A stretch of 39,693 bases of DNA, from positions 1-39,693 of the forward strand of contig JAIBCD010000028.1 of assembly GCA_019694335.1 (NCBI GenBank), in the 5' to 3' direction. This document shows positions 1-39,693 of this stretch, piece after piece (the stretch's first letter is position 1; each line of letters begins with the position of its first letter). The notes below the pieces were generated by a model. The model was given only the letters and a program-made list of their open reading frames with translations, was not told the origin of the DNA and did not search any database. This DNA comes from Rhodospirillaceae bacterium. Lineage in GTDB: Bacteria; Pseudomonadota; Alphaproteobacteria; Rhodospirillales; Rhodospirillaceae. Both the position numbers and the translations under genes were made by a program.

Positions 1-507
1 GCGGGCTTCGGCGGCGGGCGCGGCGGCCGGTTCGGCGGCGCGTGCCCCTGGAATACTGGTGACTTCGGCGACCGGCGCCGGCGCGGGCGCTTCGGCGGCG
101 CGTTTGGCTTCTTCGGCCTTACGCTTGGCTTCTTCCTCGGCTTCGCGCTTGGCGTCTTCCTCGGCCTGCTTGCGATGCTCCTCGTCCGCCTTCATGGCAT
201 CTTGGAGAGCCTTCAGGCGATGCGCCTTCTCGTCGTCGGTGAGGTTGCCGTGTTGCAGGGCTTCCCGGGCCTTGGCGAGCACTTCATCGGCCTTGGTTTT
301 CAGGGTGGCAGGCGCCGCCTTGACTTCCTGCACCTTGCCGTCGGCGCCGATCTCGAACTGGCGCTTCTTCTTGCGCTCGACCTGAACGACCTTGGAGCGG
401 CCGTGCGAGAAGCTCTGGCGGACCTGACCGGATTCCACCGTCTTCTTCAGCTCCAGCTTCCCCTTGCTCAGCGTCAGCGGGGTTTTGGACTTGGTATCGC
501 TCGGCAT
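1..507 (-). CDS. infB: Translation initiation factor IF-2, N-terminal part (cut by window start)
   Basis: Encodes the first 169 residues of IF-2, the GTPase that places initiator tRNA on the 30S subunit; the GTPase and C-terminal domains lie beyond the window. The protein starts MPSDTKSKTPLTLSKGKLEL and contains GQVRQSFSHGRSKVVQVERK, which is the conserved N-terminal block of alphaproteobacterial IF-2. A Glu/Lys/Ala-rich helical segment (AEEDAKREAEEEAKRKAEE) and an Ala/Pro linker follow, as is usual ahead of the G domain. The ATG at 507 opens the frame; no strong Shine-Dalgarno is visible. It is the last gene visible of rimP-nusA-ylxR-infB, 80 bp after ylxR, so it is probably co-transcribed with them. 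The call rests on the N-terminal motif and the operon position. Confidence 0.93.
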   Translation of the reverse strand, partial: MPSDTKSKTPLTLSKGKLELKKTVESGQVRQSFSHGRSKVVQVERKKKRQFEIGADGKVQEVKAAPATLKTKADEVLAKAREALQHGNLTDDEKAHRLKALQDAMKADEEHRKQAEEDAKREAEEEAKRKAEEAKRAAEAPAPAPVAEVTSIPGARAAEPAAAPAAEAR

Positions 508-532
508 GCTGCTCAACTAACCTTGACTGATG

Positions 533-549
533 CGCGCAACTGTTGCGCG
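533..549. repeat. Perfect 8-bp inverted repeat between ylxR and infB
   Basis: CGCGCAAC at 533-540 and GTTGCGCG at 542-549 are perfect inverted copies around one central base. In the transcript this lies about 26 nt before the infB start. It could be an RNA hairpin that tunes infB expression or a dyad bound by protein. No U-run follows it, so it is not an intrinsic terminator. Confidence 0.5.
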
Positions 550-587
550 GCGTGAACTCTCAAAACTCGGCTCGGCCTGTGTTCAGT

Positions 588-1235
588 TCATAGCTGGACA
601 CGCTCTCCATCGGTGGGTCTCAATCGCACGCCCTCATAGCGCGCGGCCTCTTCGATCAGCGCCGTGGTCAGCCCGCCCGCGCGCAAAGCGACATGCACCG
701 CGGCATCGCGTCCCAAAGCCGCCCCCATTTCCGCCCCGGTGAACACCTCCACCACGGGCACATGGGGAACAAGGGCCGTAAACTTGCGGCGCTCGGCCGG
801 CGATCCGTCCGCCGCTTCCACCAGCGCCGCGGTCTGCCCGGTCGCGATCTGGGCGCGGACTTTCTCTGCTCCGGCGGCAACCAGTCCGGCACGTCGCGCG
901 AGACCGAGGAAATTGAGGCAGCGGCGCCGCAAAAGTTCGGCAACGGTATCGGCCAGGCCCGGGGGAACCGTGACATTGTCCCGGGCGGCTTTGGCAAAAG
1001 CCCGTTTTGACGCCGCTAGCTCTATCATATCGCGGCTGGCGGTTAACCACAAACCCCGGCCCGGCAGGCGGCGCTCGATATCCGGCACAACCGTCTGATC
1101 GGGCCCGACCGCGAACCGGATCAGGCGGGCCAGCGGCAGCGACTCGCCGGATGCAATGCAGCGCCGGGAGGGCCCCGTCTCGTCGGAGCTCTCCGCAACT
1201 TCCCCTTCTGTCTGGTCCTGCATCAGAAATCCCAT
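588..1235 (-). CDS. ylxR: YlxR (DUF448) and L7Ae-like RNA-binding protein
   Basis: This 215-residue protein joins two small domains. Residues about 22-95 are YlxR-like (DUF448), with RRCIASGE at 24-31 and GRGLW at 59-63 in place of the usual R-x-C-I and GRGAY blocks. Residues about 103-200 resemble the L7Ae/YlxQ RNA-binding fold (LNFLGLARRAGLVAAGAEKV). Alphaproteobacteria often carry this fusion between nusA and infB, whereas Bacillus has two genes. The function is probably nucleic-acid binding linked to transcription or ribosome assembly; the exact target is not known from sequence. The start could be the ATG at 1235 or Met5 at 1223. It sits 24 bp after nusA and belongs to its operon. Confidence 0.88.
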   Translation of the reverse strand: MGFLMQDQTEGEVAESSDETGPSRRCIASGESLPLARLIRFAVGPDQTVVPDIERRLPGRGLWLTASRDMIELAASKRAFAKAARDNVTVPPGLADTVAELLRRRCLNFLGLARRAGLVAAGAEKVRAQIATGQTAALVEAADGSPAERRKFTALVPHVPVVEVFTGAEMGAALGRDAAVHVALRAGGLTTALIEEAARYEGVRLRPTDGERVQL

Positions 1236-1259
1236 GGTCAGGACTGGACGTTTGGGGCG

Positions 1260-2801
1260 TTAGGCCTGCTCGCCGGAGGCGGGGGAACCCTCGCCTTCGG
1301 GGAACCAATGGGCGCGGGCGGCCATGATGATGGCGTTGGCCTGGGTCTCGTTCAGGCCTTCGCCCAGCATTTCCACCAGCTCGTCGCCGGCCAGGTCCGC
1401 GAGGTCGTCCAGGGTTTTGATGCCCTTTTCGGCGAGCGCGATGATCTTGCGCGGATCGAGGCCTTCGATCTCGGCTTCGGCCAGATCCTGGGCGACCCCC
1501 AGTTCCTCCATCTTCGCCATGATCTTCTTGTTCTCTTCCTCGATATAGGTGGTGGCGCGTTCCTTCAGCTCGTTGGCGATATCCTCGTCGAAGCCTTCGA
1601 TGTCGGTCAGTTCTTCCACGGGAACGAAGGCGACTTCCTCGACCGAGGTGAAGCCCTCGGTCACCAACAGATGGGCAAGCACGTCGTCCACGTCCAGGGC
1701 GTCGATGAACATTTTGGAGCGCGAGCGGAATTCCTCCTGACGGCGTTCGGATTCTTCGCCTTCGGTCAGGATGTCGATGGTCCAGCCGGTGAGCTGCGAC
1801 GCGAGGCGCACGTTCTGGCCGCGGCGGCCGATGGCGAGCGACAGCTGGTCGTCCGGCACCACCACTTCGATGCGGCCCGAGTCTTCGTCGAGCACGACCT
1901 TGGTGACTTCGGCGGGTGCCAGCGCATTCACGACGAAGGTGGCCGGATCCTGGTTCCACTGGATGATGTCGATCTTTTCGCCCTGCAGTTCGGCGACCAC
2001 CGCCTGCACGCGTGACCCACGCATACCGACGCAGGCGCCCACGGGGTCGATCGAGGAGTCGTTGGAGATCACGGCGATCTTGGCGCGGCTGCCGGGATCG
2101 CGCGCCACGGCCTTGATTTCGATGATGCCATCGTAGATTTCCGGCACTTCCTGGCTGAACAGGGCGGCCATGAAGTCCGGCGCGGTGCGCGACAGGAAGA
2201 TCTGCGGGCCGCGCGGTTCCTCGCGCACATCGACGATGAAAGCGCGCACGCGGTCGCCGTTCTTGAAATGCTCGCGCGGGATCAGTTCGTCGCGGCGGAG
2301 CAGGCCTTCGGCGCGGCCCAGGTCGACGATGACGTTGCCGAATTCGACGCGCTTGACCAGGCCGTTGACGATTTCGTTGATGCGGTCCTTGTATTCCGAG
2401 AACTGGCGCTGGCGCTCGGCATCGCGCACTTTCTGCACGATCACCTGCTTGGCGGTCTGGGCGGCGATGCGGCCGAAATCGATCGGCGGCAGCGGATCGA
2501 CGATGACGCCGCCGATCTCGATGGCCGGATCCTTGCGCTTGGCCTTGGCCAGGGTGAGTTGGGTGTTCTCGTCTTCGACGGTTTCCACGACGGTCATGTA
2601 GCGCGCCAGGCGGATTTCGCCGTTCTTGCGGTCGATGGCGGCGCGGATGTCGTTCTCATGGCCGTACTTGGAGCGGCCGGCTTTCTGGATGGCCTGCTCC
2701 ATCGCCTGGAACACTTCCTCGCGGTCGATGCCCTTGTCGCGGGCGACGGTGTCGGCGACCTGCACCAGTTCGGGGCGCGCCATGCCAATGCTCTGTGCCA
2801 T
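1260..2801 (-). CDS. nusA: Transcription termination/antitermination factor NusA
   Basis: NusA binds RNA polymerase and nascent RNA and modulates pausing, termination and antitermination. The 513-residue protein has the expected order: N-terminal polymerase-binding domain (1 to about 130), S1 domain (about 135-200), KH1 ([20 protein letters not shown]), KH2 ([20 protein letters not shown]) and an acidic C-terminal half with helix-hairpin-helix-like repeats ([38 protein letters not shown]). The frame is open 57 bp further upstream, but the start at 2801 ([12 protein letters not shown]) follows a GGAGAG Shine-Dalgarno and clears the rimP stop by 13 bp, so it is preferred. It may regulate its own operon through the hairpin ahead of rimP. 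Confidence 0.97.
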
Positions 2802-2814
2802 CTCTACTCTCCAG

Positions 2815-3321
2815 TTAGTGTTCGGTTTGCTGCCCAGGAGCAGCGGTGGTCGCAGCAATGAGTTCGTCGGTGAGAATCAGTTTCGCGGCGTTTACGTTGT
2901 CGAATGCGATCACCGCGTCGCCCTCTTCGGTGACGATCGTGATGTTCTCGCCTTCAAGGCCCTTGAGGCGTCCGCGAAAGCGCTTGCGGCCGCCGACCGG
3001 CATCTTGGCGTCGACCTTGGCCTCGAAGCCGGCATAGGTCGAAAAATCCTTCAGGCGCGTCAGCGGCCGGTCGATGCCGGTCGAGCTGACCTCCAGGTCG
3101 TAGCGGCCCGGCACCGGATCCTCGACGTCGAAGATCGCCGACAGGGTGCGGCTGATCTCGGCGCAGTCGTCGACATTGACGGCGCTGCCGTCCTTGCGCT
3201 CGGCCATCACCTGCAAGGTCTTGCGGCCGACACTGCCGGTGATGGCGATCCGCACCACCGCGAAGCCCATGGCTTCCAGCGTGGGTTCGACCCGCTCCTC
3301 AAGACGATGCAAACGTTCCAT
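2815..3321 (-). CDS. rimP: Ribosome maturation factor RimP
   Basis: RimP helps assemble the 30S subunit. The 168-residue protein shows the family landmarks: an N-terminal half beginning MERLHRLEERVEPTLEAMGF, the central SRTLSAIFDVEDPVPGRYDLE and EVSSTGIDRPLTRLKDF blocks, and a C-terminal SH3-like domain with GRLKGLEGENITIVTEEG. The frame is open to 3384, but that extension (MGSGPIAHFFCFCARV...) runs across a terminator hairpin and is Cys/Phe-rich and unlike the family. The ATG at 3321, behind a GGAG six bases upstream, is therefore preferred. It is the first gene of rimP-nusA-ylxR-infB. Confidence 0.95.
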   Translation of the reverse strand: MERLHRLEERVEPTLEAMGFAVVRIAITGSVGRKTLQVMAERKDGSAVNVDDCAEISRTLSAIFDVEDPVPGRYDLEVSSTGIDRPLTRLKDFSTYAGFEAKVDAKMPVGGRKRFRGRLKGLEGENITIVTEEGDAVIAFDNVNAAKLILTDELIAATTAAPGQQTEH

Positions 3322-3353
3322 GCGCGCTCCGTCCGCGACCCGGGCGCAGAAAC

Positions 3354-3378
3354 AAAAAAAGTGGGCAATCGGCCCACT
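3354..3378 (-). terminator. Intrinsic terminator between trmB and rimP (possible NusA attenuator)
   Basis: On the minus strand the sequence folds as AGTGGGC-CGATT-GCCCACT followed by a T run, giving a 7-bp GC-rich stem, 5-nt loop and U-tract. It lies 69 bp past the trmB stop and only 32 bp before the rimP start. That leaves almost no room for a separate rimP promoter after it, so it may act as a leader attenuator as well as the trmB terminator. Confidence 0.8.
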
Positions 3379-3446
3379 CCCCAAGTCGATCGGACATTGA
3401 TGAAGATGGCGCTGATATAAGCCGCTTCTTGCTGAAATACAAGAAA

Positions 3447-4160
3447 CTAGCGTGGCCTATTCCGGCGGAAAAAACGCAAAAACATCGGCGTCCGGCCGGC
3501 CGCGACCGCCTTTTGTTCATACCGGCTGGGGGTCGAGTCGGCGGGGCGGACCCGCCAGTCGTCGGGCCCCTGCACCCGCCATTCGAAGTCGGGATGCTGC
3601 GGAACATGCTGCAGGGTCCAGCGGGCGTAGACCGGGTGATCGGTGGCGACCCGGAACTCGCCGCCGTCGGCCAGCAGCCGGGCGACCTCATCCAGGTTGC
3701 GCGGGCCGACGAACCGCCGCTTGGCGTGCCGATTTTTCGGCCAAGGGTCTGGAAACAAAAGAGAAATACGATTCAAACTTGACGCCGGAAAGTGCGTCAG
3801 CAGGGGCCGGACGTCGTTGTCATGGATGCGGACATTGGCCAGGGACCGTTCGTCCACATGGCGCAGCAGGGAGGCCACGCCGTTGAGGAAGACCTCGGCG
3901 CCGATGAAGCCCACGGCCGGGTGGGCTTCGGCCTGGCCGGCCAGGTGTTCGCCGCTGCCGAACCCGATCTCCAGCCACACCTCGCGCGGCGCGTGCGCGA
4001 ACAGGCTGCGCGGATCCAACGATTCAGGGGGTGGCGCGGTGGGCGGCGCGATCCTCAGCTTGGGGAGCAGCGTATCGAGCAGGCGTTCGCGGCCGGCCTT
4101 GAGCGGTTTGCCTTTGCGCCGGCCGTAGTAACGATGATCGGTCGCTTGATTCTCAGACAC
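3447..4160 (-). CDS. trmB: tRNA (guanine-N7-)-methyltransferase
   Basis: TrmB methylates G46 at N7 in the variable loop of tRNAs with SAM as donor. The 237-residue protein has the SAM-binding motif EIGFGSGEH at 64-72, the acidic [11 protein letters not shown] segment that follows it, and the family-defining [16 protein letters not shown] at 134-149. The C-terminal [12 protein letters not shown] matches the conserved T/S-x-Y/F-E block. Its start overlaps the end of metK by 8 bp, implying translational coupling. The pairing is sensible because metK makes the methyl donor. A terminator follows at 3354-3378. Confidence 0.96.
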
Positions 4161-5319
4161 CGAACGCGGATTCGAGCTGCTCGACCAGGTCCAGGCGTTC
4201 CCAGGTGAAGCCGCCCGAACCGTCCGGGTCGCGGCCGAAGTGGCCGTAAGCCGCTGTGCGCGCGTAGATCGGACGGTTGAGCTTCAGGTGCTCGCGGATG
4301 CCGCGCGGCGAGAGGTTCATCAGCTCCTGCAGAACCTTCGAGAGTTTGTCTTCCGATACCTTGGCGGTGCCGTCGGTGTTCACATAGACCGACAGCGGCT
4401 TGGACACGCCGATGGCATAGGCGAGCTGGATGGTGCACTTGTCGGCGAGGCCCGCGGCCACGACGTTCTTGGCGAGATAGCGCGCGGCGTAAGCGGCCGA
4501 GCGGTCGACCTTGGTCGGATCCTTGCCGGAGAACGCGCCGCCGCCGTGGGGCGCCGCGCCGCCGTAGGTGTCGACGATGATCTTGCGGCCGGTGAGGCCG
4601 GTGTCACCGTCGGGACCGCCGATGACGAAGCGGCCGGTGGGATTCACGTAGAACTCGGCTTCGGGGCACATCCAGCCCTTGGGCAGCGCGTCGAGGACGT
4701 GCTTGCGCACGTATTCGCGGATCTGTTCCTGTTCGGCATTGGCGCTGTGCTGGGTGGAGACGACCACCGAGGTCGCGTGCACCGGCTTGCCGTTCACATA
4801 ATGCAGCGTGACCTGGCTCTTGGCGTCGGGGCCGAGGAAATCCACGTCCTTGGAATGACGCGCATCGGCCAGGGTCTTCAGGATGTTGTGCGCGTAATAG
4901 ATCGGCGCGGGCATGAAGTTGGGCGTTTCGTTGACCGCGTAACCGAACATGATGCCCTGGTCGCCGGCGCCTTCGTCCTTGTTGCCCGCGGAATCGACGC
5001 CGACGGCAATGTCGGCGGACTGCGAGTGCACGTAGCAATCGACGGTGGCGTTCTTCCAGTGGAAGCCGTCCTGCTCGTAGCCGATGTCCTTCACCGCGTC
5101 GCGGGCGGCGGCGATCATGGCGTCGTAGCTGACGTTGCCGCGCACTTCACCGGCCAGCACGATGCGGTTGGTGGTGCAGAGAGTCTCGAGCGCCACGCGC
5201 GCCTGGGGGTTCTCGGCCAGGAACAGATCGACGATCGCGTCGGAGATGCGGTCGGAGACCTTGTCGGGGTGTCCTTCGGAGACGGACTCGCTGGTGAAAA
5301 GATAGTCGGTCTTGGACAA
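4153..5319 (-). CDS. metK: S-adenosylmethionine synthetase
   Basis: MetK makes SAM from methionine and ATP in the cytosol. It carries both family signatures, [12 protein letters not shown] and [16 protein letters not shown], and the N-terminal [14 protein letters not shown] with the catalytic His. From the TTG at 5319 the product is 388 residues and begins MSKTDYLF, as in relatives, with AAGGGGG 7 nt upstream as Shine-Dalgarno. A GTG at 5349 would add ten residues ([10 protein letters not shown]) but has no ribosome-binding site and lies very close to the predicted promoter, so TTG is preferred. No SAM riboswitch consensus was recognised upstream. It overlaps trmB by 8 bp. Confidence 0.96.
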
Positions 5320-5363
5320 AGGACGGTCCCCCTTCGGGTGTTGGGTCACAAAAGAGCTAGGGG

Positions 5364-5392
5364 GCTGTAAAGGAATAAGCCCGGTTTTTCAA
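5364..5392 (-). promoter_or_regulatory. Candidate metK promoter
   Basis: On the minus strand TTGAAA (5387-5392) and TACAGC (5364-5369) are separated by 17 bp and fit a sigma70-type promoter with a weak -10 element. A start near 5357 gives a leader of about 38 nt to the TTG start of metK. This is pattern matching only. Confidence 0.4.
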
Positions 5393-5505
5393 GCGACAGA
5401 GCGATTCCCTGGCCGCGGCGACCCCCGGCCTACGCCGGCCCTTGAGGGCGCGCGTCCTGCGCGCGGGTGAAGCCCCCATTTTTATGTTAGGCGCGCGCCG
5501 GGCTT

Positions 5506-5546
5506 GAAAAGAAAACGCCGCCCCGGCGTCCCGGAGCGGCGTTTTC
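5506..5546 (-). terminator. Intrinsic terminator after the PraR-like regulator gene
   Basis: An 11-bp perfect stem, GAAAACGCCGC (5511-5521) and GCGGCGTTTTC (5536-5546), is followed on the minus strand by TTTT. It begins 23 bp after the regulator stop codon. The A/T-flanked arms could also work in the plus direction. Confidence 0.85.
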
Positions 5547-5568
5547 GCTAAAGCGTGTCGGCCCTGGC

Positions 5569-6066
5569 TTAGGCTTCTTCCGAAGGGCCCTCTTCCGTGG
5601 AGGCCAGGGACTTCGCCAGCTCGTAGATACGCCGGCGGACGTGATAGTCGGTGATCCGGTAGTAAGCGCGCACCAGTTCAAGGGTTTCGCGCTTGGTCAT
5701 GGGGTCGTTCTCGCGCGGGGTAACGTCGCGGCTTTCACCGGACAGGTTGCGCGGGCTAGCCGAAGCGGTGGCTTCGTCCATATCCTCGAAGAAGAACGAC
5801 ATCGAACAGTCCAGCACGCGGGACAGATCCCACAGGCGCGAGGCGCCAATGCGGTTCGCGCCGCGTTCGTATTTCTGGACCTGCTGGAAGGTGAGCCCAA
5901 TGGCCTCGCCCAGCTTTTCCTGGCTCATGCCGAGCAGGGTGCGGCGCAAACGCACGCGGCTGCCGACGTGCACGTCCACCGGGTTCGGCTTGCCGGACGG
6001 CATGCGGCCGCGCGTGGAGCGGACATGTCCCTGATCTTCGAAATCGTCTTTCTGAGCTAAACCCAT
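5569..6066 (-). CDS. XRE-family helix-turn-helix regulator, PraR/PhrR-like
   Basis: A 165-residue DNA-binding regulator. The XRE helix-turn-helix spans about residues 32-92 and includes VGSRVRLRRTLLGMSQEKLG, LTFQQVQKYERGANRIGASR and LWDLSRVLDCSMSFFFED. This wording is characteristic of an alphaproteobacterial group that includes PraR and PhrR. The C-terminal part (about 120-165) is a helical tail (KRETLELVRAYYRITDYHVR) of unknown role. The position between lnt and metK is conserved in the class. An AT-richer 238-bp gap upstream probably holds its own promoter, and a strong terminator follows. The target genes cannot be told from the sequence. Confidence 0.88.
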   Translation of the reverse strand: MGLAQKDDFEDQGHVRSTRGRMPSGKPNPVDVHVGSRVRLRRTLLGMSQEKLGEAIGLTFQQVQKYERGANRIGASRLWDLSRVLDCSMSFFFEDMDEATASASPRNLSGESRDVTPRENDPMTKRETLELVRAYYRITDYHVRRRIYELAKSLASTEEGPSEEA

Positions 6067-6304
6067 GATCTACCTGTTCGCTTGGGTGAAGGCCCGCAAC
6101 GCTACGTCAGTCTGCTGTGCAAGTCTACCGAACGTTGAGTGCCGGCCGTGGCATCACCACTTTAACTACACCTAAGGCATTGAAATTAAATACCAAGATC
6201 GTTCCTGGCATCGCTTGTGATCTTTTTTAGTTCTTCCAAACTAGAGCGGTCAGGGGGCCAGGGGCCGCACGGCAAATAAACCCTGGGTCGAAAGAATTTG
6301 GCGC

Positions 6305-7912
6305 TCATCGCCCATATCGTCGTCTCAGGAACAACGCCGCCGCACCCCCAAAAGTTGCGATCAGCAACGGCAGGATATTGCGAAGCGTGCCGAAAAGGGT
6401 GAAGTCCGCTGCCGGCAGGGGCAAGGCAGCGTCCAGAACCCCCTTTTCGCCGAGTCCCAAAACGTCCCGGGTCCGGCCGTAACCATCGATCACCGCCGAG
6501 ATCCCGGTGTTGGCGACGCGGACCAAGGGCAGTCCTTCCTCGACCGCACGCAACCGCGCGGCGGCATAGTGCTGGTACGGTCCCCAGCTCATGCCGAACC
6601 AGGCATCGTTGGTGAGATTGAGCAGCCAGCGGGGGCTGGGTCCGGTCCAGGGCGTGACCGCGCCGGAGAAGATCGCCTCGTAGCAGATCAGCGGCGTGAA
6701 CGGCGGCAGGCCCGAGACATGCAGGGTGGTAACGCCCGCGCCTTTACTGAAATCGCCCACGCCTTCAGTCAGCTTCTTGAACGGGATCAGCCAGCGCAGC
6801 GGCATGTATTCGCCGAACGGCACGAGGTGGGTTTTGTCGTAAGTGGCTTCGATCTCGCTTTTGTCGGTCAGGGCGAACAGCGAATTGTAGATCTGCACGT
6901 CGCCGTTCGCATCGCGGATGCCGCGGTCGGCGCCGGTAATGAGCAGGCCGCCGTCAGGGGCCGCTGGCGACAGGAGACGGCGGCCTTGCTCGGACGCATT
7001 GAGCGAGAACAAGGGCGGGACCGCGGCTTCGCCCCAGATCACGGCGGTCGACCCGGCCGGCAAGCCGTCTTGCGACAGCCGCAGGTATTCGCGGATCTGA
7101 TCGGGCCATAGGTCGGGGCGCGCGCGATCCGCCTGCGAGATATTGGCCTGCACCAGGCGCAGTTTCACGCCGTCGACGGTCGCATCGCGCGCGCCCGCGA
7201 GCCGCAGGGCGCCACCGCCCGCGAACACCACAAGCAGCGCGGTCGGCGCCAAGGCGACGACCCAGGTGCGGCGTTCGCGGAACGGCGTGCCCAGGATCGC
7301 GGGCGCCGCCGCGGCCAGCACCGTGAACAGCGTGAGGCCGTATGTGCCGATCAAGGCGGTCACCTGGATCATGGGCAGGCCGACCGGAGTCATTTCCTCC
7401 GACCACACGGTCGAGATCGGGTTCCAGGCGAAGCCGGTGAACAGCCAGCCGCGCACCCACTCGATCACTGTCCAGGCGCTGGCGAAGAACAGCACCCGCG
7501 GCACATAGACCGCGAAGCGCTCATAGGGCAGGTCGTCCCTGCCGGGCGGCGGGAACAGATGGGTGACGCCGCAGACGATGGCGATATACAGCGCGAAGCC
7601 GGCGCTCAAGGCGGCGACGGCGGGCCAGGCGAAGGCGCCGAAGGTGTCGGCGTCCACGTAAAACGCATTGGCGATCCAATGGAAGCTCACCAGGAAGTAG
7701 CCGAAGCCGAACGCCCCGCCGGTGGCGGCCGCGCCGGCCGGTGTTTCACAGCCGTCCAGCAGCCACAGCAGGAACGGGAAGGTCACCCATAGCAGCGGAA
7801 AGGCCGAGACCGGCGGATAGGCGACGATGGTCAGCGCGCCGGCCGCGAAGGCCAGCACCAGACGTTGCCAGGGGGTGCAGGTTCCCAGCCACCCCGCGAA
7901 TTGGCCAATCAT
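6305..7912 (-). CDS. lnt: Apolipoprotein N-acyltransferase
   Basis: Lnt adds the third acyl chain to the N-terminal Cys of lipoproteins in the inner membrane. The 535-residue protein has several N-terminal membrane helices (about residues 15-240), a periplasmic nitrilase-like domain (about 250-495) and a final membrane helix near 507-528. The catalytic triad is recognisable: Glu295 in VIWGEAAVPP, Lys360 in YDKTHLVPFGEYMP, and Cys410 in PLICYEAIFSG. NLTNDAWFG and the downstream VRVANTGIS block are also family-typical. It overlaps corC by 4 bp (ATGA), a common arrangement in this operon. Confidence 0.97.
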   Translation of the reverse strand: MIGQFAGWLGTCTPWQRLVLAFAAGALTIVAYPPVSAFPLLWVTFPFLLWLLDGCETPAGAAATGGAFGFGYFLVSFHWIANAFYVDADTFGAFAWPAVAALSAGFALYIAIVCGVTHLFPPPGRDDLPYERFAVYVPRVLFFASAWTVIEWVRGWLFTGFAWNPISTVWSEEMTPVGLPMIQVTALIGTYGLTLFTVLAAAAPAILGTPFRERRTWVVALAPTALLVVFAGGGALRLAGARDATVDGVKLRLVQANISQADRARPDLWPDQIREYLRLSQDGLPAGSTAVIWGEAAVPPLFSLNASEQGRRLLSPAAPDGGLLITGADRGIRDANGDVQIYNSLFALTDKSEIEATYDKTHLVPFGEYMPLRWLIPFKKLTEGVGDFSKGAGVTTLHVSGLPPFTPLICYEAIFSGAVTPWTGPSPRWLLNLTNDAWFGMSWGPYQHYAAARLRAVEEGLPLVRVANTGISAVIDGYGRTRDVLGLGEKGVLDAALPLPAADFTLFGTLRNILPLLIATFGGAAALFLRRRYGR

Positions 7913-8862
7913 TTAGCGGAGGGCGTGGCTGGAAGATTGCGGATGCGCAACTGCCGCACGCGCCGCGGATCGCTGTCGATCACCTCGAATTCGATCCCGG
8001 AGTCATGCCTGACCAAGGCGCCGCGCCCGGGCACGCGCCCGGCGATGCTGATCACCAGGCCGCCCAAGGTATCGGCCTGTTCGCGTTCCTCGTCGCTGAA
8101 CACCTTGCCGACGCGGGCCTCGAAATCGGCGAGCGCGAGGCGCGCGTCGGCGAATAGCGTGCCGTCGGGGCCGTCGCGCAGTTGCGGCGCTTCGTCGGTG
8201 TCGTGTTCGTCCTCGATCTCGCCGACGATCTGTTCGACCACGTCCTCGATGGTGAGCAGGCCGTCGATGCCGCCGTATTCGTCCACCACCAGGGCCATAT
8301 GCGTGCGCTTGAGCCGCATCTCGAGCAGGAGATCGAGCACGCGCACCGCCGGCGAGATGAACAGCACGCTGCGCACCATGTCGAGCAAGGTGCGCTTCTG
8401 CGGCGGCGCGTGGGTGGCGTCGGCCGGCAAGGAGTGTTCGATGGCGAAAATCGCCAGATCCTTGATGTGGATCAGGCCGAGAATTTCATCGAGGGTATCG
8501 CGAAACACCGGCAGCCGCGAATGCCCGCCGCTGGTGAGCACCTGAAGCGCCTCGGTCAGCGGCGTCGAGGCCTCGATCGCGACGATGTCGGCCCGGGGCA
8601 CCATGATGTCGCGCGCGGTGATGTCGCGCAAAGCCAGCACGTTCGAGAGCAGCAGGCGTTCGTTGGGATCGATCGCGGCATCGCCCTCGGGGCTTTCCTC
8701 GATACGCTCCTCGATCAGTTCCTCGATGACGTCGCGTACCGCTTCGGCGTCCTCGGTCTTGGGGACGAGCCAGCGCTTGAGCGCGCGCATGAGGCGGGGT
8801 TTCTCGGCCCTGTCTTGAGACGATCCTGAGCGGGAAGACGTGTCACTCAATGGCGCAACCAC
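7909..8862 (-). CDS. corC: CorC/HlyC-family CBS-domain protein
   Basis: The protein has paired CBS domains (about residues 75-195 of 317), including ITARDIMVPRADIVAIEAS and HSRLPVFRDTLDEILGLIHI, then MALVVDEYGGIDGLLTIEDV, and a C-terminal CorC_HlyC domain. It lacks the DUF21 membrane domain, so it is the short cytosolic CorC/YbeX type linked to Mg2+/Co2+ efflux and ribosome biology in other bacteria. The start is uncertain: GTG at 8862, TTG at 8850 (MSDTSSRSGS) and ATG at 8790 are all in frame. The frame is open much further upstream, but that part lies inside the methyltransferase gene and is not coding. The gene is coupled to lnt by a 4-bp overlap. Confidence 0.92.
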   Translation of the reverse strand: MVAPLSDTSSRSGSSQDRAEKPRLMRALKRWLVPKTEDAEAVRDVIEELIEERIEESPEGDAAIDPNERLLLSNVLALRDITARDIMVPRADIVAIEASTPLTEALQVLTSGGHSRLPVFRDTLDEILGLIHIKDLAIFAIEHSLPADATHAPPQKRTLLDMVRSVLFISPAVRVLDLLLEMRLKRTHMALVVDEYGGIDGLLTIEDVVEQIVGEIEDEHDTDEAPQLRDGPDGTLFADARLALADFEARVGKVFSDEEREQADTLGGLVISIAGRVPGRGALVRHDSGIEFEVIDSDPRRVRQLRIRNLPATPSAK

Positions 8863-8867
8863 ATGCT

Positions 8868-9776
8868 TTAGTGACTTAGATATAAGCGGTCGGTCACGAC
8901 TTCGCATTCCAAGCTCTTGCCGGTCATCTGAAAGCGCTTGAGCATGGAACGCCCGACGCGCACGCAGATTTCCCGGGCAAACAGTTTCTCCGGTACCTTG
9001 ATTTCGCAACGATCGGCGCCCGACTTCTTGGATCCGTCGATACTCAAGGCGACAAAGGCGCCGCGCCGTTTGGCGCCTTCCAGCGCAACGAACAGCGCGT
9101 CCAGACTGAAGTTCTGCGCGCCGTAAAGGATGGCTTGGCTGAACGAATACGGCGGGTCGCAATAGACCACATCTCCCTCGCGCACCCGCTTCAGCGATTC
9201 CGCGTATTCCCGATGGAAAAAGCGGGTGCCCGAAACCCGGCGGCGCCATTCATCGACACGCCGGCCAAACGCCGCCGGATGAATGGGAGAGTGAACGCCG
9301 CAAGGAGTCGACATATGTCCATCGCGCATTCGGAACCTGACCACTCCGCCGTAACAGGCGCGGCACAGAAACAGAAGATCCATGGGATTGGCGCCCGCGT
9401 TATAGCGCGCCTTGATGCGCTCATACCGAGAAACTTTATCGCCGCGCTGGAACTCATCCCACCGTTCCGCATACCAGCTCTTCAGAACCTCCGGGTCTTT
9501 CTTAAGCTGCTGCCAGATGCCGATCAGGGGGGCGAAGCAGTCGGCGGCCTCGGCCCGGCGTGGGGCCAGTACGCCCAGCACACCGCCGGCGCCCAGAAAC
9601 GGCTCGTGGTAGGTGCCGAACCGCTCCGGGAAGAATGAAATGATCTCGGGGGCGAAGCGTTGCTTGTTTCCGACCCATTTCAGAAGCTGGCTGCCAAAGG
9701 GCTTGGCCGGGCGCCGCGCGGTCGAGCCCAACGCGGTTTCAGAAGCGGCTTCATCGATAGCTAGGGCGTATTGCAC
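8868..9776 (-). CDS. dam: D12-class N6-adenine DNA methyltransferase (Dam family)
   Basis: A 302-residue DNA adenine methyltransferase. The motifs are in alpha-class order: KWVGNK at 33-38, the SAM-binding EPFLGAGGV at 58-66, FRMRDGHMSTP near 148, and catalytic DPPY at 207-210. The length suits the Dam/D12 family; the recognition site cannot be read from sequence. The start is a GTG at 9776 with GGGGAAAGC just upstream. It sits between ybeY and corC, which are normally adjacent in this class, so it looks inserted. The DNA just upstream is visibly lower in GC. The usual alphaproteobacterial cell-cycle methylase CcrM is a different, beta-class enzyme, so this is an accessory gene. No restriction endonuclease was recognised beside it. 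Confidence 0.9.
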   Translation of the reverse strand: MQYALAIDEAASETALGSTARRPAKPFGSQLLKWVGNKQRFAPEIISFFPERFGTYHEPFLGAGGVLGVLAPRRAEAADCFAPLIGIWQQLKKDPEVLKSWYAERWDEFQRGDKVSRYERIKARYNAGANPMDLLFLCRACYGGVVRFRMRDGHMSTPCGVHSPIHPAAFGRRVDEWRRRVSGTRFFHREYAESLKRVREGDVVYCDPPYSFSQAILYGAQNFSLDALFVALEGAKRRGAFVALSIDGSKKSGADRCEIKVPEKLFAREICVRVGRSMLKRFQMTGKSLECEVVTDRLYLSH

Positions 9777-10060
9777 GCTTTCCCCACGTAAACCTGATCA
9801 GAAAATATTCCATTCCCCCGGGTACAGCGAGAAAAAAGCTTTCGTAATCCCTGCCGTTCGGCATGCGGCCGGACCCCAATCGTACGGCGGTCGTAAAGAA
9901 GCTCATCGAAAAGCACACGGGTGGATTGGAATGCAATTTCGATCCGCGCGCTGACGGTGCCTTCCGGGCGACGGTCAGTCCAATCGCCGTCCGGGACGTG
10001 AAGCTGCGGCCGCGCTTCCACGCATCGCCAAGGCGTGGCGATCAGTCGCCGGGAGCCGCT
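9777..10060. other. Lower-GC stretch between ybeY and dam, no assignable gene
   Basis: This 284-bp stretch is clearly poorer in GC than its surroundings, especially 9781-9850. Short open frames of 61 and 86 codons (minus) and a 113-codon frame (plus, from 9863) overlap each other, and none has a recognisable domain. It may be a remnant of DNA that arrived with the methyltransferase gene, and it probably contains the dam promoter. A GATC lies near 9796, just before dam. Confidence 0.4.
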
Positions 10061-10594
10061 CTAACGGCGCCGCGTGACGCGCGCGACGCCGGGCCGCGCC
10101 AGGTATGGGTTCGGCAGCTTCAGGGCTTCCAGGACTTTGACCTCCAGGCGTTCCATGGCGCGGGCGTCGTCATCCTCTTCATGATCATAGCCCAAGAGAT
10201 GTAGAACGCCATGCACCACGAGGTGGGTGAGGTGTTCGCCCAAGGTCTTGTTTTCGCTCTTTGCGTCGCGGGCGGTGACGTCCTTCGCGATCACCACGTC
10301 GCCGAGGATCGCCTCGCGTGTATCGCCCGGGTCGCCGGTCCAGGCCGGAAACGACAACACGTCGGTAGGCTTGTTCTTGCCGCGGTAGGCCGCGTTGAGC
10401 TTTTTGACCATGGCGTCCGAGGTCAGCACGATCGCCAGTTCGACCGTGCGCGCTTTCGGCTTGCGGCGGGCGGGCGCCGCCTCAAACGCCGCGACCGCCG
10501 CCCGTTTGCAGACCGCCGTTGCCGTGCGCAAGGCGCGCTTCCAGGCCGCGGATACCGCGACATCGATAACCAGCTTTTGTCCGCCTTTGGCCAT
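10061..10594 (-). CDS. ybeY: Endoribonuclease YbeY
   Basis: YbeY is a zinc-dependent RNase acting in 16S rRNA maturation and ribosome quality control. The 177-residue protein has the metal-binding HGVLHLLGYDH with His128, His132 and His138, and the upstream RGKNKPTDVLSFP block that defines the family. The N-terminal 45 residues are Ala/Arg-rich and somewhat extended. The ATG at 10594 lies 7 bp after phoH, consistent with one transcript. Downstream the usual neighbour corC is displaced by the dam insertion. Confidence 0.95.
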   Translation of the reverse strand: MAKGGQKLVIDVAVSAAWKRALRTATAVCKRAAVAAFEAAPARRKPKARTVELAIVLTSDAMVKKLNAAYRGKNKPTDVLSFPAWTGDPGDTREAILGDVVIAKDVTARDAKSENKTLGEHLTHLVVHGVLHLLGYDHEEDDDARAMERLEVKVLEALKLPNPYLARPGVARVTRRR

Positions 10595-10601
10595 GTGATC
10601 C

Positions 10602-11576
10602 CTAACGTTGTTCGTCGTGGTTTCGCGCCGCGTCGCGCCGGTCGTAGGCCTCGACGATACGCGTCACCAGATCGTGGCGCACGACATCGCGCGCGGTGAA
10701 GGTGATACGGCCCACGCCCTCGACGCCGTGCAAGGTCTCGAGCGCGTCCTGCAGGCCGGACGTGGTGCCGCGCGGCAAGTCGATCTGGGAGAGGTCGCCG
10801 GTGACCACCATGCGCGAGTTCTCGCCCATGCGGGTCAGCGCCATCTTCATCTGCATGGTGGTGGTGTTCTGGGCTTCGTCGAGGATGATGAAGGCGTTGG
10901 ACAAGGTGCGCCCGCGCATGAAGGCCAGCGGCGCCACCTCGATCTCGCCGGAGAGCATGAGCTTGGTGACCTGCTCGCCCGGCATCATTTCATGGAGCGC
11001 GTCGTAGAGCGGGCGGAGATAGGGATCGACCTTCTCGCGCATGTCGCCGGGCAGGAAGCCCAGGCGTTCCCCGGCCTCGACGGCGGGCCGCGACAACACG
11101 ATGCGGTCGACGGTGCCGGCGAGTTTCATCGCGACGGCCTTGGCGACGGCGATATAGGTCTTGCCGGTGCCGGCGGGACCGAGCGCGAACACCAGTTCGA
11201 AATCGTTGAGCGCGCGCAAGTACGATGACTGCATCGGCGAGCGCGGCGAGATATGGCGCTTGCGCGTGCGGATGGTGAGATCCTGACCGTCGTTATCCTG
11301 CGCGTCGCCCTCCGCGGCGAAGCGCGCCGCGCTATCGATATCGCCCAGCGTGACGGCGTTGCCGCCGGTGAGGCGCCGGTAAAGCCGGTCGAGCGCGGCG
11401 GCGGCGCGGTCAACCTGGCCGCGCGCGCCTTCGATGGTGATGGTGTTGCCGTGGGCGTGAAGTGCCACGTCCAGGCGCTGTTCCAGGCGCGCGAGATGGG
11501 CGTTGTGCGGGCCGACCAGCTGCTGCAGCAGCGCGTTGTCGGAATACTCGCGGCTGAGATGGAAAGAGTCGTTCAC
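10602..11576 (-). CDS. phoH: PhoH-family ATPase (YbeZ)
   Basis: A 324-residue PhoH/YbeZ ATPase that partners YbeY in RNA metabolism. Walker A GPAGTGKT is at 133-140 and Walker B IILDEAQN near 230-237, with [18 protein letters not shown] and GDLSQIDLP also family-typical. An N-terminal KH-like region (about 10-75) precedes the ATPase. The start is the GTG at 11576, which overlaps the miaB TGA by 4 bp (GTGA). The frame stays open upstream but that part is miaB in another frame. It belongs to the miaB-phoH-ybeY cluster. Confidence 0.95.
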
Positions 11577-12979
11577 CGGCGTGCGACTTGCGGCTCTTGT
11601 TTTAGACCCGCGCCCGGAAGGCGCGCATCCTCCAAAGTGCCGCCCAGGCTGTTGGTCTCCAGCGTGGTGATGTGCACGGGCACGATCTGTCCGATCAGGC
11701 TGGGATCCGCCATCACGTGCACCGCCTGGAGGTAGGGGCTTTTGCCCACGAGCTGGCCGGGATTGCGGCCGGTGCCGGTGAGCAGCACATCGAAGGTGCA
11801 GCCGACGCTGGCGGCGTTGAAGGCACGCTGCTGGCGCGCGATCAGATCCTGAAGGATCGTGAGCCGCTCGCTTTTCACGTCCTCGGGTACCTGGTCGTCC
11901 ATGGTGCTGGCGGGCGTGCCGGGGCGCGCGCTGTACTTGAAGGTGAAGCACTGGGCGTAGTTCACCTCTGTCGCCAGCGCCAGCGTGTCCTGGAAATCGG
12001 CGTCGGTCTCGCCGGGGAAGCCGACGATGAAGTCCGACGACAGCGCCAGGTCGGGCCGGTGTTTGCGCAAGGTCTCGACGATGCGCAGGTAGTCGGCGCG
12101 GGTGTGGCCGCGGTTCATGGCCTTGAGGATGCGGTCCGATCCGGCCTGCACCGGCAGATGCAGGAACGGCATCATCTGCGGCACGTCGCGGTGGGCTTCG
12201 ATTAGGCTCGCGTCCATGTCGCGCGGATGCGAGGTCATGTAGCGGATGCGGGCGAGGCCTTCGATCTTGGCGAGTTCGCGCACGAGTGCCCCGAGGCCCA
12301 GCGTACCACCGTCAGCGGCCGTGCCGTGATAGGCGTTCACATTTTGACCGAGCAGGGTGATCTCGCGCGCGCCACCGGCCACCAAGCCGCGCGCTTCGTT
12401 CAGGATCGCCGCCACGGGGCGCGAGTATTCCGCACCGCGCGTGTAAGGCACGACGCAGAAGGTGCAGAACTTGTCGCAGCCTTCCTGCACCGACAGGAAC
12501 GCCGCCGGCCCTTCCTGGCGCGGCGCGGGCAGCAGGTCGAATTTGGACTCCACCGGGAATTCCGTGTCGATAAGTTTGCGGTGCTCCGCACCGACACGCT
12601 TGGCTTTCACCTCGCCGATCATTTGCGGCAGGCGGTGGTAGGCCTGCGGGCCGACCACGATGTCCACGAAGGGTGCCCGCGTCATGATTTCGGCGCCTTC
12701 GGCCTGGGCGACGCAACCGGCCACGGCGATGATCAGGTCTTTCTCGCCCTTGAGCGGCCGCAGGCGGCCGAGGTCCGAGAATACCTTCTCGGCAGCCTTC
12801 TCGCGGATGTGGCAGGTGTTGAGGATCACCATGTCGGCGTCCTCGGGGTTTTCGGTGGTGCCGTAGCCCAGGGGCGCCAGCGCATCGGCCATGCGGCTGG
12901 AATCATAGACATTCATCTGGCACCCGTAGGTGCGGATATAGACTTTTTTCTCCGGAGCTTTCTGAGCGGGCGCGGTCAT
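11573..12979 (-). CDS. miaB: tRNA-2-methylthio-N6-dimethylallyladenosine synthase
   Basis: MiaB is a radical-SAM enzyme that methylthiolates i6A37 in tRNAs. The 468-residue protein has the N-terminal UPF0004 domain with cluster ligands Cys20, Cys56 and Cys89, the radical-SAM motif CDKFCTFC with Cys168, Cys172 and Cys175, and a C-terminal TRAM domain (about 390-450). [11 protein letters not shown] and [13 protein letters not shown] match the MiaB subgroup rather than RimO or MtaB. The start is an ATG at 12979, and the stop overlaps phoH. Confidence 0.97.
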
Positions 12980-13063
12980 AGGCGTTGTTTACCGGGAATG
13001 GCCCGCGAAATCAAAGCGCCACACGTGAAACGGTCGGGTTACACCCGCGAAAACAATATGAAA

Positions 13064-13801
13064 TCAGGCGTTTTCCCGCCCGGCCAGCAGGCGGGCGAAG
13101 CCGTCCCGGGTGATCCGCTCGCAATGGGCCGCCAGTGCCTTGCGGTCGGGAAAATCCGCCGCGGTCACCGGCGGGTGAAAGGTGATTTCGCAGGTGATCG
13201 TGCCCAGTTCCAGGAGGCGGCGCAGGTGCGGGATCAGGTCCATGTCGCCGTACCAGGCGACATAGGGCCGCCAGCCGACCCCCATGGGCATGCCGTTCAG
13301 CCGGGTGTAGGCGATGGACACCGGCTGAATCGTCACGGGCTGTCCGGTTTGCCGCTCCGCCACGGTGAACAGCGCGCTCTTGAAGGGCTTCATGCGGTTG
13401 CCGTCACCCGAGGTCGCTTCCGGAAACATGATCAGGGTGGCGCCGGCGTCGAGCCGTTCCTGGAGCTGGTCACGCGCGGCGCGCGTGGCCTGGCGCTTGC
13501 GGTCGATGAACACGACGCGCGCGATCTTGGACAGCGTGCCGAAGAACGGCCAGCTCGCCAGTTCGGCCTTGGCCACGAATTCTCCTGTGATGGTCGCGCC
13601 CAGGCCGATGATGTCGAAGTAGGAGATGTGGTTGCTGACGATCAGGCGCGGGCGGGCCGTGGCCTGTTCGCCGCGCACGATCAGCTTCAGCCCGAGCAGG
13701 CGGACGAGAAAGCGATAGTAGTCCCGCCGGAGCCGGCCGGAGTCGATGCGCAGGGCGTGCTGAATGAGGGTGAGCCCGGCGGAAAAAACCGCCGTGATCA
13801 C
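13064..13801 (-). CDS. olsA: Lysophospholipid-type acyltransferase, probable OlsA
   Basis: A PlsC-family O-acyltransferase of 245 residues. The catalytic HX4D motif is in SNHISYFDIIGLG, and the second motif reads FPEATSGDGNRMKPFKSALF, where FPEAT replaces FPEGT, as in many OlsA proteins. An N-terminal membrane helix (VITAVFSAGLTLIQHALRI) anchors it. Because it directly follows olsB it most likely adds the ester-linked acyl chain to lyso-ornithine lipid, although 1-acyl-glycerol-3-phosphate acylation is also possible. The first plausible start after the olsB stop is the GTG at 13801; no ATG occurs in frame and no Shine-Dalgarno is evident, so the start is uncertain. Confidence 0.85.
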   Translation of the reverse strand: MITAVFSAGLTLIQHALRIDSGRLRRDYYRFLVRLLGLKLIVRGEQATARPRLIVSNHISYFDIIGLGATITGEFVAKAELASWPFFGTLSKIARVVFIDRKRQATRAARDQLQERLDAGATLIMFPEATSGDGNRMKPFKSALFTVAERQTGQPVTIQPVSIAYTRLNGMPMGVGWRPYVAWYGDMDLIPHLRRLLELGTITCEITFHPPVTAADFPDRKALAAHCERITRDGFARLLAGRENA

Positions 13802-13869
13802 AAAAGTAGCGAGCCGCGCGCCGCTGAGGATCGACCCCCGCGTCGCGTGCGGCAGCGTGACGTTGTCGA

Positions 13870-14967
13870 CTACGATGCTTGCTTGAATGACGCGACCTTG
13901 CGTTCGCCGAGGTCGTAGTGGCGGGTGTAGCGGTCCGCGATCAGGTCGGTCTTGACGATGATGCAGACGTCGGTGGTGTTGAACTGGTGATCGACCACCG
14001 CGCCGTCGCCGATGAAACCGCCCACGCGCAAGTAGCCCTTGAGCAGCGGCGGCAGGCTGGCCAGCGCGCGCTTGGGGTCGATGGACTCCTTGGGCAGCAG
14101 GTTCATGTTCACGAAGCGCTCGGGCAGCGCCTTGGCGCGCAAGGCTTCGGGCGCCAGGTGATAATGATAAAGATAAGACAGCTGCACCGCGATTTTCTCG
14201 GGGTCGGTGCCGTGCAGACTGGCGCAGCCGAACATGAGGTCGACACCGTGGCTGTTCAGGTATTCGGCGATGCCGCGCCACAACAACTGCATGGTGGCAC
14301 GGTCGCGGTAGCCGGCGTCGACGCAGGAGCGGCCCAGTTCCATGACCGTGCCGGGGAAGTTGGCGAGGCGCGACACGTCGTATTCGGACGAGGAATAGAA
14401 ACCGCCGACGCTGCGCACATGTTCGCGGCGCATCACGCGGTAGGTGCCGACCACCTGGCTGCCGCCTTCGCGCCTCTGGTCGACGACGATGAGGTGGTCG
14501 CAGACCGCGTCGTACTGGTCGAAGTCGCGCTGGGTCGCCAGCATCTCGGGCGACGGATGCGCGCCCATCTCTTCGTAGAACACGCGATAGCGCAAGGCCT
14601 GCGCGGCGTCGAGTTCGGCGGCGGAGGTGGCGAGGCGGATGATCTGCGTACCGGCGGTGATCGGTTCGAAGCCGCGCACGCGGCTCGCGGGCCCCGCGCT
14701 CGGCTGCGCGAACACCGGCACCCAGCCGTGGCGCGCGCGCTGCTCGTTCTTGCGGCGCCGGAACAGCTTCAGCGTCAGCGCGATGGTGTCCTTGAGCTTG
14801 GAACCGGTCTTGCGGGTGAGCGACACGGTGGTGGTGAAGGTTTTCTTCGCGGCTTCCGGAATCAATGCAGGTAATAAAACTGTCATATTTTGAGTCCGTC
14901 CGTGCCTAACACGTGCGCGCTGTTTGCGACGTTCTAGAAACTTCAGTGTCGTCTGAAAAAAGTTCAT
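13870..14967 (-). CDS. olsB: Ornithine N-acyltransferase (lyso-ornithine lipid synthase) OlsB
   Basis: A GNAT-superfamily acyltransferase of 365 residues. The core from about residue 110 has RYRVFYEEMGA, SRLANFPGTVMELGRSCVDA and LLWRGIAEYLNSHGVDLMFG, the hallmarks of OlsB, which acylates ornithine from 3-hydroxyacyl-ACP. With olsA it forms the ornithine-lipid pathway, which makes phosphorus-free membrane lipids. The N-terminus is unusual: LKFLERRKQRARVRHG at 8-23 resembles LKLFRRRKNEQRARHG at 66-81, which suggests an internal duplication. Met28 (14886) is an alternative start that would remove the first copy; neither start has a clear ribosome-binding site. Confidence 0.88.
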   Translation of the reverse strand: MNFFQTTLKFLERRKQRARVRHGRTQNMTVLLPALIPEAAKKTFTTTVSLTRKTGSKLKDTIALTLKLFRRRKNEQRARHGWVPVFAQPSAGPASRVRGFEPITAGTQIIRLATSAAELDAAQALRYRVFYEEMGAHPSPEMLATQRDFDQYDAVCDHLIVVDQRREGGSQVVGTYRVMRREHVRSVGGFYSSSEYDVSRLANFPGTVMELGRSCVDAGYRDRATMQLLWRGIAEYLNSHGVDLMFGCASLHGTDPEKIAVQLSYLYHYHLAPEALRAKALPERFVNMNLLPKESIDPKRALASLPPLLKGYLRVGGFIGDGAVVDHQFNTTDVCIIVKTDLIADRYTRHYDLGERKVASFKQAS

Positions 14968-15144
14968 TTCGGTTTTGCGGATGACGCGCGCTCATCACCC
15001 GGTCCGAGTTTTTTTGCGTCCGCGGAAACCTCAAAGGGACCCTTTTAAGTGTCTCTTGTTATTGGCGTTTGCGACTTGGCGGGAGACTAGGCTCCAACCC
15101 ACCTTTATCGCAAGACCATATCCACGAGATTACTAGATGTCGTG

Positions 15145-15627
15145 TTATCGTTCCGTGTCTTTTTCAGCATCTAGTGGTACCACGAACAGCTCCAGCCGGT
15201 GGCCTACCAGTTTGTAACCATGGCTTTTGGCGATTTCGTGTTGCAGGCGCTCGATGTCCTCATTGCGGAATTCCACAACCTTTCCTGAACGCATATCAAT
15301 CAGGTGGTCATGGTGGGTGGCGGGGGTCTCCTCATAGCGGGCGCGGCCGTCGCCGAATTCATGGCGCTCGACGATGCCGGCTTCCTCGAACAGGCGCACC
15401 GTCCGATAAACCGTCGCTATGGAAATGCCCGGATCCTCGGCCACGGATCGCCGGTGAACCTCTTCCACATCCGGATGGTCATGGGAGTCCGACAGCACGC
15501 GCGCGATGATGCGCCGCTGTTCGGTCATCTTCATGCCCTTCTCGGCGCAGACGCGCTCGATCTGGGACGGCTCTCCCTCTCCCCGGCTCTGGCGCCGCCC
15601 GGCTGGCATACCGCTCTCCCTGGTCAT
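15145..15627 (-). CDS. fur: Fur-family metal-responsive regulator (Fur/Mur)
   Basis: A 160-residue ferric-uptake-regulator family protein. The winged-helix domain includes GMKMTEQRRIIARVL and ISIATVYRTVRLFEEAGI, and the metal site region contains HHDHLID at 105-111 and GHRLELFVVPLD. It has a single cysteine (Cys27), so the structural CxxC zinc sites of gamma-proteobacterial Fur are absent, as usual in alphaproteobacteria. There the orthologue can sense manganese (Mur) rather than iron. The ATG at 15627 is used, with Met7 as an alternative. It is divergent from tusA across a 143-bp shared promoter region. Confidence 0.93.
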   Translation of the reverse strand: MTRESGMPAGRRQSRGEGEPSQIERVCAEKGMKMTEQRRIIARVLSDSHDHPDVEEVHRRSVAEDPGISIATVYRTVRLFEEAGIVERHEFGDGRARYEETPATHHDHLIDMRSGKVVEFRNEDIERLQHEIAKSHGYKLVGHRLELFVVPLDAEKDTER

Positions 15628-15770
15628 GAGGACCTAGTTGTGCACTCCACGGGATAAAGTGCAAGGGACTGAAAATTTGAGGAAAATCAGTCGCGAACGA
15701 CTCTCAGCTGGATGTCTTGCGAGGGGGTTCGCGCGTGTATAGGTAGAAGCTTCGCATCTGGAGTTCCGTT

Positions 15771-16025
15771 TTGCAGACCGCCGCGGACACGGCTTATTTC
15801 ATCGATATTACGGCTGAGGTCTGCCCGTTGACCTTTGTCAAAACCAAGCTGCTGCTCGAGAAGATGCCGGCCGGCGCCATCGCCACCGTGCGCTTGAAGG
15901 GTGCGCAGCCCTTGGACAATGTGCCCCGGTCGGTGACGGCCCACGGGCATGAGGTGCTGTCGCTGACGCCGGAGGGCGAAGCCGACCCGCGGCTGCCCCA
16001 TATTCTCACGATCCGCAGACTCTAA
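15771..16025 (+). CDS. TusA-family sulfur carrier protein
   Basis: An 84-residue TusA/SirA-like protein. The sequence DITAEVCPLTFVKTKLLLEK carries the defining Cys-Pro-x-Thr motif with the sulfur-accepting cysteine at residue 18. Such proteins relay persulfide sulfur to tRNA thiolation or other pathways. It starts at TTG 15771 behind GGAG eight bases upstream. Its stop overlaps that of the convergent rimI by 3 bp (16022-16025 region). Which pathway it serves is not shown by the sequence. Confidence 0.88.
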   Translation: MQTAADTAYFIDITAEVCPLTFVKTKLLLEKMPAGAIATVRLKGAQPLDNVPRSVTAHGHEVLSLTPEGEADPRLPHILTIRRL

Positions 16026-16447
16026 AGCGCGCGTTCCATGATGATCGCGTCCGCGCCGCCGGCGTAGTAGCCGGCGCGGCGCCCGCACGGGACAAAGCCA
16101 AAACGGGCATAGAGCGCCAGCGCGGCGGCGTTGTTCGCGGCCACTTCCAGGAACACGCGCCGCGTACCGCCGTCTTGCAGCACACGCAACATCTCGCCGA
16201 GCAGCGCGCCGCCGGCGCCCTTGCGGCGCGCGGCCGGAACGACCGCGAGAGTCAGGATTTCCGCCTCATCCGCGACGGCGCGGGCCAGCAACATTCCCTC
16301 GGGCGGATCGCCCGCCAGCCATCCCGCGACGCCGGGCTGCGACAGCATCGCCGCGAAGGACTCCGCCGGCCACGGATCGGGAAAGCTGGTCGCGTGCAGC
16401 GCCGCGAACATGGGCGTGTCCAAAGGCGTGGCGCCGCGCAAAATCAT
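16022..16447 (-). CDS. rimI: Ribosomal-protein-alanine N-acetyltransferase RimI
   Basis: A 141-residue GNAT acetyltransferase. The acetyl-CoA loop appears as VVPAARRKGAGGALLGEML, followed by RVFLEVAANNAAALALYARF and GFVPCGRRAGYYAGG, which are typical of RimI. RimI acetylates the N-terminal alanine of ribosomal protein S18. It overlaps tsaB by 4 bp, the conserved tsaB-rimI pair of this class. The 3' end overlaps convergent tusA. Confidence 0.92.
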   Translation of the reverse strand: MILRGATPLDTPMFAALHATSFPDPWPAESFAAMLSQPGVAGWLAGDPPEGMLLARAVADEAEILTLAVVPAARRKGAGGALLGEMLRVLQDGGTRRVFLEVAANNAAALALYARFGFVPCGRRAGYYAGGADAIIMERAL

Positions 16448-17100
16448 GGTGTGGGCAAAGTGACGGCGGGCGGGTGCACGTAGACCGGCACAGGCCCCTC
16501 GGGTTGCGGCGCCGCGCGCGCGGCGAGTGCGGCAAGCACGCCGGCGTCGATCAAGCTGTCCGCCGAGGACACCTTCGCACCATTGCCGAGAGTCAGCACG
16601 GCCGTGGCCGCGCCATCACCCACGATCACGACCCGGCTGTTGCCGAGCCACGCGGGCAGGGCGGTGGCGGTCATCGCGACGGGTTGCGCGTGGGGTGTGC
16701 CGTCGGCCTCGAACTGGTGCACGTAAAAATCGCCGCGCTTGGTGTCGATGGCCGCGAGGATGCGCGTCGCCGTGCGGCGTTCGTCTTGCGGCACCGCCGC
16801 CGCCAGCGCGGCGGTGCTCAAGATGCCGACGGCGGGAATCCGCGAGGCGAGGCTGAGCCCGCGCGCCGCCGCCAGACCCGCGCGCACGCCGGTGAAGGAG
16901 CCGGGCCCCACGCTCACCGCGATGCGGTCGAGCGCCTGGAACGCCGTCGCGCCGGCCTTCATGACCCGGTCGATCATGGGCATCAGGGCTTCGGCCTGCC
17001 CGCGCTCCATGCGCTCGCGCTCCTGCGCCAGCACCGTTCCGTCGCGCCACAGGGCGACCGAACAGGCCGGACCGCTGCAATCGAATGCAAGAATCAACAT
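16444..17100 (-). CDS. tsaB: tRNA t6A37 biosynthesis protein TsaB
   Basis: TsaB is the non-catalytic partner that activates TsaD in threonylcarbamoyl-adenosine synthesis at A37 of tRNAs. The 218-residue protein opens with MLILAFDCSGPACSVALW and has SVGPGSFTGVRAGLAAARGL, the ASKHA-fold signature of TsaB. The C-terminal half is shorter than in TsaD and lacks its metal-binding histidines. It is the first gene of tsaB-rimI; tsaD lies in the same window at 23538. The 156-bp gap to divergent ddpX should hold both promoters. Confidence 0.95.
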   Translation of the reverse strand: MLILAFDCSGPACSVALWRDGTVLAQERERMERGQAEALMPMIDRVMKAGATAFQALDRIAVSVGPGSFTGVRAGLAAARGLSLASRIPAVGILSTAALAAAVPQDERRTATRILAAIDTKRGDFYVHQFEADGTPHAQPVAMTATALPAWLGNSRVVIVGDGAATAVLTLGNGAKVSSADSLIDAGVLAALAARAAPQPEGPVPVYVHPPAVTLPTP

Positions 17101-17256
17101 ATGAACACGTCAGGCCGAAGTGGAAGCCGGTTTGGCCGCGAAACCCGCGGCCAATACAAATCCGGAGGCCATCTTCGGTTCAGGGAACCGGAGACAGACA
17201 CCGGCGCAGAATATTCGCTATCATGGGCAACGTCATCCATTCGCAAGTATTAGGTC

Positions 17257-17835
17257 ATGTCCCTGGTTGAAATCGCCCGCCCCGCTTACGACGTCGACAT
17301 TTTCATCGCTTATGCCACCGCCGACAACTTCACCGGCAAGCCGGTGTATCAGCGGGCGGGGTGCTATCTCCACGCCGACGCGGCGGCGCATCTCAAGGCC
17401 GCCATCGAGCTCGCGAAATCCATCGGCCTGCGGTTCAAGATCTTCGATGCCTTTCGCCCGTCGGAGGCACAGTGGGTGTTGTGGAACCACACGCCCGACC
17501 CCGATTTCCTGGCCGATCCGCGCCGGGGTTCGCCCCACGCGATGGGTGCCGCCGTGGACCTGACCTTGATCGACGCCAGCGGAAATGAACTCGACATGGG
17601 CACGCCGTTCGACGCTTTCACCCCGCGCTCGCATCACGGCAGCCTCGAGATCTCCGCCGAGGCCCAGCGCAACCGCGCTATCCTGCTGGGTCTGATGACC
17701 GCGGCCGGGTGGGATTTTTACCGGCACGAGTGGTGGCACTATCAGTTGTTCAATGCGCGGGCGCGCTATCCGGTGCTGGACGACAGCGCGGCACCGATTC
17801 CCATGATGAAGCCGCTGTCCCCGGCTTCATCATAG
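17257..17835 (+). CDS. ddpX: D-alanyl-D-alanine dipeptidase (VanX/DdpX family)
   Basis: A 192-residue zinc dipeptidase that hydrolyses D-Ala-D-Ala. The zinc and catalytic residues are recognisable: Arg67 in DAFRP, His94 and Asp101 in SPHAMGAAVDL, and Glu158 and His161 in HEWWHY. There is no signal peptide, so it should be cytosolic. A role in recycling peptidoglycan-derived D-Ala-D-Ala is more likely than glycopeptide resistance, since no vanH or vanA is present. The ATG at 17257 has a short AGG close upstream. It converges on hemY. Confidence 0.9.
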   Translation: MSLVEIARPAYDVDIFIAYATADNFTGKPVYQRAGCYLHADAAAHLKAAIELAKSIGLRFKIFDAFRPSEAQWVLWNHTPDPDFLADPRRGSPHAMGAAVDLTLIDASGNELDMGTPFDAFTPRSHHGSLEISAEAQRNRAILLGLMTAAGWDFYRHEWWHYQLFNARARYPVLDDSAAPIPMMKPLSPASS

Positions 17836-17876
17836 TTCCCATAGTTTTTCCGCTATCCGCGGCGGGGGACGAAGGC

Positions 17877-19127
17877 CTAGCCGGCGAGCAATTCGGCCAC
17901 CGTGCGCGGCGCCTGCGGTTTCTTCGCGCTCGCGTCCTGGAATTCCAGCGCCACCTTGAGCCAGTCGGCGGCGGCGTCCGCGTCGCCGCGCTGGCGCGAT
18001 TCCAATTCCGCCAGCATGCGCGCGGCGCGTGCCCGCACGTCCGGCGTCATGTGCTGCGCGGTCAGGCCCGAGAGGCGGTTGCGCGCCTGTCCCCACAACT
18101 CCGCATTCAAAGCGGCCGCGGCGACCGCGAGCCGGCTCTCGGGATGATCGGGCGCGGCCTTGGCCAGGCCCTCGACCCGCTGCGCCCAGGCGATGGCGGT
18201 CTCGCCCGGCACCAGGCCGCGATAGGCCACGAGCAGATCCGCATGGGGCTGGTCGGCCCAGGCGCGTTCCACGGCATCGGCGGCCTTGGCGCCTTTGCCT
18301 TGCGCCGCCATGGCGTTGGCGAAGGCCACCACCGCCGCGCGGCTTTGCGGGCCGCCCACGCTCATGGCGCGTTTCGCGGCCACGGCGGCTTCGGTGGTGT
18401 TGTTGTGCGCCAGCGCCGCCGCCGAGACACGGACATAGATGTTGGACTTGAGCGCCGCGTGTTCGGCCGGCGTGAAGGCCTGGCGGGCCTCGCGGCTGCC
18501 GATCAGCGCCAGGGCGTCGTCCCAGCGCTCGCGGCTGATGTCGAGGTCGAGCAGCAGGGTGAGCGCCCAGCCGGGCGTGTCGCGCCGCGCCCAGGCGCGC
18601 CGGGCGTAGTCGGCGGCGCTGACCGCGTCGCCGGCGACCAATGCATTCGTCGCCAAGGTGCGCAATCCGGCGAGTTCGGTTTCCGGGCGTTCCAGCATCT
18701 CGCGCGCCGCCGCGTCCACACCCTTGATATTGCCGTTCAGCGCCGCGGCTTCCTTGCGCAATACCAGTACGGCGGAATTGTCCTTGAGCAGACTCGCGGC
18801 TTCGCGCGCGAGGCGGCGTGCGGCCGACGCCTGACCCGCGGCCACCGCCGCGAACCCGTCGCCCAGCGACGTCAGGCCGCGATTGAGCCGCTGCTCGCGG
18901 CGCTGCGCCGCCAGCGCGCGCATGGCGGCGCCGACGATGCCGGCGAGCTTCACGATGAACAGGATCGCGGCCACCAGCACGATGACCGCCGCCACCAGCA
19001 CGCCGACCGAGGTGTCGACCCGCCAGCCATGCCAGGCGAGATGCACGTCGCCCGGATCGTTGGCGAGCCAGACCGCGACCGCTACCAGCAGCGCGACGCC
19101 AAGAACGTAGAGGATCAACCGGCCCAT
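17877..19127 (-). CDS. hemY: HemY-like membrane TPR protein
   Basis: A 416-residue HemY_N-family protein. Two membrane segments (about residues 3-22 and 41-64) precede a long helical TPR-like domain, with segments such as DDALALIGSREARQAFTPAE. It is unrelated to protoporphyrinogen oxidase despite the shared name; its role is a membrane scaffold linked to late haem synthesis. The ATG at 19127 lies only 2 bp after the stop of the HemD-Mic60 gene, so both are co-translated. The order hemD, mic60, hemY is standard in alphaproteobacteria, although here the first two are one gene. Confidence 0.93.
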   Translation of the reverse strand: MGRLILYVLGVALLVAVAVWLANDPGDVHLAWHGWRVDTSVGVLVAAVIVLVAAILFIVKLAGIVGAAMRALAAQRREQRLNRGLTSLGDGFAAVAAGQASAARRLAREAASLLKDNSAVLVLRKEAAALNGNIKGVDAAAREMLERPETELAGLRTLATNALVAGDAVSAADYARRAWARRDTPGWALTLLLDLDISRERWDDALALIGSREARQAFTPAEHAALKSNIYVRVSAAALAHNNTTEAAVAAKRAMSVGGPQSRAAVVAFANAMAAQGKGAKAADAVERAWADQPHADLLVAYRGLVPGETAIAWAQRVEGLAKAAPDHPESRLAVAAAALNAELWGQARNRLSGLTAQHMTPDVRARAARMLAELESRQRGDADAAADWLKVALEFQDASAKKPQAPRTVAELLAG

Positions 19128-19129
19128 GG

Positions 19130-22100
19130 TCAGTTTCTCGGCTTGTCGCCGGATGCGGCGACGCCAGCGATGGCCTTGGTGATGGTGTCGGCCAGCACGT
19201 GTTCGGCGGCGAGGCGCGCTTTGGCGGGCCCGGTCCACGGCGCGGCCGCTTCGGCGGCGGCGCCCCGCAAACCGTCCATTTCCGCCACGGCGCCCGCGAG
19301 ATCGTTCTGCGCCATGCGGCTTTCCGCCCGGGCGGTGATCGCCCAGGCGCTGGAGCCTTCCGCGGCGGCGTCGACGCGGCGGATGGTGACGAGCGACATG
19401 ATCCGGTCCAGCACGCGGCGCAGCCAGCCCGCCGTGTCGTCCGGTACCGCCGCGGCGCGCACAGCCGCCGCTGCCGCGGCATCGAACCGGCCGCGCAGGT
19501 CCGGCAGTGTTGGCAAGCCCGCGGCGGCGTAACCCGCGAAGGCGCTGTCGTCGATGGAGGCGCCGGCGCGCACGGCGATGGCCTTGGCGGTTTCCAGTTC
19601 CAACGCGAACGGACGCCCGGATGCCAATGCGTTCTGCCATTGGCCCAGCGCCATGACGTAGGCGGCCGCGACCGCTTGGGCGCCGGCGGCGGAGCGCCCG
19701 GCGTTCTCCAGGCCATTCACGCGTTCGGTCAGGGACAACACGCTATTCGCGTCGGCGGTTTTACCTTCCAGGGTGTTCAGGCGTTTGTTCAATTCATCCA
19801 GGCGCGCCGCATTGCCGATGGCTGCTTCCAAGGTCGCGACCCGCGCGCTGAGCGCCGCGACCTGCCGGCCTTGATTGGTCAACGCTTCGGGTTCGGCGGA
19901 AATGGCCTGGGGCGGAACAGCGCCCGGGGGCGCAGCGGGTCCGGCCGGACGCGCGGCGGCCTTTTCCTCGAGAGACTGAAGACGCGCGGTCAGGGCCGCC
20001 ACATCGTCGGTTTTGGCCGGGGCCGGTTGCGCAGCCGGAACCGGTTCCGGCGCGCGTGTGAATTTCGGCAGCCAGGAGGACGAGGTGAAATAGGCGCCGC
20101 CCGTCAGTAACACCAACAGCAGGAACAACAGCGGCGTGCGGCTGCGGCGGCGTGGCGCGGGGGCCGGCGGTGCTTCGCGGCGTTCGGTTTCGGTGGCTGT
20201 CTCGCCGCCGTCGCCGAAGCTGTAATTGCGGAACCTCTGGCCGCGCGCCTTGTCGTCGGCGGCATCTTCCGCCAGCAGCCGCGCCGCGCGGCCGCCACGG
20301 ATGCTCTCGGCCGAACGAATCGGCGCCGCACCCGATGTCTCGAAGCCCGATTTCTCGAAGCCCGATGTCTCGGGGGCGATATCTTCGGGCGTCGGGCTGG
20401 TGGGTTCAGGGCTCATGGGCTCTTCTGTATCCAATCTGGGTGAAGGTTCGGCGGGCGTTGTGGCCGGTTCGCTTCCCGGATCGGGTTCGGGTGGATCCCT
20501 TGGCGGAGGACCGGACGCTATTGTAGCGGAAGCCGGCGTGGGCGCGACACTGGGCTGCGGCGGCTCCGGAAGCGCCGCGGGCATGGCCTCTTCCGGCGCG
20601 CGGATCATGGCCCAGGATGGCCGTGCCGGCGCGGCGACATCGGTGGTGGGCGCGGCGAGCCAGGATTCCATCCAGGCGCGCAATCCGCCAGAGCGAGGGG
20701 CCGGCGCTTCCGCTAGGGCTGCGCTTTCCCGGGCCGCGTCTTCCAAACGCTGCTGCGCGCGGTTCGCGTCGCGCGCGGCGCGGGCTTGTTCGTCCGCGAT
20801 GCGCTTGCGTTCGGCTTCCTCGGCGGCGGCTTGTGCGCGGGCTTGGCGTGCCTTTTCGTCGGCCTCGCGTTTTGCGGCGTCGCGTGCTTCGTCTTCCAGG
20901 CGTTGCTGTTCACGTTTGGCCTCGCGCGCGACGCGGGCTTGTTCTTCCGCGACGCGCTTGCGTTCGGCGTCTTCCTTGGCGGCCTGTTCGCGCGCGGCGC
21001 GCTCACGCTCCCTGGTTTCCTTGCGGACGCGGTCCTCTTCCGTCTGGGCCTCGCGCAAGGCTCTGTCGCTGGCCGCCAGCGCGGCGGCCGTGGCCGCGGC
21101 CGCGGCCAGCCGGGCGGCGGTGATGGCCTCCTGCTCGGCGGCGCGCGCCTGGGCCAAGGCATCCTGCTTGCGCCGCTCTTCCTCCTCGGCGGCGGCTTTC
21201 AGGCGCGCACGTTCGGCGTCCATGCGGCGTTGTTCGTCCAGGCGCCGCGCCTCGTCCGCCGCGGCTTGTTCGCGCGCCAGGCGCTGTTCCTCGGCGCGGG
21301 CCGCGGCGCGCGCGGCGCGTTCGCCGGCGATTCGCGTGGCTTCCTCCGCCTCCAACCGTTCGCTGAGAACGCGTTCCTGGGCGGCGAATTCGGCCTGGGC
21401 GCGCTTGCGGTCCTGGACCGACAAGGCCAGGCGCTCACGCGCCGCCTGTTCGCGGGCGAATTTTTCATCCAGGGCGGCGCGGCGGGCCGCGTCCTCCGCC
21501 GCCAGCCGCGCGGCTTCAGCGGCGCGTTTGGCCTTTTCTTCCGCGATGCGTTTCTCGCGTTCGATGCGTTCCTGCGCGGCGCGTTCGCGCGCGATTCGCT
21601 CGCGTTCCTCGCGCGCCAATCGTTCCTTTTCATCGGCCGCGCGCTTGGCTGTTGCGCGGGCCTCGCTTTCCAGCCGCTGCCGCTCACGTTCGGCGCGTGC
21701 CTGTTCTTCGGCGATGCGTTTGCGTTCGGCTTCGTCCTTGGCGGCCAATTCACGAGCTTCCCGCGCCTTCTCGTCGGCCTCGCGTTTGGCGGCCGTACGG
21801 GCTTCATCTTCCAAGCGTTGCTGCTCGCGCTTGGCTTCGCGCTCGGCGCGCGCCTGTTCTTCGGCAATGCGTTTGCGCTCAGCTTCTTCTTTGGCGGCCT
21901 GTTCCCGCGCGATGCGGGCCTTCTCGTCGGCCTCGCGTTTGGCGGCCGCACGGGCTTCGTCTTCCAGGCGTTGCTGCTCGCGCTTGGCTTCGCGCTCGGC
22001 GCGCGCCTGTTCTTCGGCGATGCGTTTGCGTTCGGCTTCGTCCTTGGCGGCCAATTCACGAGCTTCCCGCGCCTTCTCGTCGGCCTCGCGTTTGGCGGCC

Positions 22101-23353
22101 GCACGGGCTTCGTCTTCCAGGCGTTGCTGCTTGCGCTTGGCTTCGCGCTCGGCGCGCGCTTGTTCTTCGGCGATGCGTTTGCGCTCAGCTTCTTCTTTGG
22201 CGGCCTGTTCCCGCGCGATGCGGGCTTTCTCGTCGGCTTCGCGCTTGGCGGCCGCGCGCGCCTCGTCCTCCAGGCGCTGCTGTTCGCGTTTGGCCTCGCG
22301 TTCAGCGCGCGCCTGTTCTTCGGCGATACGCTTGCGCTCGGCGTCCTCCTTGGCGGCCTGTTCACGGGCGAGCCGTTCGCGCTCCCTGGCCTCCTGCTCG
22401 GCCTTGGCCTTGGCTTCCCGTTCGGCGCGGGCCTGTTCCTCGGCAAGGCGCTTGCGTTCCGCCGCTTTGTCGCCCGCCTCTTTCGCCAGGCGTTCCTGTT
22501 CGGCGCGCTCCGCGGTGCGGCGTTTGGCGTCCGCTTCGCGTTGTGCGATCTCCGCCGCGCGCGCGGCTTCGGCGGCGCGCTGGCGCTCCTCTTCTTCACG
22601 GGCCCGGGCGGCAGCCGCGGCGCGGCTCTCTTCAACTTTGTCCACCAACGCGCCGTCGAGCTGCGCACCCACCTCGTCGAGTGTGCCACCTGCGGTCACG
22701 GTCACGCCCTTGAATTTGAGGGCGCGCAACGGCGCGGCCACCACCGGCGACGCCGCCACCGCCGCGAGGCCCGCCACGGCGCCGTCCAGCTTCTCCTGCT
22801 GGACCAGGGCCACGAAGGCGCGCGCCTCCTCGGGCGACAGGAACACGGCGGCGTCGAAGGCCTTGTCGCGTAATCCGGCTGCAATGTCGGCCGGCAACGC
22901 ATTCGCGCGCTTGAGGCTGTAAAGCGGCAGCGGCCTAAGCGCGAAACCCATGTTGCCGAGCAGCGCGCCGAGATTGGTGGGCGGGCCGTTGTGGCAGGCG
23001 TGGATCAGGGCGCCATGCGAGGGCTTCACGCTGCGCTCGACCAGGCGCGCGAGATCGGCGGTGTCGTCCTTGGCGACGCTCACCTGCTTGAAACCGAGCG
23101 TCGTCAGCAGTGCAGCGGTGGCTTCGCTGTCGGTGAACACCGGAAAGGTGCGTACGCCGATATTGTCGGCCAGGGCCCGGGCGCCCTCGCCGCCTGTGAC
23201 CACGAAGCCTTGGGCGGCGCTGAGGTTGATCTTCGGGTTGGGCAGCCGTTCCGCGGTCAGCAGGGGCGCCGCCACCACCTCATGACCACGCGCCGTCAGC
23301 GCCGCGGCGGTGGCCGCGGCGTCCTGCGCCGGCTGGGTGATCAGAATGCGCAT
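19130..23353 (-). CDS. Fusion: HemD-like domain, giant charged helix, membrane span, Mic60 (mitofilin) domain
   Basis: A 1407-residue protein in one uninterrupted frame. Residues 1-235 resemble uroporphyrinogen-III synthase (MRILITQPAQDAAATAAAL start; GFVVTGGEGARAL; AVFLSPEEARAFVALV). Residues about 238-885 are almost pure Glu/Arg/Lys/Ala/Gln helix with 51-residue repeats. Residues 890-1005 are a Pro/Ser/Glu linker. TPLLFLLLVLLTGGAYF at 1073-1089, after PAPRRRSR, is a membrane span oriented by positives inside. Residues 1115-1220 are a second coiled coil and 1225-1405 the Mic60 domain (LASGRPFALELETAKAI, GLPTLPDLRGRF, IMSLVTIRRVD). Topology is inferred as a cytoplasmic N-terminus and periplasmic mitofilin part. 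Separate hemD and mic60 genes are the norm; hemY follows 2 bp later. Enzyme activity of the HemD domain is doubtful. Confidence 0.88.
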   Translation of the reverse strand: MRILITQPAQDAAATAAALTARGHEVVAAPLLTAERLPNPKINLSAAQGFVVTGGEGARALADNIGVRTFPVFTDSEATAALLTTLGFKQVSVAKDDTADLARLVERSVKPSHGALIHACHNGPPTNLGALLGNMGFALRPLPLYSLKRANALPADIAAGLRDKAFDAAVFLSPEEARAFVALVQQEKLDGAVAGLAAVAASPVVAAPLRALKFKGVTVTAGGTLDEVGAQLDGALVDKVEESRAAAAARAREEEERQRAAEAARAAEIAQREADAKRRTAERAEQERLAKEAGDKAAERKRLAEEQARAEREAKAKAEQEARERERLAREQAAKEDAERKRIAEEQARAEREAKREQQRLEDEARAAAKREADEKARIAREQAAKEEAERKRIAEEQARAEREAKRKQQRLEDEARAAAKREADEKAREARELAAKDEAERKRIAEEQARAEREAKREQQRLEDEARAAAKREADEKARIAREQAAKEEAERKRIAEEQARAEREAKREQQRLEDEARTAAKREADEKAREARELAAKDEAERKRIAEEQARAERERQRLESEARATAKRAADEKERLAREERERIARERAAQERIEREKRIAEEKAKRAAEAARLAAEDAARRAALDEKFAREQAARERLALSVQDRKRAQAEFAAQERVLSERLEAEEATRIAGERAARAAARAEEQRLAREQAAADEARRLDEQRRMDAERARLKAAAEEEERRKQDALAQARAAEQEAITAARLAAAAATAAALAASDRALREAQTEEDRVRKETRERERAAREQAAKEDAERKRVAEEQARVAREAKREQQRLEDEARDAAKREADEKARQARAQAAAEEAERKRIADEQARAARDANRAQQRLEDAARESAALAEAPAPRSGGLRAWMESWLAAPTTDVAAPARPSWAMIRAPEEAMPAALPEPPQPSVAPTPASATIASGPPPRDPPEPDPGSEPATTPAEPSPRLDTEEPMSPEPTSPTPEDIAPETSGFEKSGFETSGAAPIRSAESIRGGRAARLLAEDAADDKARGQRFRNYSFGDGGETATETERREAPPAPAPRRRSRTPLLFLLLVLLTGGAYFTSSSWLPKFTRAPEPVPAAQPAPAKTDDVAALTARLQSLEEKAAARPAGPAAPPGAVPPQAISAEPEALTNQGRQVAALSARVATLEAAIGNAARLDELNKRLNTLEGKTADANSVLSLTERVNGLENAGRSAAGAQAVAAAYVMALGQWQNALASGRPFALELETAKAIAVRAGASIDDSAFAGYAAAGLPTLPDLRGRFDAAAAAAVRAAAVPDDTAGWLRRVLDRIMSLVTIRRVDAAAEGSSAWAITARAESRMAQNDLAGAVAEMDGLRGAAAEAAAPWTGPAKARLAAEHVLADTITKAIAGVAASGDKPRN
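21728..22339 (-). repeat. Four tandem 153-bp coding repeats (51 residues each)
   Basis: Residues 339-389, 390-440, 441-491 and 492-542 of the HemD-Mic60 fusion are near-identical 51-residue units beginning ERKRIAEEQARAERE. Units 1 and 3 end IAREQAAKEEA, while 2 and 4 end EARELAAKDEA, so a 306-bp pair was duplicated. Comparing 21721-21880 with 22027-22186 I count 6 mismatches in 160 bases. Truncated or diverged copies occur at residues 299-338, 543-560, 797-847 and 848-880. Confidence 0.92.
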
Positions 23354-23537
23354 TCAACGTGCTCTATGCTTATCTATTGGAGTGTTGTAGAGGCTGGCCG
23401 CCGCGTGTCCAGGAAAAGTGGCAGCCGGTTTTCCGTCAGGACGCGCGTCAAAACAATAACTTAGCGAGGAATGGCCGCGGTCGTTCCGCGCCAAGCCCGT
23501 AAAGCGCTGCAGGCGCCGCTAACCCACTGGAAATGCA

Positions 23538-24590
23538 TTGTTAGTTCTCGGGATTGAGACCAGCTGCGACGAGACCGCCGCCGCCGTCGTGGACGGCGAC
23601 GGCAAGGTGCGCGCCCAGGCGGTTTTGAGCCAGATCGCTGAACACCAGCCTTACGGCGGCATCGTGCCCGAGATCGCCGCCCGGGCGCACCTGTCGCACC
23701 TGGACCGCCTGATCGCCAAGGCCATGGCTGACGCGAAGGTGGAATACGCCGATCTGAGCGCGGTCGCCGCCACGGCCGGGCCGGGGTTGATCGGCGGGGT
23801 GATCGTGGGGGTGATGACCGCCAAGGCCATTGCCATGGTGCACGGCGTTCCGTTCATCGCGGTCAATCACCTGGAGGGCCACGCCCTCACCGCGCGGTTC
23901 ACCGACGGCGTGCAGTTTCCTTATCTCCTGCTCCTGGTGTCCGGCGGCCATTGCCAGCTTCTGGTGGTGGAAGGCGTCGGGCGTTTTCGCCGCCTCGGCA
24001 CCACCATGGATGACGCGGCCGGGGAAGCCTTCGACAAGGTCGCCAAGCTCATTGGCCTGGGTTATCCGGGTGGACCCGCCATCGAACGCGCGGCGCGCGA
24101 TGGCGATGCGGCGCGGTTTGCGTTCCCGCGCCCGCTCAAGGGCAGGCCGGGGTGCGATTTTTCCTTCTCCGGCCTCAAGACGGCGGTGCGCGTCGCCGCC
24201 GAGGCCTTGCCGGAAATGACGGAGCAAGACGTGGCCGACCTCGCCGCCGGATTCCAAGCGGCGCTGGTGGACTCCACGGCGGATCGGGTCGCGCGCGCCA
24301 TCGCGCAGTTTCGCACTGACTATCCCGGGGGCAGGACCTTGGTCGCCTCCGGCGGTGTCGCAGCCAACACGGCCTTGCGTGCGGCGCTGACGGCGGTGAG
24401 CAAAAAGAACGGCCTCTCGTTCGTGGCGCCGCCGGTGGCGTTATGCACCGACAATGCCGTGATGATCGCCTGGGCCGGGGCCGAGCGCTTGAAGCTGGGG
24501 CTGGTGGATGGGCTGGATATCAAGCCGCGCCCGCGCTGGCCGCTCGATCCCGCCGCCGTGCCGGTGCGCGGCGCGGGCGTTAAAGCCTGA
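23538..24590 (+). CDS. tsaD: tRNA N6-adenosine threonylcarbamoyltransferase TsaD
   Basis: TsaD transfers the threonylcarbamoyl group to A37 of ANN-decoding tRNAs, with TsaB as partner. The 350-residue protein has [15 protein letters not shown] at the N-terminus, the metal-binding NHLEGH with His111 and His115, [20 protein letters not shown] and [12 protein letters not shown]. The start is a TTG at 23538 ([10 protein letters not shown]); the ATG at 23533 is out of frame and stops after three codons. The gene diverges from hemD-mic60, a common arrangement, but the gene usually between them, hemC, is absent. Confidence 0.96.
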
Positions 24591-24591
24591 A

Positions 24592-24610
24592 GCGTTTTCG
24601 TAGAAAACGC
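24592..24610. terminator. Hairpin between convergent tsaD and epimerase genes
   Basis: GCGTTTTC (24592-24599) and GAAAACGC (24603-24610) form a perfect 8-bp stem with a GTA loop, 2 bp after the tsaD stop and 10 bp from the end of the opposing gene. There is no clean T run on either side, so termination strength is uncertain, but the placement between convergent genes fits a shared terminator. Confidence 0.5.
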
Positions 24611-24619
24611 GACGAAAAA

Positions 24620-25630
24620 TCAGACTTTATAATATTCGCGGAACCAGGCGATGGTCTGCGTGAGGCCGTCCTCGAGCGATGTGCTGGGTTGATATCCGAC
24701 CGCGCGTTTCAGCGCGCTGACGTCGCACCAGGTGCCTTCGACATCGCCGGGCTGCATGGGCTGCATGTTGAGGTTGGCTTTGCGGCCGGTGACCTTCTCG
24801 ATCGTGGCGATGAAATCCATCAGCTCCACCGGTGCGCCGCGGCCGATGTTGAACACGCGGTAGGGTGCCACACCCGAACCGTCCGGCGCGGGCGCGTTGG
24901 AGTCCCAGCTCTCGTCCGCCACGGGCGCGTGACCGATCACCCGGCGCACGCCTTCGACAATGTCGGTGACGAAAGTGAAATCGCGCTTCATCTGGCCGTC
25001 GTTGTAAACGTCGATGGGATCGCCCGCGAAAATCCGCGCGCAGAATTTGAACGGCGCCATGTCGGGCCGTCCCCACGGGCCGTAAACCGTGAAGAACCGC
25101 AGGCCCGTCATCGGAATCCTGAACAGGTGGGAATAGGAATGCGCCAGCAATTCGTTGCTGCGCTTGGTGGCGGCGTACAGGCTCAAGGGGTGCGAGGCGC
25201 TATGGTGTTCCGCGAACGGCATGGCGGTGTTGGCGCCGTAGACCGAACTGGTCGAGGCATAGACGAAGTGCGCCGGCTTCACCGCGCGCACGGCTTCCAG
25301 CATGTTGACGAAGCCGGTGAGGTTTGAATCCACATAGGACTGGGGATTCTCGAGGCCGTAGCGCACGCCCGGCTGCGCGGCGAGATGCACGATATGCGTG
25401 GGTTCGACCTCATCGCACAGTGCGAACAGCGCATCCCGGTCGGCGAGATTGACCCGGCGGCCGGTGAAGCCGTCGCGCTTTTCTAGGCGCGCCCAGCGGG
25501 CCTCCTTCAGGCGCACGTCGTAATAGGGCGTGAAGGCATCCAGGCCGGTCACGCCATGGCCCTCGTCCAACAGGCGCATGGCTAGATGGTAGCCGATGAA
25601 TCCGGCGGTTCCGGTGACGAGGATGTTCAT
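24620..25630 (-). CDS. UDP-glucuronate 4-epimerase (NAD-dependent epimerase/dehydratase)
   Basis: An extended short-chain dehydrogenase of 336 residues. The NAD-binding TGTAGFIG is at 6-13 and the catalytic Tyr152-x3-Lys156 in SLYAATKRSNE. DAFTPYYDVRLKEARWARL, TGLRFFTVYGPWGRPDMAPF and DGQMKRDFTFVTDIVEGVRR are wordings typical of UDP-glucuronate 4-epimerases, which make UDP-galacturonate for surface polysaccharide. The start at 25630 (MNILVTGTAG) is preferred over 25672 because the glycine-rich strand should open the protein. It faces gpsA across a 90-bp gap. Exact substrate specificity is inferred from similarity. Confidence 0.88.
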   Translation of the reverse strand: MNILVTGTAGFIGYHLAMRLLDEGHGVTGLDAFTPYYDVRLKEARWARLEKRDGFTGRRVNLADRDALFALCDEVEPTHIVHLAAQPGVRYGLENPQSYVDSNLTGFVNMLEAVRAVKPAHFVYASTSSVYGANTAMPFAEHHSASHPLSLYAATKRSNELLAHSYSHLFRIPMTGLRFFTVYGPWGRPDMAPFKFCARIFAGDPIDVYNDGQMKRDFTFVTDIVEGVRRVIGHAPVADESWDSNAPAPDGSGVAPYRVFNIGRGAPVELMDFIATIEKVTGRKANLNMQPMQPGDVEGTWCDVSALKRAVGYQPSTSLEDGLTQTIAWFREYYKV

Positions 25631-25720
25631 GAAAAAGTCTTTGCCGATCGGCGGCGCGTTTGCAACGAACATCGCCCTTAACGGGTTCCCTTTTCGGGGG
25701 CCTCATGCCACAAAACCCTC

Positions 25721-26731
25721 ATGCAGAAGCTGGGAATCATCGGCGCCGGCGCCTGGGGAACCGCCCTCGCGGTCGTGGCCCGCAAGGCCGGGCGCGATGC
25801 CGTGCTGTGGGCCTTCGAGCCTGAAGTGGTGGCGGCGATCAACGGCCAGCACCGGAATCCGTTGTTCCTGCCGGATGTGGCCCTGGATCCCGCGATCACC
25901 GCCACCGGCGATCTCGCCCTGGCCGCCAAAGCCGATCTGATCTTCCTGGTGGTGCCGGCGCAGTTCCTGCGCCCCGTCTGCCTGCGCCTCGCGCCGCTGC
26001 TGGCGCCCGGGACGCCTGTGGTGATCTGCGCGAAAGGGATCGAGAAGGGTTCCGGCGCGCTGATGACCGACGTGGTGCGCGAAACCCTGCCCAAAGCCGA
26101 GATGATGGTGCTGTCGGGTCCAACCTTCGCGGGCGAAGTGGCGGCGGGGTTGCCCACCGCCATCACGCTGGGCGTCAGCAATGCGGACCTCGGAAACAAA
26201 GTGGCGGCGGCGATCAGCTCGCCGGCTTTCCGGCCGTACCTCTCCAATGACGTGATCGGCGCCGAGGTCGGCGGCGCGGTGAAAAACGTACTGGCCATCG
26301 GCTGCGGCATCGCCGACGGCCGGAAGCTCGGCGCAAATGCCCGCGCCGCGCTGCTGACGCGCGGCCTCGCGGAGATCGTGCGCCTGGCGGTGGCGCGCGG
26401 CGGGCGCGCGGAAACCCTGATGGGACTCTCGGGCCTGGGCGATCTCGTGCTCACCGCCACCTCCCTGCAGTCGCGCAACTATTCCCTGGGCGTGGCCTTG
26501 GGCCAGGGCCGCAGCCTTGCCGAAATTTTGGGCGAACGCCGGTCGGTGGCCGAAGGTGTGGCCACGGCTGAGGCAGTCGCGGCGCTCGCGGCCAAAATCG
26601 GGGTCGATATGCCGATTTGCACCGCCATCGACGCGGTAATCAACCGCGGCGCGCAAGTGGACAAGGTGCTGAAAGGCTTGCTCGACCGGCCCCTGCGCGC
26701 GGAAGTGGACACTCCGTCCCCGCGCGGCTAA
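25721..26731 (+). CDS. gpsA: NAD(P)-dependent glycerol-3-phosphate dehydrogenase
   Basis: GpsA reduces dihydroxyacetone phosphate to sn-glycerol-3-phosphate for phospholipid synthesis. The 336-residue protein has the dinucleotide-binding IIGAGAWGTALA at the N-terminus, ICAKGIE and LSGPTFAGEVA in the middle, and the catalytic-lysine block EVGGAVKNVLAIGCGI followed by MGLSGLGDLVLTATS. An ATG at 25721 starts it. In alphaproteobacteria gpsA commonly follows tsaD directly; here an epimerase gene on the other strand separates them. Confidence 0.97.
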   Translation: MQKLGIIGAGAWGTALAVVARKAGRDAVLWAFEPEVVAAINGQHRNPLFLPDVALDPAITATGDLALAAKADLIFLVVPAQFLRPVCLRLAPLLAPGTPVVICAKGIEKGSGALMTDVVRETLPKAEMMVLSGPTFAGEVAAGLPTAITLGVSNADLGNKVAAAISSPAFRPYLSNDVIGAEVGGAVKNVLAIGCGIADGRKLGANARAALLTRGLAEIVRLAVARGGRAETLMGLSGLGDLVLTATSLQSRNYSLGVALGQGRSLAEILGERRSVAEGVATAEAVAALAAKIGVDMPICTAIDAVINRGAQVDKVLKGLLDRPLRAEVDTPSPRG

Positions 26732-26758
26732 ATCATTCTCTCTATCAGGGAGCAAGGC

Positions 26759-28438
26759 GTGTCAGCCAAAGCAGTGGGGCCAGCGAAACTCTATCCGGTG
26801 ATTCTGTCCGGCGGCAGCGGTTCGCGGCTGTGGCCGCTCTCGCGCGAGGAATACCCCAAGCAGCTGCAGGCCCTGACCAGCGAAAGAACCCTGCTCCAGG
26901 AAACCGCGCTGCGTCTCGGCGGCGGCAATGCCGGCTACACCGTCGCGCCGCCGATCGTGGTGTGCAATGAAGCGCATCGCTTCATCGTCGCCGAACAACT
27001 GCGCGCCGCCGGCATCGAACCGAAAGCAGTCGTGATCGAACCGCAAGGGCGCAACACCGCGCCGGCGGCCTGCGTCGCGGCGCTGCTGCTCGCGGACGAG
27101 CCCGACGCGCTGATGCTGATCATGCCCTCGGACCATTCGGTGCGCGACCCGGAAGCCTTCCGCGCCGCCGTCGGCCGCGCGGCCCAACTGGCTGCCGACG
27201 GCAAGCTGGTGACCTTCGGTATCCAGCCGGCGTCGCCGTCCACCGCCTACGGCTACATCAAGCGGGGCGGCGCCATCGGTGACGGCGCCTTCGCGGTCGA
27301 GCGCTTTGTCGAAAAGCCCGACGCGGCCAAGGCCGCGTCATTCCTCAAGGAAGGCGGTTACGCCTGGAACGGCGGGATCTTCCTCGCGTCGGCGAAGACC
27401 TATCTCGCGGAGCTGGCCAAGGGCGAACCCGAGATCGAGCCCGCCTGCCGCGCCGCCATGGACGCCGGCAAGAGCGACTTGTTCTTCTTCCGCCTCGATG
27501 CTGCCGCCTTCGCGAAAGTACCCAGCCAGTCCATCGACTACGGCGTCATGGAGCGCACCGATAAGGCCGCCGTCGTGCCGGTCGACATGGGCTGGTCCGA
27601 TGTCGGCTCGTGGAGCGCGCTGCATGAGGAATCCGCCCACGACGAGGCGGGCAACACTTTCCTGGGCGACGTGCTCGCCATCGATACCGCTGGCAGCTAT
27701 GTGCGCAGCGAGAAGCAATTGACGGCGGTGGTCGGCCTCAAGGGCGTGGTGGTGATCGTCACCTCGGACGCGGTACTGGTGGCCGACAAGGCCCACGACC
27801 AGAAGGTCAAACAGGTGGTCGAGCGCCTGAAGGCATCCGGGCGCGGTGAAGCGACCGCGCAGGCGCGCACCTACCGGCCGTGGGGCTGGTTCCAGACCAT
27901 GGACGACGGTCCGCGCTTCAAGGTGAAGCGCATCTGCGTGAAGCCGGGCGCGCAACTGTCGCTGCAGAAGCATTGGCATCGCAGCGAGCACTGGGTGATC
28001 GTCACGGGCTGCGCGATGGTGCATCGCGACGGCCAGGAAGTGACCTTGCGCGAGAACGAGTCCACCTTCATTCCGGCGGGCACGGTGCATCGCCTCACCA
28101 ATCCCGGCCATGTGGAACTGCATATGATCGAAGTGCAGTCGGGCGAATATGTCGGCGAAGACGACATTGTGCGCCTGGCCGACGACTACGGCCGCACCGA
28201 AGCCAAGGCGGAACAACCCGCGCGCGCCGTGATCGGTCAGAAGCCGAAGAAGGCCGCCAAGGCCAAGCGCAAGGCCGCGCTCACCAAGCCGCACCGCAAG
28301 ATGCGCCGCAAGGCCAATCCCGCCGCCGCCGCGCGCCGCCGCGTGCGCCGCCACTTGGCGCGGCCCGCCACCAAGATCGCCACCAAACGCAAGCCCGGCG
28401 CCAAGCCGAAGCCGCCGACCAAGCCGCGACGGAAGTAA
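26759..28438 (+). CDS. manC: Mannose-1-phosphate guanylyltransferase/mannose-6-phosphate isomerase with basic tail
   Basis: A 559-residue bifunctional ManC/AlgA-type enzyme that supplies GDP-mannose for surface polysaccharide. The guanylyltransferase signature LSGGSGSRLWPLSREEYPKQ is at 17-35, with FVEKP at 183-187. The C-terminal cupin isomerase has the metal-site block SLQKHWHRSEHW at 401-412 and FIPAGTVHRLTN. After DDYGR (479) comes an unusual tail: from 495 to 559, 29 of 65 residues are Lys or Arg and none is acidic, with Ala/Pro-rich spacing as in histone H1. The start is a GTG at 26759 behind AGGGAG. It is interposed between gpsA and yciI. Confidence 0.93.
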   Translation: MSAKAVGPAKLYPVILSGGSGSRLWPLSREEYPKQLQALTSERTLLQETALRLGGGNAGYTVAPPIVVCNEAHRFIVAEQLRAAGIEPKAVVIEPQGRNTAPAACVAALLLADEPDALMLIMPSDHSVRDPEAFRAAVGRAAQLAADGKLVTFGIQPASPSTAYGYIKRGGAIGDGAFAVERFVEKPDAAKAASFLKEGGYAWNGGIFLASAKTYLAELAKGEPEIEPACRAAMDAGKSDLFFFRLDAAAFAKVPSQSIDYGVMERTDKAAVVPVDMGWSDVGSWSALHEESAHDEAGNTFLGDVLAIDTAGSYVRSEKQLTAVVGLKGVVVIVTSDAVLVADKAHDQKVKQVVERLKASGRGEATAQARTYRPWGWFQTMDDGPRFKVKRICVKPGAQLSLQKHWHRSEHWVIVTGCAMVHRDGQEVTLRENESTFIPAGTVHRLTNPGHVELHMIEVQSGEYVGEDDIVRLADDYGRTEAKAEQPARAVIGQKPKKAAKAKRKAALTKPHRKMRRKANPAAAARRRVRRHLARPATKIATKRKPGAKPKPPTKPRRK

Positions 28439-28460
28439 TTGGGACTAAGGGAGGATCGTC

Positions 28461-28742
28461 ATGCTGGTATCTCTGTTGTGTTTCGATAAGCCGGGTCATG
28501 TGGACCTGCGCATGAAGTTGCGCCCGACTCACCTGGATTGGATCGAGAAGACCGGCGTGAAGATGGCCTTCGCCGGCCCGATGCTGAGCGACGACGGTGC
28601 GACGCCGCACGGCTCGATCATCGTCGGCGAATTCGCGACGCTGGCCGACGCCAAGACGTTCTCCGAGAACGATCCTTACGCCAAGGGCGGGTTGTTCGAA
28701 CGGGTGTTGATCCAGCCGACCAAACAGGTGTTCCCGAAGTAG
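28461..28742 (+). CDS. YciI family protein
   Basis: A 93-residue YciI-like protein (dimeric ferredoxin-like fold). RPTHLDWIEKTGVKMAFAGP has the conserved His-x-x-Tyr/Trp-type region and FSENDPYAKGGLFERV the conserved D-P-Y/F-block. The biochemical role is unsettled for most members; it may be a small-molecule enzyme or binding protein. A strong Shine-Dalgarno (AAGGGAGG) precedes the ATG at 28461. It usually follows gpsA in this class. The next gene starts 2 bp after its stop. Confidence 0.9.
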   Translation: MLVSLLCFDKPGHVDLRMKLRPTHLDWIEKTGVKMAFAGPMLSDDGATPHGSIIVGEFATLADAKTFSENDPYAKGGLFERVLIQPTKQVFPK

Positions 28743-28744
28743 GC

Positions 28745-29086
28745 GTGACACCGGGCGCGGCAAATGTCCTGTGCGCGCTGGCCGATCTCGCGGCCACGGG
28801 CGCCAAGGAAATCACGCTGCTCAAGGCCGGCGCGCCCTATTCCATCTTTGTGGTGCGCGACCAGGCGGGTGTTCGGGCGTTCGAGAATTCCTGCCCTCAT
28901 GCGCGCCTGCCGCTGAATGGCGAAGCGGATACGTTCTTCGACGTACGCCGGACCGTGCTGGTGTGCGTCAATCACGGCGCTCATTTCGATCCGGTTACGG
29001 GCTTGTGTCTTCGGGGCCCCTGCAAGGGCGAGCGCCTGCGCGCCTTTCCGGTGACCGCCGACGGAGAGTCTGTGCTGATCGCGTGA
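28745..29086 (+). CDS. Small Rieske [2Fe-2S] protein
   Basis: A 113-residue stand-alone Rieske domain. Cluster ligands are Cys50-x-His52 (CPHARLPL) and Cys74-x2-His77 (CVNHGAHFDPVTGLC), with additional Cys88 and Cys93 nearby. It has no signal peptide or membrane helix, so it is a cytosolic ferredoxin-like electron carrier or an oxygenase subunit without its partner. It starts at GTG 28745, 2 bp after yciI, so the two are probably co-translated. No oxygenase or reductase gene is adjacent; the electron-transfer partner is unknown. Confidence 0.87.
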   Translation: MTPGAANVLCALADLAATGAKEITLLKAGAPYSIFVVRDQAGVRAFENSCPHARLPLNGEADTFFDVRRTVLVCVNHGAHFDPVTGLCLRGPCKGERLRAFPVTADGESVLIA

Positions 29087-29123
29087 TCGTCCGCTATGAT
29101 CCTGCCGATCCAGGGAGGATGCC

Positions 29124-31070
<1,947 letters not shown>

Positions 31071-31991
31071 CTAGGCGCTTTTCATCGACGTGTGCCTGGG
31101 GCAGGTGGTTAGGTACTTCTTCAGATCCTCGATCAGCATCCGGCCGGCGCGCTGCGGTGGCCGGGCACGGTCATGCACCACATGGATCGGCAGTTCCCAC
31201 CGCGGGTTCTCCGCCAAGGCCAGGGTCACGAGCTTCCTGCTCTCGATGTGAGGCTCCACCAGGTGCAGCGGCATGTTGCACCAGCCGAAACCCGCGAGCA
31301 GATATTCCAGCCGCGTGCCGAGATCGGCGAAACGCCAGATGCGCCGGCTGATCACCCCGCCGGAGAAGCGCGCGGTGATCTGGGTGCGGTCGGTGAGCAC
31401 CAACTGCACCTGGTCCTCCAGGATGGCGCGGGTGATCGGACCTTTGACCTTGGCGAGCGGATGATCCGCCGCCACCACCGGCACCATGGTCAGGGCCGCG
31501 ACAAATTCGCTGGCGAGGTCGTCCTGCACGGGCCGCCAGGAGTACAGGCCCAGCCGCGCGGTGTGATCGCGGATGCGTTGCTCCGCGCCGCCCAATCCTT
31601 CCGTGAACACATTCACCGGCAGGTCGGGGAATTCTTCCGACAGCCGCTTCAGGCACGCCATCAGCAACCGGTTTGGAAACATCGCATCCACCGCCAGCGA
31701 CAGTTCGGGCTCCACGTCGGAGGCGATGCTCTCGGCTTTGGCGCGTAAGGACTCGGCGCCGCGCACCAGTTTGCGCGCCTCCTCCAGGATGGCTTTGCCC
31801 GCGTCGGTCAGCGCCGGGACTTTTCCGGAGCGGTCGAATAGGGCGATGCCCAGCGTGGACTCGAGCGCTTGCATGGTCTGGCTCACCGCCGACTGCACGC
31901 GGCGCAAATTGCGCCCCGCCGCGGAAAAACTGCCGGAATCGGCCACGGCAATGAGGGTGCGCAGTTGGTCGAGGGTGAGACGGTCTAACAT
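31071..31991 (-). CDS. LysR-family transcriptional regulator
   Basis: A 306-residue LysR-type regulator. The N-terminal winged helix-turn-helix reads LDQLRTLIAVADSGSFSAAG, RNLRRVQSAVSQTMQALEST and FDRSGKVPALTDAG, and the remainder is a periplasmic-binding-like effector domain. It is divergent from the azoreductase gene with 110 bp between them, the classic LysR arrangement, so azoreductase is the likely target. A T-N11-A dyad is present in the gap. The effector is unknown. Confidence 0.93.
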   Translation of the reverse strand: MLDRLTLDQLRTLIAVADSGSFSAAGRNLRRVQSAVSQTMQALESTLGIALFDRSGKVPALTDAGKAILEEARKLVRGAESLRAKAESIASDVEPELSLAVDAMFPNRLLMACLKRLSEEFPDLPVNVFTEGLGGAEQRIRDHTARLGLYSWRPVQDDLASEFVAALTMVPVVAADHPLAKVKGPITRAILEDQVQLVLTDRTQITARFSGGVISRRIWRFADLGTRLEYLLAGFGWCNMPLHLVEPHIESRKLVTLALAENPRWELPIHVVHDRARPPQRAGRMLIEDLKKYLTTCPRHTSMKSA

Positions 31992-31996
31992 TTGCC

Positions 31997-32013
31997 CATC
32001 AGATTATATGATG
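31997..32013. promoter_or_regulatory. Candidate LysR-type operator (T-N11-A dyad)
   Basis: CATCA (31997-32001) and TGATG (32009-32013) are perfect inverted copies around GATTATA, giving T-N11-A at 31999-32011. The dyad lies in an AT-rich patch 6 bp from the lysR start and about 90 bp from the azoreductase start, where an autoregulatory LysR site would be expected. Confidence 0.5.
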
Positions 32014-32101
32014 GATATAGCCATAATTTGGCCGATTTTCCAGATGGATGAAAAGATCCAGATTTCCGCCCACAGGACACCAACCACTTGAGGAGTTCGT
32101 T

Positions 32102-32734
32102 ATGGGCAGCCTTCTTTTCGTCACCTCCAGCTTGATGGGGGAAAAATCCCGGTCCCGGCAGGTCGCCGCCGATTATGTTGCCATCGCCCGCGCCGCGAAT
32201 CCGGGCGTGACGGTTGTGGAACGCCACCTCACGCCGGACACCATCCCGCACCTTGGTATGGACGCGCTGGCCGGATTCGGCGCCGCGCCCGATGCGCGCT
32301 CGCCCGCGCAAACGGCGGCGGTCGCTTTCGCCGACGCCATCATCGAAGAAGTGGAAGCGGCGGACACCATCGTGCTCGCGGCGCCCATGTATAATTTCTC
32401 GGTGCCGTCGACCTTGAAGGCCTGGCTCGACCATGTGGCGCGCGCCGGCCGCACGTTCAAATACACGGCCAATGGCCCCGAAGGTCAGCTCAAGGGCAAG
32501 CGCGTGATCGTGGTGGTCAGCCGCGGCGGCTTCTACACCGGTGACAGCCCGTTCAAGGGCATGGACTTCCAGGAACCCTACCTGCGCGCGGTGCTCGGTT
32601 TCCTCGGCATCACCGACGTGAGCTTCGTGCAGGTCGAAGGCCAGGGCATCGGCCCGGACGTTGCGGCGAAGGGATTGGCGGCGGCGAGGACGGCCATCGC
32701 CACGCTCGCGCCATCCGCACAACTGGCGGCGTGA
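32102..32734 (+). CDS. azoR: FMN-dependent NADH azoreductase
   Basis: A 210-residue flavodoxin-fold oxidoreductase of the AzoR family, which reduces azo compounds and quinones with NADH. PMYNFSVPSTLKAWLDHVAR, AGRTFKYTANGPEG and VVVSRGGFY are family signatures around the FMN site, and the N-terminal SSLMGEKSRSRQVA binds the phosphate. The ATG at 32102 follows GAGGAG; the frame is open 54 bp earlier but without a ribosome-binding site. Probably regulated by the divergent LysR protein as a quinone or electrophile response. Confidence 0.92.
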   Translation: MGSLLFVTSSLMGEKSRSRQVAADYVAIARAANPGVTVVERHLTPDTIPHLGMDALAGFGAAPDARSPAQTAAVAFADAIIEEVEAADTIVLAAPMYNFSVPSTLKAWLDHVARAGRTFKYTANGPEGQLKGKRVIVVVSRGGFYTGDSPFKGMDFQEPYLRAVLGFLGITDVSFVQVEGQGIGPDVAAKGLAAARTAIATLAPSAQLAA

Positions 32735-32738
32735 CCGC

Positions 32739-33680
32739 TCACACCTTCAGGCCGCGATCGCCGATGATGTGAACGTAGACTTCCTCGAGGCTCGGGCGTG
32801 ATGTGCGCAACGACGTCACGCCCGCGCCGACAAGGAATTGCAGGATCGATTGGATCGCGGCGCCGTCCGTCATGGTGATGCGGTGGGCGCCGCCGTCCTG
32901 AAGCGTGACCGCTGCGATACCCGGCAGTTGCCTCAGGGCGACGGCCAGGCCAGGGTCGCCGTGGTCGTAATCGATGCGTTCATAGGCCGACACCATCTGG
33001 GCCAGGCTTGCCGGCGTCTCGATGGCGAGCACACGCCCATGGTCGATCAACGCCACGCGATCGCACACCGCTTCGGCTTCGGCCATGTCGTGCGTGGTCA
33101 GGAGGATGGTGCGGCCTTCCGCCTTGAGTTCCTTGACCAGCCCCCGGAAGTCGCGCGCGGCCAGCGGGTCCATGCCGATGGTCGGCTCATCCAGGAACAG
33201 CACCCGCGCATCGGAGATCAGCCCGCGCGCCAGATGAAGCCGCTGCTTCATGCCGCGCGAATAATTCTCGATGCGCGTGTCCGCCCAGGCCGCGAGGCCT
33301 ACGCGTTCCAGCAAGGATACAGACCGCCGGGAAACCTCCCGCACGGGAACGTCGTAGAGCGCGGCCCAGTATTCCAGGGTTTCGCGCGCGGTCAGCTGCC
33401 AGTGCAGGCCGCGATCGCCGCCGAAGACGATGCCGATCAGCGGCCGCACTTTCGCCGTTTCGCCTACAACGTCGTGTCCCAGGACAAAGGCGCGACCTGC
33501 TGTCGGCAGCAGCACCGTCGACAGGATTTTCACCAAGGTGGTCTTGCCCGCGCCATTGGGGCCGAGCAATCCGCTGACCTCGCCCTCGGCGAATGACAGG
33601 GTGACGTCGCTGAGCGCCTGCGTGGTGCGCTCGGCGGTGACGTAGACCCTCCCCAACCCTTCGGTGCGAACGGCGCTCAT
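32739..33680 (-). CDS. ABC-2 type transporter, ATP-binding protein
   Basis: A 313-residue ABC ATPase. Walker A GPNGAGKTT starts at residue 40, the signature is YSRGMKQRL in place of LSGGQ, and Walker B is VLFLDEPTIG followed by the H-loop in LLTTHDMAEAEAVCD. The altered signature and the C-terminal domain resemble drug or antibiotic-export ATPases (NatA/DrrA type). It is the last of three co-directional genes after two ABC-2 permeases, so together they form an exporter with unknown substrate. It converges on azoR with a 4-bp gap. Confidence 0.93.
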   Translation of the reverse strand: MSAVRTEGLGRVYVTAERTTQALSDVTLSFAEGEVSGLLGPNGAGKTTLVKILSTVLLPTAGRAFVLGHDVVGETAKVRPLIGIVFGGDRGLHWQLTARETLEYWAALYDVPVREVSRRSVSLLERVGLAAWADTRIENYSRGMKQRLHLARGLISDARVLFLDEPTIGMDPLAARDFRGLVKELKAEGRTILLTTHDMAEAEAVCDRVALIDHGRVLAIETPASLAQMVSAYERIDYDHGDPGLAVALRQLPGIAAVTLQDGGAHRITMTDGAAIQSILQFLVGAGVTSLRTSRPSLEEVYVHIIGDRGLKV

Positions 33681-33687
33681 GGCATCC

Positions 33688-34473
33688 TTATGCGAAGTCG
33701 ATGGTTCCCTTGATCCGCGCCCGGTCGGTCATGCGGTCAAGGGTACAGAGAATCACGATCAGCCAGGCCGCGCCCACCGCCAGTTCCAAGCCAACCTGCG
33801 GCAGCGCTTCCATCATGCCACCGCCGGACAACACGATCCTGATTGCTTCCAGTCCGTGGGTGATGGGCAGCGCCGTCGCAACTATCTGCACCCATTTGGG
33901 CCAGAACGCGGTCGGCACATTGATGCCGCAGATGGCGGAGAACAGGATCAGCAGCCAGTTGTTGGCGATATTGCGGGCCTGCGGCGCGGTGGCGGCGACC
34001 ATTGTTCCCACAAAAGCCGTGCAGAAGAACGTGCTCACGCTCACGATGACGATCAGCAGCGGCAATACCGCGAGGCCTTTCCACGGCAAGGCCAGATCGA
34101 ACCCGAACGACACCAGGGCCGTGCTCAGCAGCGCGGAGGCCACCCAGCCGAACGCCCAGATCGAGGGCCGGCCCAAAAACAGCGGGACAAGGCTCGCGGG
34201 CGCGGCCACCAGCAAGGAATAGGTTCCCTCCATCCTGTCCCAGCAGCAGGACGCGACGATGAAGGTGCCGATCCCCGCCGTGACGGCGTTGCCGATCAGC
34301 AAGTAGCGCAGGGTTTCGGTGGATCCCATCATCTTGCCCATCAGCGACCACAGCAGGATGGAGCACACCAGCCGCAGCATCCAACCGCCGAGCCAACTCC
34401 TCCAGGTCCAGAAGAAGGTCCAGTCGCGCATGCCCATGCGCAAGCCCAAGAGGTAGACGCGCCAGAATTTCAT
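33688..34473 (-). CDS. ABC-2 type transporter permease
   Basis: A 261-residue membrane protein with about six hydrophobic helices, for example LAVLPLLIVIVSVSTFFCTA and NNWLLILFSAICGI. The segment MEGTYSLLVAAPASLVPLFL matches the conserved ABC-2 cytoplasmic loop. It is one of two dissimilar permease subunits in this exporter. The ATG at 34473 overlaps the stop of a five-codon minigene (34470-34487) created by a tandem duplication. It lies 7 bp before the ATPase gene. Confidence 0.87.
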   Translation of the reverse strand: MKFWRVYLLGLRMGMRDWTFFWTWRSWLGGWMLRLVCSILLWSLMGKMMGSTETLRYLLIGNAVTAGIGTFIVASCCWDRMEGTYSLLVAAPASLVPLFLGRPSIWAFGWVASALLSTALVSFGFDLALPWKGLAVLPLLIVIVSVSTFFCTAFVGTMVAATAPQARNIANNWLLILFSAICGINVPTAFWPKWVQIVATALPITHGLEAIRIVLSGGGMMEALPQVGLELAVGAAWLIVILCTLDRMTDRARIKGTIDFA

Positions 34474-34492
34474 GTCAGGAACTTCATGTCAG
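34465..34492 (-). repeat. 14-bp tandem duplication creating a five-codon coupling ORF
   Basis: The unit CTGACATGAAGTTC is repeated directly as CTGACATGAAATTC with one mismatch. Each copy carries an ATGA stop-start overlap. The upstream permease ends at TGA 34486-34484 overlapping ATG 34487; that ATG encodes MKFLT and stops at TGA 34472-34470, which overlaps the ATG 34473 of the next permease. Translation can thus pass through two coupled restarts. Confidence 0.8.
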
Positions 34493-35251
34493 GCCCAGCC
34501 GGCCGTCGTGGCGCAATTTGTCGAGCATGCGCCGCATGACATGAACACCGAGGAGCGCCGCGCCGGCGCCCAAGGCCAGCAACATGCCGAGCTGGAACGC
34601 CGCGTCTTGCGGGGGTTCGGGCGCGAGCGCGGACCGCACCAGATTGGCCGACCAGGTGAAGAAGATCAGCGGCGACAGGGGTTGCAGCCAGACGGGCAGG
34701 AAAGACACCGGCACCAGGACGCCGCCCAGGACATAGAACGGGCCGTTGGTGGCGTTCTGCAAGGTGCGCGTGGTGCGCGCGAGGCTGAACAGCGCGGAGG
34801 TCAGGACCGCCGTGCCGCCGCCCGCGAGAACGGTGGCGGCCAGGGCGATCGCCATCAGTCCGGAATGATGGATTTCTATGGTGACGCCGAAGATCAGCCG
34901 CGCGATCAACCAGGCCTCGACAAAGCCGGCGAGACCGAAGGACGACACCAGAATTGTCCGTGTCGCCAGGACGTTGATGTAGGGCGTCGGCGTGGCGACC
35001 AGAAGTTCGAGGATCTGATCGCGGCGGTCGTGGGCCACGATTTCGCTGCCGATGAACAACCCCATCTGTCCGACGGTCAGCAGCAGCGCGGCGCACAGCG
35101 CGTAACCGGCGAGGTCGAGACGCCCGGAATGGGCCAGGATCGCCAGGGCCACGACCGATTGCAGCGGCATGACCAGAAGCGGCATCACGCTTTCGATGCT
35201 GCGCGACGCCAGCCGGATCTGCATGCGCGCCGTCGCCATGATCGCACGCAT
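34484..35251 (-). CDS. ABC-2 type transporter permease
   Basis: A 255-residue membrane protein with about six hydrophobic segments (ESVMPLLVMPLQSVVALAIL; LAATVLAGGGTAVLTSALFS). DRRDQILELLVATPTPYINV is the ABC-2 cytoplasmic loop, and GGVLVPVSFLPVWLQPLSP the conserved loop before the last helices. It is the first gene of the exporter operon. The ATG at 35251 is used, with Met5 (35239) as alternative. The gap upstream (35252-35468) holds a terminator for the preceding gene and one copy of a 43-bp repeat, so this operon's promoter must lie near 35260-35330. Confidence 0.87.
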   Translation of the reverse strand: MRAIMATARMQIRLASRSIESVMPLLVMPLQSVVALAILAHSGRLDLAGYALCAALLLTVGQMGLFIGSEIVAHDRRDQILELLVATPTPYINVLATRTILVSSFGLAGFVEAWLIARLIFGVTIEIHHSGLMAIALAATVLAGGGTAVLTSALFSLARTTRTLQNATNGPFYVLGGVLVPVSFLPVWLQPLSPLIFFTWSANLVRSALAPEPPQDAAFQLGMLLALGAGAALLGVHVMRRMLDKLRHDGRLGLT

Positions 35252-35325
35252 GCGAAAATTCCCGTTCCCCTGGGTTCACCCGGGAGGATAGCGGCCCTGC
35301 GCGATGATCGCTAGTTGTCCGGTTT

Positions 35326-35368
35326 TAGGCGGCGCCGTGCGCGGCGAGCATTTGCAGCACATGGGCGC
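35326..35368. repeat. 43-bp exact direct repeat, intergenic copy
   Basis: This 43-bp sequence is identical to 35470-35512, 144 bp away, where it forms the last 14 codons of the TPR gene. Read on the minus strand in the same register, the intergenic copy also ends with an in-frame stop (TAA instead of TAG). It looks like the relic of a duplicated gene end. Confidence 0.95.
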
Positions 35369-35389
35369 CCCCGCCGGCGGAAGGCCGGC

Positions 35390-35433
35390 AAAATATAAAA
35401 TAGCGCGCCCGGACTGGCGGACGCGGGGCGCGC
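35390..35433 (-). terminator. Intrinsic terminator after the TPR gene
   Basis: On the minus strand GCGCGCCC (complement of 35426-35433) pairs with GGGCGCGC (complement of 35403-35410), an 8-bp stem with a 15-nt loop, followed by a T-rich TATTTTATATTTT. It begins 35 bp after the TPR gene stop. A second hairpin (GCCGGC at 35373-35378 and 35384-35389) lies just beyond. Confidence 0.75.
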
Positions 35434-35468
35434 AAGAAATTGGGGCTGTGAGAGTCGGGGCGACGGCG

Positions 35469-36884
35469 CTAGGCGGCGCCGTGCGCGGCGAGCATTTGCA
35501 GCACATGGGCGCGCTGCGTCTCGACCACCTTCACGTTGTTCTCGAGGTTGAGCTCGGTGAACACCTGGGCGGCCTGTTCGAAGGCGTGCGCCGCCTCCCG
35601 CAGACAATCGACGTTGCGGGCGGCCACGCCTTTTTCCTTGAGCGCGGCGCCGATATTGGCGAGCGCGGTCGCCCATACCAGCGGCGCCTTGGTGCGGCTG
35701 CGGGAGTCGGCGATCTTCAGGAAAATGCTGACGGCTTTGTCGAACAGGCTGTCTTGCTGTGTGAGGCGGCCCATGGTGATCAAGAGGCCGCCCAGGGAGT
35801 TCTGCACATCCGCCCAGCGGTCCGGTGATTCGGTGATGGTCCAGATGGCGGTGGCGGCGGAGAAGGCGTCGGCCGCGTCCTTGAGGTGGATGGTCTCGCC
35901 GCTCTGCTGGGCGAGACTGTGGAGCGCCAGGCCCAGGCGCACTTTCAAGGCGGCGTAGTCGTCGGCGAACACTTCCTTGCGCACCATGGACAGGGCGGTG
36001 CGGTAATATTCGACGGTCTTGTCGCCGAGGCCGGCGCGATTGGTGAGATCGCCGATGGCCGAGAGTGCGTCGGCGATATGGGTGCCGATCATGGCGCGTT
36101 CGTGTTCCGGGAAGGCGTCGTTCCCCAGGATCAAGGCGCCCTGGTAGATGGTCACCGCCCGTTGCAGGGTTTTCACGTCACCGGTGCGCGCGCCGTCCAG
36201 GAGCTGCATGGCGGCGTAGCAGGCCTGCGCGGTGGCGCATTCGGCCACGGTGCCGTCGAAGTCGCCTTCGGCGAAATGGCTCGCCGCCTTGAGCACGGGG
36301 CGGAACAGGGTCGCGCGGGCGCGGATGCCGTCGGCGGTTTCCACATTGGTCGCGGCCAGCGCAGCGCCGAACACCAGGTCGCCGGTGGCGTCGTCGAACA
36401 GCGCCGGAACTTCCAGGCGTTCGAGCGCGGAGAACGACGCGCCTTGCGGATGCAACGGCGTCGCGCGCGCGAGGAAGCGCAGGCGCCAGGAAACATGGGA
36501 CGATGACGCACGGCGCCCCGGCACGGTGAGGCTCTCGCCCCAGATCAGCAGGTCGGCGCCGTCACGCTTCAGCCAGCGGCGGCCGAGATCGACCGCCATG
36601 GAGACGAACAACGCCTGGCTGTAGTCGGCGCCGGGCACAGTCAGCGGCCGGTCGGCGATGGCGATGGAAACGCCCATGCGCCCGGAAAGGCGGTCCTGGA
36701 TGTGGCGCGCGGCGAGCCCGGTGGTATCGCCGGCGAGCGGGCTGATCAGGATGCGAAGGGGTTCGACGCCGTAAAGCGCGTCTTCGGGTTCGTTGGCGCC
36801 GAGCGGCGCGAAAGCCGGCTCCGTAGGCCCAGGCCCCCGCAGCAGCAAGTCGATGAACGCGCCAACCTTGGACCCCAGCGCCAT
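35469..36884 (-). CDS. TPR-containing protein of unknown function
   Basis: A 471-residue protein of unrecognised specific function. The N-terminal part (about residues 40-150) contains LRILISPLAGDTTGLAARHI and GADLLIWGESLTVPG, reminiscent of TolB/FlgO-like domains that precede TPR arrays in alphaproteobacterial proteins. Residues about 200-465 are helical repeats with TPR-like pairs (WADVQNSLGGLLITMGRL; WATALANIGAALKEKGVAAR; LREAAHAFEQAAQVF). No signal peptide is evident. The start at 36884 (MALGSKVGAFIDLL) follows GGAG 8 bp upstream; the frame is open to 36944. The last 43 bp are repeated downstream of the gene. It is probably a scaffold or adaptor. Confidence 0.75.
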   Translation of the reverse strand: MALGSKVGAFIDLLLRGPGPTEPAFAPLGANEPEDALYGVEPLRILISPLAGDTTGLAARHIQDRLSGRMGVSIAIADRPLTVPGADYSQALFVSMAVDLGRRWLKRDGADLLIWGESLTVPGRRASSSHVSWRLRFLARATPLHPQGASFSALERLEVPALFDDATGDLVFGAALAATNVETADGIRARATLFRPVLKAASHFAEGDFDGTVAECATAQACYAAMQLLDGARTGDVKTLQRAVTIYQGALILGNDAFPEHERAMIGTHIADALSAIGDLTNRAGLGDKTVEYYRTALSMVRKEVFADDYAALKVRLGLALHSLAQQSGETIHLKDAADAFSAATAIWTITESPDRWADVQNSLGGLLITMGRLTQQDSLFDKAVSIFLKIADSRSRTKAPLVWATALANIGAALKEKGVAARNVDCLREAAHAFEQAAQVFTELNLENNVKVVETQRAHVLQMLAAHGAA

Positions 36885-36964
36885 TCCGCCCGCTCCAACC
36901 AAACACCCGATCCTAACGGCCATCCGGGGGACGGCCTGAATCAAATGCTTATGAGGTGGCGTTT

Positions 36965-36998
36965 AAAAATCCATTGAGACTCGTCAAAGGCGAGGCTC
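36965..36998 (-). terminator. Possible terminator after the SDHAF4-like gene
   Basis: On the minus strand an 8-bp imperfect stem (complements of 36991-36998 and 36976-36983, one mismatch) overlaps the stop codon and is followed after a few bases by ATTTTTA. The stem is weak and the spacing to the T run is longer than ideal. Confidence 0.35.
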
Positions 36999-37176
36999 AA
37001 AAGTCGGAACAGCGGCCTTTGCGTTCCCAATCGCCGAAACGGGTCGGCTCCGGGCCCTTTGGACCGCCGGTTTCTGTAACAGGCGGCGCGGGCACGGCTT
37101 TACCTTCGGGCTGCGGCGCCTTGGGCTTCAAAGCGGCGGCTTCGGGGCTGAGGGCCAGGGGTTTCGGCGTTGTCAT
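36997..37176 (-). CDS. SDHAF4-like succinate dehydrogenase assembly factor (DUF1674)
   Basis: A 59-residue protein. The C-terminal ETGGPKGPEPTRFGDWERKG followed by RCSDF is the DUF1674 signature that ends almost all members. The N-terminal half is a Pro/Ala/Lys-rich tail of low complexity, as usual. The mitochondrial relative SDHAF4 binds the flavinylated SdhA subunit and aids complex II assembly, so a similar role is inferred here. The ATG is at 37176. It is divergent from htpX across an 88-bp gap, a neighbourhood that recurs in alphaproteobacteria. Succinate dehydrogenase genes are not in the window. Confidence 0.88.
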   Translation of the reverse strand: MTTPKPLALSPEAAALKPKAPQPEGKAVPAPPVTETGGPKGPEPTRFGDWERKGRCSDF

Positions 37177-37190
37177 CGGCTAGAGATAGT

Positions 37191-37218
37191 CTTGAGTTCG
37201 TGAATTTACCACATAGAT
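37191..37218 (+). promoter_or_regulatory. Candidate heat-shock-type (sigma32) promoter of htpX
   Basis: CTTGAGT (37191-37197) and CATAGAT (37212-37218) separated by 14 bp resemble sigma32 -35 and -10 elements. The predicted start would leave a leader of about 40 nt before the htpX ATG. HtpX is heat-inducible in other bacteria. Pattern match only. Confidence 0.35.
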
Positions 37219-37264
37219 CAGTGCGGTATGTCTCAGGGCATCAACTGACGGAGTTCGCGGCACT

Positions 37265-38185
37265 ATGAATACGATGCGTGCGGGCCTTTTGCTGGCGGCG
37301 ATGACCGGCATTTTCCTCGCGGTCGGCTATGCCATCGGCGGCAGCCAGGGGATGGTGATCGCCTTCCTGTTCGCGGTCGGCACCAATGCCTTCGCTTACT
37401 GGAATTCCGACAAGATGGTGCTCGGCATGTACGGTGCGCGGGAAGTTTCGCGCGACACCGCGCCGGAGTTCTACGACATCATCGCCCGCCTCGCCGCGCG
37501 GGCGAAGCTGCCGATGCCCAAGGTCTATATCATCGACAGCGACCAGCCCAACGCCTTCGCCACGGGCCGCGATCCCGAACACGCGGCAGTCGCGGCGACC
37601 ACGGGGCTTCTCCGGATCCTCGATGACCGCGAGATCGCCGGTGTCATGGGCCACGAGCTCGCTCATGTGCGCAACCGCGACACCCTGATCATGACCATCA
37701 CCGCGACCCTCGCGGGCGCCATCGGCATGCTCGCCAATTTCGCGTTCTTCCTGGGCGGGCGGCGCGACGAGCGCGGCGGCGGCAACGCCATACTCTCCAT
37801 TGCGATGATGATCCTGGCCCCGATCGCGGCGGCCCTGGTGCAGTTCGCTATCTCGCGTACGCGGGAATACGGCGCCGACCACGGCGGCGCGGAAATCAGC
37901 GGCGATCCGCTGGCATTGGCCTCGGCTCTCGCGAAGCTGGAACAGATGGCCCATCAGGTGCCCAACGCCCAGGCCGAAGCCAACCCGGCCACGGCCCACC
38001 TGTTCATCGTGAATCCCTTGAGCGGCCACGGCGCCGACAACCTGTTCTCCACCCATCCGGCGGCCGGCAACCGCATCGCCAAACTGCAGGAGATCGCCCG
38101 GGCCATGGGATCCGCGCCGCCGCCGTCACGGGGTCCGTGGGACGATGCCGCGCCCAAGCCCCGCGCCAAAGGGCCCTGGGGTTAA
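37265..38185 (+). CDS. htpX: Membrane zinc protease HtpX
   Basis: An M48-family inner-membrane metalloprotease of 306 residues that degrades misfolded membrane proteins. Two N-terminal helices (about 6-25 and 29-46) precede the zinc site HELAH at 130-134, and two more hydrophobic segments (about 140-160 and 174-192) follow. The third ligand is the Glu in [33 protein letters not shown] is conserved near the C-terminus, which ends in a Pro-rich tail. GGAG lies 11 bp before the ATG. Confidence 0.96.
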
Positions 38186-38237
38186 GAGGGGGGGGTGGGG
38201 CTGTTTCTGGGCGCCATCCTCGTTTAAGGAAGGCGCC

Positions 38238-39203
38238 ATGAACGAAGACCTGCCGGCCCTCAAGGATGTGGAAGCGGCGGCGGACCTGATCCGCCCCATC
38301 CTCACACCCACGCCTCAGATCTGCTGGCCGCTGCTGTCGGCCCGGGCGGGCGCGGAAGTCTGGGTGAAGCACGAGAACCACAATCCCACCGGAGCCTTCA
38401 AAGTGCGCGGCGGGCTCACCTATATGGCCGAACTGAAGGCGACACAGCCCGAAACCAGGGGTGTGATCGCCGCCACGCGCGGGAATCACGGCCAAAGCAT
38501 CGCTCATGCGGCAAAACGGGTGGGTTTGACGGCCACCATCGTCGTTCCGCGCGGCAATTCCCGCGAAAAGAACGCCGCAACAGCCGCCTATGGCGCGGAA
38601 CTGGTGGAACACGGCGCGGATTTCCAGGAAGCGCTGGAGCACGCGATTACCTTGGGAGAGGAACGCAAGCTTCACGCCGTGCCGTCCTTCGCCATGGGCC
38701 TGGTGCGTGGGGTCGCGACCTATGCCCGGGAGCTGCTGTTGGGCGTGCCGGACCTGGACACGGTCTATGTGCCGATCGGCCTAGGCTCGGGCATCTGCGG
38801 CATGATCGCCATGCGCGACGCCCTGAGGCTGAAGACCAAAGTCGTCGGGGTGGTGGCCGAGGGCGCCCAGGCCTATGCCCTGTCGTTCAAGGCCGGCCGG
38901 CCCGTCCCCACCAACCAGGCGGTGACGGTGGCCGACGGCCTGGCGGTTCGCACGCCCCATCCCCGGGCGGTGGAGATCGTCTGTAAGGGCGCCGACCGGA
39001 TCGTGGTCGTGACCGACCCGGAGATTCGCGCCGCCATGACCCACTACTACACCGACACCCATAATCTGGCCGAAGGGGCGGGCGCGGCGGCGCTGGCGGC
39101 TTTGCTGCAGGAAAGCCGCAGCATGGCCGGCAGAAAGGTCGCCGTGGTGCTGACTGGCGGCAATGTGGACCGGCCGGTTTATGCCGGGATTATCGGCATT
39201 TGA
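38238..39203 (+). CDS. Threonine/serine dehydratase family PLP enzyme
   Basis: A 321-residue fold-type II PLP enzyme. The Schiff-base lysine is Lys55 in NHNPTGAFKVRGG, the substrate loop is ATRGNHGQS, and the phosphate-binding loop reads VPIGLGSGICGM instead of the usual GGGGL-type sequence. It lacks the ACT domain of biosynthetic IlvA, so it is the short catabolic-type form. The exact substrate is uncertain: threonine, serine, or a related hydroxy-amino acid. The ATG at 38238 follows AAGGAAGG. Its stop overlaps the start of rsmB by 1 bp (TGATG), so the two are translationally coupled. Confidence 0.85.
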   Translation: MNEDLPALKDVEAAADLIRPILTPTPQICWPLLSARAGAEVWVKHENHNPTGAFKVRGGLTYMAELKATQPETRGVIAATRGNHGQSIAHAAKRVGLTATIVVPRGNSREKNAATAAYGAELVEHGADFQEALEHAITLGEERKLHAVPSFAMGLVRGVATYARELLLGVPDLDTVYVPIGLGSGICGMIAMRDALRLKTKVVGVVAEGAQAYALSFKAGRPVPTNQAVTVADGLAVRTPHPRAVEIVCKGADRIVVVTDPEIRAAMTHYYTDTHNLAEGAGAAALAALLQESRSMAGRKVAVVLTGGNVDRPVYAGIIGI

Positions 39204-39693
39204 TGGCGCAGCATACCTCCAAGAAGCCGCAGCAAAGCCCCGAGCTGGCCTCCCGCGCGGCGGCGCTGAATTTGCTGCAGGCCGTGCTGCAAAAACACCG
39301 CAGCATAGATGACGCCTTCGACAATGCTGCGCGCGGGCTGGAGCCCCGGGACCGTGCGTTTGTGCGCCTGCTGGTGGCCACCACCCTGCGCCGCCTGGGC
39401 CAGATCGACGACGTTTTGATGGGCTTTGTCGCAAAGGAACCGCCTCCGGACGTGCGCGATTTGCTGCGCCTGGGCGCCGCACAATTGCTGTTCCTGGGCA
39501 CGGCGCCCCACGCGGCGGTGGCCACCACCGTGGACCTGGTGAAACCCAAATACGGCCGGCTCTCGGGCCTCGCCAACGCGGTGATGCGCCGTGTCGCCGA
39601 CCAGGCGGCGGGCCTGGTCGCCGCCCAGGATGCGGCAAAGCTCAATACGCCGCCGTGGCTGTGGGATTCCTGGGTCGCGGCCTATGAGATCGG
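39203..39693 (+). CDS. rsmB: 16S rRNA cytosine-C5 methyltransferase RsmB, N-terminal part (cut by window end)
   Basis: The first 163 residues are the NusB-like RNA-binding domain: SPELASRAAALNLLQAVLQ, RDRAFVRLLVATTLRRLGQI, RDLLRLGAAQLLFLGTAPHA and GLANAVMRRVADQ. In RsmB this precedes a SAM-dependent methyltransferase domain that modifies C967 of 16S rRNA, which lies beyond the window. NusB itself is similar but shorter, lacks the NAVMRRV continuation and would end before the length seen here. The frame is open to the edge. htpX near rsmB is a common neighbourhood. Confidence 0.9.
   Translation, partial: MAQHTSKKPQQSPELASRAAALNLLQAVLQKHRSIDDAFDNAARGLEPRDRAFVRLLVATTLRRLGQIDDVLMGFVAKEPPPDVRDLLRLGAAQLLFLGTAPHAAVATTVDLVKPKYGRLSGLANAVMRRVADQAAGLVAAQDAAKLNTPPWLWDSWVAAYEI

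Follow-up and report, generated by a model that had tools for sequence, protein, structure and literature searches.

A rod-bearing Mic60 fusion with a diverged HemD-derived head in a clade of Rhodospirillaceae

Introduction

PMC12136173 presents Mic60 as the part of the crista organizer that mitochondria inherited from their alphaproteobacterial ancestor, and attributes to other Mic60 proteins membrane bending and localization to crista or ICM junctions. Alphaproteobacterial mic60 adjoins haem genes, and PMC7641849 describes an operon of the order tsaD / hemC-hemD-mic60-hemY with a mitofilin-like HemX homologue; this was the one paper found that describes a tsaD / hemC-HEM4-mic60-hemY locus. 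Fusions within this group are also modelled, as the NCBIfam entry NF005411 (fused HemD/HemX, 660 positions) by its name joins a HemD domain to a HemX-type membrane protein. To our knowledge, it is not understood why mic60 adjoins haem genes. Alphaproteobacterial Mic60 corresponds to COG4223. Single alpha-helix (SAH) domains average about 75 residues and reach about 200 in the longest myosin SAH, according to PMC5378345.

Here we describe a protein in which a HemD-derived head is carried on a long charged rod by Mic60. Among the papers listed by full-text searches, which covered neither preprints nor most subscription papers, none named a rod-bearing, decoupled HemD–Mic60 fusion, and a full-text query for Mic60 together with HemD and alphaproteobacteria returned 0 papers.

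A 1407-residue fusion of a HEM4 domain to Mic60

The window, that is, the whole stretch of DNA analysed here (39,693 nucleotides of contig JAIBCD010000028.1, assembly GCA_019694335.1), belongs to a Rhodospirillaceae genome of 228 contigs, termed G000. An earlier note made from the letters alone had described one 1407-codon frame running from a HemD-like domain through a rod, a linker and a membrane span to Mic60, with hemY starting 2 bp later. We confirmed the frame, which runs on the minus strand, left unstated in the note, from 23353 to 19130 (ATG to TGA), as well as the distance to hemY, and Pfam and hydropathy bore out the domain order. The features of the locus are as follows.

19130..23353, minus strand: whole fusion gene, 1407 residues, with HEM4-B head, rod, linker, span and mitofilin domain
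22676..23353, minus strand: HEM4-derived head (class B), residues 1–226, from the Pfam HEM4 match and the class B signature
20705..22651, minus strand: Glu/Arg/Lys/Ala rod, residues ~235–883, from charge pairs, ERK length and Pro/Gly-free runs
21690..22375, minus strand: tandem repeat of 153 bp (51 residues), 4.5 copies, within the rod
20312..20704, minus strand: Pro-rich cytoplasmic linker, residues ~884–1014, probably disordered, judged from its sequence
20234..20296, minus strand: juxtamembrane motif GGRAARLLAEDAADDKARGQR, residues 1020–1040
20081..20137, minus strand: single membrane span, residues ~1073–1091, predicted N-in, from hydropathy and RRRSR on its N-terminal side
19193..19801, minus strand: Mitofilin (Mic60) C-terminal domain, residues 1185–1387 (Pfam), periplasmic by topology
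17877..19127, minus strand: hemY, start at 19127, 2 bp downstream of the fusion stop (Pfam HemY_N)
23354..23537, no strand: divergent intergenic region of 184 bp, without the hemC that occupies this place in the ancestral order
23538..24590, plus strand: tsaD, divergent neighbour and landmark of the locus

The HEM4 domain (PF02602) spans residues 14–220 with an E-value of 2.3e-21 and 76.4 bits, against a curated cut-off of 27.5, and the match covers profile positions 2–221 of 231. The Mitofilin domain (PF09731; residues 1185–1387) scored 44.7 bits (E 1.3e-11) against a cut-off of 27.4, and no further Pfam domain was found in the 1407-residue protein at E≤0.01. The best hydrophobic 17-mer is at residues 1075–1091. 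Because RRRSR immediately precedes it, the positive-inside rule predicts an N-in span, so that, judging from hydropathy and these arginines, the protein would have the arrangement expected of a Mic60, with one N-in span ahead of the mitofilin domain. As the earlier note had stated, the span of ordinary Mic60 lies near the N terminus: most unfused frames start it at residue 36–99, with exceptions at 133 and 190. Of the 25 class B proteins defined below, 15 contain RLLAEDAAD, the core of the juxtamembrane motif, compared with 0 of 36 other Mic60-matching frames scanned.

We named the gene at 23538..24590 tsaD from its sequence and used it as the tsaD query in relatives. The hemC gene of the window's genome sits elsewhere and adjoins hemE. 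Plus-strand frames of 898 and 695 residues overlap the same repeats and were taken as by-products of composition. At the end of the window (1–560, minus strand), the contig stops inside a probably ordinary gene with short Lys/Glu/Ala repeats, the start of which resembles what we take to be translation initiation factor IF-2.

A rod with the charge pattern of single alpha-helices

By an in-house window rule, the ERK-rich stretch of the window protein comprises 654 residues, with long runs free of Pro and Gly at 235–293, 295–676 and 678–883. In residues 236–895, opposite charges are paired at i+4 173 times, about 8 SD above the roughly 91 pairs found in shuffled sequences, and these are split evenly between acidic-to-basic (87) and basic-to-acidic (86) pairs (46 and 45 in shuffles). 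Same-charge i+4 pairs number 37, about 8 SD below the 91 ± 7 of the shuffles. This pairing, together with an LIVMF content of 8%, is what is found in ER/K helices, and as far as sequence can tell, the charge pattern of the rod is that of a single alpha-helix. The rod is 98 nm long if it forms one continuous helix at 0.15 nm per residue, an upper length that supports the roughly 100 nm, likewise conditional on continuity, given in the earlier note.

The hydrophobic residues form a stripe with a period of 51/14 = 3.64 residues (power 9.9, against a 95th percentile of 3.25 in shuffles), which fits a 51-residue repeat spanning 14 helical turns and makes a weak right-handed pairing of rods possible. 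No heptad signal at 3.5 was seen in the rod hydrophobics, and a classical heptad coiled coil was rejected on this ground.

One possible explanation for the rod is that it is a fast-expanding low-complexity tract whose length has no function, so that only the head and Mic60 matter. The 153-bp tandem repeats would fit such an origin, as would the wide differences in length and the linkers of sister genera, which are (PE)n, Pro/Glu-rich, disordered or short instead of an ERK rod. However, the i/i+4 pairs lie about 8 SD from shuffles in the window protein (opposite-charge above, same-charge below), its 660 residues contain no more than 2 Pro and 4 Gly, and each of the 16 class B frames extending to the span has 371–679 ERK-rich residues, with opposite i+4 pairs outnumbering same-charge pairs 3.5- to 15-fold. 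We therefore regard a functionless length as decidedly unlikely. The ERK rod was found in 0 of 14 class A fusions, to which we now turn.

Recurrence of the fusion and classes of HEM4

We searched the same 61 genomes for Mitofilin and for HEM4 and retrieved 97 surrounding stretches. Two genomes (G036 and G042) had no HEM4 above the cut-off. The copies at ancestral-type loci, which have the gene order of PMC7641849, are termed class A and number 35 in 34 genomes. At these loci hemC adjoins HEM4 in 33 of 35 cases, and the remaining two are truncated by the end of their contig. The retrieved stretch includes tsaD in 29 of 35. HEM4 and Mic60 lie in one frame at 14 of the 35 loci, as judged from equal frame lengths, and these frames measure 557–1066 residues from stop to stop. 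The earlier note held that hemD and mic60 are usually separate genes in alphaproteobacteria. The 14 fused loci call for a correction of its view of the fusion, and the idea that the fusion is unique to the window's organism was rejected for the same reason. The joining of HEM4 to Mic60 is thus itself ordinary in the order, and what is new is the rod and the apparently re-purposed head.

In this sample, class B, to which the window's head belongs, occurs in 25 genomes, namely the full set of 19 from the genus and a single representative of each of g2, g3, g5, g7, g9 and g18. At all 25 class B loci, tsaD adjoins HEM4 with no hemC between. Head, rod and Mic60 share one frame in 13 of the 19 genus genomes, including other species, which answers the question of whether relatives have the same domain order; G016 is counted among them with its Mic60 part located by tblastn rather than Pfam. 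Among the other six, the contigs of G010, G013 and G018 stop within the rod, the frames of G009 and G017 are interrupted, and the head of G011 begins out of frame. A scan of a genome collection gave 32 loci with tsaD upstream in all 32; every one of these records is a MAG or uncultured, and most of the assemblies are those already treated above. Mic60 was in frame at 20; the other 12 comprised 7 running off the contig and 5 interrupted. Among the 20, 14 carried 371–681 ERK-rich residues and 6 carried none, having (PE)n, Pro/Glu-rich or short linkers.

These counts bear on whether separate hemD and mic60 genes were joined by misassembly through the repeats. In favour of such an artefact, all named relatives are MAG or uncultured records, and of the 19 genus genomes, 3 have a contig that stops inside the rod and 3 more have interrupted frames. 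Against this stand the single frame in 13 of 19 genus genomes, from records whose names suggest several sampling projects, and the repeat-free fusion at 14 of 35 class A loci. We consider an artefact highly improbable and exclude assembly error as the source of the fusion, although long reads could still alter the length of the rod, with the fusion itself standing.

A second HEM4 gene, class C, is present in 22 of the 25 class B genomes compared with 0 of the 34 class A genomes, and hemB adjoins it in 22 of 22. It was not found in G017 (76% complete), G018 (89%) or G024 (99%). The gene order hemC–class C–hemB is seen in G019 (g2), G022 (g5), G065 and G066 (g7) and G089 (g3). In a HEM4 tree, classes A and C together split from B and D with a support of 100, in a quick method with SH-aLRT only and an arbitrary root; long-branch effects may explain where C falls within A. 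Partial G035 copies were excluded from the tree and the residue tables, and G011 entered the alignment without the first part of its head.

Class D is a third HEM4 gene (frames of 274–307 residues) in 5 of the 19 genus genomes, exemplified by L146:2941-3753 (plus strand) and found also in G007, G009, G011, G017 and perhaps G088. Its best NCBIfam match was PRK07239, under the cut-off of that model; in G001 it lies near genes that we take, by names given from sequence, to be of cobalamin type. In G093 (L232, g2), Mic60 and hemY are kept at the locus and no HEM4 is detectable there. Several records among loci L161–L192 carry the label 'Candidatus Marinimicrobia', probably by mistake, given that related records bear the name Rhodospirillaceae or Alphaproteobacteria.

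Divergence and selection in the fused head

Classes A and C have 21 columns in common that are conserved at ≥80% in each, and in class B conservation drops below 50% at 12 of these. R8, V76-G77, D128, R142, R176 and P224 are kept in only 0–8% of 23–24 class B heads. The excess of loss in the columns shared by A and C over those conserved in A only (12 of 21 versus 22 of 51) was not significant (Fisher p 0.31), so the argument depends on which residues were lost; the shared ones may be catalytic. Class B has a signature of its own, comprising 24 columns conserved at ≥85% in B and <20% in A, a few of which are common to C. A profile of 23 of the 35 class A copies matched four HemD structures, namely 1jr2 (the best, E 8.3e-7), 9i49, 4es6 and 3mw8. 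A profile of 22 of the 25 class B heads matched no HemD structure, its only match being an alphaRep at 0.06.

The fused HEM4 is under purifying selection. By the Nei–Gojobori method, run with an in-house script, dN/dS of HEM4-B was 0.06–0.25 in six genus pairs, several of them with dS >1, compared with 0.11–0.25 for the Mic60 end, and it lay at or under the value of the Mic60 end in five of the six. Within g7, HEM4-B gave 0.10 and 0.13 in two pairs, a third being saturated.

One alternative is that the head, though divergent, continues to work as a uroporphyrinogen-III synthase and that the fusion places this step near membrane-bound haem enzymes. The HEM4 profile still scores 80 bits in the window, hemY is still the next gene, and class B keeps Y146 in 22 of 24 heads (and T54 in 21 of 23). 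Class C, the candidate for the working HemD, reached only 22 bits against the NCBIfam HemD models, worse than the 74.5 bits of the class B head against the HemD equivalog NF006621 (cut-off 223); the case for class C as the working enzyme thus depends on its gene context and kept residues. The shortfall of class B against NF006621 is itself weak evidence, because an ancestral-type copy, that of G039 (without its first residues), also falls under the cut-off at 107. These points are opposed by the absence of hemC from 25 of 25 class B loci, by the loss of residues common to A and C, and by the position of class C beside hemB in 22 of 22 cases, with hemC in addition in some g2, g3, g5 and g7 genomes.

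Another possibility is that the head senses tetrapyrroles, binding a haem precursor or imported haem unconverted and signalling across the membrane to Mic60 or HemY. It descends from a binder of a linear tetrapyrrole, its new signature is conserved and under selection, and a cell without hemB or hemC would presumably still need imported haem. However, class B has lost nearly all of the charged residues that A and C have in common (R8, D128, R142 and R176), and a sensor does not obviously require a 100-nm spacer. We regard such a sensor as quite unlikely.

The fused head in genomes without detectable hemB or hemC

Two g7 genomes, G024 (99% complete) and G064 (98%), gave no match for hemB, hemC or class C HEM4; as everywhere in this work, these absences rest on MAGs. 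In G024 the fusion is intact, with head, linker and Mic60 in one 1316-residue frame, and the dN/dS of its HEM4-B was 0.10 against its congener G065. In G064 (L223) the head is broken, because its HEM4 contains both a frame change and a stop; the two HEM4 pieces, in different frames, are 75–76% identical to G024, and Mic60 lies in yet another frame. Only G024 therefore counts as an intact fusion without detected hemB or hemC. The broken G064 head may reflect decay after pathway loss, which would favour an active enzyme, or poor assembly; the fusion of G065, a MAG with hemB and hemC, is also interrupted. Because hemC–class C–hemB forms one locus in congeners, a single assembly gap could mimic the loss.

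For ferrochelatase, G024 had one match below the cut-off, G022 and G065 likewise had only sub-cutoff matches, and G064 had none. The genes hemE and hemF were absent from all g2, g5 and g7 genomes tried, save for a weak hemF match in G065, so their absence from G024 adds little. G019, G022, G093 and G065–G067 have hemB and hemC matches and no hemE, with hemF only weakly matched in G065; such genomes may be limited to producing sirohaem or cobalamin, or may reach haem by a different route. Photosynthetic membranes were rejected as the setting of the fusion, as no reaction-centre gene was matched in the 19 genus genomes.

The whole fusion in G024 adds to the points against an active synthase, to be set beside the broken head of G064, and we consider it unlikely that the head still performs this step. 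On the sequence evidence, the class B head has probably ceased to act as a haem enzyme. Given the departure of hemC from the locus, the second HEM4 beside hemB, the loss of shared residues and the intact G024 copy, the view of the earlier note that the fusion tethers a haem-pathway domain is not supported.

Discussion

The explanation that we propose, at roughly even chances, is that Mic60 serves as the anchor of a long-reach tether, holding a HemD-derived pseudoenzyme head on a rod. A single span would anchor Mic60 in the cytoplasmic membrane and leave the mitofilin domain on the periplasmic side, and the cytoplasmic N terminus would derive from the HemD enzyme encoded next door, which became fused to Mic60 in an ancestor. 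Within one clade of the family, another HEM4 protein, encoded beside hemB, would have taken over the pathway task, and hemC left the operon. The fused HEM4 lost the shared residues and would have gained a new conserved surface, becoming a binding head. In several genera, a predicted ER/K-type helical rod of ~370–680 residues stands behind the head, measuring ~55–100 nm if continuous. Mic60 would fix the base at a site of curved membrane or envelope contact, membrane bending by this Mic60 being ascribed to it by family, and the rod would project the head far into the cytoplasm, so that it could capture a putative partner there. Long spacers of differing sequence type in several genera favour reach over chemistry, with g5 as an exception that has almost no spacer.

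A more specific version of this tether, which we find doubtful, makes Mic60 a novel type of bacterial membrane organizer, an outrigger of about 100 nm in the cytoplasm, the head of which would dock on a cytoplasmic structure such as the nucleoid, a storage body, a further membrane or another Mic60 site, with helix length setting the spacing. If that were so, the Pro-Glu or disordered spacers of sister genera would serve the same purpose. A continuous rod would amount to a molecular ruler on a membrane-shaping protein. A head that is apparently off haem synthesis and yet kept on Mic60 separates 'HemD for haem' from 'HemD for Mic60', a distinction that is testable.

The locus is closest to that of alphaproteobacterial Mic60 (PF09731), where a hemC-hemD-mic60-hemY operon lies head to head with tsaD-gpsA; the locus, the span and the mitofilin domain are alike, whereas the present locus lacks hemC and has a fused, diverged hemD together with an inserted giant rod on the cytoplasmic side. 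With uroporphyrinogen-III synthase (HemD, PF02602) the head is homologous over nearly the whole domain, but class B has lost residues shared by the ancestral and hemB-linked copies, has a new signature and is intact in G024, which gave no match for hemB or hemC. The rod resembles the ER/K single alpha-helix domains of myosins in its i/i+4 acid–base pairing, few hydrophobics and putative spacer role, and differs from those described in PMC5378345 in its 654 residues, and in its weak hydrophobic stripe. The 14 class A fusions resemble the fused HemD/HemX of NF005411 and have no rod; the window protein gave no match to that model, which in this work matched a class D protein alone, and weakly (40 bits, cut-off 414). 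HemD/HemX fusions and the operon were already known, and what is new is the rod and a head that appears to be decoupled from haem synthesis.
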